From positions 372,001 through 436,000 of the forward strand of contig NC_035926.1 in the NCBI RefSeq assembly GCF_000348985.1: a stretch of DNA of 64,000 nt, read 5' to 3'. Positions 1-64,000 of this stretch are shown piece after piece (position 1 is the stretch's first letter; each line of letters begins with the position of its first letter). Both the position numbers and the translations under genes were made by a program. The notes under the pieces are model-generated. The model saw only the letters and a program-made list of their open reading frames with translations. It was not told the DNA's origin and made no database searches. The DNA comes from Huiozyma naganishii CBS 8797. Lineage: Eukaryota; Ascomycota; Saccharomycetes; Saccharomycetales; Saccharomycetaceae.

Positions 1-1481
1 CCGTTCGGTGCCAGAATGCTTGACCAGAGTGTGCCCTGAACCAGAGATGACCAGATTGCCAAGCCCTCCCACTCGTAGGACGCAAAGAAGCCAAAGTGCA
101 GCATTTTGAGGTAAGCAAAAGTTCAGCGCTCGAGCACCCCAGTCCTGTCCTAATTGGGACACCCTCGTGGCCAACTGCCCAGAATACGGTGCAGGCCACA
201 TAGGGACATATCGCGCTTCGAGGAAATGGAGGCCCCAAAAGGGAAATGAGCGAAGTGTAGGTTTTCTTTTTTTTCTTTTTTCCTTTTCGCTGCTTGTTTT
301 GTTTTGTTTTGTTTTCGTTTCGAAAACTTTGCTCGCTCTGACGCTACAAGAAACACTCCTACGAACGGCATTACGTATACGTCGTTGTGTGTAAAAATAT
401 ATTTATATAAATAAACCAGCGATGGCTCATGATTCTTTTCCCTTCCACTTTCTTCAGAATACGTCTCTCTTTTGATACTTTTTTTGCAGAGCACCATATC
501 CAAAAACTAAACTAGACACCGACTAAAATCCTTGTACTGTTTCTAAGCATATCTTTTTAAAACAAGACACTCAGACAACAAGTTTCAATAACTCTTCCAA
601 CTATTTACACTCCTTAAAACTATCCAACTTTCTACATTCCTTATTTTTAAAAACCAAAAAACGTATGTATTCATTCCCACCAAAGGACGGTTGTTGTTAC
701 TAACGTTGGGGTATACCAATGAGCACATTTTGAATTGAGGCGACGAAAGATAGCCAGCAGGTGCCTCACTTAGGAGCGACAGAGATCGCGGAACTCTAAC
801 ACTGCCTCGATGATGAGTGAACCTCAAAACTCAGTATGGCAACAACGCGAAATGGAGGAGCGGAAAAAACAACAGAAATTTCCATTTCTGGAAGTTTTTT
901 TTTCTCACATTTCGCGTCGCTTTTGCGGTGCGAAAAAAAGAAACAAAAAAAATTCACTCGATGAAAAAAAACTCAGACGTTGAACTTTTCGCGTCGCTTT
1001 GGGTTCCCCGTTGTTTTATTTGTTGTTCTTTTTGGAATTTTCGCGTCTATTTTTGTCGTTCTCTGTTGCATCTATATCTCGGGCGTATTGGACTGTTTGC
1101 CCTTCAATTCGTTGACGTTGAGCACTGTTGCATATACACAAGAGGAACGGGGAGCGGGAAATCCCCGTTACATCGTCATCAAATCTTTTTTTGGCATTGT
1201 CCTTCCCCCCATCCTGCTGTTTTCTTCAAAATATCTTGGCCTGCCTTTTATTCTCTCAACCATCGCCCCAGATGCGAAGAATAAATACAAGGGACAATTG
1301 GAAACCTAGCCCTTTTTCTTTCAAGTTCGTTTTCCTCATGTTCTCGACTTCAAGTGTACCAAAAACAACAACAACCTTCTCCATTCCCTTTCAAGCTAAA
1401 ATTAATTAGTGACCGTTCCTTTTTACTAACATTCAGTTCCACATATACCGGATCATAAATTATTCCAGAAGTTAAGAAATA
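1..1481. other. Intergenic region upstream of SIM1, no gene seen
   Basis: There is no convincing gene in this stretch. The open frames are short, low-complexity and Lys- or Phe-rich, and none resembles a known family. It holds a short TTTTG repeat near 298-320 and several T-rich tracts. A pyrimidine/A-rich leader sits just before the SIM1 ATG. Long promoters are common ahead of cell-wall SUN genes, so this is most likely promoter plus the 3' flank of a gene outside the window. Confidence 0.6.
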
Positions 1482-2777
1482 ATGAAATTTACCTCTTCTG
1501 CTTTAACCGCAACCTTGATTGGTTCCGGTGCCATTGCCGCTGCCTTGCCAGCCATTGAGCAACCTGCCGCTGACTGCACTACCACTGTTGCTGCTAACAA
1601 CCATCAACACAAGAGAGCCGTCGCCGTTGAGTACGTTTACCAAACCGTCACTGTTGACGACAGCGGTAACACTATCACTGCTCCTCAACCTACCACTTTG
1701 ACTCCAACTGCCGTTGGTGCCACTGACGCAGGTGATGTTCACGTTACTGCGCCAGCCCCTGCTACCACTGAAGCTGCTGCTACCACCACCCTTGCTCCTG
1801 GGACCACTGCTACTACCACTACCCCAGAAGCTGAAACTACCCAGCCAGCTACCACCACTGCTGCTGCCACTCAGCCAGCTACCACCACCGCTGCTGCTCC
1901 AGCCACAACCACTACTGCCTCTTCTGGCTCCTCTGGCTCCTCTTCCTCCGGTAACGGTGGTATTTACGGTGACTTGGCCTCTTTCTCCGGTCCTTCTGAA
2001 CAATTTGAAGATGGTACCATCCCATGTGACTCCTTCCCATCTGGGCAAGGTGTGATTTCCGTCTCCTGGTTGGGTGAAGGCGGCTGGGCTGGTGTTGAGC
2101 ACCAAGACACCTCCACCGGTGGCTCTTGTACCGAGGGCTCCTACTGTTCCTACGCCTGTCAACCAGGTATGTCGAAGACCCAATGGCCAACCGACCAGCC
2201 ATCCGACGGTAGATCTGTCGGTGGGTTGTTGTGTAAGAACGGTATGTTGTACAGATCTAACACCAACTCCAACTACTTATGTGAATGGGGGGTTGACGCT
2301 GCTGTTGTCGTCTCCGAATTGTCCCAATCCGTTGCCATTTGTAGAACTGACTACCCAGGTACTGAGAACATGGTTATCCCAACTTTTGTTGAAGCCGGTT
2401 CCTCTCTTCCTCTAACCGTTGTCGACCAAGACTCCTACTACACCTGGAAGGGTATGAAGACTTCTGCCCAATACTACGTTAACAACGCTGGTGTCTCTGT
2501 CGAAGACGGTTGTGTCTGGGGTACCGATGGGTCTGGTATTGGTAACTGGGCTCCATTGAACTTCGGTGCAGGTTCCACCAACGGCATCACCTACTTGTCG
2601 TTGATTCCAAACCCTAACAACAAGTCCCCATTGAACTTCAACGTTAAGATTGTTGCCGATGAGGGTGCCACCGTGAACGGTGACTGTGCTTACGAAAACG
2701 GTAGCTACACTGGCGGTGCCGATGGTTGTACCGCTGCCGTTACCAACGGTAGAGCCAAGTTTGTCCTATACAACTAA
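1482..2777 (+). CDS. SIM1: SUN-family cell wall protein (SIM1/SUN4 type)
   Basis: Secreted, cell-wall-associated protein of the fungal SUN family, which acts in cell separation and wall remodelling and has been linked to beta-glucan binding or hydrolysis. The 431 residues show a signal peptide (about 1-20, Ala-rich cleavage region), a Kex2-type Lys-Arg at 44-45, and a Thr/Ala/Ser/Pro-rich linker at about 70-155 that is probably O-mannosylated. The Cys-containing SUN domain runs from about 160 to the end, with the conserved [13 protein letters not shown] and [18 protein letters not shown] segments. The next gene is POG1 on the same strand, as in S. cerevisiae YIL123W-YIL122W, so SIM1 is the best orthologue rather than its duplicate SUN4. 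UTH1 and NCA3 are more distant relatives. Codon use looks strongly biased, consistent with high expression. Confidence 0.93.
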
Positions 2778-3809
2778 ACGGACTAATCTTTGCAAGCTGT
2801 TGACTGTTTCGTATTGCGTATATTGCTTTTTTCTCTTTTCACTTCTAAGTTTTATTAACCCAGGACAATACCATACCACTACTCTTTACAAATCTACCTT
2901 CTCTACTGACCTAGCCGCAAATGTATTCTCCTATACTATGTACGTATACCTGTGGCCATGCCGCGGTATGTAAAGAGACCGACTATATACTTATCTATCC
3001 CCAACTTCTATTGTAACACTACCAAACTGGACATACTGCGCTGCCCCAGCCTCCCTCGCCTCCATCGACGGTATCACGAGAGGAACTGCCTCCATCCCTC
3101 GCTTCTCAATTAGGGTTGCACTGCCCTTTCCGGAATACATCGCCTTCCTAATCAGGAAGTGTGATTGCGTTCAGCAGGATCTGTTATTACCGTAATTGGA
3201 TATTTACCCGGTTTCAGGGCGGGAGTTTCTCGAAGCGTTCTGCGGGCGTTTCTGTGGCGGGGGCTGTGAGATGTAGGAAAAAGGAAGGAAGAAAATTTTT
3301 TCCTCGTTTTCTTCGGAAAATTTCCTTCGCTACCTGGAAAATGTAGAGCTAAAAATAATAAAGATGTATCAGGTGTGGGTGAACAGAAAAATTTTCTGGC
3401 CCTTCTCTCCTCCTACAGCCTTGGATTTAGTGGAAAACAAGGATTGGAAGGGCGTTGTTACTTGGATAGCTCCGGTGCCGTTTGTTATACTTAAAGAAGG
3501 GTTAGTATCTTTTTTTTTGTCATCGCTTTGCTTGCAGTTGCTACGGAAACTCAGAGTGCCAGATTTTATTGTCGAAAAAAACTGTACTTTTCTTCTTCTT
3601 CCCTTACTGCAATTCCAAAGATATAACATTTACAGTTCCAATATCTCCTTCTTTTTTTTTCACTCGGTCTTTCCCCGAAACAAGAACGAGCCATCACATT
3701 CAGTTCCTTTTGAGTCCGTTCGCTTTTTCCCACATCGTGGCTTTGAAGTGGCAGTGAAGAGAAAATAATATAATTGTATCGGTTTACACATAGTCTTTAC
3801 ATTTTCAAG
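2778..3809. other. Intergenic SIM1-POG1
   Basis: About 1 kb without a supportable gene. It contains the SIM1 3' flank and the POG1 promoter. One TTAGGG (3110-3115) resembles a Tbf1 site. T-rich tracts lie at about 3510-3520 and 3650-3660. Short open frames here show no family resemblance. Confidence 0.6.
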
Positions 3810-4913
3810 ATGGAGAGACCCAGCAGTGACAGTGCGCTGCCAATATCGAGTGGAATGCACAGTACACCAGGGTCGAACACGAATTTGACATCACGCCCGA
3901 CTACGTATTCAGAGGACTCACCGCGGAAGTCTCTGTCCACCTCGGTTTTGATTGAGAAGGGTAAACGGGGCGGTTCGACGACACTGCTTGATCGGAAGAA
4001 TTTTAAACAATTGGTCTTTGAGGAGCTCGGACTTCAGGGAGACGCTGCTGCTTGCCCAGACGAAATGTTTAATAAATATGTAGAGGCAAGGCTAGTGAAG
4101 GAGAATATCAGGAAGGAGGAACTACGTCAACGAAATCTGGATAGGCTGGACTCTATTCTGAAAAAGTATATTTCAAGTGAAAAACTGACAGAACCTATCC
4201 TGACTCATATACTACAACTGGTCGACGACCCAGGGAGCATACCTGATTTGAAGAAAAGGAAAATAGACAATGTCACCTCTGTCTCGCCAAGGCTGGCGAG
4301 TCCCAGAGGGACTCGACCATACAAGTCGGATATACCACCGATCAATGAGTTAGGTTTCTCGAAACAGCAGCCCGCGGCGGCACAGTTCCAGCAACCAGGG
4401 TTGCAAACGTACCTCTTGCCAGTCCCGGCAATTGGGAGCACCTGGCAGACCAGTGGGTACGCGGGGGATACTGGCGGTGGCGCGATTGCGACTGCGAGTA
4501 TCCCACCAATAGCACAGTACCAGTCGTATTCAAACTCGACACGAGCGCAACAGACCGGTTACACGCAGGGATATGTGCAACAACCAAGCGGCGGAAGCAT
4601 ACCGATAATGGTCATGCCACCAAATAATACAGGGGAGCCAGGTACGATACCGGACCCAATTAGCCAATCACCATCATACCTAAACCTGCCCGGAATATCG
4701 CAGCAACAGGCACACCACCAACAGCCAATACATGCATCTCCCTTTCGACAGACGCAGTCAATGGACACAAGCAACAAGAGAGGTCATAGAAGATCTCAGA
4801 GTGCTATTGTGACTGCCAACGCTGATTTCAGGTCCCCACAGAGGGCATCCACGATAAATCAAAGACCCGTGAATTTTTTGATCCACACCCCCAAGCATCC
4901 GCCACCATCCTAG
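3810..4913 (+). CDS. POG1: POG1-like nuclear chromatin-associated protein
   Basis: Counterpart of S. cerevisiae Pog1, a nuclear, chromatin-associated protein that promotes recovery from pheromone arrest when overproduced; its biochemical role is unclear. The 367 residues have a Ser/Thr-rich N-terminus and a charged helical region (about 60-140, with EELRQRNLDRLDSILKKY). A basic KKRKID stretch with SPRLASPRG follows, then a Gln/Pro/Tyr-rich low-complexity middle. The C-terminus is highly conserved: a RRSQSA motif, a FRSPQR motif and the terminal RPVNFLIHTPKHPPPS, which is close to the end of S. cerevisiae Pog1. The reading frame is open upstream from a TTG at 3774, but the first ATG is at 3810 and fits the family. 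Position next to SIM1 matches YIL122W. Confidence 0.9.
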   Translation: MERPSSDSALPISSGMHSTPGSNTNLTSRPTTYSEDSPRKSLSTSVLIEKGKRGGSTTLLDRKNFKQLVFEELGLQGDAAACPDEMFNKYVEARLVKENIRKEELRQRNLDRLDSILKKYISSEKLTEPILTHILQLVDDPGSIPDLKKRKIDNVTSVSPRLASPRGTRPYKSDIPPINELGFSKQQPAAAQFQQPGLQTYLLPVPAIGSTWQTSGYAGDTGGGAIATASIPPIAQYQSYSNSTRAQQTGYTQGYVQQPSGGSIPIMVMPPNNTGEPGTIPDPISQSPSYLNLPGISQQQAHHQQPIHASPFRQTQSMDTSNKRGHRRSQSAIVTANADFRSPQRASTINQRPVNFLIHTPKHPPPS

Positions 4914-5724
4914 CGGCGAAAACAATAAAATGATACCCCCCTCAATATCTAACCCACTACAGTACTACTACTACTACTAATGATAATAACAATAAAGACG
5001 ACAGGTGATAGGAAAGAAAGATACCCGGTTACTTTCCATTACAGTGCATAATATTTTGACCTTTTTAGTTATTCCTCGAAGTTGAATATTCCCGATATCA
5101 CATTATGTTTTTATCGAATCCAAGAACTTACCATTCTATCTTCCTCTACCCTTATATACTCAAATACCATCCCTCTTCATGTGTTCAATATTACGTAAAC
5201 ACTATACATAGCATTATTTTCCTTTGTTGAAGATCATCTATTATCAGTCGTAACCTGAAAGAATGTGTTCATTTATTTTTTAGGTCTATTTGTGAATTAA
5301 CAGAGATAATACAGAACCTCAAACCAATGCAGACAATACAAGGGGAATACCCAGTTAGGCTGTTTGAAATTTTGCCACAGACAACAGGGTGTAACTGGCT
5401 TTTTTGATTTACAGGATTTGAACCTCAAAAAAGTACTTCGCTGTCTAAAAAATTGGAAATGGACATATATATAGGTGTCCAGAAATCCACACGGTGTCAG
5501 GGGTTATACGATTAATACACCACCTAATCGATAGTACAGCTTCAAAAAATGATATTTTTGATATAGATATTTTGTTATGCGATTATATTATTTAGAATAT
5601 TGTGTTTCTGTGGGACAGATGGTAATGGTTTGATGAGTTGTTCAAAAAAATGGGCTTTTCATCGAAAACACGTATAATACAGATATAGGATCCATTTTTG
5701 ACATGTTATGATTAACCAACACCA
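4914..5724. other. Intergenic POG1 / RPI1-like (convergent)
   Basis: AT-rich 3' flanks of two convergent genes. It holds a short TAC trinucleotide repeat near 4963-4980 and no supportable gene. The drug-transporter genes found here in S. cerevisiae (QDR2 and QDR1, YIL121W/YIL120W) are absent. Confidence 0.6.
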
Positions 5725-7620
5725 CTAAAGGTTCTCAAGATCCCGCAAGTTCACCTTGGTAGTGTTTTTTTCAGCACAATCTTTAAAGGCCTGGTACATC
5801 ATTTTTATGAGTTGCGCTTGTTGGTCGTTTTTCCTTTCCAGTTCCTCTAGTCTGGGTTGCATAATGGCCAGGTGAGTTTTGATGTGATCAACATCTGTCC
5901 TCAGGTAGGAAAGATTGTCACACACTGACTTTTGCATAGAAATTTGCGTATCGTGCTGCATCAACTTCTCCACGCATCTAGACAGTTGGCTAGACAACTG
6001 GCTATCAAGGTTAGACAACTGGCCATCGAGGTTTGACACTTGGCCATCCAGTTTAGACAACTGACCGTCATGGTTGAACAACTGGCCGTCGAGGTTTGAC
6101 AACTGGCCATCATGGTTTGACAATTTTTCCCCACATTGGGATAACCTCCTATCATGGTTAGTCAACTTTTTTTTGTAACCTGTCAACCGCTTATGGTGTT
6201 GCGTTAGCACCTCTTCTTGTTCCAACGATTTAGCATTTTGGATCCATAATTCCCTGGACTGTTTTACCAACTCACTCTCCTGGGCGGTCAGTTGTCGTTC
6301 TTGAAGTAATAACCTATTGTCGTGTTCCTCTATTATTTTATCATGGCTGGACACTACGTGCTCTGCCATTTCTATTCGATCGTCTTGGGATTCCAGTTGT
6401 TGACTATGCGCCAGCATATGTCCATCGACAGTGGCGATGTTTTGTTCGTGGTCCATAAGTTGGCACTCGCATTGTGTTTGCTGAAATCGTAAGTTCTCCT
6501 GCTCCCTTCGAAGTTCCAACTCCAATTCCGTTTGATCTGTGCTGGCATGACCATTGAAGATTTGCTGTATGTGGTTCTGTTGATCCAATTGCTGCTTTAT
6601 CAGTAATGAGATGTCGTTGACCTTATTCTGCAGAAGAGTCAGCTCTTCACCATAGTCCTTTGATGCTTTGTTGAATGTCTGCCCCTTTTCCGGAGTAGTA
6701 ACCATTTCCTCCTTACAATTGGAAATTGTACCATTGGAAATTGTGCCATTGGGGACGGTTACGCTACCCGAGGGGCTTGTGCTGTGGTTTATTGTTTCCT
6801 TTACTTGATCGTTGTTATCATTGTTCTCTACGTTGTTGCAGATACCTGGCTCCGTACTTGTGTTCTGCTGTTCTGGGCATGTTTCCGTACTGCTGTTGGA
6901 TTCCGAGTTAAGTCTTTCGTTAGTTTTTAGCACTAGGTTGCCCCTGACAAGTTCAAAAGTATTGACCAATTGTACGAGAGAGACATCCTTTTGCGACAAT
7001 CCAGGTTTCTGTCGTATATCCGTGTCACATTCGTGGTCCTGTTCCAGTTTGCGGCCCTTTGTGTAGAGCAATTTGAATCTATCCTGGCACTGTCTTGCAT
7101 TTCTTTCGAAGTTATGTTTCTGGAGGAGTTGTTCTGATATCTGTATCCAGAAATTCTTCATAGGTTTGAAGAACTCGACGAAGTTGAGTAATTGTGAGTG
7201 ATCGAGTAAAACTTGCACAAAGGCAATATCCTCTGAGTCCCTCCATTTCTTGCGGAACTGTCTACTATGCGAGTCTGGCCCGTTATTATTACTACCGGTA
7301 TCGCAGTAGCTCCCACTAGACTGCGGGCTCGTACTCTTCCCTGCCAATCCGTCCATGGGGTCATCATTATCGCGGTCCTCCTCCATCTCACTCTCATCTT
7401 CAACCTCGGCCTCACCCTTATCCTCATTTCTAAACATCCCCTTTGCCGGGAGTTTCCAAATTGTGGTGGGACCATGCAATGCATACTCCCCTGCGCTGTT
7501 TGTGATGGATCCCGTGCCTCCGTGTGATCTGCCATTCACGAACGCCGCTTCAAATCCATTGCACTCACCATGCACAGATCGACTCTTCGGTGCTATCAAC
7601 TGTAACTTGGTCGTGTCCAT
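5725..7620 (-). CDS. RPI1: RPI1-like trihelix/Myb-type transcription factor with heptad-repeat array
   Basis: Putative DNA-binding regulator of 631 residues. An acidic, Ser-rich N-terminus leads into a Myb/SANT-like trihelix domain at about 122-197, with tryptophans in KKWRDSEDIAF and NFWIQISEQLL and the basic RNARQCQDRFKLLY helix. The middle is Asn/Thr-rich. From about residue 380 to 575 the protein is a continuous seven-residue repeat (NHDGQLS, NLDGQLS and diverged forms) that should form a long coiled coil. The gene is divergent from RHO3, exactly where S. cerevisiae has RPI1 (YIL119C), a cell-wall and Ras-pathway regulator whose strains differ in internal repeat number. Orthology is inferred mainly from position plus the DNA-binding domain. 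The frame runs upstream to a GTG at 7674, but the first ATG is at 7620. Confidence 0.65.
   Translation of the reverse strand: MDTTKLQLIAPKSRSVHGECNGFEAAFVNGRSHGGTGSITNSAGEYALHGPTTIWKLPAKGMFRNEDKGEAEVEDESEMEEDRDNDDPMDGLAGKSTSPQSSGSYCDTGSNNNGPDSHSRQFRKKWRDSEDIAFVQVLLDHSQLLNFVEFFKPMKNFWIQISEQLLQKHNFERNARQCQDRFKLLYTKGRKLEQDHECDTDIRQKPGLSQKDVSLVQLVNTFELVRGNLVLKTNERLNSESNSSTETCPEQQNTSTEPGICNNVENNDNNDQVKETINHSTSPSGSVTVPNGTISNGTISNCKEEMVTTPEKGQTFNKASKDYGEELTLLQNKVNDISLLIKQQLDQQNHIQQIFNGHASTDQTELELELRREQENLRFQQTQCECQLMDHEQNIATVDGHMLAHSQQLESQDDRIEMAEHVVSSHDKIIEEHDNRLLLQERQLTAQESELVKQSRELWIQNAKSLEQEEVLTQHHKRLTGYKKKLTNHDRRLSQCGEKLSNHDGQLSNLDGQLFNHDGQLSKLDGQVSNLDGQLSNLDSQLSSQLSRCVEKLMQHDTQISMQKSVCDNLSYLRTDVDHIKTHLAIMQPRLEELERKNDQQAQLIKMMYQAFKDCAEKNTTKVNLRDLENL
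5965..6160 (-). repeat. 21-bp tandem repeats inside the RPI1-like gene
   Basis: About eight near-identical 21-bp units encode NHDGQLS/NLDGQLS-type heptads. Unit borders are clear in the DNA, where a GACAACTGGCC core recurs every 21 bases. They continue into older, diverged heptads up to about 6480, so the array probably expanded recently at its 3' coding end. Confidence 0.85.
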
Positions 7621-8756
7621 GGATTCATTTAACGAAGCACACGAATCCCAAAAAAACTCCCTTGTCTGTTCCACACTACCAAATCAAATGGAACTACACT
7701 GTGTGTACAAAACATATACACAAACGCACTTTTTGAATGGCCCTATTTAAAAAAAAACTTTATACTTACGGGTATATAGTATAATCGTATATAAAGAAGC
7801 TTACGTGCCGAGATTCGCGACCCTGTGTGAAAGTAAAATTGACAGGTCCCCAGATCTTCAGAACTCAATTGGCCATTCTGACATAAGAAGGGGACGCGGC
7901 CTTCCCCGCGGCCTACGATAAGCAAGAGTCCAGCCATTTCTATCTCTGTGCCCTTTGTATGACTCTTTCCGCATATTCCTTCACGTTAAGTCTCGGCAAA
8001 CATCCTAGAGAAAAAGCCACACATCCAAGCGCGTCCGACAAACGCTTTCTTCGCCGAGCTCGGCATAGAAGAGAGTGCTCTTGGTGGTAACCCGAAGCGT
8101 ATCCGGGCGGGGCCTCAGCACTGTATCTGAACATTCAATAGTAGTAGTGGTAATATTAGTGCAGTATGATATAAGATAGCATGACACAATAGGGACAAGG
8201 GGCGTGGTATGCATTGGGTGACAATAGCGGAGCTGTCCCAAAGGGGAAATATCTTTGGTATATAGAATAGCGGCGGCACGTGGCACAGACGGGGCCGCAG
8301 CCTTTTCTTTGCGCGTGCTTCTCTGCGGGGGGACAGGGCACCACACGCCGAAAGCGGACAAAACGCGGGGTGCGTGGGTTTTTGTTTTGAGCACCGAAAG
8401 TTAGGGCTTGGGGGGTGCTGTTTTAGGGCTTGCAGGGCGTTCCGGGTAATGTTTTCTTTTTTTCCAACTTCGAGCTGTTTCCATTTTTTTTTTGTTATTA
8501 TTTTCCAGTCAAAGAAACAACTACTGAGTGGCCGTACCCAGGGCTCCATCTATTTATATTTATATATTTTTGATCTGGAGGCGTTGGAACAACTACTACA
8601 CACACAATAGAAGCATCTGGGACTGGATCAACTTGCCAAACAGTAGTCGTTTTTCTTCTGTTATTTCCAATTCCAATTCCTCAGTGACAGCCTCACCTCA
8701 CCGAAGAAAATATATATAAAATACTAATCATACTCAAAATTTAGAGAGTGTTAAGG
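7621..8756. other. Divergent promoter RPI1-like / RHO3
   Basis: About 1.1 kb between two divergent genes. Overlapping minus-strand frames around 7940-8550 are compositionally odd and resemble nothing known, so I treat them as chance. Two TTAGGGCTT motifs (8401-8409 and 8423-8431, 22 bp apart) match the yeast Tbf1 recognition sequence. A T-rich tract and an AT-rich TATA-like stretch precede the RHO3 ATG. Confidence 0.6.
8401..8431 (+). promoter_or_regulatory. Pair of Tbf1-like sites upstream of RHO3
   Basis: Two direct TTAGGGCTT copies, 22 bp apart, about 330 bp upstream of the RHO3 start. The same nonamer makes up the array between PFK26 and MOB1. Tbf1 binding is inferred from the motif (core ARCCCTAA on the other strand). 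Confidence 0.5.
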
Positions 8757-9419
8757 ATGGGTCTGCTATGCGGTTCGTCATCGACATCCAAGAAACCAGT
8801 TGAGAGGAAAATAGTCATCCTGGGGGACGGTGCTTGTGGTAAAACCTCGCTGCTGAACGTGTTCACGAGGGGTTACTTCCCAGAAGTGTACGAGCCAACA
8901 GTCTTTGAAAATTACATCCACGATATCTTCGTAGATGGGAAACATATTACTTTGTCCCTTTGGGATACAGCGGGGCAGGAGGAATTTGACAGGTTGAGGT
9001 CACTTTCGTACTCAGACACGCACACCATCATGCTATGTTTCAGTATAGACTCGCAAGACTCGCTAGAGAACGTTAAGAACAAGTGGGTCGGTGAAATCAC
9101 AGACCACTGCGATGACGTCAAATTGGTCCTCGTCGCTCTGAAGTGCGACTTGAGAGACAGGGACAACGAGGGGAAGGCCATCACCCCAAACAATATCCAC
9201 CAGCAGAACGGCAGACCAAGCAAGAACAACCTGATACCTTACGAGGACGGCCTGGCCATGGCCAAGCAGATCGGCGCACTCCGCTACCTCGAATGCAGCG
9301 CCAAGTCCAACAAGGGTGTCAACGAGGCGTTCACAGAGGCTGCCAGAGTCGCACTCACAGCTGGTCCGCAAGTGAGTACCGAGGAGGACAATCACGATAG
9401 CAGCTGCACGGTCATGTGA
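8757..9419 (+). CDS. RHO3: Rho-family GTPase Rho3
   Basis: Small GTPase that controls polarized growth, exocytosis and actin at the plasma membrane. The 220 residues show every Ras-fold motif: P-loop GDGACGKTS, the effector region around YEPTVFENY, DTAGQEEFDRLRSLSY and the KCD nucleotide-specificity motif. A Rho insert follows, and the C-terminus ends in the CTVM prenylation box. The sequence is nearly identical to S. cerevisiae Rho3 through the GTPase core. The start is the ATG at 8757 (MGLLCGS), matching the S. cerevisiae N-terminus; a GTG nine bases upstream is not used. Position agrees with YIL118W. Confidence 0.97.
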   Translation: MGLLCGSSSTSKKPVERKIVILGDGACGKTSLLNVFTRGYFPEVYEPTVFENYIHDIFVDGKHITLSLWDTAGQEEFDRLRSLSYSDTHTIMLCFSIDSQDSLENVKNKWVGEITDHCDDVKLVLVALKCDLRDRDNEGKAITPNNIHQQNGRPSKNNLIPYEDGLAMAKQIGALRYLECSAKSNKGVNEAFTEAARVALTAGPQVSTEEDNHDSSCTVM

Positions 9420-9826
9420 AGTCTTGGCCGTACAATTTTCGATTTTTCTCTCTCTCTCGGACAATAGGTGAAGCTAGCAAAAAGGGTCACCGTGCTTGGC
9501 AGATGCAATTGGGTCGCCCAGCAACCAGGACGTCTCCACACAGCTCATATATCTAACTACAATGTATTATAACACGCAAACACCCTCTGTATCAGTCCAC
9601 TGACTTCTCCCAGGCGATTACCGTTTGCGGCAATTCGATGACGGAATGCGGAAAAACTCGAAATTGCTGAAGTAACTCGAAGGAAAGAAGACAAAGGATG
9701 AATCATCCTGCGATTACGTGACACACACACATATATATATAACGCCCTTTTCTTGCAATCGGAAGGCGCAAAAAAACCAATTGCTAATACAGGTGAATAG
9801 CCTACCCAACACAAATATCACAAACC
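9420..9826. promoter_or_regulatory. RHO3-HIS5 intergenic / HIS5 promoter
   Basis: Short CA and TA repeats at 9721-9742 lie just upstream of HIS5. I see no perfect Gcn4 site (TGACTCA). The nearest is the palindromic ATGAATCAT at 9698-9706, one mismatch from ATGACTCAT. PRM5 (YIL117C), present here in S. cerevisiae, is missing. Confidence 0.45.
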
Positions 9827-10981
9827 ATGACCTTTGATTTGGAGAAAATCGTGAGACCAAAGATCTTCAACTTGGAACCCTACCGTTGCGCAAGAGACGA
9901 CTTCACGGAGGGGATCTTGCTGGACGCTAACGAAAATGCATACGGACCAACCCAGCATGGGATGGAGCAGTCCGTGTTGCACCGCTATCCTGACCCACAC
10001 CAGTTGCAATTCAAAACTGCGATCGCTGAGTACCGTAACAGAAGCTCCACTTTCACCGCGGACGAGTGCACTCGTCCATTGACCAGTGGGAACATTTGTC
10101 TCGGGGTCGGTTCGGACGAAAGTATCGACGCCATCATAAGAGCCACGTGTGTGCCAGCAAGGGAGAAGATTCTGGTGCTGCCACCAACGTACTCCATGTA
10201 CTCCGTTTGTGCAAAGATCAACGATGTCGAGGTGGTCACCTGTCCATTGATCACCGAGGATAACAGTTTCCAAATGGACTCGGACAAAGTACTGGATATA
10301 TTGAACAACGACCAAGAGATCAAGCTGCTGTTCATTACCTCGCCAGGGAATCCAACGGGCGCGCAAATCGAAACCGCACGGATCGAGAAAGTGCTACAGA
10401 ACTGGGACAGAGGTCTAGTCGTCGTCGATGAAGCGTACGTTGATTTCTGCGGTGGATCCACAGCCCCACTGGTCACCAAGTACCAGAATTTGGTTACTTT
10501 GCAGACATTGTCCAAATCGTTCGGTTTGGCTGGGATCAGACTAGGTATGACTTTTGCCTCCGAGGATTTGGCCAGAATACTGAACGCCATGAAGGCCCCC
10601 TATAATATTTCTGCTGTGACTTCTGACTACGCTTTGAAGGCGGTCCAACACCACAATCTGGAATTGATGGAACAGAATGCAGCATTGATGAATAAAGAAA
10701 AGATTCGTCTACTGGACGCGTTGACGCAGATCAACTGTGTCGATGACCACTACGTTGGCGGACTGGATGCAAACTTCATTTTGATCAGGATAAACAAGGG
10801 CGATAATGAGCTAGCGAAGAAAATATACTTGAACCTGGCAACCAAGTGTGGTGTTGTCATTAGATTCAGAGGCACAGAACTGGGATGTGCCGGCTGCTTG
10901 AGAGTCACCGTTGGTACTCCAAAGGAGAACAATGTTCTGATCCAACAATTCAAAGAGATAATTGAAGAACTCACAAAATGA
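9827..10981 (+). CDS. HIS5: Histidinol-phosphate aminotransferase
   Basis: Catalyses the transamination of imidazole acetol phosphate to histidinol phosphate in histidine biosynthesis, in the cytosol, using PLP and glutamate. The 384 residues match the usual family length. Visible motifs are the LDANENAYGPT substrate region, SPGNPTG, the VVDEAYVDF aspartate segment, and the PLP lysine in LSKSFGLAGIRLG (Lys230). It lies next to RHO3 as in S. cerevisiae (YIL116W). Confidence 0.97.
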   Translation: MTFDLEKIVRPKIFNLEPYRCARDDFTEGILLDANENAYGPTQHGMEQSVLHRYPDPHQLQFKTAIAEYRNRSSTFTADECTRPLTSGNICLGVGSDESIDAIIRATCVPAREKILVLPPTYSMYSVCAKINDVEVVTCPLITEDNSFQMDSDKVLDILNNDQEIKLLFITSPGNPTGAQIETARIEKVLQNWDRGLVVVDEAYVDFCGGSTAPLVTKYQNLVTLQTLSKSFGLAGIRLGMTFASEDLARILNAMKAPYNISAVTSDYALKAVQHHNLELMEQNAALMNKEKIRLLDALTQINCVDDHYVGGLDANFILIRINKGDNELAKKIYLNLATKCGVVIRFRGTELGCAGCLRVTVGTPKENNVLIQQFKEIIEELTK

Positions 10982-11151
10982 AAAACCGCTCAATCAAGTA
11001 GCTTAACGACTACATCGTTACGCGCCCTTCTCGCGTACCTCGTATTAAGTAACTAATGTAAATTTGATAAATTATAAAGAAGATTCTAAAATAAGTATAG
11101 TAGAATATCTATGCTCTAGATTTCTGATCGTACTGACCAGCTGCAAAATCC

Positions 11152-14100
11152 TCAGTGCCGTCCTTCCTGCATTGTTTTGAAAAATGCACCAATCTCCCTC
11201 TTGGTGTTTAGCTCAAGGCCTGTTTGAACAACATCTATTGACTCAATCTCTTTTTTTGTTATATCTGTGGCACTGAGATCCTCCTCTTTACCAAAAGAGG
11301 CTATGCCCCTAAACGGTTTAAAAGACAAAGAGGAAGTTAGCGATAAAACAATCTGTTCGTACCTGGAAGGATCTTTTTGATATTGTAAAAAGATCTTTAA
11401 AAGCTTTAAGATTTCGTCTATTTCCTTTTCTTTCTTCTTCAAGATATCCATTGCAAACCGCAATTTGTTTTGCATGTTTTTTTGATGGAAACTTAAGGGA
11501 GTGTACCTGTCATCGAACGATTCCTCTACAATATATTGCAATCGGTAATAATGATCACTCACCTGCGTTTTTTCGGTCGCCAGATCAGACATCTCCTTCT
11601 CAAGCATGCTTTTCAGGGTCTCAGAAAGTGTTTCAACACTTGATTTTGTCTCCTCAAAAGCTCCCCTTTTGTCCCTTACAATCTTTTGTAACCGTTCACC
11701 CTCTGATATTCTCCAAGCGTATAAGTTCCCCACGGAGGCCTCACTACGCTGAGGCAGTTCCAAAGTACACTGGTCCTTCAAGAACTCCTTCAAATTTGCA
11801 ATATTTTCCTCGAGAACAGCAAATTCTGCGTTGATCTGATGGTAAGTACTTTCGAACAATTGCATGGTAGGGTCTTCCGACGTGTATGGGATGTTTCGTA
11901 TTTCCGCATTGGTGTAGTATTCCTTCAGTGGTTTCGGTAGATATTGTTCAGCTGCATAGTTTTCGTCGTTTTTAAAAGCCTGAACACTAAATGAACATGT
12001 TTCAATGGGATCTGTCTGAACATCTGCATCAGCAAAAGTAGTCTCGGCTTGTACCCCAAAATCTGAAGTTTCAGACAGCTCGGTGTGAACCTCGACGTCT
12101 ACCAACTCGGGAGTCGCCTGGACTGAGGTCTCAGAAAGTGACTGAGTTTTATTGACACCACTACCTTTGGCCCCCTCCAGTTCCTCCTGGATAATGTCGC
12201 TCAGATCATCGAGTGGTTCAGCACTGATGTCTTTTGCTTCTATTTTCTTTTCCTCATTACTGTTTTGTTCTTCAGCATCGTTATCAGAAATGTCATTATT
12301 GGGTGCCTCGCTATCTTCCTCGTCATTTCTTGACTTGTCTACATCTGTTGACTCCTCTGCATCTTCAGTTTCCTCATCGACCGGAGTATGAACATCCACT
12401 TCTGACTCGTCCAGACCTTTGAAATCCTCAGAATGCCATTGTTCAACATTTGCTGAACTTTCATCTTCGATTGCCTCTTCCGTTACTTCTCTATCTAAAC
12501 TTTCTGGCGTATCGCCTTCTTTTGAAGCTTCTTCAAGATCAGAAGATGGTTTATCAGCCGGAACCTCTACATTTGGTTCCTCCGACTTCTCTTCAGTTTC
12601 TATCGGTGTCTCAGATTCACCTGCTGACAGTTGCTCAAGCTTTTCTTCGAGTTCCTCTTCGGAGTGTTCAGAGTGTTCCTCGAGGTCCTTTTCAAAGTGT
12701 TCAGAATGTTCTTTGAAGTCGTCTTCAGACTGTTCTTCCAGCTGCTTGTTACCGTCCTTTTGTTTGTTTTCTTCCGGTTTTGTGTCAGTCTCTGCGTCAT
12801 TGCCAAATTTTTGTGTATCGGCTGGCAGCTCTTCATCGTCTTTGGAAGTCATATGCGCAGATTCATCCTTTTCGCTTGCATCGTGAGGTTCCTGCTCTTT
12901 ATCACTTTCCACCTTTGAAAATCTAGAATCGTCCTTCAGATCTTGTGTAGTTTCTTTTCCTAGATTTAAATTAGAGATCGAAAACGTTGGAGTGACAGGC
13001 TTCCCCAAGTTCTGTGCAAAAGATGCAAATGGAGATTTCACATTTTCCGTGGCTGACCCTCCAAGACCCGATGTTGCAAAAGTAGGAGTTGGGATATTAG
13101 CAGTGGACACATTCGCATTCTTCTTAATTGCTTCAGTGATCGTCGTGATCGAAGGTTTACCCTCGTTTGAACCTACAGTCGGTTCAAAAGGTGTTTGCTC
13201 AACAGTTGAGTCAGATAGATCATCCGAGGCAGAGTCTTCCGCTTCTTCATCTTCGTCGGTTCCTACTGACCCATCAGTACGGAATGTTTCCTCCTTCTCC
13301 TCTAAAGAGTTACCACTGTCTACTTTCTCATTAACAGCCTTCTTTTGATTTTCAATCAAAGCAGCGAACGGAGATTCTTGTGATTTTACAGCAGCAAAGG
13401 GCGATTCTTGCTGTTTGAGAGATGAAAATGGAGAGGCACCTGTTGCCGCCTTTGCAAACCCAGAGCTGGCGGATGAATTAGCTAACGAGGCAAACGGAGA
13501 AGCATTAGCATTTTCACCAGGGCCATTTGAGCCGAATGCCGGTTTACCAAAGGCGCCAAAGGCGCCAAATGCTCCCGAAGTTGTTGTCTGTTTTGACTCG
13601 TTGATTGTCGCACCAAATCCACTAGATCCAAATGCTGGTATGCCAAACGCTCCGGCAGTTGTCGTCTTATTAGCTTCGTTAACGGTAGCACCAAATCCAC
13701 TAGAACCAAATGTCGGTTTGCCAAATGCTCCGGAAGTTGTTGTTGTGCTAGCTTCGTTAACAGTAGTGCCAAACCCACTGGAACCAATCGCCGGCTTCCC
13801 AAATGCTCCTGAAGTTGTTGACTCTTTTGCTACAGACGCAAACCCAGTTGACCCAAATGCTGGTTTACCAAAAGCCGTAGACGAGGATGTGTTGTCGTTA
13901 CTAGTACTGTTACCTCCAAACGCACCTGATCCAAAAGTCGAACTTCCAAATGCCGGTGCGGTCGATGCGGGAGCCGCCCCAAAAGCCGGTTTACCAAAAG
14001 CCGCTGTTTCCGTAGAGTTATTGTCAGTATTCTGTTGCGGGGCAACTTTGGAGGTGTTGAAAGATGAGGAATCAAATGCGGGTTTACCGAAGGTGCTTTC

Positions 14101-15651
14101 AGCACCCGATTCCTCGGTTACCGTCGTTTCCTTCGATACCATTGAGAACGGGTTATCATTTGATTGGAACGAGGGAGCACCAAATGCTGGGGTGGTCGCT
14201 GGTTGCTTATCAGAGTCTTGCTCGGTTCCAAACTTAAATGAGTTGACAGATGAGGTGATATCGTCAGTTTCAGTTGCGTTTACAGGCAACTTTGCAGGTT
14301 GCTGATCGGATTGTGCAGTGTTCAGTTGTGCAGAATCTCCAATTGTCTCAAAAGTCCCTTGCGTTTTGGTAGTGTCATTAGATTGATTTGTCAATGCCCC
14401 CAAATTCTCCATGTGCAAACGGTTCTCCTTGATAGCGCGGGAGTGGTAGAATGCGAATATGAGAAGTAGCCCATCATTGGTCAAGACGTACACTAGCGGC
14501 AGTTTTTCCACGGATTCTACACCTGGGCACGGCTGATTTATAATACCACTTGAAGAGTAGTCCAGTGCGACCCCGACAGGGTTCATATCGTTATCTGTGC
14601 TTTCACTGATGGGCAAAACTGCCCTTTCGCTGTCCTGATCTGGTTGCATAACTTCTTGGCCATCCCATATTGTCAACTCACTCGATACTGCTGAGCTTAT
14701 GATGTTGATCTTGCCCGTGTTATCAACCAGCTTATCTAGCGTAATGTTGTAGTAGTTCGGGTACCTTCTTATACTCCCGAATGAGGGCGCAATGTCCAGT
14801 GACTCTGCAAAAGTGGGCTCTTGGTTCTCATGAAGCGGATCCCAATTGACCACATATGTCTTGTTATCGTAAAATACGTCATCATCTGGCTGTGGGATGT
14901 CATTCCCGAAAGCCAAAAGTAACTGTCCCGACGCGTCCAACACAGACACGCTCAAAGGTATCCTGTTTTCTTCTCTCAATTCTTGCGTTATTTCATCTGG
15001 GTACGGTGTGGTTGCGTTAAGAACTATTGTCGTGGCAGGGTGTGCCAGTTCACCCGACACGATGGCCGTTGCGGTGAGCGCGACGACGAGTTGTCTCCCT
15101 GCACAGAAATCTAACGCAAAACAGTATACGCTCTCTCCTGTCACGGTCGTTTCGTGGGAGAACAGGTCAAACAGTGCGAGTCTATGTTGGGAGTCCAGAA
15201 ATAGGACTTGCTGCCCGCCGTGTACTTGGGTCAATTGCAGAATTGAAACACCTTCGTCCAACGGGATAACGACCTCACTTTTCGAAGCAGCACCATCGAA
15301 TGAAAGCAGAGTTATGTGACCATTCTCTGCGGCGATCATTGCCTCCCCACTGTCCAAGAATCCAACTGTAATCGTCGCTGCGACGGCCGATTTTTCCCAA
15401 ATAGGTGCTGCTGCGACCTCCTGCCCACCACATACGGAGTCCCGCAGGTCCTGTAATGACCCTACAATAGCTTTCCCACCACAGCAGGCAATGTATCGCT
15501 GTGTATTGTTATCGATGGCCAAGTTGTCCAAAGCGGCGGGCGGAATCTCGTTGTCCGCGTAACCAGGGAGCACGTACTTGGAGCCGAGACTCTCGAATCC
15601 GAGATCCTCGGAGGTTTGAGTGGGCACCTCTTCACCAATAAGGGACACCAT
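11152..15651 (-). CDS. NUP159: FG nucleoporin Nup159
   Basis: Cytoplasmic-face nucleoporin that anchors the mRNA export helicase Dbp5 and the dynein light chain Dyn2. The 1499 residues comprise an N-terminal beta-propeller (about 1-400, Dbp5-binding), an FG-repeat region (about 420-780) rich in GAFGKPAFGSS units, and a long acidic Glu/Ser/Asp region (about 820-1160). Next come five Dyn2-type motifs at about 1175-1223 (SVQAT, EVHTE, GVQAE, DVQTD, SVQAF), spaced 11-12 residues apart. The C-terminal coiled coil (about 1250-1480) would bind the Nup82 complex. Domain order and length match S. cerevisiae Nup159 (YIL115C). The start MVSLIGEEV fits the family. Confidence 0.96.
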   Translation of the reverse strand: MVSLIGEEVPTQTSEDLGFESLGSKYVLPGYADNEIPPAALDNLAIDNNTQRYIACCGGKAIVGSLQDLRDSVCGGQEVAAAPIWEKSAVAATITVGFLDSGEAMIAAENGHITLLSFDGAASKSEVVIPLDEGVSILQLTQVHGGQQVLFLDSQHRLALFDLFSHETTVTGESVYCFALDFCAGRQLVVALTATAIVSGELAHPATTIVLNATTPYPDEITQELREENRIPLSVSVLDASGQLLLAFGNDIPQPDDDVFYDNKTYVVNWDPLHENQEPTFAESLDIAPSFGSIRRYPNYYNITLDKLVDNTGKINIISSAVSSELTIWDGQEVMQPDQDSERAVLPISESTDNDMNPVGVALDYSSSGIINQPCPGVESVEKLPLVYVLTNDGLLLIFAFYHSRAIKENRLHMENLGALTNQSNDTTKTQGTFETIGDSAQLNTAQSDQQPAKLPVNATETDDITSSVNSFKFGTEQDSDKQPATTPAFGAPSFQSNDNPFSMVSKETTVTEESGAESTFGKPAFDSSSFNTSKVAPQQNTDNNSTETAAFGKPAFGAAPASTAPAFGSSTFGSGAFGGNSTSNDNTSSSTAFGKPAFGSTGFASVAKESTTSGAFGKPAIGSSGFGTTVNEASTTTTSGAFGKPTFGSSGFGATVNEANKTTTAGAFGIPAFGSSGFGATINESKQTTTSGAFGAFGAFGKPAFGSNGPGENANASPFASLANSSASSGFAKAATGASPFSSLKQQESPFAAVKSQESPFAALIENQKKAVNEKVDSGNSLEEKEETFRTDGSVGTDEDEEAEDSASDDLSDSTVEQTPFEPTVGSNEGKPSITTITEAIKKNANVSTANIPTPTFATSGLGGSATENVKSPFASFAQNLGKPVTPTFSISNLNLGKETTQDLKDDSRFSKVESDKEQEPHDASEKDESAHMTSKDDEELPADTQKFGNDAETDTKPEENKQKDGNKQLEEQSEDDFKEHSEHFEKDLEEHSEHSEEELEEKLEQLSAGESETPIETEEKSEEPNVEVPADKPSSDLEEASKEGDTPESLDREVTEEAIEDESSANVEQWHSEDFKGLDESEVDVHTPVDEETEDAEESTDVDKSRNDEEDSEAPNNDISDNDAEEQNSNEEKKIEAKDISAEPLDDLSDIIQEELEGAKGSGVNKTQSLSETSVQATPELVDVEVHTELSETSDFGVQAETTFADADVQTDPIETCSFSVQAFKNDENYAAEQYLPKPLKEYYTNAEIRNIPYTSEDPTMQLFESTYHQINAEFAVLEENIANLKEFLKDQCTLELPQRSEASVGNLYAWRISEGERLQKIVRDKRGAFEETKSSVETLSETLKSMLEKEMSDLATEKTQVSDHYYRLQYIVEESFDDRYTPLSFHQKNMQNKLRFAMDILKKKEKEIDEILKLLKIFLQYQKDPSRYEQIVLSLTSSLSFKPFRGIASFGKEEDLSATDITKKEIESIDVVQTGLELNTKREIGAFFKTMQEGRH
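13425..14110 (-). repeat. FG repeats encoding region of NUP159
   Basis: Imperfect tandem repeats of roughly 26-28 codons encode GAFGKPAFGSSGFG-type units with spacers such as ATVNEA. They produce long antisense open frames that are artefacts. Confidence 0.85.
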
Positions 15652-15842
15652 TGGTCTGAATGTGTGTGCACGTGCGTGAGTGCGTGCGTGATCCCTCCCT
15701 TGTCCTCTATGTGCCCTTCAAGGAACATGCTCGTTATTGCGATGGACGCTAATCTCTACATAAAAATATAATCAAAAGACGTCGAGAGGACAGAGTTGGG
15801 GGAGGTCGGCATGGCGAAAAACACACTCTGTGGGTCCTGTCT

Positions 15843-16766
15843 CTATAGGTTGAAGGTGAGCGACCATCCGACCTTGTGCACCGTCTGTGCGTCCCAGTGG
15901 AGCGTGTCGAGCGAGGCGCCGCACCCAAGTGTCACGCCCGGTTTCAAGTCCTGGCAGTAGGACACCGACATCTTGCCCGTATCTGCGATCTTGGCCTTGA
16001 CCTGCGAGGTGCTGTCCGGCTTGTACTTCGCCGCGAGTTGCAGCGTACTGCTCTGCGGTGCCAATTTCCCTGCGTTGAGTGTCGTCCGCAGACCTACGTC
16101 CAGATCCCTGGACACTCTTTGGAAGAGCGACGCCGTGGTCAGCTGCGAGTCGTTGATCGAGACGGTGAGCGTGTGTCCGCGTCCGACGTACGCGAGGGCA
16201 ACAGCATACCGCGACACTCTACCTTTCGCGACGTCGTAGTGCAATTCCCCGCCCGTGAGGAACTTCTCGTGCGAGACGGTGAGTTGCACCCCCAATGAGG
16301 CGGCCCCCGCTGAGATGTTCCTTGCGGCAAGCTTGGCTGCAACAGATGGCCTCAGCAGGGAGACGGAGAGCACGTTCAGCGTCGGCAGCGGGTCTCTAGA
16401 CCCGGGCGCAGCCCGCGCAACGAGCTCCGTCGTGACACCGGGGACCCACTTCCGGAGCTCGACCCGAGTGGTCAGCTGGTTTGCAGTGGTCCATGTCGGC
16501 GTTACCGTAACACCAGATGCCTTGTCGGTCCACCTACCTTGTATGTTTGCAAGCAGAGGACCAGCGGTGGGCATAGTTGGTGCAGTCGCAGGAGTATTTG
16601 GGGCGACAGCACCCTCACGGGCAGCACTCTGCTTCGCCTGTACGGTGAACTTGGCGCCGTTCTGCGTCTGCGTGCGGACCGCAACGTTCAGCGGAGCCCC
16701 ATGGAAGAAGTCCCTGTTCAGCAACGAGTTGATATCGCGCGAGATATCCGGGAAAAAGGGCGGCAT
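15843..16766 (-). CDS. POR2: Mitochondrial outer-membrane porin (VDAC), Por1/Por2 family
   Basis: Voltage-dependent anion channel family protein of the mitochondrial outer membrane. The 307 residues begin with the family N-terminus (PPFFPDISRDINSLLNRDFFHG) and end in a terminal beta strand (HKVGWSLTFNL). Alternating hydrophobic strands run throughout. It is longer than the usual roughly 281-283 residues because of an Ala/Pro/Thr-rich insert at about 50-68 (EGAVAPNTPATAPTMPTAG). It is also Ala/Arg-rich, and the gene is very GC-rich. Position between NUP159 and HOS4 matches POR2 (YIL114C) rather than POR1 (YNL055C). The divergence suggests a relaxed or specialised copy, but the frame is intact. 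Confidence 0.88.
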   Translation of the reverse strand: MPPFFPDISRDINSLLNRDFFHGAPLNVAVRTQTQNGAKFTVQAKQSAAREGAVAPNTPATAPTMPTAGPLLANIQGRWTDKASGVTVTPTWTTANQLTTRVELRKWVPGVTTELVARAAPGSRDPLPTLNVLSVSLLRPSVAAKLAARNISAGAASLGVQLTVSHEKFLTGGELHYDVAKGRVSRYAVALAYVGRGHTLTVSINDSQLTTASLFQRVSRDLDVGLRTTLNAGKLAPQSSTLQLAAKYKPDSTSQVKAKIADTGKMSVSYCQDLKPGVTLGCGASLDTLHWDAQTVHKVGWSLTFNL

Positions 16767-17044
16767 GAACTCAATGGCAGCGGTGTGGTCTTATCCCAGT
16801 GGTATCTCCCGTCTCACAACTGCCCTGGGCCGTCCCGAGAACCACCGAACCAACGCAACCGACCAACGGACCGTATCTTGAACTGTTCATCGTGCGATGC
16901 CCTTCTCGAGACGACCTGCTGCTGTTGTTTTACCCGGACACCTCTAAAAAGTTAGAGATAAACATCGAATTGTGAACAAGTGGGAACTTCAGCGGTTGCT
17001 GTTGGTGCGTTGCGGGACCGTTTGAGGGTATTTGCGAGGGCGGT

Positions 17045-20023
17045 ATGACCGAGAAGAACCCGAAGAGGAGGTCGTTGAGTAGTTATCTGTCGAATGTGAG
17101 CAGCAGGAAGGTGGAGCTGGCAAAACTGGCCCAGGGGCACGTTCAGCCTGCTGCGCCCGTAGATGCAGGAGGAGATGCGGGCTCTACGGACACCAAGAGT
17201 GCTGCCACGGAGCAGATCGGGGTGCAGGCAGATGTCAACAAGCAGGATCCAGTGGAGGAAGTACACAAGGAAGAAGCTACGGAAGAAGTGCCGGAAGAAC
17301 CGCCCAAGGCATCGCGGGATGAACTTGAAGCACACACTGAGTCACCCGAGAGTGCTCCAGTAGGAGGAATGGCGCCCTTCTCACGCGACGATTTGAAGTC
17401 CGTGCTGCACGAATCGATGCCCGCAGATGAACCCCTGGGCGAACTCCCGGAAGGACCGGATCCGGTAGATAGCGATGCAGAGACGCAGACGGCGTCGCCG
17501 ACCAAGCGGGACAAGCAGTCCGTAACACAAGGTGGGAACGTACCGACTCTGTCGCAGCTATTCAACGGCGCGGATGGATCAGTCAACTCGGACTCAGAAC
17601 TCTCAGACATCAACGATTTCTCCAGGAACAGCACGCGGAATCTCGTCAGCTCTAGCTTCCTCAACGAGGAATTCCCGTCGTCCCCGGTGAAACAACCTGC
17701 CAAAAAACTGCGGACTGCAAGGAGGCCCAAGGAGCCCGTGAATCCAAAGACGAACAAGAAATCCGTATACAGGGACTCCGGCGGGAGAACGAAGTTGCAG
17801 ATTGCATGTGACAAGGGGAAGATCGCCCAGGTGCGGAGCTTGCTCGCTGAGGGAGACGTCGATATCGACGACCAGGACAACGCGGGGAACACACCACTAC
17901 ACGAGGCGGCGCTTAACGGACACCTCGACATCGTCAAGTTGCTTGTCGAGACGGGCGCTAACGTCAATATCCAGTCGTTCGCGATGTTTGGCGATACGCC
18001 GCTGATAGACGCCTCCGCAAACGGCCACTTGGACGTCGTGCAGTATTTGGTTGCGCACGGGTCGGACCCAACCATCACCAATGCCAAAGGGCTGACCGCG
18101 TACGAGGCGATTGAGATGGACGACGAGTTGGACGACGACGAGAAGATCCTTGTGCGAGATATCAAGAATTGTCTCAGGGCCGCGTCTCTGAAATGGACGG
18201 ATGGTCACCACCACGACCACGACGCGACCGCGGAGGCGCAACACATTTCTGACGAGTCACACGTGGAATTGTCCTCCACTATAGATTTCTCGTACACGGA
18301 TCTGCGAAGCCCGCAGGGTATACAAAAACTTTTGAGGGCCTCGAAGGAGGGACAACTGAGTTACGTTGGACAGTACTTGGAGAACGGTGGTGAAGTGAAC
18401 TTCCGGAGCTTTTTGGAGGCTGTACGGTTTGGACACGAGGATATAGCGAGTTTATTCCTTGCCTTTGGTGCTCAAATAAACAGACTCGGGAGGGATGGTC
18501 TGTCACCGTTGATGGTAGCCGTGGGGAGAGACCATTTAGGGACCGTTAAATTGTTGCTGGAGGCCGGTGCGGACCCAACGAAGAGGAGCCGAAACGGGCA
18601 CACGGCGCTGTACTACGCCAAGAACAGCATACTCGGTGTGGTCAGCGACGACGAGATACGTATGGTCGAGGAAGCCATGACTGGTAGGACCGCAGCTGGC
18701 GATGTGTCCACTGAGGGCACTAACGATACACCTACCAGCACTACGAGGGGCACTACAGCGACGACCGTAACGACAACATTAAAGGGAAGTGACGTGGAAT
18801 ACAATGGCGAGGAGGTAGATGATGACACCTCTGGGAGTGACGAGGAGACTGTGGACTCAGCTGGGGAGGAGGCGGTGAGGGAACTTCAGGACTCAAGCAC
18901 ATCTGCGCGCGAAGAGGAGCCACTAGAAGAACAGGATGAGGCTCAAGACGAGGAATCATCCCACGAGGAAGAACAAGATGAAGCTCAGGACAAGGAGTCA
19001 TCCCACGAGGAGGACCCTGTGTTAAGCGTATCTAAGCGAAGAAACTCGACTCCAACTTCGAGGAAGCGGTCTGTTTCGAGCACGAGTGTTGGTACGAGCG
19101 CCGGTGCAGCGCACGCACCTGAGTCATCCCCGAAGAGGGCGAAACCTCGAGAGGAGACCGCTGAGGAGAGGGAGCATCGGTTGAAGGAGGAGGAAGAATA
19201 CTTGCAACGGCGGTCGCAGAACAAGAAGCGGAAGGAGCAAGAGTACTTACGTAAACTTCAGGAGGAGGAACAGAAGCGGCTCGAGGAGAAGGCTCGACAG
19301 CGAACCGCCGAGTTGGAGAGGAAAGCAGAACTGGAGCGGCAGCAGGCTGCGGCACTGGCGAAGAAACTGGAAGGTGAAGAACTGGACCGGCGCCGGAGAG
19401 TCCGTGCGCTGTACCCGTTAGGGTTGAAGTTGGTTAACTTCCACGCGCTGGACGACGTGGAGCGGTACTTCCCCGTGTACTACGTGACACTGGACCACGG
19501 GGAGAGATACGTTTTAGATTTGCAGATGCTTGTGATCCTGAAACGGAGCACGCTGATCTCACACGCGAACAGCGTCCCCATCACTGACTTGAACGTTAAG
19601 GCACGGTTATGGAACATTTACAAATACATCTTCCTTTTCGGTGGACACAACAACGATCACCACTACGAGACGTTGTTCCAGAACAGTGACATTTCAAGCC
19701 GGCTCACTGCGGAGTTGCAAGAATTCCACCGGTTTGCCAATCTACCGATGAGTTGGGTACCCTGGGATGGACTCCTCGCGGAGGACCCCACCTTGCGGCG
19801 CACCATCGAAGAAAACCACATGGTGGCCATTGACGGCGGCAACAGCAACACCAACACGGCGGCAACATCTGCAGCAGCAACCACGGGACAGCCCCAGATC
19901 AACCGGTCCCACCAGCGAGACACACTGACTACACTTGCTTTACCACCGCGTTTGAAGCGCCGCCGCGCCGCCGCCCAGTGTCTGACCACAGAGCGTGCAA
20001 GATGCTCTCGTCCCCTGTGGTAG
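17045..20023 (+). CDS. HOS4: Ankyrin-repeat protein Hos4 (Set3 complex)
   Basis: Counterpart of Hos4, a subunit of the Set3 histone deacetylase complex in the nucleus. The 992 residues start with a conserved RRSLSSYLSNVSSRKVELAKL block. The first ankyrin group lies at about 249-360, with classical NTPLHEAALNGHLDIVKLLVE. A second group is at about 424-528. An acidic Glu/Asp/Ser-rich stretch at about 590-665 contains a duplicated 14-residue unit (EQDEAQD.ESSHEE). A charged coiled coil (about 700-785) precedes a conserved C-terminal domain (about 785-930). S. cerevisiae Hos4 is slightly longer (1083). Position matches YIL112W. The last 60 residues are low-complexity and Arg-rich. SDP1 (YIL113W), expected just upstream, is missing. 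Confidence 0.93.
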   Translation: MTEKNPKRRSLSSYLSNVSSRKVELAKLAQGHVQPAAPVDAGGDAGSTDTKSAATEQIGVQADVNKQDPVEEVHKEEATEEVPEEPPKASRDELEAHTESPESAPVGGMAPFSRDDLKSVLHESMPADEPLGELPEGPDPVDSDAETQTASPTKRDKQSVTQGGNVPTLSQLFNGADGSVNSDSELSDINDFSRNSTRNLVSSSFLNEEFPSSPVKQPAKKLRTARRPKEPVNPKTNKKSVYRDSGGRTKLQIACDKGKIAQVRSLLAEGDVDIDDQDNAGNTPLHEAALNGHLDIVKLLVETGANVNIQSFAMFGDTPLIDASANGHLDVVQYLVAHGSDPTITNAKGLTAYEAIEMDDELDDDEKILVRDIKNCLRAASLKWTDGHHHDHDATAEAQHISDESHVELSSTIDFSYTDLRSPQGIQKLLRASKEGQLSYVGQYLENGGEVNFRSFLEAVRFGHEDIASLFLAFGAQINRLGRDGLSPLMVAVGRDHLGTVKLLLEAGADPTKRSRNGHTALYYAKNSILGVVSDDEIRMVEEAMTGRTAAGDVSTEGTNDTPTSTTRGTTATTVTTTLKGSDVEYNGEEVDDDTSGSDEETVDSAGEEAVRELQDSSTSAREEEPLEEQDEAQDEESSHEEEQDEAQDKESSHEEDPVLSVSKRRNSTPTSRKRSVSSTSVGTSAGAAHAPESSPKRAKPREETAEEREHRLKEEEEYLQRRSQNKKRKEQEYLRKLQEEEQKRLEEKARQRTAELERKAELERQQAAALAKKLEGEELDRRRRVRALYPLGLKLVNFHALDDVERYFPVYYVTLDHGERYVLDLQMLVILKRSTLISHANSVPITDLNVKARLWNIYKYIFLFGGHNNDHHYETLFQNSDISSRLTAELQEFHRFANLPMSWVPWDGLLAEDPTLRRTIEENHMVAIDGGNSNTNTAATSAAATTGQPQINRSHQRDTLTTLALPPRLKRRRAAAQCLTTERARCSRPLW

Positions 20024-20495
20024 CCACCGCCCAAGCAGCCACGTGACATACACGTGACCGAGACGTTCAACCCAAACACCCAGAAACCGCAGCACGTGAC
20101 GAATTTGTATCATGTGACCCACTTTGTAAAACCCAAACATCCAGTGCACGTGACTTTTCTGCCGTTTCACGTGACCCTTGGACCAATTACAGTGTCGAAA
20201 AGAACTGCTCTGCAAAAGCAAAAAATATGAAAAAATCTGGCGGCGATAACGTCTTTTATAAAACACCCTGTGGCTCCAGGAGAGTTCGTTTCAGAGTCTG
20301 TTTCTTTGTTGTTCATGGTTTAGCAAAAGAGGTATCAGTTCTATTCTGTGATTGAGTGAGTATTAGAGACTGGGATTTCACGCTAGAAGTGGTTTTTCGT
20401 TTGTTGATATTGTTTCCTGCTCTTTTTTCTTGAAACATTATCCTACATCTATCCAATCCGTTTATCGAACTTCCCCATCGGTTTTCTATTCTACA
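20024..20495. promoter_or_regulatory. COX5 promoter with a cluster of Cbf1-type E-boxes
   Basis: Six CACGTGAC-like elements occur within 136 bp. CACGTGAC is at 20040, 20051, 20093, 20147 and 20168, and CATGTGAC at 20111, all in the same orientation. GTCACGTG on the opposite strand is the Cbf1 consensus. A CCAAT box at 20183-20187 fits Hap2/3/4/5 control of respiratory genes, and a TATA-like TTTATAAAA lies near 20254. No other gene is visible. Transcription factor assignments are inferred from motifs. Confidence 0.7.
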
Positions 20496-20951
20496 ATGTT
20501 GCGTAGTTCGATGAACACAGCAGTCAGGAGGGTTGTACCCCTCAGGTTTGCACAGACACAGGCGATTTCGCGGGCGGCTGTCACAAATATACAGGAACGG
20601 TGGGAGAAGATGCCTGCCACGGAGCAAGACGATTTGGTAGGGAAGTTGACCGAGCGTCAGAAACTGCCCTGGAGGGAGTTGACACAGCCGGAGAAACAGG
20701 CCGCGTGGTACATCTCGTATGGTGAGTGGGGGCCCAGGAAACCCGTTTTGGAAAAGGGTGACGGGTCGTTTATCGCCAAAGGTGTTGTTGTCGGTATGGT
20801 CGTTGCCGTCGGGTTCTTTGCCTTCATCAGACAGTTCGCTGGAGAGGAGAGCAAGACCATGACCAAAGAATGGCAGTTGAAGTCTGACGAGTACTTGAAG
20901 TCGAAGAATGCAAACCCATGGGGTGGGTACTCCCAAGTGCAATCCAAGTGA
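20496..20951 (+). CDS. COX5A/COX5B: Cytochrome c oxidase subunit 5 (Cox5a/Cox5b)
   Basis: Nuclear-encoded subunit Va/Vb of cytochrome c oxidase in the mitochondrial inner membrane. The 151 residues match the family length of about 153. An Arg/Ser-rich presequence (MLRSSMNTAVRRVV) comes first, then a matrix helical domain (RWEKMPATEQDDLVGKLTERQ and WYISYGEWGPR). A single membrane span (about 95-115, GVVVGMVVAVGFFAFI) and a C-terminal tail ending NPWGGYSQVQSK complete it. The frame is open upstream from a TTG, but the ATG at 20496 gives the normal presequence. It sits at the YIL111W (COX5B) position, although sequence alone does not separate the two duplicates. No intron is evident. Confidence 0.95.
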   Translation: MLRSSMNTAVRRVVPLRFAQTQAISRAAVTNIQERWEKMPATEQDDLVGKLTERQKLPWRELTQPEKQAAWYISYGEWGPRKPVLEKGDGSFIAKGVVVGMVVAVGFFAFIRQFAGEESKTMTKEWQLKSDEYLKSKNANPWGGYSQVQSK

Positions 20952-21333
20952 TTTCGGAACAAAGTTTTGCCCTACAGGGGCTTATATATATGGTGCACTG
21001 CGCGCGCTTGCAGTTATGAAAGTGTCTTATTATTCCAACGTATCACATATACGTATGTATGTGTGTATTTATTGAGTTGTCATTCTCGCTCTCTCGACTT
21101 GTGTCGTACCCTTCCTATATATAAATAGCTTCTCGATCATCAAGGTGGAACATCGACAGTTGATTTACGTTGTGGTCGTCTTCGGGTCGTCGAGATCTCA
21201 CAGGAACACGACACTCGGTGACGTCCGGGACGTTTTTTTCTCGAGCAGCTTCTTCTACAAAAGATCACATTTTTGTTCAAACGATGAGATGAGCTCTCGG
21301 GTTCACAGTAACGACAAGAGTACAGAAACCGCG
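20952..21333. other. Intergenic COX5-HPM1
   Basis: Contains TATATA-like and ACGTATGTATG stretches near 20985-21065. A two-codon upstream frame (ATG AGA TGA at 21284-21292) and an in-frame ATG at 21289 precede the preferred HPM1 start. No other gene is seen; COG5 is absent. Confidence 0.5.
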
Positions 21334-22416
21334 ATGAGTTTCTCGTTTGGGTTCAGTAGCAATGACTTCAGCGACGACGAATTGGCGGAGTCCACCAGTG
21401 TTGCTGCTTTGGGCGATGCTTCTGCGAACGGTGCCGCGAATGGTCAGTTGGGCAGCGCGCTCGATGACGTGCAACTCGTAGACGATATCAGCATTGTGCA
21501 GCCTGCTCAACACAGTCTTGAGTCCCTGCTGCGGGGACTACAAGGCGTGCGGCTCTCGTTCGAGACGGTCGCATCCCCGGAGACAGGGACGGTGCTCTAC
21601 AGGAGGGAACTGTTCGATATCAAGCATCAGCTCATGAGCAGCGAGGGCGACAAAGAACTTGACATTATCGTCAACGAGGACCTCAAGAGGAACGTGTACG
21701 AAGGTGGACTCAAATCTTGGGAGTGCTCGCTCGATCTCGTTGATTTGTTGTCCGCACGGCGCACGGACCTCGCTGCGGTCTCAAAGGTCATTGAGATCGG
21801 ATGTGGCACCGCATTGCCTACAGAGTATGTCTTCAGAGAGTACTTGCTCTCCAACAGGAAAAACGGACTCACGTTGGTGCTCACAGACTACAACTTTACT
21901 GTGCTGCAACTAGCCAGCTTGCCCAACATGATCCTCACATGGGCAAAGGAGACCCTCGACAGGGATCAATGGGCGATGCTCCAGAGGTCCGAGGACCCCA
22001 CTGTCCCCGTTATGGACAACGAGTTGCTACTCACTGCTGACTTACTCCAAAGGTTTCGCGAATCCCTCGCGGAGAGACATGTCACTCTTGACTTTGTCTC
22101 CGGGTCCTGGGGCCGTAAGTTCACAGACATCGTGCATTCTTTATTACCACAGTGTGAGGGGACGACAGCTGCATCACTGGTACTCACCTCAGAAACCATA
22201 TACCAGCCGGAGAACCTGCCGCTGATAACAGAGACTTTGCTTGACCTGAAGGGATACATCGGGGGACCCACGACGGTCCTAGTAGCGGCGAAGGACATCT
22301 ACTTTGGCGTTGGCGGGAGCGTCCTGGATTTCGAGAAACGGCTGGATGGCCTGAACGTGCAGTACAACACCACCAAGATCCAGTCCGGTTTGAAAAGATC
22401 AATTGTCACCATCTGA
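21334..22416 (+). CDS. HPM1: Protein-histidine N-methyltransferase Hpm1
   Basis: SAM-dependent methyltransferase (METTL18/Hpm1 family) that methylates a histidine of ribosomal protein Rpl3 in yeast. The 360 residues begin MSFSFGFSSNDFSDDEL, closely matching S. cerevisiae Hpm1. The SAM-binding motif I is VIEIGCGTALPTEYV (about 152-166), preceded by the conserved GGLKSWECSLDLVDLL. LVLTDYNFTVLQLA and LTSETIYQPENLP follow. Two in-frame upstream codons (GTG at 21145, ATG at 21289) could extend it, but homology favours 21334. Position equals YIL110W. Confidence 0.93.
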   Translation: MSFSFGFSSNDFSDDELAESTSVAALGDASANGAANGQLGSALDDVQLVDDISIVQPAQHSLESLLRGLQGVRLSFETVASPETGTVLYRRELFDIKHQLMSSEGDKELDIIVNEDLKRNVYEGGLKSWECSLDLVDLLSARRTDLAAVSKVIEIGCGTALPTEYVFREYLLSNRKNGLTLVLTDYNFTVLQLASLPNMILTWAKETLDRDQWAMLQRSEDPTVPVMDNELLLTADLLQRFRESLAERHVTLDFVSGSWGRKFTDIVHSLLPQCEGTTAASLVLTSETIYQPENLPLITETLLDLKGYIGGPTTVLVAAKDIYFGVGGSVLDFEKRLDGLNVQYNTTKIQSGLKRSIVTI

Positions 22417-22510
22417 ACCCAGGGGAAGAAACACCACTGGGTCTACCTGAAATTGAACGTTAGTCATCTTATTTTTACCATATATTAATAAATTACTTAT
22501 ACTTCAGCGT

Positions 22511-25213
22511 CTACTTGTTCACCTTCACTTTCAACGTTTGCAAAAACTCCATGTAACTTTCCGCGGTACCGATCTTGTCCTCCACAAAGTTCGTCATCGC
22601 CCAGATCCTCAACGCAGCAAGATCCCTGTTCGAATGGCCGTACTGTGGTGGCTCGTTCGCGACTACACCCCGCACAATGTAAAGCGGTTCGTACTTAACA
22701 CTGTCGTCGTCGCAGCGACTCCGTATAGTTGCAATCACGTTTCTTAGTTTTGCGTTGAACGCAGACCCTTCCACCACAGGAAGTTCCATCTTACCGCACT
22801 GGACATCCAGAACACTCGGCACACCGAAAACGTCCTCTACAAGCGCCGTCACCGCGTCACCACCAACCCACAAAAACATCTCCAAACCGTTGTCGATCAA
22901 GTACAGCCCAAACGACTGTATACTTTTGAACGAGTTATTAACTGCACCAACGGGGAAATCCAGTTCCTCGGGCATGTCGTGCAGAGAGTAGATCGTTGGA
23001 TATGCCATCCGGACGGCATATTTCAAGGGAGCACTCTCCAAGTAGTTCAAAGCGGCACTTCTGTAGTCGACCGGTATGACACCGCCTCGAAACGCCATCG
23101 TTTTCGTCAACGCATGCAGCAGAAGGGGCAACATTCTCATGTTGGCTGGGAACTTCAGCGGCAATATACCGCCCTCGTTCCTCGACGATATCTCCTTCTT
23201 GTACACCGACATAATTGCCAGCAACTTCGATTTCAAAAGCTCACGCGCAGAGGACAACGAGTCGTACATAACTTTCTGTATCGCAATCTGGTTGAAGTAT
23301 TCAAATATCGCCAGTTGATCAGCGGACCCGTATACGTCCCGCAGGTTGTTAGTTGTAGGGAGCGCAACCGTGATAATCCTGATGCGACGTTCGCACGTGT
23401 TGGACGAATGGAGAATCGCGATCTGTATGTACGCGTACTCGGAGGTGATAGTGTCATCCAGTTGAGCCTCAAACACGTACGACTGGTCCCTGGGCATCGT
23501 CGTCAACGCGCACAGGTCCGAGGACCTGTTAAAGAAGTGACCATAGAAATTCTTCATCTTGATCCCGCGAGACCCACGAGCCCTCATGACAGACTCCGTT
23601 GAGGTATCCATCGAGAGATGCTTTGTAAACTCCCGCGAAAACTTCGTGAGGTCCCCCTCGTTCGTCACTTGGAAACCAGGGTAGAAGTGTGTCTGGCCAC
23701 CGGTGTATCGGGACAACGAGGAGAGCGTCGTCACATCGATGTACGAGTCGGCAGTTAAAAACAAGTCCACGGCGATCTGTGATTTGTTACATTCTATGGG
23801 GAAGCTCTTATAAAAGGGATTCTGCGGGGTCAGCAGCTCGCCGTACTCTTTGGCAATGTCGGCCAACTTGGGTTGGTCTCTCATCTTCAATGCGGCTGGG
23901 CCTATATTGGGCAAAGTTGACGTGACAACGACAATCTTCCCACCAATGACAGACAGCAGTTTGAAAGCACCCCTCAACGCTGCACCGAGAGCAGACTTGT
24001 TGGAGGCAGCCGACTGGAACAGTTGTGGGATGCTTTGTAGCACTTTTGTTATATTCTGTTTACAGTCAGTCAGGGAGACCAGTAGCCCCCTTGGCGTTGG
24101 TAAAAATGCCTCGTCAAGGTCACCGACATCCAGTATCATTGGTGTTTTATTAGTTTCGGAGTCCCTTGGTACTTGAACATAGTGTAATTCGTGGTCCATA
24201 CAGATAATGGAAATCAATGTGTTGCCCTTGTAGTTAGGTATCATATCCAACGAGTTAATCAGTGACGTGGTTGCCGCGTACAATGAGCCATTCTTTATGG
24301 AGTTCAGGGACACGTCCAGAATAAAGGAGAAGATTGGTGGTGGAGGTTCCCTGACACAGTATTGTGCTGGTGCAATGTACTCCATCACGGCATGGTTGAC
24401 TTCATTCCGCTGGTACCGGTCTACCGTGTCCGTAGCGTTGATCAGTGCTGGATCACCAAATGATCCACCGCCAAATTGCATGGGGAGGTCATTGGCCAGT
24501 CTGCAAAAATTACACCTCCATCTTCTTGATTGCGGGATGAACGTGACGAACGGATTCAAATACGAGCGGCACCTCCTACAGCGAACAATCAACCCGTCTG
24601 AGTTCAAGGGCGGAGGATCCACATTGTCGTGAAGGTGTTGATACGGCCTGATCACAAGGGCAAACGGCACTTTGGACTTGTCCAGCAGCGATTGCGTCTT
24701 GGGGACTGCATTCAAAGTACACCTTAAGTAGTCAGAGGATGCGTTGACCGTCTCACCGGCGACCACCATTTTGTCCGCGGGGACCAAGATAGGAGGCGGT
24801 GGCAAGTCTAGATCAGTGATTGGGGGTGGCAAGCTTGCCATAAGGTCTACCGTGTACAGCTCATTCATCGGTTTATTGGACTCGTTGAATTGGTTTTGCA
24901 CCTGCGGGTTACTGCCATTTTGAGGGTGTACAGAATTGCCCATCTGTGTCGACTGTTGCTGGTAGAAACTCTGCGGGTTCACCACGGGCACGTTGTGTAG
25001 TTGCATATTTTCCACCCCTGCAGAGACTTGATCCAGTTGTTCGTGCATGTGCTGCTGGACTGGCGTCATCAACCTGGTATCACCGAAGGATTCCCCCTGG
25101 GTGGGGGGAGGTGTCGAAATCATCGGGTTGAGGGTGGCCGCAGTAACACCGCTTGCAGGGCCTGCAGCAAACTGTGCCTGGGGGTAGACACGTCTTTTGT
25201 GATTGTGAGACAT
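22511..25213 (-). CDS. SEC24: COPII coat cargo-binding subunit Sec24
   Basis: Forms the Sec23/Sec24 inner COPII coat and selects cargo at ER exit sites. The 900 residues start with a Gln/Pro/Asn-rich disordered region (1-150). A zinc finger follows at about 207-235 (CRRCRSYLNPF...RRWRCNFC). The vWA-like trunk spans about 270-520. A beta-barrel and helical domain lead to a C-terminal gelsolin-like domain (about 730-850) and the end GTAESYMEFLQTLKVKVNK. Position corresponds to SEC24 (YIL109C); the duplicate SFB2 is the alternative name. The length is close to S. cerevisiae Sec24 (926). Confidence 0.95.
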   Translation of the reverse strand: MSHNHKRRVYPQAQFAAGPASGVTAATLNPMISTPPPTQGESFGDTRLMTPVQQHMHEQLDQVSAGVENMQLHNVPVVNPQSFYQQQSTQMGNSVHPQNGSNPQVQNQFNESNKPMNELYTVDLMASLPPPITDLDLPPPPILVPADKMVVAGETVNASSDYLRCTLNAVPKTQSLLDKSKVPFALVIRPYQHLHDNVDPPPLNSDGLIVRCRRCRSYLNPFVTFIPQSRRWRCNFCRLANDLPMQFGGGSFGDPALINATDTVDRYQRNEVNHAVMEYIAPAQYCVREPPPPIFSFILDVSLNSIKNGSLYAATTSLINSLDMIPNYKGNTLISIICMDHELHYVQVPRDSETNKTPMILDVGDLDEAFLPTPRGLLVSLTDCKQNITKVLQSIPQLFQSAASNKSALGAALRGAFKLLSVIGGKIVVVTSTLPNIGPAALKMRDQPKLADIAKEYGELLTPQNPFYKSFPIECNKSQIAVDLFLTADSYIDVTTLSSLSRYTGGQTHFYPGFQVTNEGDLTKFSREFTKHLSMDTSTESVMRARGSRGIKMKNFYGHFFNRSSDLCALTTMPRDQSYVFEAQLDDTITSEYAYIQIAILHSSNTCERRIRIITVALPTTNNLRDVYGSADQLAIFEYFNQIAIQKVMYDSLSSARELLKSKLLAIMSVYKKEISSRNEGGILPLKFPANMRMLPLLLHALTKTMAFRGGVIPVDYRSAALNYLESAPLKYAVRMAYPTIYSLHDMPEELDFPVGAVNNSFKSIQSFGLYLIDNGLEMFLWVGGDAVTALVEDVFGVPSVLDVQCGKMELPVVEGSAFNAKLRNVIATIRSRCDDDSVKYEPLYIVRGVVANEPPQYGHSNRDLAALRIWAMTNFVEDKIGTAESYMEFLQTLKVKVNK

Positions 25214-26047
25214 GCTTGTCTTAGCGACCTCTATCTTGTTATTATAATGATTATTTTCTAACCTTCTTTAAAGTACTTACCTCCAGGTATAAGGGACACA
25301 GGGAAGTACACAGAATGTTCAGGGTGCTCCCACTTGATTTTGCCAAAACGCTCTTTTCTCAATTACCTACGCAAGAAAGAAAAAAGCAACCACCGGATCA
25401 ATCGCACTGGTAGCAAATATAATAACAGCAGTGTGTTCAACCGGGGATCAACCAACTAAAGCAGCAAACTCAAGGGCAACTACAACTGTTGCGTGTACAA
25501 TTTGAGCCTATTCGCGCTTGAAGAATTTGTTAAGCACAACCTGAAAAATTTTGGGAAAGAATTTCGAAAAAAAAAAAAGGAAAGAAAACAGAATTTGGGA
25601 CAAAAACGAAATAATCGGGACATTCGGAAAGGACATTTCAACGTTTGGCGGGAAAGGAATGCCGCTACATTACCCGAATGACCACCTTCTACCCGATATA
25701 TGCAGGCGGGGAAGCAAGGATTATGTGACTACTAACCCAGTGTCTGGCAAAATGTAGTGAAGGGGAGAAAGCATCTTGACGAACCGTATTTGTAGTGATA
25801 TTTGTACTACCCACTAAGACATTGCCCCACTATGTCTTGTCCAGGACATTCTTACGTACACCCATTTGCGTGCCTTCGAGATCTGTAATGGCCATTACAG
25901 GAACAAATATACGAAAAAACCAAAAAAAAGGAAAAGAAGACGAATACTGGAATCTATTGAAATATAGCAAAACCCTCTTTCTTGTGACATTATACTATCT
26001 TCGGATTGATCTTTCAGGGAGTCGCTAAAATAGTGCAAGTGTGGACA
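25214..26047. other. Divergent promoter SEC24 / YIL108W
   Basis: 834 bp with no supportable gene. It holds an A-rich tract at about 25566-25578 and another near 25912-25935. Short Lys-rich frames here are chance products of the A-rich sequence. Confidence 0.6.
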
Positions 26048-28132
26048 ATGGGGTCGTCTGGTATAGAGTTTTTCAATTTAAAGGAGAAAGAGCATGTTGT
26101 CTCGCCCTGTGTAATCATTCACGGGAAATGCTCGCAGAAGAGCGCCAATGCGCAGCATATTCAAGTCCAACACCCTCAGTTACCGACTTTGAACTTCCCG
26201 ATCAATGCCAACATCTTTAAGGCGACTGTACTGTTGTCCCCTGGGGAAAACAGACTTGTTTTTGTCACGGACACTGGTGCGTCTAAAATAATCACATGTG
26301 TGTACACGCCAATGCTACAGAATAAGCCCGTCCATCTGTGTCTCATAGTCGCGAAGGACTCGCCACTAAAGTTTGATTCGCCTGCCTCACAGATCAGGAA
26401 AGAGGGCGGGAACGGGATCGACCTGGCTATCAGGAAGTTGAGAATTGGGGCAAGGATCATGCAGGCCTTCACGAACGAACAGATGCTGCGGAACGGGTTC
26501 GGGCAACGGACCTTCAATTTCGTCGAAGAGTATGCATTGGATACACAATTCAAGACCAAAACAGAGATGAGGAACACCGTGAAGATCCATGTTCTTAACT
26601 CGGACAGGTCCTTAAAAGAGATTAGAGATGCAAACGTGGCACAGCAGAACCCAAAGGGAAACAACACGGGCGCGCTTTTCTCTTGGGCCTTTGAGGCATT
26701 GGATAAGTACGGTGGGCCCTTTGCTCAAAAGGAGAGCCCAATCCAAGCTGCATGTATTTATTTGGATACCCATTGGGACGGAAACATGATTCTCGGGCAT
26801 GCGGCCCTCGGTGGTGGTAGCGACAACGTGAAACTGGCCATTTTTGGCTCCCATGGATTGTACTCTTGGCCGACGTGCATAGAAGAGATCGTCCCCTATT
26901 TCTTGGATGACACCAAGTCTTCGACACAAGAGGTTGCCAATGACTGCAATGAATGTGGGTCCCACTGGGAGTGTCTGACCGTCACTTTGGGTGCGTTCAT
27001 GCACGAGATTGGCCACTCGTTTGGGTCGCCACATCAGGTTGACGGGGTCATGCTGAGAGACTACACAAGATTGAACAGATCGTTTTTGACTAAAGAAGCG
27101 TACTCAACAAGAACCAACTCTCACGGTGCACCTTCGCCAATTTTCCCGAAGGAAGAATGTGGTTGGAACCGCATGGACTTACTAAGATATCTATTCCACC
27201 CATCGTTCGCCAAGGACACAGATTACTACGACCATGGCTTTTTCAGACCAAGCACCAACGGTAATTTCAAGTTTAGTAGACCAACGTTCTACGCCTTAGG
27301 AAATGATATGTGCCGTATATACAGTCAAACAGGGATCTACTGTATTGAAGTTGTTGCAGAGGATTTAGCAAGGGGGTTCATCGAATACCTGCCAAAAAGC
27401 TTGGGTGGTACTGGACTGGAAAAGGAAGTTTACATATCGTTAGACGAACTGCGCGGGTTGATGCCTCCAGACTGGCAAAAAAAACATGGCAACGACTTCA
27501 AATTGAGAGTACTAGCTGCCAATGCACCTGATCTGTGGATTGAGAACTTGCCCGAATCCATCAGAATTAAACCGATCTCTATGGCTCAGTACGGCTTTGG
27601 CTCGGAGGTAAACGGTATGAAGTCGGAACTGCTTGGTAGCAGCAATCGTGGTACAGAAACCGGAATTGTGCCCGTTGACGTGAGAAAAGTTATTGCCGTA
27701 AGGGTATACCACGGTGCTGCACTCGATGGTATTCGGTTTTTCATGCAAAATGCCGGGAGTCCTTCTTCTTCGAAGGAACCACCTGTTCCGCCAAGAACAT
27801 ACTTGGCAAAAATGAAGGAATCCATAAAAACATCCAAGCACAACTCCGAAACTTCTGATTCAAGTGTTTTGTTCGGTGTCCAAACCCCTGATTACACGGA
27901 TATTGTATTGGAACCTAATGAAATTATTGCTGGTTTCAATGTCCGTTATGGTGCCTGGGTAGATGCTATCCAAATCATTACCAGTCATGGGAGGATGACT
28001 GATGTATTGGGTAAAACCGGTGGGGGTGGCCCTAGTGAATTGAAACCGCCAAGTGGTCAAGTAATTCTGGGTCTTTTTGGAACAGTTGGGAGATGGGTAG
28101 ACTCTATTGGTATCGTATATGGTACCTTGTAG
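26048..28132 (+). CDS. Putative zinc metalloprotease with C-terminal jacalin-like domain (YIL108W type)
   Basis: Orthologue of S. cerevisiae YIL108W, a putative zincin metallopeptidase of unknown substrate. The 694 residues contain the extended zinc motif HEIGHSFGSPH: His319, Glu320, His323 and His329, the HExxHxxGxxH form. A long metallopeptidase domain surrounds it, and DTHWDGNMILGHAALGG lies upstream. Residues about 555-694 look like a jacalin-type beta-prism, with Gly-rich IIAGFNVRYGAWVDAIQI and the terminal GRWVDSIGIVYGTL. There is no signal peptide, so a cytosolic location is likely. The first ATG is at 26048; the upstream TTG is ignored. Position between SEC24 and PFK26 matches S. cerevisiae. 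Confidence 0.92.
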   Translation: MGSSGIEFFNLKEKEHVVSPCVIIHGKCSQKSANAQHIQVQHPQLPTLNFPINANIFKATVLLSPGENRLVFVTDTGASKIITCVYTPMLQNKPVHLCLIVAKDSPLKFDSPASQIRKEGGNGIDLAIRKLRIGARIMQAFTNEQMLRNGFGQRTFNFVEEYALDTQFKTKTEMRNTVKIHVLNSDRSLKEIRDANVAQQNPKGNNTGALFSWAFEALDKYGGPFAQKESPIQAACIYLDTHWDGNMILGHAALGGGSDNVKLAIFGSHGLYSWPTCIEEIVPYFLDDTKSSTQEVANDCNECGSHWECLTVTLGAFMHEIGHSFGSPHQVDGVMLRDYTRLNRSFLTKEAYSTRTNSHGAPSPIFPKEECGWNRMDLLRYLFHPSFAKDTDYYDHGFFRPSTNGNFKFSRPTFYALGNDMCRIYSQTGIYCIEVVAEDLARGFIEYLPKSLGGTGLEKEVYISLDELRGLMPPDWQKKHGNDFKLRVLAANAPDLWIENLPESIRIKPISMAQYGFGSEVNGMKSELLGSSNRGTETGIVPVDVRKVIAVRVYHGAALDGIRFFMQNAGSPSSSKEPPVPPRTYLAKMKESIKTSKHNSETSDSSVLFGVQTPDYTDIVLEPNEIIAGFNVRYGAWVDAIQIITSHGRMTDVLGKTGGGGPSELKPPSGQVILGLFGTVGRWVDSIGIVYGTL

Positions 28133-28323
28133 TGTTGTCGTGCTATAAGACAAACTACTCTGACCCGTATTCTCTAAATAACAATGATGAGTGAAAGCTG
28201 TCATAACGATATATAAATTAATTGTTTTAAACATGTCGAGTCAATGAATGTATATGCCGGCATTTTATTCATTCAACCTTTTGAAAAGAGAGAAAAAAAT
28301 TCTGCCCCTTCGTCATCTTACCA

Positions 28324-30708
28324 TTACCTTTCACTTTGGCTTCTTGTCATTGGAATGCCCATCTCATTTACGTCAGAAGTTGTACTATTCTCTTTACCTT
28401 GATTCTTTGAGCCCATTTCCACTTTTAGTTTCGAAAGTTTTTCGTTCAGCTTGTCAATCTCGAAACGATCCCGTAACTCGCTTGTATGTGCAGAATTGTT
28501 GATGTTAACTCCAGGGTTTTTTAGAAGTGAGGAGTTGGCGAGCTTTGGAATTTTGGAAACACCAGGAGGTTGCCTGGCCCTGAACAAAGAGTTGTTGCTA
28601 CTTCCGAATGCAACTTGCGTGCTAGTGGCTCTTCCACCCTCCGTTTGAGGTCTTTCGCCGTCTGGCCCATGGGGCTTCTCAGCATTATCCGAGACATGAA
28701 CACCAGAATGCGAAAAGCTCACACTTGCTCTTCTTTTTGTTAGGAAATCACTTGGTCCCAGATCAGCAGATGGTGGTGCGGTTGGAACGACTGAATACCT
28801 TCTTTCTTTATCAACTAGGCCAACCTCCTGCACTCTGGTAGTGTTCAGATCGGATTCTGGGATCTTGTTAAATCCATCTGTCTCCTCATCATATTCCCAA
28901 AGTGTCCACGTTATACCGTAAGGCTTAGGCTCAAGGCAGTAGATACAATGCAGCGGTACATCCAAGTTTGATATGATATCAACACTCAAATTCATATAGT
29001 ATCCCAGCAATGCCCTTGCTACCACCCTGTGGGTAATGATTAGGGTACTATCCTCAATTCTTTCCAGTTCAGTGATTACAGGTCTCAGACGGTTGATTAC
29101 ATCCATATAGGACTCACCTGCAATGCCTGGGTATCTGTAGCGTATCTTATCCTTTTGTCTTTTAGTAAACTCTTCAGGATGCTTTGCCTGAATCTCCGCA
29201 TATGTCATTCCTTCGTAGTCACCAACGCTTAATTCATCCAGCATTTTCATCTGCTTCATTGGGTACTCTTCTTCGTTGAAATACTGCGCTGTCTCAATAG
29301 CTCTAGAACGCATGCTGGTCCAGACATAGAACGCGTGATCTGCACCCTCGTTGTCCGAGTCCGAATGGGTGTCCTGCACTATGTCGTCCTTGTCTTTGAT
29401 AGTACCTTCGTTATTTCTCTTGGCCAGTTGATCTTCCTCAAAGATTGACCTCTGCTCATCTATAAATTTCGCTAACGCTTCAGCGTACTTCCGACCACGG
29501 GGGGTCAAGTGGGAGTTACCACCCAATTTACCCTTCACGTTATCCTGGCTCTCCCCATTTCTCGTGATCCAAATCTGCCGAACTGCTAAGTTGAAATTCA
29601 GTAAATAGTAAACTGTCTGTGACGCCAGAAACCCCTCGATGTTGTACGCGATAACTTTTTTCCCCACGTCAATCATCTTGATGTATTGTATGTCCTCGTC
29701 GTCCTCAATGGGTTCGTATGCTGTCAAGTAGTTGGAGAGTCTCTCCTTGAAATCTTTCAAAGAATCTTCAGGGTTTTTACCTTTATAGTCCGGTCCGAAA
29801 AGTTTCAATTTGATGTTATTCTCCACAACTGCCCTGTTCGTACAGATAGACTCCAAGAACAAAATTTTCAAATGTGGGCTTCTCTTCCTGATTGCATCGA
29901 GTACCAACTTCCTACGGCATTTCGTTGTATTAGTCGCGTCAAAGATTCCGACTGACCCTTCTCCCTCCAGTAAGTAATCTAGCAGCTCATCCAAAGTCTG
30001 CAATGCCCATTGGTTCCTCAACTGTTTACTACTCTCATTCGAAGGGTCAAAAAACTTGGAGTCCTGATCGCTCAAGTTGTGTTCTTTGGCAAACCTTCTC
30101 CTTGTGTTCCCCACGTTGAACACTTTACAATAGTACAGCGAGTAGTTCAAGAACCTCGATAGCTTGTTTGTAATAAATGATTTGCCTGTGGCGGGCAACC
30201 CAACCATGATGATCACCAGTTTGGAGCCGGAGTCCTCTTTGGCAATCAACCCATCGGGCGATGTCTTCGATTTCGTCAACCCTGGAACATCAATGGTAGT
30301 GGGTCTCCTCTTCGGATGCGAGAATTTCGTAGGTGACACGATCCCCTCTGGAGTTGTGTCCTCAACACTCTCTTGTAAATGTGCATTGATGTGCTCATCA
30401 ATTCTGGTCAAAGAGGCAGCTTGAGACAAAGCCGGAGAACTTTTCTGTGAAGTCTCTGGAGATTGGAACGTAGTGTCAATGGGCGTGTCACTCAAGGGTC
30501 TTCTCTTGAAGACAGGGAGGTCATCAGAATCAGAGTCCGAGCCGGTAATTCCAGAAATCACGTCCTGGCTTTGCGAGCCCATCGTCATTGCAGCCGTGTT
30601 CCCAGCCTGGCCCTCCCTTCTAGACGTAGACGGAGAAATATTTTGACCGACTTCGGTGTCTGAAACGTAGGGCGTTGTATCCTCGGAGAAATCAACTTTC
30701 TTGAACAT
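28324..30708 (-). CDS. PFK26: 6-phosphofructo-2-kinase Pfk26
   Basis: Makes fructose 2,6-bisphosphate, the activator of phosphofructokinase-1. The 794 residues have a Ser/Thr-rich regulatory N-terminus, a kinase domain with P-loop GLPATGKSF (about 168-176), and a C-terminal phosphoglycerate-mutase-like domain. In that domain the phospho-acceptor motif RHGES of true bisphosphatases reads RNGES, so Asn384 stands where the catalytic His should be. This predicts a kinase without fructose-2,6-bisphosphatase activity, as known for S. cerevisiae Pfk26, which also lacks that His. The C-terminal tail is Ser/Arg-rich and probably phosphorylated. Position equals YIL107C. Confidence 0.95.
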   Translation of the reverse strand: MFKKVDFSEDTTPYVSDTEVGQNISPSTSRREGQAGNTAAMTMGSQSQDVISGITGSDSDSDDLPVFKRRPLSDTPIDTTFQSPETSQKSSPALSQAASLTRIDEHINAHLQESVEDTTPEGIVSPTKFSHPKRRPTTIDVPGLTKSKTSPDGLIAKEDSGSKLVIIMVGLPATGKSFITNKLSRFLNYSLYYCKVFNVGNTRRRFAKEHNLSDQDSKFFDPSNESSKQLRNQWALQTLDELLDYLLEGEGSVGIFDATNTTKCRRKLVLDAIRKRSPHLKILFLESICTNRAVVENNIKLKLFGPDYKGKNPEDSLKDFKERLSNYLTAYEPIEDDEDIQYIKMIDVGKKVIAYNIEGFLASQTVYYLLNFNLAVRQIWITRNGESQDNVKGKLGGNSHLTPRGRKYAEALAKFIDEQRSIFEEDQLAKRNNEGTIKDKDDIVQDTHSDSDNEGADHAFYVWTSMRSRAIETAQYFNEEEYPMKQMKMLDELSVGDYEGMTYAEIQAKHPEEFTKRQKDKIRYRYPGIAGESYMDVINRLRPVITELERIEDSTLIITHRVVARALLGYYMNLSVDIISNLDVPLHCIYCLEPKPYGITWTLWEYDEETDGFNKIPESDLNTTRVQEVGLVDKERRYSVVPTAPPSADLGPSDFLTKRRASVSFSHSGVHVSDNAEKPHGPDGERPQTEGGRATSTQVAFGSSNNSLFRARQPPGVSKIPKLANSSLLKNPGVNINNSAHTSELRDRFEIDKLNEKLSKLKVEMGSKNQGKENSTTSDVNEMGIPMTRSQSER

Positions 30709-31426
30709 TACAATGCCTATAAGCTACGCAGAACGTACTGGCAGCACCTATGTTTTGACAGGGAAAGAGGGAAAACAAATCAAAACAAAATCAAACGGGT
30801 ATAAGAGAGCTGCTTTGTAGTTCACAAACACTCGTCAATTGAACAGCAGCAGATCGCCTCTATGTGTGTTCCCGTCGTCAAAGTGAAAGATAGAGGATCA
30901 AACGACGATGATGCTGCGGGTGTATGCGGGGTTAATATATGCTCCTCTGCGGCATCCCCCCAAAAAAAGCGTCAAAATGATTTGAAGGCGCCAAAACCCT
31001 AATTTTCAGAAAAAACAGCAGACTATACTTCTAGGCACGGCACGCATTAGGGCTTGGTGTGCGGGCGGGTAACGGCACGGGGGCAACACAAAACAAAAAC
31101 CCTAACTTTAGGTAAATTAGGGCTTGTGTAAGTGTTGGGTAACAGTTTAAGAACTAAGCCCTAATTTGTGTAAAGTTAGGGCTTACATTATATCAGGGTA
31201 ACAGTTTAGGGTGCAAACCCTAATCTAATTTAAATTAGGGCTCTGTTTGTTTATAGTTTCCCTTTTCGTCTCCATTTTTATTGATATTTTTTTTTGTTCA
31301 ATGATTGTATTTCCAGCGAAACTTCAAAGTGAAGATACTGAGTGTGCTTTGGATTGGGAACTTGGGGGGACTGCTAAGATAAAGAGTGTTCTGCGCTAGT
31401 GAATCATATATAAAACCACTCCGGAA
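30709..31426. promoter_or_regulatory. Divergent promoter PFK26 / MOB1
   Basis: About 720 bp shared by two divergent genes. Its middle (30995-31243) is the telomere-like motif array described separately. A T-rich tract and TATATAAAA precede the MOB1 ATG. No coding sequence or recognisable C/D or H/ACA RNA was found. Confidence 0.7.
30995..31243. repeat. Tandem array of Tbf1-type motifs with 59-bp period and Reb1-like sites
   Basis: TTAGGGCTT recurs at 31047, 31117 and 31176, and as TTAGGGCTC at 31235 (spacings 70, 59, 59). AACCCTAA or AGCCCTAA recurs at 31098, 31157 and 31216 (59, 59). GGGTAAC recurs at 31067, 31137 and 31196 (70, 59). Further single motifs are AACCCTAA at 30995 and TTAGGG at 31206. 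Each unit thus carries a GGGTAAC element and an inverted CCCTAA...TTAGGG pair. CCCTAA/TTAGGG is the yeast Tbf1 site, and CGGGTAAC at 31066 matches Reb1 in reverse. Between motifs the units have diverged, so selection on the sites is likely. Confidence 0.85.
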
Positions 31427-32536
31427 ATGTCTTTCTTACAAAATTTGTATGTTGGATTCTGTGGATTTGACGAAAGCACGATTTGTCACAATAACGTTCC
31501 CCTTTTATTATCATTATCGGTAGTCAGATTTCTTTTTTTAATCAATGGATTTCATATACTAACAGTCCCAGTACAAACGTATCTTTCATACAGTCATTTG
31601 AGTCCAGGTCAAACAATCAGGTCCACGCGGGGTTTTAAGTGGAATACTGGTCAGTCTGAAAACAATGGTTCGAAACAGCAGCAACAGAATGGACTAGGAA
31701 CTCCAGCGGGGAACACCGCATTGTTTTCCCCTCCAATCCTTCCTCCACAACAGTCACAGTATCATAACAACGGCAGTAGCAATAATAGTAGTAATGGTAA
31801 CCCCAAAGATGTCGGTCTTACTACTACACCATTGAGACAGCAAGGTAGTAATGACTTGAATCCCATATCATCACAGCAACAGACCACTGACTTTAACTAT
31901 ACCCCATCACATCAAAAACCATTCATCCAACCAACAACGGGGACAACTGTGACCACACATCAAGACATTAAACAGATAGTTGAGGTTACGTTGGGTTCGA
32001 AGGGGGTTTTGAACCAGGCAGTGAAACTACCAAAGGGAGAAAATGTGAACGAGTGGCTTGCCGTCCACGTTGTAGATTTCTACAACCAGATCAATATGCT
32101 GTACGGAACAATCACTGAATTCTGCTCTCCTGTAACATGCCCCCGGATGATCGCCACGAATGAGTACGAATATCTGTGGTCCTTTCAAAGAGGGCAAGCA
32201 CCCATTTCCGTCAGCGCGCCAAAATACGTTGAGTGTCTGATGAAGTGGTGCCAAGAGCAATTTGACGACGAGGCAGTTTTCCCCAGCAGGAAGGACGGTG
32301 TTTTCCCGGCAAGGTTTTGCGATAAAGTAGTCATCCCAATCTTAAGAAGGTTGTTCAGAGTATACGCTCACATATATTGCCATCATTTCAACGAAATACT
32401 GGAGTTGAATTTACAGACGGTTTTGAATACAAGTTTTAGACATTTCATCCTATTTGCACAGGAATTCAATTTGCTACGCGACGCAGATTACGGCCCGCTC
32501 TTGGAACTGGTTAGTGAATTAAAGGACAGAGAGTAA
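31427..32536 (+). CDS. MOB1: Mob1, kinase activator of the mitotic exit network (spliced)
   Basis: Co-activator of the NDR/LATS-type kinase Dbf2 in mitotic exit and cytokinesis. The coding sequence joins 31427-31446 and 31594-32536, giving 320 residues (S. cerevisiae 314). Splicing yields MSFLQNFHLSPGQTIRSTRGFKWN, nearly identical to the S. cerevisiae N-terminus. The 31-160 region is Gln/Asn/Ser-rich. The Mob domain follows (about 165-320), with the zinc-site Cys pair in TEFCSPVTCPRM and a C-terminal YAHIYCHHFNEI segment carrying the zinc-site histidines. The unspliced frame is also open, so naive translation would add about 49 wrong residues. Position equals YIL106W, which is also intron-containing. 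Confidence 0.96.
   Translation: MSFLQNLYVGFCGFDESTICHNNVPLLLSLSVVRFLFLINGFHILTVPVQTYLSYSHLSPGQTIRSTRGFKWNTGQSENNGSKQQQQNGLGTPAGNTALFSPPILPPQQSQYHNNGSSNNSSNGNPKDVGLTTTPLRQQGSNDLNPISSQQQTTDFNYTPSHQKPFIQPTTGTTVTTHQDIKQIVEVTLGSKGVLNQAVKLPKGENVNEWLAVHVVDFYNQINMLYGTITEFCSPVTCPRMIATNEYEYLWSFQRGQAPISVSAPKYVECLMKWCQEQFDDEAVFPSRKDGVFPARFCDKVVIPILRRLFRVYAHIYCHHFNEILELNLQTVLNTSFRHFILFAQEFNLLRDADYGPLLELVSELKDRE
31447..31593 (+). other. MOB1 intron
   Basis: 147-bp spliceosomal intron. The donor is GTATGT (31447-31452), the branch site TACTAAC (31557-31563) and the acceptor CAG ending at 31593. It interrupts codon 7 (phase 2). A closer CAG at 31569-31571 is probably too near the branch point to be used. 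Confidence 0.95.
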
Positions 32537-32707
32537 GAATAGTAATAATAATAATAACGATAAGGTATGTGTAGGCTGGTGTTTAAAAATATATGCTTGT
32601 TTTTCATTTGATTTTTTTCGATTAGTTTTTGTTAGGACGTGCGTCTGTGATTTTGGGGTTCCTTCTTCGAGTTCCCTGCTCGGCACATGCAAGTCCTCAT
32701 AAGATGT

Positions 32708-34723
32708 CTAGTTGACATCTTTATGACTGTCCATAGGTACCTCTAAAAACATGTTTGGTACCTTCGAATTGTAGAGGTAGGAATCATTTGTATGTGGTAG
32801 TGAAGAGTTTGTATCGACATTCGTTATCGTTGTATTCTCATTGTCATCCACGTTGGTCAATGAAGAATTCGTGGTGAACTGTCTTGTGGTGGTGGTTGCA
32901 GTGGTGGATGTCGTGTTTGTCTTCGCCGTTGAGATTGTAGAGCTTCGTGGTCTCGGCTTGTTGTTCTCATCCAGGTTCAATTTCTTCTTTAAAAAAACCT
33001 TCTTATCCTTGGCGCTGTTAGCCTCCATTATCTTCTTGATGTCTTCAAACCAGCCAGCCATCTCTTCATGAGAGTTGAATTTGAAAACCCAGTTGTGGCT
33101 CCTGTTCAACAAGCTCTCCTGTCTTTTCAGTAACACGAACTTTGTGTCCTTTTTAATCGATGTGTTGTGTTCCTTTAATTTGCAGCTTGCTAATGGAATG
33201 GAAAGAATAGGGACAGGATCCTTCCTGCGATCACTGGTCTTAAATTCGTGAATGTAATTAGCAGTCAAGACGTAAAATCCCCTCGAATAGGATTTTAAAA
33301 TCTTAGACCGTCTTTCGATATACCCAGACCTGACTTCATATGTGATAGGGTCATGTTGCGATTTGTAAACGATGTCCTTGTAGTTTCGCATCGGCAGATC
33401 AGAGGCTATGAAGTTTGGGTCTTTCACGATGAAATTGTTCCATTCAAATAGTGGGTCCACGTTGAAAAACCCCATATCCAATTTCGAGATCAGCGCATCA
33501 AATATGAGCTGGTTCTGTTGTCCAAGGAGTCTCGCGTATATGGTCAATGCATTCTGGATCTCCATCACAACCACTTTCTCCAGTTCCAACCCAGACCTCT
33601 GCAAGTTATCAAACGCCTCGTGCAGTAAGTTTTCCTCGCTCAGTTGTCTCTTGATCTGTCTGTCCAATGACAACTTGGCCAAGTAAGGATCCATCTTTGG
33701 TTTATCAAAACTCGCATCCTTGAGTGATTCTTGGAAGGTGGTCATCAACTGTTTCGTTGCCCCCAACTCCCTATTACACGAGTTTTTGAAATCAGACTGT
33801 AGCGTCTTGATTTCCTTGATCTTCACGAGTAGGTCTCTTCTCAAATCGTCGAGCCGCGGTATCACGTCCGTGCTGAGCTCCCTGGATGCGTTGGATGCGT
33901 ATGAGGCCATCACCTCATGGTACTGGCCGAAAATGGTGGGCAAATCCTGTACAGAACCGTTCCCCAAGGGAGCAAAAAACTTCTGGTTCATCTTATCCTC
34001 ACTGGACACCGGTTGGTACTTGTTTTGAAGGGTGAAGAAGGGGAAGTTGATCGCGTGAGACAGTCTTAGCTGTTGCCTGACTATCTCGTCCTGGATCGAG
34101 GCTGTCTCTGTGAGGTACAACGTCAACGATTTGATCACGCTCCTCCATGCGGAAAACCGGTCCGCCAGTATAGTTGTTGGCTGCGCAGTGGTGGGGAGCA
34201 AAACCACAAGCGGTGAGCTAGAGTCTGCTGACACTGTCTGCACATTCATGGACGTCAATCTTTGAGGGTTGGATTGTAAAGATGTCCGTATCTTTGAGTA
34301 GATTGAGTTGTTGGTCAGCGAGTTCTTCTGTTTCGGACTCGGCACGCTGCCGATCCCATTGCCAAGGTACTGTCTATTATCCTTCGTGAGAGTGTTCTGC
34401 CTTGTCCCCCCCGTTGCCTGCATCACGTTCGGTGATGTCTCTGTCAGCGTATCTTCCAAACTGGGCAACGCATACAGTGCCGGTTTCTGTTTCATGGATA
34501 GAGAGTTTTTTTGCAAACTGGGCAACCGCTGCTGCTGTTGTTGTTGTTGTTGCTGCTGTTGCTGTTTAGCCACGTCCAGTCTCTGCTGGAAGTAGGAATT
34601 GGGATATTCTTTCCTCGTCAGACTCCTCGTATGATTCTGTAGACTGTGTAGGTGTTGTAAGTTTTCCTGCTGGTGCGATAGCACATCTGACATGCTGTAC
34701 GGCATCGTGTTTGATCTCGACAT
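32708..34723 (-). CDS. SLM1: PH-domain TORC2 effector Slm1/Slm2
   Basis: Plasma-membrane PI(4,5)P2-binding protein that links TORC2, eisosomes, actin and calcineurin. The 671 residues begin with a Gln-rich region including an uninterrupted polyglutamine run of about 12 (residues about 53-64). A helical F-BAR-like region follows (about 190-440). The PH domain (about 460-575) contains SGYIERRSKILKSYSRGFYVL and the closing WVFKFNSHEEMAGWFEDI. The tail is Thr/Ser/Asn-rich and may hold the calcineurin docking site. Position equals SLM1 (YIL105C); SLM2 is the duplicate. Confidence 0.94.
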   Translation of the reverse strand: MSRSNTMPYSMSDVLSHQQENLQHLHSLQNHTRSLTRKEYPNSYFQQRLDVAKQQQQQQQQQQQQRLPSLQKNSLSMKQKPALYALPSLEDTLTETSPNVMQATGGTRQNTLTKDNRQYLGNGIGSVPSPKQKNSLTNNSIYSKIRTSLQSNPQRLTSMNVQTVSADSSSPLVVLLPTTAQPTTILADRFSAWRSVIKSLTLYLTETASIQDEIVRQQLRLSHAINFPFFTLQNKYQPVSSEDKMNQKFFAPLGNGSVQDLPTIFGQYHEVMASYASNASRELSTDVIPRLDDLRRDLLVKIKEIKTLQSDFKNSCNRELGATKQLMTTFQESLKDASFDKPKMDPYLAKLSLDRQIKRQLSEENLLHEAFDNLQRSGLELEKVVVMEIQNALTIYARLLGQQNQLIFDALISKLDMGFFNVDPLFEWNNFIVKDPNFIASDLPMRNYKDIVYKSQHDPITYEVRSGYIERRSKILKSYSRGFYVLTANYIHEFKTSDRRKDPVPILSIPLASCKLKEHNTSIKKDTKFVLLKRQESLLNRSHNWVFKFNSHEEMAGWFEDIKKIMEANSAKDKKVFLKKKLNLDENNKPRPRSSTISTAKTNTTSTTATTTTRQFTTNSSLTNVDDNENTTITNVDTNSSLPHTNDSYLYNSKVPNMFLEVPMDSHKDVN

Positions 34724-35400
34724 GCTATTTTAGTCCTCAACGTGATTTTTGTGCCCAAAATTGTGGAACTCTATGCCAATATGTATATAAGCACACAGCT
34801 ATATATATATATATAGCTGATCTAAAACTGTTCAGCCCTTTTAGTAAGTAGTAGCACAACCTAAACACCACTAGGGGGGGTTAGAGACAGGGCAAGGGAA
34901 GAGAAAACTGCTCGAGTATCTGTGTTCAGCAATGTTTTCATCGGAGGGGGAGGAGAGAGAGAGAACGTGTTCTACGTATGTACATCGGGGTAGCCCGTGA
35001 TAGCCAGAAACGGTCAACCCACACAAGTTGAAGTAATCAGATAATAGAGGCAGAGAGAGGGAAATACCTGACCTTGCATCCGCTGCCGTGTGGAGTGAGC
35101 AAAAGACAATGATTCCGGCAATGAGGCCATTGTATTTTTCCCAGAAATTTCTTTTTTTCGTCTTCGTCTTTTCTTGCGCAGACAATGCAGCACAGAGAAG
35201 CGCGCGCAGAGGGAAACAGAGGTGAGAGGAAACCACGTAGCGCGCGCTGTCCCAACGCGGTAAAAAAGGGGAGCGGCTCCCGAATCTGGGAGGCCACTTT
35301 CCCGATTGGGCAGGCCGCATATTACGCAATAGGGGCCAGTTTCCGCATCACGCCCTCACCCCCCGGCCTGCGGTGTTTTCTGAGGCCATCTTTTTTTTAC
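34724..35400. other. Intergenic SLM1-SHQ1
   Basis: 677 bp with no supportable gene. It includes a perfect 24-bp AT-cored palindrome (34796-34819) just upstream of SLM1 and a GC-rich GCGCGC-containing stretch near 35200-35250. The longest open frame (minus strand, 34871-35329) has no family resemblance. Confidence 0.6.
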
Positions 35401-37008
35401 TTAGGGACGCTGCGCGTACATCTGCTCGGCGAGAGTCTCCACCTCGTTGATGGTGATGCGCACGGTTGGTCTTCCCTGTCCCCCGGTGGGTTCCTCGCTT
35501 TGCACTGGGGGTATCGAGGTGAGCAGTTCTCCGGGTTTATCAGTGTCGATGTCATTGATGCCGGCGTCGTCGTCGTCGTCGTCTTCCACTAGGAAGTCTA
35601 CGGTGGATTTGGAGACTTGCGACAGTTCTTTATGTACCTCGAGAGCCAGTGACCTGATCACCGTTTCATTGCCTTGGTCAATGAACCAACTGCACAGATC
35701 GTCCAGGAGGCACTTGTTGTAAACGTAGTACACGTCGTGGTACCGGAACAGCTCATGGACCGCCAGTAGTACCTTGATAACAAGCCGCTTCCCGCCGCTG
35801 AGTATGTGGTACGCATGGCGCCACGCTCTTTCAGATAGGTCGAAAACTCTGTGGAGCGGATAGCAGAGAGACCTCCGGAACCCTGCTCTTATACTGGACT
35901 GGATGATCGATTCCTGCTTTGTAGCAGGGTTGTTGCTACTGTGCGTGGCCTCTTTTATCAGTACGTTTTCTTGTAGTGGTGGTTCCTCGGGCACAAGTTG
36001 CTGATCCAAGTACGCAATCTGCGGGGTGAGCTTCCCCACGGTCCAAATACTTTCACTGGTTTGGTCGCCCTCGTTTTCCAAGAGATCGAAACTGTAACTG
36101 AACAAAATGTTCAGAATGGTGATATAACTCAGTTTGGTCGTCTCGCTGCTCAACAGACTGTAACTCTTGTGCGGTAAATTTTTCTGCATTTGCTCCTTTT
36201 CTTTGTCACTGAACTCAATTGGCATGGTCGCTTGGGTATCTGGTTCAGTCTTCCGCCAATCTAAGTAATCTTTGATTATAGGTGGCGTGAAGGACATGAT
36301 CTCCCGGATTCTACTGATCATTAGATCGTCCTCATCGCCGTACTTGCCTGTCATATACTCAGAAGCGTAATATCCATCATCAAAGGACACATCCTCAGTC
36401 CGTAACCGTTCCACACACCGCTCGTTAGCATTCGTGTGTTCGGGATCTCTCAGACCGTTTATCTCATTTCCATTTGATATGGACAAACCGATGATATCAC
36501 TATACGCACCGTCGAACCCATACTTAGCCCCGTTGAGTATGTCCTTCTCGGGCTGCTCTGTCTGCTCAATTTCCCAATCGAATGCCTGACCTTGCTCAGA
36601 GATGTTTTTCAACTCGTTAGGATCCTCAGCTGTATTTCTTTTACTATCCAACTCTTGAATCAGTGGGCCATTCGGTTTATCGTTCGCAGCCTTGCCCGCG
36701 TCGTCGTTGATTCTCGCTAGTAACTTACTATGCAGATCTAAATCTTCAAACACTTGGCCATGAACTCGTTTGGGTGCCGTAACCAAAATACACTCCTCAC
36801 CAACAATAAATTTGGTGCTCGCTCTTTCATCCTCCACCAATTCATTATCAAACCGCAATCTCAGATAGTAAGGCGCTAAATGGAATATGAGCGTATTCCC
36901 GTCAATGACAACTTCTACACCGTGGGAAGAAAACCTGATAGAACTAATGTAAATTTTGACATGGATGAATTCATCATCCTGAGTGATGTCGAACTTGGGA
37001 GTGAGCAT
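35401..37008 (-). CDS. SHQ1: Shq1, box H/ACA snoRNP assembly chaperone
   Basis: Binds free dyskerin (Cbf5) and guides assembly of H/ACA ribonucleoproteins. The 535 residues have an N-terminal CS/Hsp20-like domain (about 1-90, MLTPKFDITQDDEFIHVKI...). A variable acidic linker follows. The helical SHQ1 domain (about 255-490) carries FRRSLCYPLHRVFDLSERAW and AVHELFRYHDVYYVYNKCLL. Near the end is a poly-Asp stretch (EDDDDDDAG). The open frame extends upstream, but the conserved start is the ATG at 37008. Length is close to S. cerevisiae Shq1 (507). Position equals YIL104C. Confidence 0.94.
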   Translation of the reverse strand: MLTPKFDITQDDEFIHVKIYISSIRFSSHGVEVVIDGNTLIFHLAPYYLRLRFDNELVEDERASTKFIVGEECILVTAPKRVHGQVFEDLDLHSKLLARINDDAGKAANDKPNGPLIQELDSKRNTAEDPNELKNISEQGQAFDWEIEQTEQPEKDILNGAKYGFDGAYSDIIGLSISNGNEINGLRDPEHTNANERCVERLRTEDVSFDDGYYASEYMTGKYGDEDDLMISRIREIMSFTPPIIKDYLDWRKTEPDTQATMPIEFSDKEKEQMQKNLPHKSYSLLSSETTKLSYITILNILFSYSFDLLENEGDQTSESIWTVGKLTPQIAYLDQQLVPEEPPLQENVLIKEATHSSNNPATKQESIIQSSIRAGFRRSLCYPLHRVFDLSERAWRHAYHILSGGKRLVIKVLLAVHELFRYHDVYYVYNKCLLDDLCSWFIDQGNETVIRSLALEVHKELSQVSKSTVDFLVEDDDDDDAGINDIDTDKPGELLTSIPPVQSEEPTGGQGRPTVRITINEVETLAEQMYAQRP

Positions 37009-37365
37009 CAGGCGGTGTGTACAAAGCGTGTAGAGTAAAAAATTCTTATCTATCCTCACTAAAAGTCCCAGGATCCGACATCTAAAAATTTTGCCTTTGT
37101 TTTCACTATAAATTTTATCTGCGCCATCTTTTGTGTATTAAATTCTTTTCCTTACAGCAACAGGCACAACAAACAAGAAGTTTCTTTAGATTTGTGGAGT
37201 CCGATATATATATAGAGGTATGTATATACACTCCCAAAAATCAGCGAATCTATGGTTTCGCTCTTTCCTTCCCATCAAATAGGCTCTAAGATTGACTAAT
37301 AAAAACAACACGGATCGGGTTATGTAAAAGTCAATAATGGCAATCAGTAGTTTGCTGGTGTTTAT
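37009..37365. other. Intergenic SHQ1-XBP1
   Basis: 357 bp of AT-rich sequence with a TATATATATAGAGGTATGTATATA stretch split near 37202-37228. It is the promoter of SHQ1 and the 3' end of XBP1. DPH1 (YIL103W), which lies here in S. cerevisiae, is missing. Confidence 0.55.
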
Positions 37366-39693
37366 TTAACTGTCTCGGAACTTATGGTGCTCGCTACAAT
37401 CCTCAAGGACAGGGTTCTGTGAACCAATTTTAGCTGTGCGATTAGCCTCAAAAGGCGGCCTAGACCCCATAGCGTAATTGAAATGTCTGGGATGGTTTTC
37501 AACTCCATAGGTTCGTATGGCTTCCAATGGTGGAACTGCGACAGGTATTCTAAGTGCAGCATGGTTTACAGTGTGGATTGGAGGCCGGCATCGTGACTGA
37601 CACTCAACTCGATTGGGACTATACATTATCGGAGGTAAAATGTTACCCATAAATGCCCCTGAGCCACTTATATTTGGCATAGTCTGGGGATAGGGATTTG
37701 CAGCGGCCATGTTGATTGTCTGATTATTGTTTGGCTGTACTAAAAGAGTTGGCATCGTTACTGGCATCAAATTCTCCTGATGATGCCATCCGTGCTGCCT
37801 ACCTGCCATCGGAAAACACTGAACAGGCGTACTTTGGACAGTGTTTACAGGTTCCTCACTGAACAATGGATACACTCCAGGATTGCACGATGATTGTTGG
37901 GGTGATAACCCAACTGACCCATAGACTTGTGGTTGGTAATGCAGAATCTGCTGTTCCTGGCTATAAAAAAATGGAGCATACGTGCTCTGTGGTGCATTTT
38001 GGTATGGATTTGTCTCAGATATTCCGTGTGGCCTGAACGTTTCTTGAGAATAGACTGTTCTATCCAAAGGGCGAAGAGACGTAGGAATGCTGCGCTCATC
38101 TTTGCTTGATATTGTCGTCATGGAATTGTTTTTTATATCTTTTGATGATAGGGAGGCTTTATTTGAACTATCTTTCACTGGGGACCTTCCCTTTGATTTC
38201 TCAAACTCATTCTCCCAATAAAAGCTTTTAGATTGCCGTCTTGGAAACTTGTACAATTGTTTAATTTTTAAAGGCTTAGGATGATGTGTCGGGGGCTTTT
38301 GTATGGATCCGTCGTAACCTCGAACAGAACTATTCTGCGGAATTGCGGAACTGTAGCTGAGTTTGTTAATAAACAGCATTTCGTCGTGTCGACTCAAAAA
38401 CTGCTGCTCACAATCGGAAGGAAAATCAGGTCCAAATATGGGGACCAAAAAATACCTTATCGGGAAACAAAACATAGAACATAATGATCGTGCTACTTCA
38501 ACGGGTGCCCATGTACCCTGGATATGAGTAAATCCGCCTCTAACCCTATGAATAATATCCATATCTTCCACAAAGGTTGTCAATTTTTTTGGTACTCCAT
38601 CGAAATGAATAATTTTATCCATATACTGATCGAACAAATGTTGCCTTAGACTCAACGGGAAATTGGCCCAGTGAAATTCGTCGTACTGCCCTGCTCCCAG
38701 AGGATAGTCGCTCTTTGTGCTACTCTGGAAACTTGCTGAGTCCTTGATTGAGTTGAACTGTGTGCCTTTTTCTTTCCTACTTGCACTCGTGCGCGAAGAA
38801 AACAATATGTTGTGGAGGACAATGTCCAACTCCCGTCGACAAACAGCTTGAGCTGTGCTATTAGGCGTGTTACCGTGTCGATTGATATGAAGAAGCCCAA
38901 ACATTATGTCTTCATACAACCTCCATATTCCCGTTAAGAAGACGTAGCTGGTTTCGGCAGAAAGTATTATCCCATTATTGGGGTTGATAAGCTTACGTGC
39001 TATTTTGGCGTGCGACTGTACGTTATCGGATTTGAGCCCATTAGTGTACCCACTAGGGTTATTGCCTTCGCTGTCCTCGTGGGTTACTTCTGTTTGAGTT
39101 TTGTTCCCAACAACATTGTTCTTATACGAGCTTGGTTCTGTTCTTTCTTCTATGTCCAGTTCAACGTCGCCCATTAAAATTTGCGGAGTATTGGGTTTTA
39201 GTGCCAGGTGCCTCCTTGTATCACTGTCCAGGGAGTCACACAGGTCGATTGTATGTTTGCCTCCTTTGTTGTTTTCTTCACAGCTACATATGTCTGGTAA
39301 TAGATACTCGGAGCATCTTAGGATTTTCTTCATGTGTTTGGACTTGTCCCTCTTTTCCTTTGGAAGTGTCTCTTCACTAGGATGTTTGGTTGAGAGCTTA
39401 TTGGTGGTATTCTGTCTCTCTTTGTTATACAGACTACTGGCATATGGTAGGTTACGAATCTTCTCGATGAGGTTTGACTTATAAGATATATCTGCTATGG
39501 ATATGTCGATAGGTTGGTTCTGGGAGAGTAATGTTGCAAATACTGTTCTTTGGTAGTCGTCGAGAGGGCTTTCCGTCAATTGGATAGTTTTTGGATCTAT
39601 CCTGTATTTGAATGGCCCACTGGTGGGTTCAGCAATTTCTTCCGAAGGATTAAACGTTTGTTTCACGAGGGAATCTCCATCCATGTTACACAT
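37366..39693 (-). CDS. XBP1: Xbp1-like transcriptional repressor with APSES/KilA-N-type DNA-binding domain
   Basis: Counterpart of Xbp1, a stress- and quiescence-induced repressor related to Swi4/Mbp1. The 775 residues contain the DNA-binding region at about 290-440, including the diagnostic THIQGTWAPVEVARSLCSMF and FPIRYFLVPIFGPDFP. The rest is low-complexity: a Ser/Lys-rich N-terminus and a Pro/Gln/Tyr/Asn-rich C-terminal half (about 540-740). The start at 39693 gives MCNM; a second ATG three codons on is possible. Position after SHQ1 matches YIL101C. It is the last gene of the YIL-type block. Confidence 0.9.
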   Translation of the reverse strand: MCNMDGDSLVKQTFNPSEEIAEPTSGPFKYRIDPKTIQLTESPLDDYQRTVFATLLSQNQPIDISIADISYKSNLIEKIRNLPYASSLYNKERQNTTNKLSTKHPSEETLPKEKRDKSKHMKKILRCSEYLLPDICSCEENNKGGKHTIDLCDSLDSDTRRHLALKPNTPQILMGDVELDIEERTEPSSYKNNVVGNKTQTEVTHEDSEGNNPSGYTNGLKSDNVQSHAKIARKLINPNNGIILSAETSYVFLTGIWRLYEDIMFGLLHINRHGNTPNSTAQAVCRRELDIVLHNILFSSRTSASRKEKGTQFNSIKDSASFQSSTKSDYPLGAGQYDEFHWANFPLSLRQHLFDQYMDKIIHFDGVPKKLTTFVEDMDIIHRVRGGFTHIQGTWAPVEVARSLCSMFCFPIRYFLVPIFGPDFPSDCEQQFLSRHDEMLFINKLSYSSAIPQNSSVRGYDGSIQKPPTHHPKPLKIKQLYKFPRRQSKSFYWENEFEKSKGRSPVKDSSNKASLSSKDIKNNSMTTISSKDERSIPTSLRPLDRTVYSQETFRPHGISETNPYQNAPQSTYAPFFYSQEQQILHYQPQVYGSVGLSPQQSSCNPGVYPLFSEEPVNTVQSTPVQCFPMAGRQHGWHHQENLMPVTMPTLLVQPNNNQTINMAAANPYPQTMPNISGSGAFMGNILPPIMYSPNRVECQSRCRPPIHTVNHAALRIPVAVPPLEAIRTYGVENHPRHFNYAMGSRPPFEANRTAKIGSQNPVLEDCSEHHKFRDS

Positions 39694-41489
39694 AGTCGAA
39701 TTTTCTGGTGGTAAACCAAAGCAACGATTACTTTTATTGATGATAGTTTACTTTTGTTTTTCACTTTATCTCAAGAACTAAGAAGATAAGAAGAAGAAGA
39801 AGAAAAAGAGAAAGAGTCAACAGCACACAATCAGAAATATAGATCAGATCTGAATCTCCTGGTACCTATGATTTTACTTTCTTTTCAAGAAGATACATTT
39901 ATGGAACGGATTTCTTTTAACCAATTTTCTTAATACTCGATTGACCTGCATGAGAGTGAATTTTTTTTGGTTCTGACATTAAAGCAGCAACCAAGGGGAA
40001 CGGGACAAGCACAAAAAAAGCACAGTGTGCAACCCATGCAGCATAGAATACACCTTTTGTTCAAAAAGAAACATATGGACAGTTTAACTCTAGCAATAAT
40101 GTTTGCTTTGCTTTCTTGCGGAAAGAATGTGGCGTGTATTTAGGACAGTGTTTCAGGTGGCCACTATAATCAGAAAAAGAAAAAGAAGGATATTCCTGCT
40201 TTAAAATTTTATTGTTGTCGTTGTTGTCGTTGCTTTTGCTGGCTACATAAACAGGTGGACAAAAAATTCATGGAAGTTTTCGAACAATGGAACAATGAGG
40301 ACGCTGACAAAGGAGTGCACGAGAGAATATACGTAGAAAAACTCAGAAGTACTAAAGAGGAAACCTCCTCGTATCACCCAAATAGGTCCCAATATGAACA
40401 CGTAATAATTATAGATGGATAGAAAAGGAGGTAGTTCGTTTACCGAAAAGAACGTAGCCTACGCAGTTACTCTCATCCAATTGGTAAAATGAGCCAAGAA
40501 AAAGCCACATGCGAACAAGCCGGCGTTAACAATCAGAGGGGCGATGCGGAGTTTTATTTGTCATCTTCAGAAAAACGAAAATTAATAAAAACATGATTAT
40601 TACAAGGGTCTGCAAGGTATGTTTGCTTCTAAAGAATTGGAAGCATTAAGCCAGAAAAGACACATACGCACACACCTACTTCTCCGATTGAGCGGTTATT
40701 CCCGTTTTAATTCACCTGACGGGTCAATAAAATCTCTGTTGCCTGTTACTAATTTTCTTCTAATTTCATGCTTCGAAAAGAGAAGGAATGGTATCTTCAC
40801 AAATATATTTCCCCTGCCTCTTGCTTTACTGCCAAATAATTTTACTATTATTACTGGGAAAGCAATGAGGTCGTTGAGATAGGCATCCCTCTCTACGTTA
40901 CACATTTTGCGCGGCAACATGCATGTTGATATGCAGCAAAACTATAACTTGAACCTCACAAACTCAACTTTTACAGCCTTATATTCCTTTTTCTGTTTAG
41001 GAAAAGGCAAAACAATATTTGACTTACATCTGTTCAGAGCGAGGCTGTGCAAGTTGACCTGTATTGTGGTTCGTCCACACGGGCAGTATCCGAACGGGAG
41101 CGAATTATCTTCTGGAGATATCTTATAGGCAAAAATACGTGTTACTCTAGACACATAGGTAAATTTCAGGGGAAATATAAGAACTGTAGTTTCATCTTGA
41201 TACCTACTGGAGAATGGAATCCAAGCAACTTGCATAATCTTGCTCTCAACAATTTTCTTTTTTGCCAATGATCTTCGCATCGTCTTCCCCAAAACCCTTT
41301 TGCGTCAAAAAAAGGAAAGAAAAAAAGGAAGAGTAAGATGACTCTCTCTGTCAGTGACACAATACGGACGCTTGCGAATGGGGGTCTCTGCACGTTGAGG
41401 TCTCGCATCACTTCTTCAAGAACAGGGTGTATATGCCCATCGTAGCACGTTGTCGTCAAGAGCAAACCCAAGTCAAAGAATTCAAAAAG
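39694..41489. other. 1.8-kb gene-free region at a synteny junction
   Basis: Divergent spacer between XBP1 and LDO45, where homology switches from the YIL to the YMR block. A GAA/GA-rich repeat lies at about 39778-39818, and several A-rich tracts are present. No tRNA, LTR or credible reading frame was found. Some minus-strand frames (for example 40942-41292) are open by chance. Confidence 0.6.
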
Positions 41490-43064
41490 ATGAGTTCAAA
41501 AAGATTCAAGCGGGCGATTGACCCGTCGTTAGACTATTGTAAGATTCGAGTGCGATCTGCACCAAATGAGAATTTTTTGCCCCTCCAATCTATCTTTGAG
41601 GACATTGATATTATCCAGCCTGGGGATGTCACTGTCATAAACGCATGCACCAGTGTAACCCATGGTGGTGTCACCAATTTACATGCGATCGAAGAGGTGG
41701 AGGAGAATGGGAGTCATGTGGAGATGACTCCCATAATAGGGCCTGCGCGTACAAAGTTTTCCACAGAACAAGAAAATCTTGTGGGTTTGAAGGAAGAGAC
41801 GGGATATGCTGTGGACTATTTGGCAGTCCCAAGAGAACAGACAACATGGAAAGAGTTGAATATAAGATTAATCTCTAAGTTTTTTGATATACTGGATATC
41901 TTAGAATCGAATCTGCATCGGGGGTTTTGGTGGTTGATCCCTCCCACCAATATCTGGCTATACAGAATGGCCGCAATACTAATGTATGTGACTGAACAAT
42001 GTGCGATGATACCTCCCATGTGTTTGAGCTTCAAAAAAACCAATTTATTTTTTTTTCAAATTGTGTGTTCTTCTGATCTTCAATTATTTTTTGATGTCTT
42101 GGCAATGCTCTCAGGTATCTCTGCCCGAAGTTGTTGATCTCCTTCTTACTAACATACTGGACCCCGTATCTGTTTCTGAGTGTGGAAAAACTGTTGAGTG
42201 TGGAAGTTTATAAGTGGAGGTGTCACTTGTCATTTTTCTCTTTTTTTCCGTTACTTCCGACGGAGTGAAAACGACAGTTTCTGAAATATTTGATCCAAGG
42301 TGGGTGAGCGAGAATAGGAAAACAACTTAGTATCTGTTCTCCCACTACACGTAGCCCTTTTTTGCTCCTCACTCAAGATTAGTCTTTCAGAAAAGGCCTT
42401 TCCAATAATCTTCCTCATCGCGTTTATTCGTTCTCTTATTAACGGGGATAAACCCAGAAAGGAACTCTCAAATCAAGATAGTCAGCCTTATTTGAGGCAC
42501 ATTCGCTACTTGGTGAGACAACGTGCACAGTCCTTCGTGGTCAGATTGAGGGCACATCCTTATTTGAGTGTTCTAACCGTTCCATTAATACTATCTGTTG
42601 GACTCCCAGCATCTGTGTTTCTCGTCATATCTCTCACAATGGCTTTACTCGGGATCATAGTGTACGCGGCCGCGTTTTTTGCTCTCACAATTGCATCGTC
42701 ATTGTTGATTATACCTCTACTCGTCATGTCATTTATCTTTGCTACGTTGGTCATTGTCTTTGGGTTCATATCCAATGCCACTTTCAAGATGTGCCAAGCC
42801 ATTATATTTAGAGTCGAGGGGATACTGCACGGCATCTACTTCCACATGATTACAATAAGACGCCAAGAAGAAATCCAAATGAAACGGTTTACCTCCGTTG
42901 GCCAGAGCACGCGCCTCTACTGTACCACCATCACTGTCCCCACCGACCCTCACTTCACACGAACTTCTTACCGCAAAAAAAATAAGAACAAACGAAATTT
43001 GGTTAAATTACATATATATATTCATTTGCAAACTATATACGGGCTTATTATCTTTGGCATTTAA
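41490..43064 (+). CDS. LDO45: Lipid droplet organization protein Ldo45 (predicted spliced form)
   Basis: Long product of the LDO locus, which in S. cerevisiae joins YMR147W to YMR148W by splicing and gives the seipin-associated lipid-droplet protein Ldo45. Exon 1 is 41490-41983 (164 codons plus two bases) and ends in a hydrophobic segment (WWLIPPTNIWLYRM). Exon 2 would begin at 42482 (or 42458) and run to 43064, giving 358 (or 366) residues; S. cerevisiae Ldo45 has 404. The C-terminal half is promethin-like, with paired hydrophobic hairpins and the conserved FGFISNATFKMCQ. Unspliced, exon 1 reads on to a stop at 42137, as in the old YMR147W annotation. SWP1 follows, as in S. cerevisiae. Confidence 0.75.
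41984..42481 (+). other. Predicted LDO45 intron
   Basis: The donor GTATGT is at 41984-41989. TATTAAC at 42437-42443 is one base off TACTAAC and lies 39 nt before a TAG acceptor ending at 42481. The exon phases then match (two bases plus one). A CAG ending at 42457 is also in phase and would add eight residues. A perfect TACTAAC at 42147-42153 has no in-phase acceptor nearby, and the exon 2 frame has a stop at 42315-42317. The intron must also hold the LDO16 promoter. Confidence 0.6.
42639..43064 (+). CDS. LDO16: Ldo16 (OSW5-type) short lipid-droplet membrane protein
   Basis: Short product from the same frame as LDO45 exon 2, starting at the first ATG of that frame. It has 141 residues (S. 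cerevisiae Ldo16/Osw5 148). The N-terminal two thirds is a hydrophobic hairpin pair (MALLGIIVYAAAFFALTIAS and LLIIPLLVMSFIFATLVIVF). FGFISNATFKMCQ follows, the best-conserved stretch of the family, and the tail is polar and basic. Family knowledge: Ldo16 works with seipin at ER-lipid droplet contacts. Expression from a promoter inside the LDO45 intron is inferred. Confidence 0.8.
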   Translation: MALLGIIVYAAAFFALTIASSLLIIPLLVMSFIFATLVIVFGFISNATFKMCQAIIFRVEGILHGIYFHMITIRRQEEIQMKRFTSVGQSTRLYCTTITVPTDPHFTRTSYRKKNKNKRNLVKLHIYIHLQTIYGLIIFGI

Positions 43065-43102
43065 CACTCGCAGAAGCTGTACGTTACATACACTTGTATA
43101 AG

Positions 43103-43942
43103 ATGCAATTGACGCAAGTTGTAACGGTACTGCTGTGTTTGGCCTTCAATGCCGCTGCTTTCAGTGTCAAGAATGGGAAAATACTCTCGTCTGACAACCA
43201 AGAGGCTGCCAGGTTCAGATCGCTACAGGAAAAGCCAAGCGAGCCAATAATTGTTAGCAGTGGTGCGGAAAGTGTGGCATTTTCCTTCTCGTTGGTCGAC
43301 TACGAGACGGTTCCAGAACAGCTTTCGTTACTAATTGGTGTTCCAGAGAAGCATCTAGAGATTGCATTGAAGCCAACTGTGGAGACTCAGGGGGACTCGA
43401 AGGCCTCAGTGACCTTCAAAATTACTCCTAAAGATCTCCCATCATCGCTTCAGTATTACGCGAAAAAGGATAACGCTGGGAAGTTGTGTGCCACACTGAT
43501 AGTGGCCAGTCCAGATACCCGTCAGGACAATTTCGTCTCTGACGTGTTTGATTTGTTATTGGACTATGAAATTGGCAGTGCTTACAATGAGCCAGAGAGA
43601 CTAGGTCCACAACGGGAGATCCGTTACACTTTCCCAGAGCCACCCAAGATGGTATCCCCAATTGTAGCGCAACTGTTTGCCGTCGTTATTGTGCTTGTAG
43701 GGTTCTCCTTATTTGTTTCCTGGGTGGTGACTGGCTGTATCACATTCGACAACATCCCCAAGGGTCTCAACTTCGTTTATTTCGTTGCCACAGTTGGCTC
43801 AATTGCCGGGTTTGAAGCAGTCTTTACTAGGTACTACCTTGGCACGAGCATCTTCGACACTTTGCATGCGGCGATGTATTTGGGCACAATTGGGTTAGTT
43901 ATGGGCACCAAGTTTCTAAGAAACGTAGGTCCGAATATCTGA
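43103..43942 (+). CDS. SWP1: Oligosaccharyltransferase subunit Swp1 (ribophorin II family)
   Basis: Delta subunit of the ER oligosaccharyltransferase that N-glycosylates proteins. The 279 residues (S. cerevisiae 286) have a cleavable signal peptide (MQLTQVVTVLLCLAFNAAA) and a luminal beta-rich domain (about 20-185). Three membrane spans are near the C-terminus, starting at about 192 (VAQLFAVVIVLVGFSLFVSW), 220 and 250. The ATG at 43103 gives the signal peptide; an upstream in-frame TTG is ignored. It follows LDO as YMR149W does. Confidence 0.95.
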   Translation: MQLTQVVTVLLCLAFNAAAFSVKNGKILSSDNQEAARFRSLQEKPSEPIIVSSGAESVAFSFSLVDYETVPEQLSLLIGVPEKHLEIALKPTVETQGDSKASVTFKITPKDLPSSLQYYAKKDNAGKLCATLIVASPDTRQDNFVSDVFDLLLDYEIGSAYNEPERLGPQREIRYTFPEPPKMVSPIVAQLFAVVIVLVGFSLFVSWVVTGCITFDNIPKGLNFVYFVATVGSIAGFEAVFTRYYLGTSIFDTLHAAMYLGTIGLVMGTKFLRNVGPNI

Positions 43943-44060
43943 TCGACTCTGGCACCATGCAAATAGAGCAGCTGTGATTGCGTTTACATATCCGAGTTAT
44001 ACACTAAAAACCAAAAAGATAACACATTGAGAGTACGAATCTCTTGGCTGAGTGCAGATA

Positions 44061-44618
44061 TCACTGTACAGCGTCGACAAAAGTGTTCCCCACTTTTCTA
44101 AACCCTAGTATCTTGCCTTCTTCGTCCCACAGTGGTTTATTCATATCATTTGCGGCGACGACTTTCCCCGTAATCAACCCCATCGGCACAACGTTATAAG
44201 TTCTCGAATCCAGGGAGTAGGGCAAGTTGTCTCCCGTAACCCATACGTGTCCCCTAGGCACTTTAATGTACATATCAAGCGGGTCTGCCCCATTAGTGTC
44301 CTTGTAGTGCAGTGGGTAAGTGTCTTCCTCCGCTAGTGAGGGATCCACCAAAACGTAATCTCCGGGCATACCTGTGATTCTTTTACAAACCCTTCTATTT
44401 GAATCGTTTGGTTTTTGTAACACAACGCAGTCGCCCATTTGAACGTCCCTGCCGTTCCGATACCACTTGGACACGTGGACGTAGTCACCGTGCGAGTTCA
44501 AAGTCGGGAGCATAGACTCGCCCTTCGTCTCTGTGAACTCGTACACCCGCGTGTGCGTGACGTGCAGAAGGGAAACGCATTTCAGCACCGTCGTGAACGC
44601 TGAGGGGAGTCGCGACAT
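44061..44618 (-). CDS. IMP1: Mitochondrial inner membrane peptidase subunit Imp1
   Basis: Serine-lysine protease of the S26 signal peptidase family. It matures intermembrane-space proteins from the outer face of the inner membrane. In the 185-residue form the catalytic Ser is in GESMLPT (Ser35) and the general-base Lys in RVCKRITGMPGD (Lys79). The 44-residue spacing equals that of S. cerevisiae Imp1. A hydrophobic N-terminal anchor precedes the Ser, and the GHVWVTGDN box is present. An in-frame ATG at 44753 would add 45 Gly/Pro/Arg-rich residues with no family match, so I prefer 44618 (S. cerevisiae length 190). Position equals YMR150C. Confidence 0.92.
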   Translation of the reverse strand: MSRLPSAFTTVLKCVSLLHVTHTRVYEFTETKGESMLPTLNSHGDYVHVSKWYRNGRDVQMGDCVVLQKPNDSNRRVCKRITGMPGDYVLVDPSLAEEDTYPLHYKDTNGADPLDMYIKVPRGHVWVTGDNLPYSLDSRTYNVVPMGLITGKVVAANDMNKPLWDEEGKILGFRKVGNTFVDAVQ

Positions 44619-44908
44619 TGGGGGCGGGAAGGCGGGAGGGGGGCGGTCTGCCTCGGATCTCCCTTGCCCTGTCTGATCAGCCCCAGGTCCAGTGGTTAAG
44701 TCCAACCTGCGCTGTCCGGTCACATGACCTGCAAGCTTCGAAACGAACGACATGAAAAATTTTCCAACTTTTTGACGAATTCGAGATGAGAGGGCATGAA
44801 AGAGTAGTAGTAGAGTTTGGTTGCAATTGCGAAGAGGACGACTAAGCCCTTGAGTACCGACACGGGGAACTTAGACACACACATACACACGCAAACAATA
44901 CAAAAATA

Positions 44909-45949
44909 ATGAGACCCTTAGTGCTGATGGGACACGAACGTCCATTGACGCAAGTCAAGTACAACAAAGACGGTGATTTGATCTTCACTTGTTCGAAGGA
45001 CAGCTCGGCGTCTGTGTGGTACTCTGTCAACGGTGAGAGACTCGGGACGCTGGATGGTCATGCTGGTACGATCTGGTCCATTGACGTGGACCCCTTCACG
45101 AAGTACTGTGTCACTGGTTCTGCCGATTACTCTATAAAAATCTGGGATGTGAGCACCGGTGAGACCGTCTTTACGTACCAGTCGCCCGTTCCTGTCAAGA
45201 GCGTCGAGTTTTCCCCCTGTGGGAAGTACTTCCTTGCCGTTTTGGACAAAGTCATGGGGTACCCTGGGTCGATCAACATCTACAAGCTCGAGAGGGACAG
45301 TTCTAACCAATCTGCTACTTTCTCCGAGGAGCCCTTCCACACTATAGCGACGCCTGACGGGTTGGTAGCTACCACTGTTGCCGGGTGGTCCACTGAGGGT
45401 AAATATATTATTGGTGGCCACAAGGATGGTAAGATCAGCAAATACGATGTCGAGAACGATTACTCGGTGGTGGAGGTTTTCGACTTGCACGAGTCGAGTG
45501 TCAGTGACTTGCAGTTTTCCTTGGACAGGACGTACTTCATCACTGCATCGAGAGACAGCATGTCATACATAGTGGACGTTGACACTTTGAAAGTGCTGAA
45601 GTCGTACGAGACGGACTGTCCCTTGAACAGTGCCGCGATTACACCCATGAAGCAGTTTGTCGTTCTGGGTGGTGGTCAGGACGCTAGAGATGTCACGACG
45701 ACTGGTGCCAGTGAGGGGAAGTTCGAGGCGAGATTTTACCACAAGATATTTGAGGAAGAGATCGGTAGAGTCAAGGGCCATTTCGGTCCCTTGAACTGCG
45801 TCGCCGTGAACCCGCAGGGTACGTCATACGTCTCCGGTGGTGAGGACGGTCTTGTCCGTGTCCACCACTTCGAGAAGTCGTACTTTGATTTCAAATACGA
45901 CGTCGAGAAGGCAGCCGAGGCCAAGTCGCACATGCAAGAACAAGAGTGA
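44909..45949 (+). CDS. TIF34: Translation initiation factor eIF3 subunit i (Tif34)
   Basis: WD40 core subunit of eIF3, cytosolic. The 346 residues match the family length exactly (347 in S. cerevisiae). They form a seven-bladed propeller with repeats visible from MRPLVLMGHERPLTQVKYN through GEDGLVRVHHFEKSYFDF. GH...WD/IW dipeptides mark blades 1-2 (GTLDGHAGTIWSIDVDP, DYSIKIWDVS). It is divergent from IMP1. In S. cerevisiae TIF34 (YMR146C) instead neighbours YMR147W, so a local inversion has occurred. Confidence 0.97.
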   Translation: MRPLVLMGHERPLTQVKYNKDGDLIFTCSKDSSASVWYSVNGERLGTLDGHAGTIWSIDVDPFTKYCVTGSADYSIKIWDVSTGETVFTYQSPVPVKSVEFSPCGKYFLAVLDKVMGYPGSINIYKLERDSSNQSATFSEEPFHTIATPDGLVATTVAGWSTEGKYIIGGHKDGKISKYDVENDYSVVEVFDLHESSVSDLQFSLDRTYFITASRDSMSYIVDVDTLKVLKSYETDCPLNSAAITPMKQFVVLGGGQDARDVTTTGASEGKFEARFYHKIFEEEIGRVKGHFGPLNCVAVNPQGTSYVSGGEDGLVRVHHFEKSYFDFKYDVEKAAEAKSHMQEQE

Positions 45950-46025
45950 TCTGACAACCATATAAAAATACATATCTATGTGCTTTGTGTAAAATATAAA
46001 GAAGCTAGACCGGATGCGTAAAGAC

Positions 46026-46232
46026 TCAACGCCTACTCTTTTCCAGTTTCAATTTCTCCAAAAGTTCTGCCTCCTTCCTAGCGTTCGCGGCAGCCTGTTT
46101 CTGTCTTAAGATTTCCGCATCGCTCTCCATCCTCTTCTTGGGGTCACCTTCCTTCTTGCTGCCCTTGTTTGCCTCTTGTTGTTTTTTCAAGTTTTTCTGT
46201 CTTGCTAAGTCTCTCTGGTTACCTCTAGCCAT
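46026..46232 (-). CDS. SERF/4F5-family small basic protein
   Basis: A 68-residue protein, Lys/Gln/Glu-rich and helical, beginning with the family signature MARGNQRDLARQKNLKK and continuing with EILRQKQAAANARKEAEL. It corresponds to S. cerevisiae YDL085C-A, which also lies next to the NADH dehydrogenase gene NDE2 (YDL085W), so the neighbourhood supports orthology. SERF proteins are implicated in amyloid aggregation and nucleic acid binding; the yeast role is unclear. It is convergent with TIF34. Confidence 0.9.
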   Translation of the reverse strand: MARGNQRDLARQKNLKKQQEANKGSKKEGDPKKRMESDAEILRQKQAAANARKEAELLEKLKLEKSRR

Positions 46233-47282
46233 CTTAGAAAAGGTAAAAGTGTAGCAAGTTAAGACAAGTCAGCTGTCAAGCTAAAAAGATAAAACAATAA
46301 AAAAAGAGAGGGAAAAGCCAATTGACGACGCCCTATTGAGTAATAGTGCTGTCCCCTTGTTCCCCCCACGGTAGCCAAGATCATGTAATAAGGTACATTG
46401 CATTTCTCGAGATCGGTTTTTCCTTTTGGATCCAGATCTCGTTGTCATGGCAAAAAAAAATCCCGAGTCCCCGTACAAAGCGATAGCAGAAAGCATCTCG
46501 GCACGTGACCCCCTTTCATATCCGGGTAGCACCGACCGGGGAAATAACACGAGGGAAAAAACAGGAAAAACAGGAAAAATAACCCCGCGGCCTGTACATC
46601 CCCGGCCACATACAATGGGCGTACGTCCGTTAACCCCGTTCTCTCCGTCCCCTCTCCCCCTTTCCGCTCAGCACGGCGCTATAAACCGGTTCTTGCAGCG
46701 AGCGAGAGAGAGAGCCCGCACGCGCTTGCATAATCTGTTGCACCCTTGCGTGCCCCGGTGCCGGCCGCTGCACAGAGAGGGCCGTGGACGGGAAGAGTGC
46801 TTCTGCTCCTGCAACGTGGGGCGTGTGGGGGACCCGCATTTCCCGATGCCCTTCCAGCGAGAAGAGAGAAGAGTGGTGTGTTCAGCACAGTTCCACTCAG
46901 CTGTCAGCGAGAACATTCGCGGGTTTTGACAGAGTCGAAGACGGTATGTGCGCATTCTGTTCCCTGCTATATCTCTCTCTATTGCCGTTGTCAGCGGAAC
47001 TGACGATGGGAGTGGTCCCTGCGGAGAAGAGAGAGTGGACAGTATAAATAATGCGGGATAGCGATTAGGTAACTCTCTTTTTTCCGGTTTGTCTTTCTTT
47101 CTCCCTCAGCTCCTTTTCTCGAGAGAGCCGTATAGCACTGAGTTATTTTATATTAGATTTTCTCCCCACCCCAGAAAGGGTTCTATATAAAGAATAGGTT
47201 TACTAAACCCGTTGTGTCATTATACTATATTCATATTGTACCCCACAAATCTGTTAATTAATATTCTTCGTCCAGTACAGTC
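46233..47282. promoter_or_regulatory. Divergent spacer SERF gene / NDE1
   Basis: About 1 kb with no supportable gene. One CACGTGAC (Cbf1-type) is at 46502-46509. GC-rich stretches lie at 46580-46830, with overlapping open frames on both strands that look random. A TATATAAAG box is near 47184 upstream of NDE1. Confidence 0.55.
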
Positions 47283-48980
47283 ATGATATCCAGAGGTCCA
47301 CTGTTGAAGACACTGGGTACTGTGAACCCAGTGCTCAATAATGTCCTGTTGAGGTCAACTGCCAATAATATTCGTTATAATGCTGTAACAAAAGGGAGCA
47401 GACTTTTTTCGAGAAGTGCTATTGCCCTCAATTCACAACCCGTTGTGAAAAAACCACTGTACAGGAAAGCTGGTAAATTTTTATGGAAGTCAACTCTATA
47501 TTTGTCCCTACTGGGGGTCTCATACTTCGGTTACTCGCTGTACAGGGAAACAAACCCTGCAAAGACAGCTCCACAGGCGACTACTTTCTCCAATGGGTCT
47601 CCTAGAAAGACCATTGTCATCTTGGGGTCCGGGTGGGGGGCAATTTCGCTGCTGAAGTCATTGGATACCACCCAGTACAACGTCGTGGTGGTGTCGCCAA
47701 GAAACTATTTCTTGTTCACCCCATTGTTGCCATCCACACCCGTCGGGACAGTCGAACTGAAATCTATAGTCGAACCGGTCAAATCAATCACTATGCGGTC
47801 CAGTGGGGAAGTCTCGTACTACGAAGCAGATTGTACAGATATTAACACCAAGAAGAAAACAGTTAGAATCCAGCCCGTAGCCCGTGGGAAGGATGTCCCC
47901 GAAGTACCAGAAATGAACCTCAACTACGACTACCTGGTGATCGGTGTAGGGTCGCAACCTACCACTTTCAACATCCCGGGTGTCTACGAACATTCCTCGT
48001 TTCTGAAGGAGATTGGCGACGCTCAGGAGATCAGGTTGAAAATGATGAACAGTATCGAAGAGGCAGCACTACTTTCCCCAGACGACCCAGAGAGGGCAAG
48101 GCTGCTAAGCTTCGTCATTGTTGGGGGTGGGCCCACGGGTGTAGAGTTTGCCGCTGAGTTAAAGGACTACGTCGACCAAGATTTGGCTAAATGGATGCCT
48201 GAATTGAGTAAAGAGATTAAAGTCACACTCGTGGAAGGTATGCCACACATCTTGAGCATGTTTGACAAGAACTTGATTGACTACGCGGAGAAACTGTTTA
48301 AGAAGGAACAAATCAACTTGAAATTGAAGACACACGTACAGGCAGTCACCCCAACGAAAGTTCTAGGTAAAAACGCAGACAGTAACAAAATTGAGGAGAT
48401 AAGTTATGGTGTTCTAGTATGGGCTACGGGGAACGCGCCGCGTGACGTAGTAAAGGATCTGATGAACAAATTACCTGAACAGAACTCAAGACGTGGTCTT
48501 TTAATCAACGACAAATTGCAACTGTTGGGTGCAGAAAGTTCAGTGTTTGCCATCGGTGACTGTACTTTCTTCCCAGGGCTGTTCCCCACGGCCCAAGTCG
48601 CCCACCAGGAGGGGAAATACTTGTCAACTGTGTTCAACAAGTTGCACAAAATTGACCAACTGGAATGGAGAGTCCAACAACAAAAGACCCAAAACGCTTC
48701 AACGGAGATTATAAATAAACTACAGGGCAACATCAAGAAATTGAACGACCTGATCGTCCCCTTCAAGTACCACCATATGGGTTCGTTGGCCTACGTCGGT
48801 AAAGATAAGGCCATTGCCGATATCCCAATCGGCGGCTCGAATATCACATCTGCAGGGTCCTTCACTTTCCTATTCTGGAAGTCGGCCTATCTAGCCATGT
48901 TTGAGTCATTCAGAAACAGACTGCTGGTGGCGTTAGACTGGACTAAAGTGTTCATCACGGGGAGAGACTCGTCAATTTGA
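47283..48980 (+). CDS. NDE1: External mitochondrial NADH dehydrogenase (type II)
   Basis: Single-subunit FAD enzyme that passes electrons from cytosolic NADH to ubiquinone on the outer face of the inner membrane. The 565 residues start with a basic presequence (about 1-60) and a hydrophobic segment ([18 protein letters not shown], about 73-90). The FAD-binding Rossmann motif is [16 protein letters not shown], and the NADH-binding one [17 protein letters not shown]. The C-terminal membrane-anchoring region has [11 protein letters not shown] and [18 protein letters not shown]. It groups with Nde1/Nde2 rather than Ndi1 on the N-terminal span and on neighbours: SERF gene on one side, RPS16 on the other, as around both YMR145C and YDL085W. 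Confidence 0.95.
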
Positions 48981-49348
48981 TGCGCGAAGCGATCTTCACT
49001 TTTTTTAAGTATATACGTTAATCTATTACACTAATTTAATGTCCCATATATCAGTAGAGTGGCAAGCTTACTCCAAACAGTATTACTATTATTATTATTA
49101 TAATTTATTGTTTATAGAAGTGTTATATGAATCTTCATTCTGTCTACCTTTTTTTTATATAGAATTTTTTTTTATTTTACCTCGATGGGATGAGGTAGGA
49201 TGCGGTAATACCTTCTTTTAAAAATGTACAATGGGGGAGTTGACGAGGTTGGAAAGAAAGGAAAAAAATTCGTTAAAAGATTAACAACGCAACAAAAAGA
49301 AAAATAGAGATGCACATAGGAGATACAAAACGGTTTGTTTCGCTCGTT
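48981..49348. other. 3' spacer NDE1/RPS16 (convergent)
   Basis: AT-rich, with an ATT trinucleotide run at 49080-49100 and T-rich tracts near 49150-49178. No gene. It holds the terminators of two convergent genes. Confidence 0.6.
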
Positions 49349-50028
49349 TTAACGGTAGGATTTTTGGAATCTGGAACGGGCACCCTTACCACCGAATTTC
49401 TTTGGCTCGGATCTTCTGGAGTCAGCAATCAATAGAGTTCTGTCGTACGAGGTGAAGGCCTTCTTCAATTCGTTCTTGGATTGCTCATCGACGTACTTTT
49501 GATGGTAAGCCACTAGACCCTTGGCAATAGCCTGTCTGATGGCGTACACCTGAGAGACGTGACCACCACCGGTGACTCTAACTCTGATGTCGATGTTGGT
49601 GAACTTGTCCAAACCAACCAATAGAAGTGGTTCGTAGACCTTGAATCTCAAGATCTCTGGTTCAACCAAGGTGATTGGGGCACCGTTGACTTTGATTAGA
49701 CCCTTACCGGCCTTAACATGGGCAACAGCAGTAGCGGTTTTCTTCTTACCGAAAGTCTAAATTAAAAATGGGAGAGTAATGGATAACCTTCAAAAATGCA
49801 TTCTTCAAGGACAGCATTTCAGGGTAAGCAGGTTTATGTTAGTACACTTTGATCTTATAGGTGAGAGACAATTGGGATCCTACTTTTCCAGTGGCATTGC
49901 TCGATGCTTCAGCTTTTGCATATTTGCAATGGCCGATATGTCATTGCAAACGCAGGTCAAACTGGTGCGGGCTCCCCTCTTCGTATACTCCATTGCAAAC
50001 ATACTTGGACACTTGGGACAGCAGACAT
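49349..50028 (-). CDS. RPS16: Ribosomal protein uS9 (Rps16), spliced
   Basis: Small-subunit ribosomal protein uS9. The coding sequence joins exon 1 (50005-50028, encoding MSAVPSVQ) and exon 2 (49349-49756), for 143 residues, exactly the S. cerevisiae length. Exon 2 begins [20 protein letters not shown], and the protein ends [14 protein letters not shown], near-identical to yeast Rps16A/B. Codon use is strongly biased towards translationally optimal codons. It is divergently arranged with RPL13, as are the two S. cerevisiae duplicate pairs. Confidence 0.98.
49757..50004 (-). other. RPS16 intron
   Basis: 248-bp intron on the minus strand. The donor GTATGT occupies 50004-49999, the branch site TACTAAC 49844-49838, and the acceptor TAG ends at 49757. 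It separates codons 8 and 9, the conserved yeast RPS16 intron position. Open frames within it on the plus strand are chance. Confidence 0.96.
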
Positions 50029-50671
50029 GGTTTGGTTGTTTATCTCTTTCTGTAACGTTGGTTCCAGTAGTCTATTACCACTTCAATGTACCATATACCA
50101 TATGGGATAGCAATTTGATAAAATGGGGACAGGAGCTCCGTGCAACGGGGGAGCTCCCAGACCCCGTCAGAAGGAATTCCTTTGGCTGTTCCCAGGCGGA
50201 ACTCAGCCAAACTCCAGGCTGGGGGCAAGCGACAATTCTGGGCTGGACCTCTGTCTAGAGAAGCTCGCCTTCTGATTGTAAAAGTAATGATGGCCACAAG
50301 TGGAGATTTAATGCTTGCAAAAATATCTTCTAACACAATTTGTTTAAACATGTTTGGGTTTAAAAAGTGGTCATTTGCCCCAAGATGCTAGTGGACTGTT
50401 TTTCACATCCGTACAATTTACATATTTTAGTACTATTTTTCTTTTCTTGTTGTATTACCGCATTAGGAAGTGACGCAGAAAATTTTCCAAAATAGCTTCC
50501 AGTGGTTCACTTTCGCAAAGGCGGAATCTTACCCTCAACGCAATAATGGTAGGGCACTTAGTACCAATTCGTGAAAGGTATAGTTAGGAAGATTGTTATT
50601 GAATTTGTAGTTTAGCCTAGGCTTTTATTTTAAGATCGACGTAAAACCAGCAGAACAGGAATAAATCAACA
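50029..50671. promoter_or_regulatory. Divergent ribosomal-protein promoter RPS16/RPL13
   Basis: 643 bp between two divergent ribosomal protein genes. ACATCCGTACA at 50405-50415 is a classic Rap1/RPG-box sequence. AACCCAAACATG (minus strand, about 50350-50361) is a weaker second candidate 45-55 bp away. Paired Rap1 sites with a T-rich flank are typical of yeast ribosomal protein promoters. No gene is seen here. Confidence 0.6.
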
Positions 50672-51605
50672 ATGGGTATGTTCTACCAATCGATATAACG
50701 AGTTAGACAGATGAATGAAGTTGGCGTATCTAAAGAACTTAAAGTGGGAAGAGTTAAACTGCAGTATTGTGAGTTCTTCAGGATATTTTTGTCTACGGTA
50801 ACGGTCTGTTATGAGTAATCAGCTATGTTTATCATGCAGCCTCACAAGCAGTTGTGGACTTTGTACTGTAAGAGGACACTCTTTTCGCCGTTTTCTTTTT
50901 TTTACAGCAACTCATCGAGCATAAACTCAGCATCGTCGTAATACTTTCAAACAATTATCATATTGGAACCAAGTTTACTAACATTAACCTCACAATATTT
51001 GTTTTACTTTAGCTATTTCCAAGAATTTACCACTTTTGAAGAACCACTTCAGAAAGCACTGGCAAGAACGTGTCAAAGTCCACTTTGACCAAGCCGGTAA
51101 GAAGGTTTCTAGACGTCATGCTAGAGCTGCCAAGGCTGCCAAGATTGCTCCAAGACCATTGGACTTGCTAAGACCAGTTGTCAGAGCCCCAACTGCCAGA
51201 TACAACAGAAAGGTGAGAGCCGGTAGAGGTTTCACTTTGGCTGAAGTTAAGGCTGCTGGTTTGACCGCTGCTTACGCCAGAACCATTGGTATCGCTGTTG
51301 ACCACAGACGTCAGAACAGAAACACTGAGATCTTTGAATTGAACGTCCAAAGATTGAAGGAATACCAATCTAAGATCATTGTCTTCCCAAGAAACGGTAA
51401 GGCTGAAGCCGAACAGGTTTTGTCCACTGCCGCCTCTTTCCCAATTGCTCAACCATCCACTGAGATTGAGACCAGAGCTGTTGAAGACAAGGGTGTCTCT
51501 GCTTACACAACCTTGAGATTGGCCAGATCTGACAAGAAGTACAAGGGTATCAGAGAAAAGAGAGCCAAGGACAAAGCTGAAGCTGAAGCCGAAAAGAAGA
51601 AATAG
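50672..51605 (+). CDS. RPL13: Ribosomal protein eL13 (Rpl13), spliced
   Basis: Large-subunit ribosomal protein eL13. The coding sequence joins 50672-50675 (ATGG) and 51013-51605, giving 198 residues (S. cerevisiae 199) that begin [20 protein letters not shown]. One residue is missing near KAEAEQV relative to S. cerevisiae. It has the conserved [20 protein letters not shown] and [20 protein letters not shown] blocks and the basic helical tail ending EAEKKK. Highly biased codons indicate strong expression. Orientation relative to RPS16 is conserved. Confidence 0.98.
50676..51012 (+). other. RPL13 intron
   Basis: 337-bp intron. The donor GTATGT is at 50676-50681, the branch site TACTAAC at 50976-50982, and the acceptor TAG ends at 51012. 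It splits codon 2, as in S. cerevisiae RPL13A/B. I found no snoRNA-like C and D box pair inside it. Confidence 0.96.
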
Positions 51606-52217
51606 ATAAAACCATGATAGAGAACAACAACAGATTTCTGTCAAGCTGGAATTCCAACATTTTTTAAGTATATTATGTAACGCTGGTCCTTTTTATTATT
51701 TACATCTTCTCACCTAATAAGAAAATTCACATTTAACAAACATGATTCTTCCGTCCTTTTAAGGGCACCCGACACTAATGGATGATACTTCGTTTCAGGA
51801 CAGAGCTAAAAAATACGTGAATCGGGAGCGGCCACACAGTTGAGATTTTTCTGACTGGATACAAGAATAACAAGGCGATGAACTTGCAATCTTAATGACT
51901 GCTCTAAAATGATATTTCTTCTATATGACAGTCTTTGAAGCAAATTATACTCTCAATGATCTGGTTCTTAGTCAGATCCATTTCCTTTGTTTCACGCCAG
52001 TTCGGCATCCTATTTACCTGTGCATCAGGGAAGCCAAGGCAATGATGGAGGTGATATTGACAGTATATTTTCTCGCCTCGGATCTAGATCTCCAATACTT
52101 TCCCACTCCCTGGCACATCTCTTCATACAAATGCTTCAACGAACCAAAGACAAAGTGGCGTACCTACAATGCTGTGTCCTATTAGGTACACTGCAGTCTA
52201 TTCCCGCCAAGTGAGTT
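51606..52217. other. Convergent spacer RPL13/SIP5, possible gene remnant
   Basis: 612 bp. A plus-strand frame from about 52030 to 52214 lacks an initiating ATG. It encodes about 60 residues with a helical look (DIDSIFSRLGSRSPILSHSL, then LAHLFIQMLQRTKDKVAYLQ). An ATG at 51779 (MDDTSFQDRAKKYV) opens a 21-codon frame upstream. No good donor or branch site joins the two. This could be a small spliced gene, a decayed one, or chance. Confidence 0.3.
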
Positions 52218-53669
52218 TTATTTCCTTTGTCGCGAGGAGGAATGTTTCTTATCCTCCAAACTAAGCCTAATTGCTTCGTTCAACATTTGATTTTCCAGCT
52301 CCTCGATGGTTACGTCGGACCTATCCCTGTTTGATGTATTTGTGCCGACAGGGGAAGAATCCCCGTTACCTGATCCATCATTGTTGTAATCTGGGTCGAT
52401 CAAGCGATTGCTTACATGGATTGCAGTCGCATTTGCCGACCTTCTGGCCAACCTCATCCGTTCCTTATTCAGTCTAACCTCCCAGTTGGGACGAATCGTG
52501 TCAGACATTATTACGTGAACACTTTTCGCCGGTTTCAAGTCATCACCTTCCACAAGTGGAGATTCCTTGGTTAAGACACCATGCTTTTCAGAGTTTTCCA
52601 CTGCACTTTGACTTTGCGAGGTAAACTTGTATGGTGGTTCCCCCCCTAATCCTGTCCTCCGTCCTTCAGGGGGCTGATAGGTGATTGAGAAGTCAGGAGT
52701 GGCACAATAGGGACAATTTGCTGCCTCTGAAATCAACAGATTGGGATCCTTTTCGGAATCATCGGTAACAGGTTGTGTCGGGTCCACCTCCTCATGAGGG
52801 AAGTGTGGATCGGCTCTCCTGATTTGGACAAAACACTCTGTGCAAATTGGCTGTTGACAGCACTTTGAAAGGTTGAGGGGTCCAGGAACATAAAGAAAAC
52901 AAATTGGACATTCACTTCCGTTCTTGTACAATTCATACTTCAAATCGTCGCTGGGCAAATATTTGTTCTTGGAGGTATTTTTCCTTGCCTCGATCTTGTG
53001 TTCTAAAAACGTTTCATTCGCCTTCTCTTGCCAAAGCATTCTTTTTCTGTATAATCTGGCTTGAAAAATCTTAGAATGTAGACGACGTTTCTCCTTCTTG
53101 GGCAAGGATTTGTCGATCAAATAGTCGAAATTAGGCTTCCTCAAGTTCCCTATCGGTACGTCTTCAAACTCCTCTGGGTTCTCATTGAACGATGCATGCA
53201 ATGGCAGTCCATCTACTATCTTTATTATTTCCATTCTTGACCAGGAATCGTCGAAATCTTGTAATGGCGTGTAAAAGGGAGCCAGTTTCCTGTTCACAAT
53301 CAGTCCTCTGACGATCCCCGAATCGTAGTCTAGTTTATCGAAACTGTAGCACCCAAAGGGTGCCATAAAACCACCATCCACATTTTCATCGTACTTGACT
53401 ACAAGGTTCTTGGCGTGTCTTTCCTTGATCTCTTCTCTCTCCCTGGTGCTTTTCCGAGCGTATGGGCCTACATTCCTGCTGTGACCGGGGCTGCCCATAG
53501 CGCCGCCAGACCCAGAATTTAGAATCGCATTAACCAGAGATGCATGCCGTGATCTATTCCCTGAGGACGCCGCACTCGTATTCGAGTTGCTGCTGCTAGA
53601 TACGCTCGTATTGGTCCTTGAGTCACCCTGATAGCTTCCATCGTCCAGTTTAGTCGGTACGTTCCCCAT
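52218..53669 (-). CDS. SIP5: Sip5-like protein with RING-type Cys cluster
   Basis: Counterpart of Sip5, an Snf1/Reg1-interacting protein of unclear biochemical role. The 483 residues (S. cerevisiae 489) start MGNVPTKLDDGS, where Gly2 could be N-myristoylated. A Ser/Asn-rich stretch follows, then the conserved block SFDKLDYDSGIVRGLI. A Cys cluster lies at about 255-345 (CPICFLYVPG, CCQQPICTECFVQI, CPYCATPDFS), resembling a RING-like zinc domain. Another conserved segment is RPNWEVRLNKERMRLARRSA, and EELENQMLNEAIRLSLEDK near the end looks like a ubiquitin-interacting motif. Position equals YMR140W. Confidence 0.92.
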   Translation of the reverse strand: MGNVPTKLDDGSYQGDSRTNTSVSSSSNSNTSAASSGNRSRHASLVNAILNSGSGGAMGSPGHSRNVGPYARKSTREREEIKERHAKNLVVKYDENVDGGFMAPFGCYSFDKLDYDSGIVRGLIVNRKLAPFYTPLQDFDDSWSRMEIIKIVDGLPLHASFNENPEEFEDVPIGNLRKPNFDYLIDKSLPKKEKRRLHSKIFQARLYRKRMLWQEKANETFLEHKIEARKNTSKNKYLPSDDLKYELYKNGSECPICFLYVPGPLNLSKCCQQPICTECFVQIRRADPHFPHEEVDPTQPVTDDSEKDPNLLISEAANCPYCATPDFSITYQPPEGRRTGLGGEPPYKFTSQSQSAVENSEKHGVLTKESPLVEGDDLKPAKSVHVIMSDTIRPNWEVRLNKERMRLARRSANATAIHVSNRLIDPDYNNDGSGNGDSSPVGTNTSNRDRSDVTIEELENQMLNEAIRLSLEDKKHSSSRQRK

Positions 53670-54124
53670 TTTTCAAGAGTTATAGAGCAACAACTTTTGT
53701 TCCAACACCAAACTTCTGCGAATCCAAAGTACACACACGCACGCACACACCAGTATCTGCAGACAAAGTTGTCTTCCTATGGTGCTGTGACGGCCCCTGC
53801 GTTGTCCCCCCATATCCAACTATTTTTTTACAGATTCTTCAGAAATTGGAACATGCGCCCCTTTGAACAGAAGCGAGCAATCACGTGCTGGAGACGTCGG
53901 GTTCTCCGAGATAGTTGCTCCTCAAGGTGCAGTTGGAGTTGGTACCTGCGTGGTGATTGTAGGCAATGATGCCTTAATAAGAAGATGTACATGAAGTAAT
54001 AGTATATTTATTTCCTCTCAGGATAACCAATAAACAAAACGATGAATGCCAGATCCATCCTTCTCAAATAGTATATAACGTGTGTAATTCGGTAGCAATA
54101 GAAGAGCGGGTTGAGAGTGGGAGC
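53670..54124. other. Spacer SIP5 / aminotransferase
   Basis: 455 bp with an ACACACGCACGCACACAC run near 53731-53748 and no gene. It is the SIP5 promoter plus the aminotransferase 3' flank. Confidence 0.55.
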
Positions 54125-55534
54125 TTAGAACACACCCTCCGCTTTCAACTCCTTAGTCAATGCTGTGACGGAGGCAACGGACTTTTCGACAATCTCGTTG
54201 ACATCAGCTTCAGTGATTATGAAGGATGGGGCGTAGCTGGCAATGTCCCAGAATTCGCCCTGCTTGCTGTTACAAGTTAAGCACATGACACTCAGCTTGT
54301 TCTTAAGGGCAGCATCTTGGTAACGGTATCCGACCTTCAACTTTGGGTCGAAGTTCTCCTTCGTCTGCTTATTCTTTACAAATTCAACGGACCAGAACCC
54401 GCCCAGACCCCTAACGTCGCCAACAATTTCAAAACCGGCCAGTGCCTCCTTTAACTTCTTACCCAAAAGCGTGCCCATTTCAAAGATATTTCTGGTCAAC
54501 TCTAGCCTCTTGATTTTCTTTTGGATTTGCAAAGAGACAGAACAGTTCAAGCCAAAGCTGTGGTAAGTTTGACCGCCGACAACGTAACCAGAACCTTGCA
54601 TGTACGCACTCATAATCTTGGGACCAATAAGAACACCAGCAATGGTGACGTACCCGGAACCCAGTGTCTTACCAATGGTTTGGATGTCAGGGGCGTCCTC
54701 TGGTTCCAAGTAATTCTCCCAGCAGTTCAATCCACCGTTAGGGTTGCATCTACCGGTACCGCACATAACTTCATCCAACATGAAAAGAATGTCGTACTTG
54801 TTACACAAGTCACGCAGACCCTTCAAGTACCCCTTGGTTGGTGGGGCAGTCCCCAGAGAGGAACCTGGCAAAGTCTCAACGCAGACGCACGAAACCGTTT
54901 CTGGATCGTTATCCAAGATGATCTTTTCCAACGCATCCAACAATCTTTGGGTGTATTGCTCTTCGGTCTCATCGGGCTTTTGGTCCTTGTAGGGGAAGCA
55001 TCTTGGCATCTTCAAAAAGATTTCTGGGATCTTCAATTCCGCGAACTGTTCGGACACAAAATTTTGGCCCAGAGACAGCGCACCCAAGGTGTAACCGTGG
55101 TAAGAACAGTCTCTTGAAATGACCTTAATTTTGCGTGGCTTACCACGTTCCTTTTGGTACTGTCTGACGATCTTCATCGCGTTTTCGTTAGACTCAGAAC
55201 CGGAACATGTGAATAGCGCAGAAGAAAATGCACCCTCTGGAGAGTTTTCAATATAGAATTTAGCTAGGGCCTCTGCACTTTCGTTAACTTGACAAGCTGG
55301 GAAAGAGTAGACGTGTTTCTTGATTGCATTCTGGAAAAATTCAGGAACGTCTGGATCAGCCCACCCTAGGGCCCCGACAGCGGCGCCGGTGATACCATCG
55401 ATGACATCATCGTAGGTGGCCTCTGGGGTCTCGATGGTGAAGTGAACACCGTCACCGTTCTTGACCAAAGGTTTTGCCTCGCAAACGTGGGCGTTGAAAA
55501 CGTGCGATGGTAGGGAAAGGTTTTCCACGGTCAT
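54125..55534 (-). CDS. Class III PLP-dependent aminotransferase (omega/GABA-type), substrate unknown
   Basis: Fold-type I, subgroup III aminotransferase of 469 residues, a normal length. Visible motifs are the N-terminal YDDVIDGITGAAVGALGWAD, the phosphate-binding CSGSESNENAMK, SYHGYTLGALSLG, the Asp-containing LFMLDEVMCGTGR, and the PLP lysine in TIGKTLGSGYV (about Lys289). QTYHSFGLNCSVS and GLGGFWSVEF follow. It is not the usual Car2, Uga1, Arg8 or Bio3. I know of no orthologue here in S. cerevisiae, where RIM11 lies between SIP5 and CIN4. Candidate substrates are GABA, beta-alanine or other omega-amino acids; this cannot be settled by eye. Codon use looks well adapted, so it is probably functional and expressed. 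It lacks an obvious presequence. Confidence 0.85.
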   Translation of the reverse strand: MTVENLSLPSHVFNAHVCEAKPLVKNGDGVHFTIETPEATYDDVIDGITGAAVGALGWADPDVPEFFQNAIKKHVYSFPACQVNESAEALAKFYIENSPEGAFSSALFTCSGSESNENAMKIVRQYQKERGKPRKIKVISRDCSYHGYTLGALSLGQNFVSEQFAELKIPEIFLKMPRCFPYKDQKPDETEEQYTQRLLDALEKIILDNDPETVSCVCVETLPGSSLGTAPPTKGYLKGLRDLCNKYDILFMLDEVMCGTGRCNPNGGLNCWENYLEPEDAPDIQTIGKTLGSGYVTIAGVLIGPKIMSAYMQGSGYVVGGQTYHSFGLNCSVSLQIQKKIKRLELTRNIFEMGTLLGKKLKEALAGFEIVGDVRGLGGFWSVEFVKNKQTKENFDPKLKVGYRYQDAALKNKLSVMCLTCNSKQGEFWDIASYAPSFIITEADVNEIVEKSVASVTALTKELKAEGVF

Positions 55535-56570
55535 AGTATTGTGTATTGTTTGATTGTTGTAAATTGTTCAATAGAGCTTTTCTACTGTTTTATTACTGAG
55601 TTCCTGATAGAAAAAAAATTAGAAAGAAGCGGATACAAGTTAAGCAAGAGAGACTGAATTCACATCTAAAACCAGTCAAGCACATCCGTTCTTTTATATG
55701 GGAATTTCTACCGGTGAACCAGTGCTAATAAGAAAACTGTACCCTAACAGACACAATTGCATATCAAGCAAAAAACCATTTCTTTTTCCCTCCGCTTGTT
55801 ATCCACCTTCCCAGTTTATCAGAGCACAAAGCAGTGACTCGTATCGCCGTTTAGTTTGCTGTAATGACGCCCCATCGGGTCCCGTCCCTACCCTGTTTTA
55901 CCTGCTATCATCACTCTCGTATCGGGAATCCTAAAGCGAGTGTAAACCCAAAAGAGGCGAAGGCACGAAATCTCGGCAGTTTTTTCCGAATCTGGAAACT
56001 GGACACTACTACTCTTTCGAGGGACGCTTACAGTTACCTAAAAGGGGATGTTAACCCTGTGCCGGCAGCGATTACCCAATGCGGTACAGGGCGATAGCGA
56101 CACGATACTCGGTTTAGGGCTGCTGGATAAGACGTTGGGCAGCGGGATTGTTGGATTGTGATAGCAACTGCACCAGTGTGCGGCTGTACCCTCACCATAT
56201 TTGGGGTACCTAGTAGCCGAGAAGAGGGGATGCGATAGTAGCAATCTGCAGCTGTTGCATTGGAGAGCAATACGGGAAAAAGGTTTATCAAAAAGGACGT
56301 AGTGAACAGGACAACTTTAAAAAAGAGGAAGCGATACTAACAGCAGGATAAAGAGAAATTACTGTATCTAAGACCCGCTTTCTTGTTTAGGTCATTGCTG
56401 TAGTAAATTTGACAGAGCGGTCCGGTTCCACCATGGATAAGGAATTAAGGGACAGTGTTAGATTGAACTGCTCTTCAATACGCAATTACCCATCGGTATG
56501 GTTCTGTTCTCTATGGATGTATGTGTTACTTGAAAGTCGAACTCTGACAAGTAACTTAGCTACTTACCAT

Positions 56571-56873
56571 TTATTTCTGCTCTCTTTGCACTTGGATGAG
56601 AGGTGTTCCAAAGTTCGCACCCATATAATCAACTAAATCTTGCCTCTTCCCATGTTCGTCAAGCATTTCCAGTACAGCTCCCGCGGTGAAATCTGATGCG
56701 TCTGTGGTGATTTGGTAATCTTTGTTCTGATCATAAAGTAACAAAATTGGGGCTGAAGCGACCTGATTTTTAAGCTCAGCAAAACCGGTGAGGCACAATG
56801 GTATGAGGAACATAGCAACTACGAAATAATATTTAAGGGAAAGAATGCGAGGATGGCAGGTCACCTTTTGCAT
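56571..56873 (-). pseudogene. Degenerate Ty3/gypsy pol fragment (reverse transcriptase/RNase H junction)
   Basis: A 100-codon open stretch contains about 46 residues (roughly 56646-56783) typical of the end of gypsy-type reverse transcriptase and the start of RNase H. They read FAELKNQVASAPILLLYDQN followed by the hallmark ITTDASDFTAGAVLE. The flanking residues do not match, and no protease, integrase, gag or LTR is recognisable. It is therefore a short, decayed relic rather than an active element. Confidence 0.75.
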
Positions 56874-57911
56874 AAAATTGCACTGGACTCATGTCCTATT
56901 ACTACATAAGATCCAGTACCGTAATATTACTGGCATCGGAATAATGAATGGAATTTCTAGATGCGCAGATGACAAAATTATCCGTAGCGTTTATAAACTT
57001 GCTAAGTATCTACTTCTATATCTTTCAAAATAATCTCCAAATGTGAGACTTTCCAAAACTAAGCATGCTTAGACAAATCTTTGCCTTTTAGATAACTACA
57101 GGCAATATACGTTGTAGGATAGTGTTAAATTATATGTCCAACTTGATGAATAGGGTCTTGTTCGCCGTGGCTATTCATTGTAGTAGAGTAAAGAGATGTT
57201 TTAGTTCAGGTATGACTTCTGGTATATACTTAATATATAAGTATATGGTTCGATGATCTCTTCTATATTGTCGCAGATAGAAGGATCAATTCATTCGATG
57301 TAGTTAGGCTTTATATACGTGAGAATTTGCTCAGAGTCAATGGTGTGACTTTTCACTTTCCCACTGTGGTGGATACTTCCACACTTGTGGCATCATTATT
57401 TGTCTCGTTAACATTTGTGTCTTTTATCAAGTGTGTGCCCTGTTTATGCCTATGATGATATCTTATCACCCTTATCATATTCATTTTCTATATCCAGCAC
57501 AACTTTTTATCTCCATTGATAATAAAAATCTTTGAATTTTAGAAATTCGGCAAACTTAATAACTTTTAATCATTAAAATATTTGAGTGTTTCTAAAATGA
57601 AAATAAACAATTCTCCAAGTACTATGTTACATTCTGTGCGTGTTTCTGTGGGAATATCCGGTGTATTTGTGACCGTTACATTACTTTATCAAGCATCAGA
57701 TACAAGTGGCAAACACGAAATGTCCACCCCCTCAGTGACAGGTGGTAGAACCAGTAGACTCCCGTAAGCCAATAAATGCAAGCTCAGTTCTATTAAACGG
57801 TACATAAACTAATACGCAAAGCTGCAAGAAGAATATCTCGACGCTAATCATTTGTACAAAACATTTCTTATAGAACAATGTGTCTGAGACAATCATTTTT
57901 TCTATTAAAAT

Positions 57912-57951
57912 ATCTCAACATTCTGGACTTCATAGTCCAGAATGTTGAGAT
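57912..57951. repeat. 18-bp perfect inverted repeat with 4-nt loop
   Basis: The left arm (57912-57929) begins ATCTCAACATTC, and the right arm (57934-57951) is its exact reverse complement. The loop is TCAT. The arm start resembles yeast Ty1-type LTR ends, and TGTTGG directly follows the right arm, so this may be a relic of two inverted LTR ends. It could equally form an RNA hairpin. Confidence 0.85.
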
Positions 57952-58422
57952 GTTGGTGAAACATATTGCTCTCAGAATGTTATTGTGCAGTGAACTATGA
58001 AAGCACACATTGCTTTGTAAATTTTAGGGAGCTTTCGGATCAGTATTGGACATAATGGAGCAAGATTGTTTAATATATTTGAGGCCCTCACTTTACGTAA
58101 AACACATCTTACTTTTTTTGCTGCAGCTCTGGAAGAATTTTCGAACTGTGTAATTGGACACGTGGGTGGCCCACTCTTCATAATGGTAGCAGAGATGAGA
58201 ACCAAAATAACTTGAACATCATTCTTCAAGAAGTTGTAACTTCTTTCTCCATATCCTACAATCGTGCACTTTGAAAGTCAGTTAAGGGCAGAAACAAATA
58301 AAGACAAACACAAAGTGCACATCGTCGACAGCAAAAGCATATATTACTTACAACCTTTATGGTTCAAAACGGTAACCATTCTCCTACGATTTTACAGAAA
58401 CAATCTAAATTCATTTATTTTC

Positions 58423-59022
58423 TTATCTCGCATTTATGATTCCCACTAGCTCCTCTTGCAATTGTGTTATGCCTTGTCCTGTCAGTGCACTCAATTGAAC
58501 AAACTTTACAGATTTCTGTCTTATGTTACCGCTCATTTCACTTTTGTTCAATCCAAACGCATCGAGGACTGCCCTTTCCATTAACTCAACATTGACGAAG
58601 TCATTTGGCGTAACCAAATCAATTTTATTGAGCAAGACAATCACCTGACACTCATAACCTATCCTCCCCTGATCTCTGTGAATCAGGGATCTAAGTTCCT
58701 GTATGGATTCGTCGAACCGAAGTTGGGCGTTAACGTCAACGCACCAAAGAAGCGCATCAGTTCGATCAAAATAATTCTCCCAGAAGGGTCGCAAAGTGAC
58801 CTGACCGCCAATATCCCACAGAGAAACATTATACTGCCCATCAATGACAACGGACTGGATTTGAAAACCAAGTGTCGGTGTTATGTTCTCCGGTTCTCGC
58901 TCCTCAGCGGGCAGTAAACTATCCACGACAGTGGACTTCCCTGAATTATCCAGCCCAAGAAGCAAGCATCTGATCTCATTGTCCTTTATTTTCTGCTTCT
59001 TTATTATAGTGAGAAGCCCCAT
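58423..59022 (-). CDS. CIN4: ARL2-type small GTPase Cin4
   Basis: Arf-like GTPase acting with the tubulin-folding cofactors (Cin1, Cin2, Pac2) in beta-tubulin folding. The 199 residues (S. cerevisiae 191) begin MGLLTIIKKQKIKDNEIRCL with the myristoylation-type Gly2 of Arf proteins. Motifs are the P-loop GLDNSGKSTVV, switch-II WDIGGQVTLRPFWENYF and the NKID specificity motif. The frame is open 27 codons further upstream, but the ATG at 59022 gives the proper Arl N-terminus. It is divergent from PSO2, as YMR138W/YMR137C are. Confidence 0.94.
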   Translation of the reverse strand: MGLLTIIKKQKIKDNEIRCLLLGLDNSGKSTVVDSLLPAEEREPENITPTLGFQIQSVVIDGQYNVSLWDIGGQVTLRPFWENYFDRTDALLWCVDVNAQLRFDESIQELRSLIHRDQGRIGYECQVIVLLNKIDLVTPNDFVNVELMERAVLDAFGLNKSEMSGNIRQKSVKFVQLSALTGQGITQLQEELVGIINAR

Positions 59023-59203
59023 TGCGAAATCTACTTGACTCGAAGAGGCAATGACCTTCGCTGCGTCCCAAACGTATTGGGAAGAATGTGCCAAGTTGAA
59101 CAATTCAAAAAAAGAAAAAGTTACATAGAGATAAAATTCCGGATTCGATGAGTATAGAGCAAAGAGAAGTTTTGGTCAAACCAAGTGATGAGATAGAACG
59201 GGC

Positions 59204-60877
59204 ATGGCGAAACGACGCTCGATAATCGAATTACAGTCAATCAAATATAGGTATCAGGGCCGGTCACCGCAAAATGCCGTTAAAAAACAGAGGAAGTTGA
59301 ACGAGTTTGATATTCCTAGTGCGCGAACTTTGCCAGTGAAGAGACCCTGCCCTATCATCAATGACGCTGATAACCCGATATTGCTAGATGACGTTGGAGG
59401 TCCTGAAGAAGTAGAGTCCTCAGATGAAGTAGAGGAAATGGCTTGTAGGGAGACGGTCGAACGAAAGGATGTTGGACCACGCGGCCTATTCGAAGCACGG
59501 GCTGAAATTGCCTGCCCCATCTGCGGAGTGGATCTTTCTCTGTTGGAACTTTACGCTAGGGAAGCACATTGTGATCTGTGCCTTGGTGCACCACCCGCAC
59601 GTCCTCAGGGAGGTTCCAAAGTGAACAGCCCAAAGAAACAAACTGGGGATCACACCACCACACCTCGCCCGCGGAGACGTTTACCAGCTTACAAGATATT
59701 GGAATTTACAAACGGCCACAAGCTTGTAGTAGATGGATTTAACTACGAGAAGGATGACTGCATTAAGGAGTACTTTCTTTCGCACTTCCACTCTGATCAT
59801 TATCAGGGACTCAAGAAGTCTTGGGGAAATGGTGAAGTTTACTGTTCGTACATCACTGCACAGCTGCTGTGTCAAAAATTTAACTTCCCAAGGGAGCTGG
59901 TCCACATCCTGAACAACGGGGAGAGAACGATGGTACACGACCGTATATCAGTGGTACCTTTAGATGCGAACCATTGTCCCGGCGCGCAAATATTCTTGTT
60001 TCAAGAGCATGACGGCGCGGGGAGAATCGTCAAGCAGATTATCCACACGGGCGATTTCAGGGCCACAGATGCGATGGTCGTCGAACTCGAAAAGTTCCTC
60101 CCCTCCTCTAACTCCGTGATTGATGAGATATACCTAGATACAACGTACATGAAACCGAACCACACACACCCAACGCAACAGACCGTGGTGGATGTGACAA
60201 GTTCGTTTGTCACGGAGGACTGGTACAGCAAGAAGCGTCCCCGGACTGTTATGGATTTTGCTAGGGCCACGCCGGCTGCCCCAGAAAGGAGGAAAATGGT
60301 ACTTGTTGGGTCGTACGTCATCGGGAAGGAGAAATTGGCGCTTGAGATTGCACGGAGACTTGACACGAGTGTGCATGTGCAGAATAAAAACAAACTACGC
60401 CAAATAGTCTTGGATGGACAAATGGGGGACGCGGAACACTCACAAGTGCACATGGTCCCACTTGGAATTTTACGTGACGATGCGGCGATATCTACGTACT
60501 TGAGGGAGGAATGTCGGGTGAACTGGTTGAATGTGGACGTTATTGGTGTTGTTCCTACAGGATGGACGTTCGGCAACAGGTATTCGACCAGTGTCGAGAT
60601 TGGCAATAAGTGCGAATACGTGAAGGGGGCTGTAACCTTTGAAAGCACGTTTGATAAGAGTTGGTTTTCTGGACAGGAGACTCCGTACCGTAAGTTTCAA
60701 ATCTACAAAGTGCCATACAGTGAACACAGTAATTTTGTTGAGTTGTTACGGTTTCTTTGTGCGTTGCAGTGGGAGAGGGTAATCCCTACTGTCAATGTGA
60801 ACCGGTATGATGAAATGAATGAGTGGTTCCAGGCTTGCAAAAAGAGTAATGCGCTGTCCGTTCGTGGTTTCATGTAA
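59204..60877 (+). CDS. PSO2: DNA cross-link repair nuclease Pso2/Snm1
   Basis: Nuclear 5' exonuclease of the metallo-beta-lactamase/beta-CASP family needed for interstrand cross-link repair. The 557 residues contain a UBZ-like zinc finger (about 104-127, CPICGVDLSLLELYAREAHC). The nuclease motif II is FLSHFHSDHYQGL (HxHxDH, about 193-205), and further metal sites are DANHCPG and HTGDFRATD. The beta-CASP part includes DTTYMKPNHTHP, VGSYVIGKEKLALEIA and the terminal VPYSEHSNFVEL. Length is somewhat below S. cerevisiae Pso2 (661). Position equals YMR137C. Confidence 0.95.
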   Translation: MAKRRSIIELQSIKYRYQGRSPQNAVKKQRKLNEFDIPSARTLPVKRPCPIINDADNPILLDDVGGPEEVESSDEVEEMACRETVERKDVGPRGLFEARAEIACPICGVDLSLLELYAREAHCDLCLGAPPARPQGGSKVNSPKKQTGDHTTTPRPRRRLPAYKILEFTNGHKLVVDGFNYEKDDCIKEYFLSHFHSDHYQGLKKSWGNGEVYCSYITAQLLCQKFNFPRELVHILNNGERTMVHDRISVVPLDANHCPGAQIFLFQEHDGAGRIVKQIIHTGDFRATDAMVVELEKFLPSSNSVIDEIYLDTTYMKPNHTHPTQQTVVDVTSSFVTEDWYSKKRPRTVMDFARATPAAPERRKMVLVGSYVIGKEKLALEIARRLDTSVHVQNKNKLRQIVLDGQMGDAEHSQVHMVPLGILRDDAAISTYLREECRVNWLNVDVIGVVPTGWTFGNRYSTSVEIGNKCEYVKGAVTFESTFDKSWFSGQETPYRKFQIYKVPYSEHSNFVELLRFLCALQWERVIPTVNVNRYDEMNEWFQACKKSNALSVRGFM

Positions 60878-60951
60878 TTTTTTAGAGAGTCATGTATGCA
60901 AAATTCCTTATTACCATTATTATTAAGTATACGTATATGTATTATTATCCC

Positions 60952-61995
60952 TTAATCGACGGTGAAATAGTTGACATCTAAAGTGGGGTCTCTATCCAGT
61001 TGTTTGATGATGTTCCGAGGGATATGTATCGAGACGGGCACTTTCCTGTCCTGAGGGTTTATCATCCTGTTGAATCTCATAATGAGGTTCCCGTTCTTTG
61101 TATCGAAGCTTTTAATCAGCTTTCTGTAGTACAAGCCGCAGGCGTTGCACAGGGACCTGTTACCGTAGGGGCCTCTCCTCCACTCTGGTGTCTCCGTTTC
61201 CTGGCAGTGTTTACACTTGATGAAGGGTACCGCTTGAGACCTATACCGTTGTGGCCCCGTGGTCGGAGGTTGCTGTATTCGTTCGCTACCTGCCACGAGG
61301 TCCGTCAGTTCCGAGTTGATGTTTCTGTTTGGGTTTTTGGCACTGGACTTTCTCCTCCTACGTCTCTTTGTCTTTAGCTTAGTTGTAGTTGCCGGTTTGT
61401 TGACCCCCTTGCTATTAGTCTTAAGTGGGCTCATAGGGAATTGTTCAAAGATGACGGGGAACTCCTCATGCGGTGGGGGAGTGATTTTCTTCACAGGTTG
61501 AACGGGAGGTTGAGGCATGGGAGGTTGAGAGACTGCAGGTTGAGGCACACTTCCATTAACAGAAGTGGGAACCATCTGCATCTCTGGGATCCTCGTCTCA
61601 CCTGCCACAGGTACAGGTTGCATGTAAGGCATAACACCGTTTGGTGTGCTGTAATAATACGCCTGCTGTTGGAACACAACGTTCCCAGGCATAGGCACCA
61701 CATTTCCGTTACTCTGAACCGAATGGTACGGATTCCCATATATGTAGTCGTTGTTATTGTTGCTATAATCATTCTGTCTGGCCGGCACCTGTCCCGGCGC
61801 CCCCAACATATCTTTAATAGAGGGCAAGTACGTATTACGGTTATACTGCGGCCCCACATACTGGAAATCGTTGCCCCCAGCAGCAGCAGCAGCAGCCTGG
61901 TACCCCTGAGGCAGAGGATAGAAGTTATTGGGACTGTAAGGGATCATGTTGTAGTCAGGAGGCTGTGCCACATTAAACTGGGATACTGGCAACAT
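60952..61995 (-). CDS. GAT2: GATA zinc-finger transcription factor Gat2-like
   Basis: Nuclear GATA-type regulator. The 347 residues start with a Tyr/Asn/Gln/Pro-rich region containing a short poly-Ala run (AAAAAAGG). A basic KTKRRRRRKSS patch follows. One GATA finger at about 258-283 (CKHCQETETPEWRRGPYG then SLCNACGLYYRKL) has CX2C-X18-CX2C geometry. The open frame continues upstream through a CA-repeat-encoded Cys/Val run, which is an artefact, so the start is the ATG at 61995. S. cerevisiae Gat2 is longer (560). Position between PSO2 and GID8 matches YMR136W. Confidence 0.9.
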   Translation of the reverse strand: MLPVSQFNVAQPPDYNMIPYSPNNFYPLPQGYQAAAAAAGGNDFQYVGPQYNRNTYLPSIKDMLGAPGQVPARQNDYSNNNNDYIYGNPYHSVQSNGNVVPMPGNVVFQQQAYYYSTPNGVMPYMQPVPVAGETRIPEMQMVPTSVNGSVPQPAVSQPPMPQPPVQPVKKITPPPHEEFPVIFEQFPMSPLKTNSKGVNKPATTTKLKTKRRRRRKSSAKNPNRNINSELTDLVAGSERIQQPPTTGPQRYRSQAVPFIKCKHCQETETPEWRRGPYGNRSLCNACGLYYRKLIKSFDTKNGNLIMRFNRMINPQDRKVPVSIHIPRNIIKQLDRDPTLDVNYFTVD

Positions 61996-63244
61996 AATTA
62001 ACTGTAATTCCTCCACAGACGGTCTGTATATATACACACACACACACACACACGTGCAGACGGATTGTCCGAGGGAGAAGTTGCTATTACCTGATAGGGG
62101 CGGACTTTCAGAGAACGGGCTGCTGATGACGCTATAGCACTGCTGTAACTTCTCAGATCTGAAACTGGCAGAAAACGAACCAAAAAAGAAATGTGTCCAC
62201 ACGCACCGAAAGAGGAAATGCCCGAAAAAAGGCAAGCTTCAAGGAGACACCCGGAGAAACAGCCGAAGAGGATAAGAACCACCGAGAAGGTAATCTGGAA
62301 TCGAAACGAAGCGAGAAATGCAAGATTTGGGAAAGAGAGGAAAAAAGACCAGGCAGCAACAGTCCACAGGTGGGAAGAAGAAGAGGACACAGGGAAGAGA
62401 AAGTTTTTTCCGAAAGCAAAACGGACGGAAATAAGAATTAGCTTATATACCGCGAGTTCTCGAGGGGCGGCAGCAACCGCGGAATATCTGGAGGTCTGTT
62501 TCCGAGAATAAGGTTATAGCGAGGGCGAGAGGCAACAATTGCGCATTCGGAGGGGCTCTAGGGGGGGCCAGGGGAGGGGCGGAGAGATCCGGTGACACCA
62601 GGGCTGCGCGCGTGGGACGCGGTGCCGTTTCGCGCGCGCTCCCAGACGGCGGCGCACAGCGAGCGCCATTTTCTCGTTTCTTTGACAGTCCGTAAAAGCA
62701 ATCCGGCACGTATCTTGGGACGCAGATGCGCGTTTTCAGAGGACACAGAAACACGCGCACGAGGCGGCAGACGACGCAGCACAAACGTCATACGCCTCCC
62801 ACATCACGCCGCACGAATGCTGACAAAGACATCGTCCGGCGCGAAGAGGATATTCCGCACGAAGAAGAAATGTTTTTTGATCACGTGGATCAGCTGCGGA
62901 ATTGCAGACTGGGCGGAAACACAATTCAGCACTTTTATCTATATACCTTTTGGACAGGGCGTGCACTGCAAGCGCTAGTGTCACAGTCTACGGGGACTGC
63001 CCACCACCATCACTGTTATTCCGGTTGGGCAACTACTACACAACAAGAAATGCTCGTGTGTGTGTGTTTAGCACTATCCCATCACGTGCAATTTTGCAGT
63101 CACGTGATGTACAGTTTTTTCTCCGGAGGAATTGCAAAATTTCAACTTTGCACCAGGTCTAAGAGCAGTGGGTGTCACGTGCCCTGGAAAAAATGTCCTC
63201 TTCTCAGTCTTCATCCTAATATCCGTCTTCCTATCTGATATTGG
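61996..63244. promoter_or_regulatory. Divergent promoter GAT2 / GID8
   Basis: About 1.25 kb with no supportable gene. A (CA)n repeat of about 22 bp lies at 62034-62055. Four Cbf1-type RTCACGTG motifs are at 62880, 63081, 63099 and 63174. A GC-rich segment is at 62545-62660. Many overlapping open frames here lack family resemblance. Confidence 0.6.
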
Positions 63245-64000
63245 ATGGTTGAAATTTGTGTCATGCACACAGAGACTAGAGCAACGGAACAGATGTACTC
63301 GGATGTGGTTCAGTTGCATGAAGGTGTTAATCCCGATTCCGAAAATGGGAAAGTGTTCGAGTCAAAGAAATGGGCCGAAAGGGTCCTAAGAGATAAGTTG
63401 CGTGGGGGGGGGATAGCGGATGGGTATAGTGGTGGTGGTGATGGTGATGGTACAGGCGCTAGATCGTTGCTGTCTGGTAGTGGTGGTGTTGGACAGAGGG
63501 AGAAAGGCGTGCCGTTGCTGCTTTTGAACTATTTCATTGTCAACTCGTTCGAAAGAGCTGCTGTGAGGATGGCTAAAGAGTTGAAGATTTGCAACAGTAA
63601 TGCGGATATCGCTGAGTTTACTTGCTTGTTTATGATCAGGGAGAGGGCTGTCATCAGGAGGAAGATCAAAGAGGGGAAGATTTTGGAGGCTATGCAACTG
63701 ATTGACTCACATTTTGGAGTCGATATCCTAGAAACACAGGGGGGCGGTGGTGAGGGTACCGTTGAGAGGGGGGACGGTAACGATGGTGACTTGCAATTCA
63801 AATTACTCCTCTTGAACCTCATAGAGATGATAAGGGAACGACAGACTTTGGATTCGCAAATACAGGACTCACAGGCAGACGCGGAGTTTATACAGACACT
63901 GATAACTTATTCAAGGGAGAAACTCGCCCTTAGAGCGTCGCTGAATAAAAGTTACATGAACGAATTGGAACTGACAATGACTTTGCTCATGTTCCCAAGG
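63245..64000 (+). CDS. GID8: Gid8, GID/CTLH ubiquitin ligase subunit (5' part)
   Basis: Subunit of the GID E3 ligase that degrades gluconeogenic enzymes. The frame is open to the window edge, so at least the C-terminal CRA region is cut off. Visible parts are a variable Gly/Asp-rich N-terminus, a LisH-type helix pair (LLNYFIVNSFERAAVRMAKE), the CTLH motif (RERAVIRRKIKEGKILEAMQ, LIDSHFGV), and the start of the CRA domain (FIQTLITYSREKLA). ATGs at 63245, 63263 and 63293 are all possible starts; the first is used here. Gene order after GAT2 matches YMR135C. Confidence 0.9.
   Translation, partial: MVEICVMHTETRATEQMYSDVVQLHEGVNPDSENGKVFESKKWAERVLRDKLRGGGIADGYSGGGDGDGTGARSLLSGSGGVGQREKGVPLLLLNYFIVNSFERAAVRMAKELKICNSNADIAEFTCLFMIRERAVIRRKIKEGKILEAMQLIDSHFGVDILETQGGGGEGTVERGDGNDGDLQFKLLLLNLIEMIRERQTLDSQIQDSQADAEFIQTLITYSREKLALRASLNKSYMNELELTMTLLMFPR

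Follow-up and report, generated by a model that had tools for sequence, protein, structure and literature searches.

Tbf1-type site array in the divergent PFK26-MOB1 promoter region of Kazachstania naganishii and the spacing of such sites in its genome

In Saccharomyces cerevisiae the general regulatory factor Tbf1, which is related to telomere-binding proteins, targets about 300 protein-coding loci as well as snoRNA genes, with clustered TTAGGG/ARCCCTA sites in their promoters. According to the accessible part of the study by Lavoie and colleagues (PMC2834713), S. cerevisiae Tbf1 has no orientation or spacing requirement, whereas Candida albicans Tbf1 requires the palindrome TTAGGGN6CCCTAA, known from ribosomal protein genes. 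The two published species give opposite answers as to whether Tbf1 needs spaced site pairs. A third species that prefers other gaps allows tests of how binding grammar evolves on the basis of a single conserved DNA-binding domain. In the available sections of PMC3642058, Tbf1, Reb1, Abf1 and Rsc3 are described as nucleosome-excluding; loss of any of the four in S. cerevisiae leads to cryptic promoter transcripts, and loss of Tbf1 is linked to changed promoter nucleosome occupancy. In excerpts of the work of Hall and colleagues (PMC11482950), Reb1 and Abf1 are presented as insulator factors, which uncouple adjacent genes.

The pair of PFK26, a heat-shock gene, and MOB1, a cell-cycle gene, is a decoupling model in S. 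cerevisiae: heat-shock Msn2/4 drives PFK26 and an Mcm1 site shields MOB1 (PMC4820839, in the portion available). A 2025 commentary, as far as its accessible text goes, uses the pair to illustrate torsional insulation and describes its intergenic region of less than 400 bp as holding sites for factors that include Abf1 and Reb1 (PMC11875534). The same pair in the same orientation is found in Huiozyma (Kazachstania) naganishii CBS 8797 (genome size 10.85 Mb, 13 contigs). It lies in the window analysed here, the whole stretch of 64,000 nucleotides from position 372001 to 436000 of contig C5 (856,010 bp). Gene names and divergent orientation, as proposed in the first-pass annotation, were confirmed by the Pfam domains, an intron near the MOB1 5′ end and the ORF positions (Table 1). 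Where S. cerevisiae has the Mcm1 block, the K. naganishii region measures 718 bp, contains nine sites of the Tbf1 type and lacks an Mcm1 consensus; Reb1 sites are present in S. cerevisiae, and a candidate Reb1 site is found here as well. The accessible portions of the open literature retrieved in a search hold no description of such K. naganishii arrays.

Table 1 Features of the PFK26-MOB1 region (window coordinates)
Feature	Position	Strand	Details
PFK26-type 6-phosphofructo-2-kinase gene	28324..30708	-	Pfam 6PF2K + His_Phos_1
Tbf1-type site array	30995..31243	.	nine TTAGGG/CCCTAA hexamers (30997-31240, 244 bp)
Outermost hexamer, PFK26 side	30997..31002	-	
Outlying unit 1	31047..31073	+	TTAGGGCTT + CGGGTAAC (31066-31073); TTAGGG 70 bp ahead of that of unit 2
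Candidate Reb1-type site	31066..31072	+	CGGGTAA, only consensus copy in the intergenic region
59-bp unit 2	31097..31155	+	AAACCCTAA, TTAGGGCTT 11 bp past CCCTAA, GGGTAACAGTTTA
59-bp unit 3	31156..31214	+	AAGCCCTAA, TTAGGGCTT 11 bp past CCCTAA, GGGTAACAGTTTA, extra TTAGGG at 31206
Tail-to-tail pair	31206..31223	.	TTAGGG-N6-CCCTAA
Partial unit 4	31215..31243	+	AAACCCTAA, TTAGGGCTC 11 bp past CCCTAA, without GGGTAAC
Presumed Fkh-like site	31247..31254	-	ATAAACAA, adjoining the last TTAGGG, MOB1 side
Poly(dT) tract	31287..31295	+	between array and MOB1
MOB1 gene	31427..32536	+	Pfam Mob1_phocein
MOB1 exons and intron		+	exon 1 31427-31446; intron 31447-31593; exon 2 from 31594

TTAGGG begins at 31047, 31117, 31176, 31206 and 31235 on the forward strand and at 30997, 31100, 31159 and 31218 on the reverse strand. 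The earlier count of nine hexamers in about 250 bp is correct, and these are nine of the 24 hexamers in the window. At the rate outside the array, where the other 15 are located, 0.06 hexamers would be expected per 250 bp. Since the window total matches the shuffle mean of 24.7, the signal lies in the clustering and not in the total. The array had also been described as built on a 59-bp step. This step is exact for CCCTAA at 31100, 31159 and 31218 and for TTAGGG at 31117, 31176 and 31235, but does not extend over the whole 250 bp: TTAGGG at 31047 precedes the next TTAGGG by 70 bp and CCCTAA at 30997 precedes the next CCCTAA by 103 bp, so that the register covers three units only. The array is absent from the tandem repeats reported by TRF at score 50.

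Within units 2-4, TTAGGG begins 17 bp after the start of CCCTAA. GGGTAAC, located at 31067, 31137 and 31196 as annotated before, begins 20 bp after the start of TTAGGG in units 2 and 3 and also in the outlying unit 1. Between units 2 and 3, 21/22 motif columns are identical, as are 17/37 spacer columns, for which shuffling gave a mean of 11.4 (P 0.03); the corresponding values are 17/22 and 17/37 (P 0.017) for units 3 and 4, and 18/22 and 15/37 (P 0.09) for units 2 and 4. Unit 1 shares 12-16 of 22 motif columns with the others, while its spacer identity (8-9/37) is at chance level. These column identities agree with the earlier view that motifs were kept while spacers diverged. An old tandem duplication with retained motifs fits best, with a weak spacer signal.

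A genome-wide count of the nonamer TTAGGGCTT had been suggested as a check on the uniqueness of the array. The nonamer is over-represented, with 221 occurrences compared to 40 of the reversed pattern; together with a minimum of 25 clusters, this rules out uniqueness. Tandem pairs of the form TTAGGGY-N0-30-TTAGGGY occur 131 times in the genome (reversed control: 13), head-to-head pairs with RCCCTAA first 52 times (5) and tail-to-tail pairs 33 times (0). Merging of the listed pairs, which included 100 of the 131 tandem and 50 of the 52 head-to-head ones, yielded at least 63 clusters, among which at least 25 have a minimum of three sites; both figures are lower bounds. In hexamers per 250 bp, the PFK26-MOB1 array ties for third place among 25 clusters (10, 10, 9, 9). 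The favoured site context over 151 sites is AATTAGGGYTTG.

The clusters are mostly located between ORFs and next to ordinary genes. Among 17 of the 18 nonamer places on contig C1, the nonamer falls within an ORF exceeding 500 residues at three (L005, L006 and L025) and outside any ORF of at least 200 residues at 14, some of which overlap short ORFs. A long intergenic region on contig C3 (42348-44198, L070 and its neighbours) contains short ORFs only and two TTAGGG clusters about 600 bp apart; L070 yielded no Rfam match. At L027 (positions 1501 and 1843), the nonamer is found 342 bp upstream of an ORF that we take to resemble ribosomal protein L15, with TTACCCG 51 bp before it.

Paired sites favour certain gaps. 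Among the 50 head-to-head pairs listed of 52, 18 have a gap of 0-1 (10 loci), 20 a gap of 8-12 (14 loci) and two a gap of 2-7. Tail-to-tail pairs have N 9-10 between TTAGGGY and RCCCTAA, equal to 11-12 between hexamers, in 18 of 33 cases (13 loci); as pairs in one array are non-independent, the locus counts are the safer measure. For adjacent hexamers in 25 arrays, 16/36 head-to-head gaps are 0-1, 1/36 is 2-7 and 15/36 are 8-13, and 15/28 tail-to-tail gaps are 11-12. As a control, hexamers were placed randomly 2000 times in 16 arrays sized like the densest clusters. The tail-to-tail share at 11-12 was 0.54 compared to a random mean of 0.06 (maximum 0.26), and the head-to-head share at 2-7 was 0.03 compared to 0.33 (minimum 0.04). 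The head-to-head class at 0-1 reached 0.44 (random mean 0.15, maximum 0.44). At 8-13, the observed share of 0.42 (random mean 0.21) is below the random maximum of 0.50, so this class alone is inside the random range. Gaps of tandem pairs are broad.

In the PFK26-MOB1 array, gap 11 separates the hexamers of three head-to-head pairs, which are copies of one duplication and count as a single event; a tail-to-tail pair with gap 6 is also present. The N6 arrangement accounts for 1/33 tail-to-tail pairs in the genome and 1/28 adjacent pairs, both times the pair in Table 1; a palindrome of the C. albicans type is not the prevailing pair. As in C. albicans, inverted hexamers in K. naganishii form pairs that prefer a certain gap, but the C. 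albicans tail-to-tail gap is 6, whereas the main one here is 11-12 and is joined by a head-to-head class. No ribosomal protein gene is among the Pfam-named cluster neighbours. The S. cerevisiae grammar is random, whereas gaps are favoured genome-wide in K. naganishii; this speaks against that grammar only, and not against Tbf1 binding. The K. naganishii pairs match neither rule. The favoured gaps suggest that Tbf1 binds paired sites as dimers or as neighbouring molecules on preferred helical faces.

Head-to-head pairs at gap 0, such as those at L013, L016 and L040, read CCCTAATTAGGG, which contains CCTAATTAGG, presumably resembling an Mcm1 site. Sites for Tbf1 and Mcm1 could overlap in these pairs, and because of the Mcm1-like word it may be another factor that the gap-0 class serves. 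For K. naganishii, the accessible text of PMC6173580 reports an enrichment of Mcm1 sites at ribosomal protein genes.

One gene of the TRF family was found in the genome. Its product is KNAG_0J01470 of H. naganishii CBS 8797 (100% over the full length). Residues 471-566 align to S. cerevisiae TBF1 (PDB 8x6d, E 2.3e-43) and residues 47-352 to 8x6e. The Myb domain is conserved between the two proteins, with the stretch NRTQVQLKDKARNWK identical. The claim of Tbf1-type sites in a divergent promoter was upheld, and the genome encodes a matching Tbf1. Another TTAGGG-binding protein might take the place of Tbf1.

All three GGGTAAC words had been read as Reb1-like, a claim that held for one of them. 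CGGGTAA at 31066 is what we take to be the Reb1 consensus, as did the first-pass annotation. The sequence CGGGTAAC is not over-represented in the genome (236 compared to 292 for the reversed control), but is found within 200 bp of TTAGGGCTT at six of 88 places on C1-C3, which is beyond chance (shifted mean 0.44, largest 4 in 2000 shifts; 88 of the 236 places, with 12 rows of C4 left out). DGGGTAAC is rarer than its control (641 compared to 1523 in the genome) and near TTAGGGCTT at 1/82 places on C1 (mean 0.50; 82 of the 641 places, with the C2 rows left out). Judging from these proximity counts, the word at 31066 is a fair candidate for a Reb1 site and the other two are doubtful. A Myb search of the genome gave 21 matches, none assigned to Reb1. 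A genome-wide composite of the form TTAGGG-N0-30-GGGTAAC found no support, as its 11 matches, three of them in the PFK26-MOB1 array, equal the 11 of the reversed control. Two further matches share the 27-bp length of these three, one on C7 inside a 1008-residue open frame and the other on C8.

A word scan of the 718 bp revealed no STRE (AGGGG) or Mcm1 (CC-N6-GG) consensus and no canonical Msn2/4, Abf1 or replication-origin consensus word. One heat-shock (Hsf1)-like word, GAAACTTC, is present at 31318 on the MOB1 side and one Rap1-like ACACCC at 30918 on the minus strand.

For the 25 clusters, the nearest ORF on each side was read by eye; as two of them occupy the same intergenic region, there are 24 places. 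By this reading, 19 of 22 resolvable places (all but L072 and L074) are divergent promoters, although at five of them one of the flanking ORFs is weak (L016, L049, L061, L064 and L070). The exceptions are L007 (tandem), L071 (convergent, judging from a 102-residue ORF) and L067 (within an ORF end). Of the promoter-bearing intergenic regions in the window, 8/22 are divergent, or 38% by length, which gives P about 2e-6 to 4e-6 for the bias; this background is small, comes from one 64-kb window and includes the PFK26-MOB1 array. Against an assumed background of 60%, P is 0.008. Flanking ORFs of PFK26-MOB1 and of 15 of the other 23 places were compared with Pfam (all except L007, L061, L067, L070, L071, L072, L073 and L074). 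Both sides matched at nine of these 16 places, including eIF4E/hydrolase, Sec62/SLAC1, Raptor_N/Elongator Iki1, TCP-1/FAD-binding and PFK26/MOB1; as all 16 had previously been read as divergent, the nine matches are no independent test. The bias thereby supplies candidate insulators occurring in nature, including one at the gene pair on which decoupling has been studied in S. cerevisiae and which has been discussed there in terms of torsional insulation.

We consider it probable, at about 0.7, that the array is a promoter element for both genes. Several copies of Tbf1 would occupy it, joined by Reb1 at one site toward the PFK26 side, and the bound proteins would hold the middle of the intergenic region nucleosome-free and serve the PFK26 and MOB1 promoters alike. 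More tentatively, by its position between the two start regions the array might restrict cross-talk between the genes. This idea gains from the divergent bias and from the S. cerevisiae work on the same pair. The lack of a STRE argues against insulation for heat-shock reasons, and with no STRE or Mcm1 consensus and the heat-shock-like word on the MOB1 side, the reason that applies in S. cerevisiae is not evident here.

A serious alternative, to which we give somewhat less than even odds, is that the array is merely a shared UAS of PFK26 and MOB1, bound by Tbf1 or not, without an insulating role; it overlaps with the promoter-element reading and differs from it on insulation. As one UAS can serve two genes, it would account for the divergent bias. 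It is also consistent with the distances of the array from the start codons (183 bp for MOB1, 286 bp for PFK26), with the one cluster between tandem genes and with the cluster-flanking genes, among which no common theme was discerned. However, it offers no reason why a pair that is differently regulated in S. cerevisiae should share an activator. The opposite extension, in which K. naganishii Tbf1 is a dedicated insulator of divergent pairs with its own grammar and its array has replaced the S. cerevisiae Mcm1 block at PFK26-MOB1, appears unlikely. Such a grammar would combine two head-to-head classes, with gaps of 0-1 and 8-12 that differ by about one helical turn, with tail-to-tail gaps of 11-12, which are offset by about half a turn from the gap of 6 in C. 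albicans.

That the array is the promoter of an unannotated noncoding RNA, e.g. a snoRNA, is improbable. In work attributed to Preti (2010), Tbf1 is said to mark snoRNA promoters in S. cerevisiae, which would favour such a role, as would a nonamer on contig C1 upstream of snoRNA genes. At this locus (L031, 505-1210, minus strand), snR41, snR70 and snR51 lie in a row and TTAGGGCTT precedes snR41 by 291 bp, consistent with the established link between Tbf1 and snoRNAs. However, it is the only one of 37 site-surrounding loci scanned to show an RNA family, and Rfam gave no match, and hence no known snoRNA near the array, in the window. With E up to 5, positions 28000-35500 gave two sub-threshold Rfam matches only, both outside the intergenic region. 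For the unseen RNA suggested earlier, no known family was matched in the window; a transcript of no known family is conceivable.

Still less probable is a neutral minisatellite, i.e. a functionless tandem duplication of a 59-bp piece. The three units in exact step, their residual spacer similarity (15-17/37 columns) and self-similar shifts in some other arrays, e.g. 33 bp in L066, would be expected from it, but motif columns among units 2-4 agree at 17-21/22 with spacers nearer chance, and motif and spacings recur at many unrelated places. An interstitial telomere or subtelomeric remnant has hardly any likelihood: the hexamer equals the vertebrate telomere repeat and S. cerevisiae STARs (subtelomeric anti-silencing regions) hold Tbf1 and Reb1 sites like the array (PMC3060084, in its accessible part), but the hexamers are isolated, in both orientations and 6-47 bp from their neighbours without a head-to-tail repeat, and the array is not subtelomeric but 403 kb into the 856-kb contig, which weakens the telomere-like framing given to it before. 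Stretches from three of 26 contig ends (one of C1 and both of C5, 400 bases per C5 end) contained no telomere repeat.

Two further features were observed in the window. A 78-bp tandem repeat (13564-13820, 3.3 copies) lies within the span of a 1499-residue minus-strand ORF (11152-15651), and an ORF at 26048-28132 combines a putative peptidase domain with a C-terminal Jacalin-like lectin domain.
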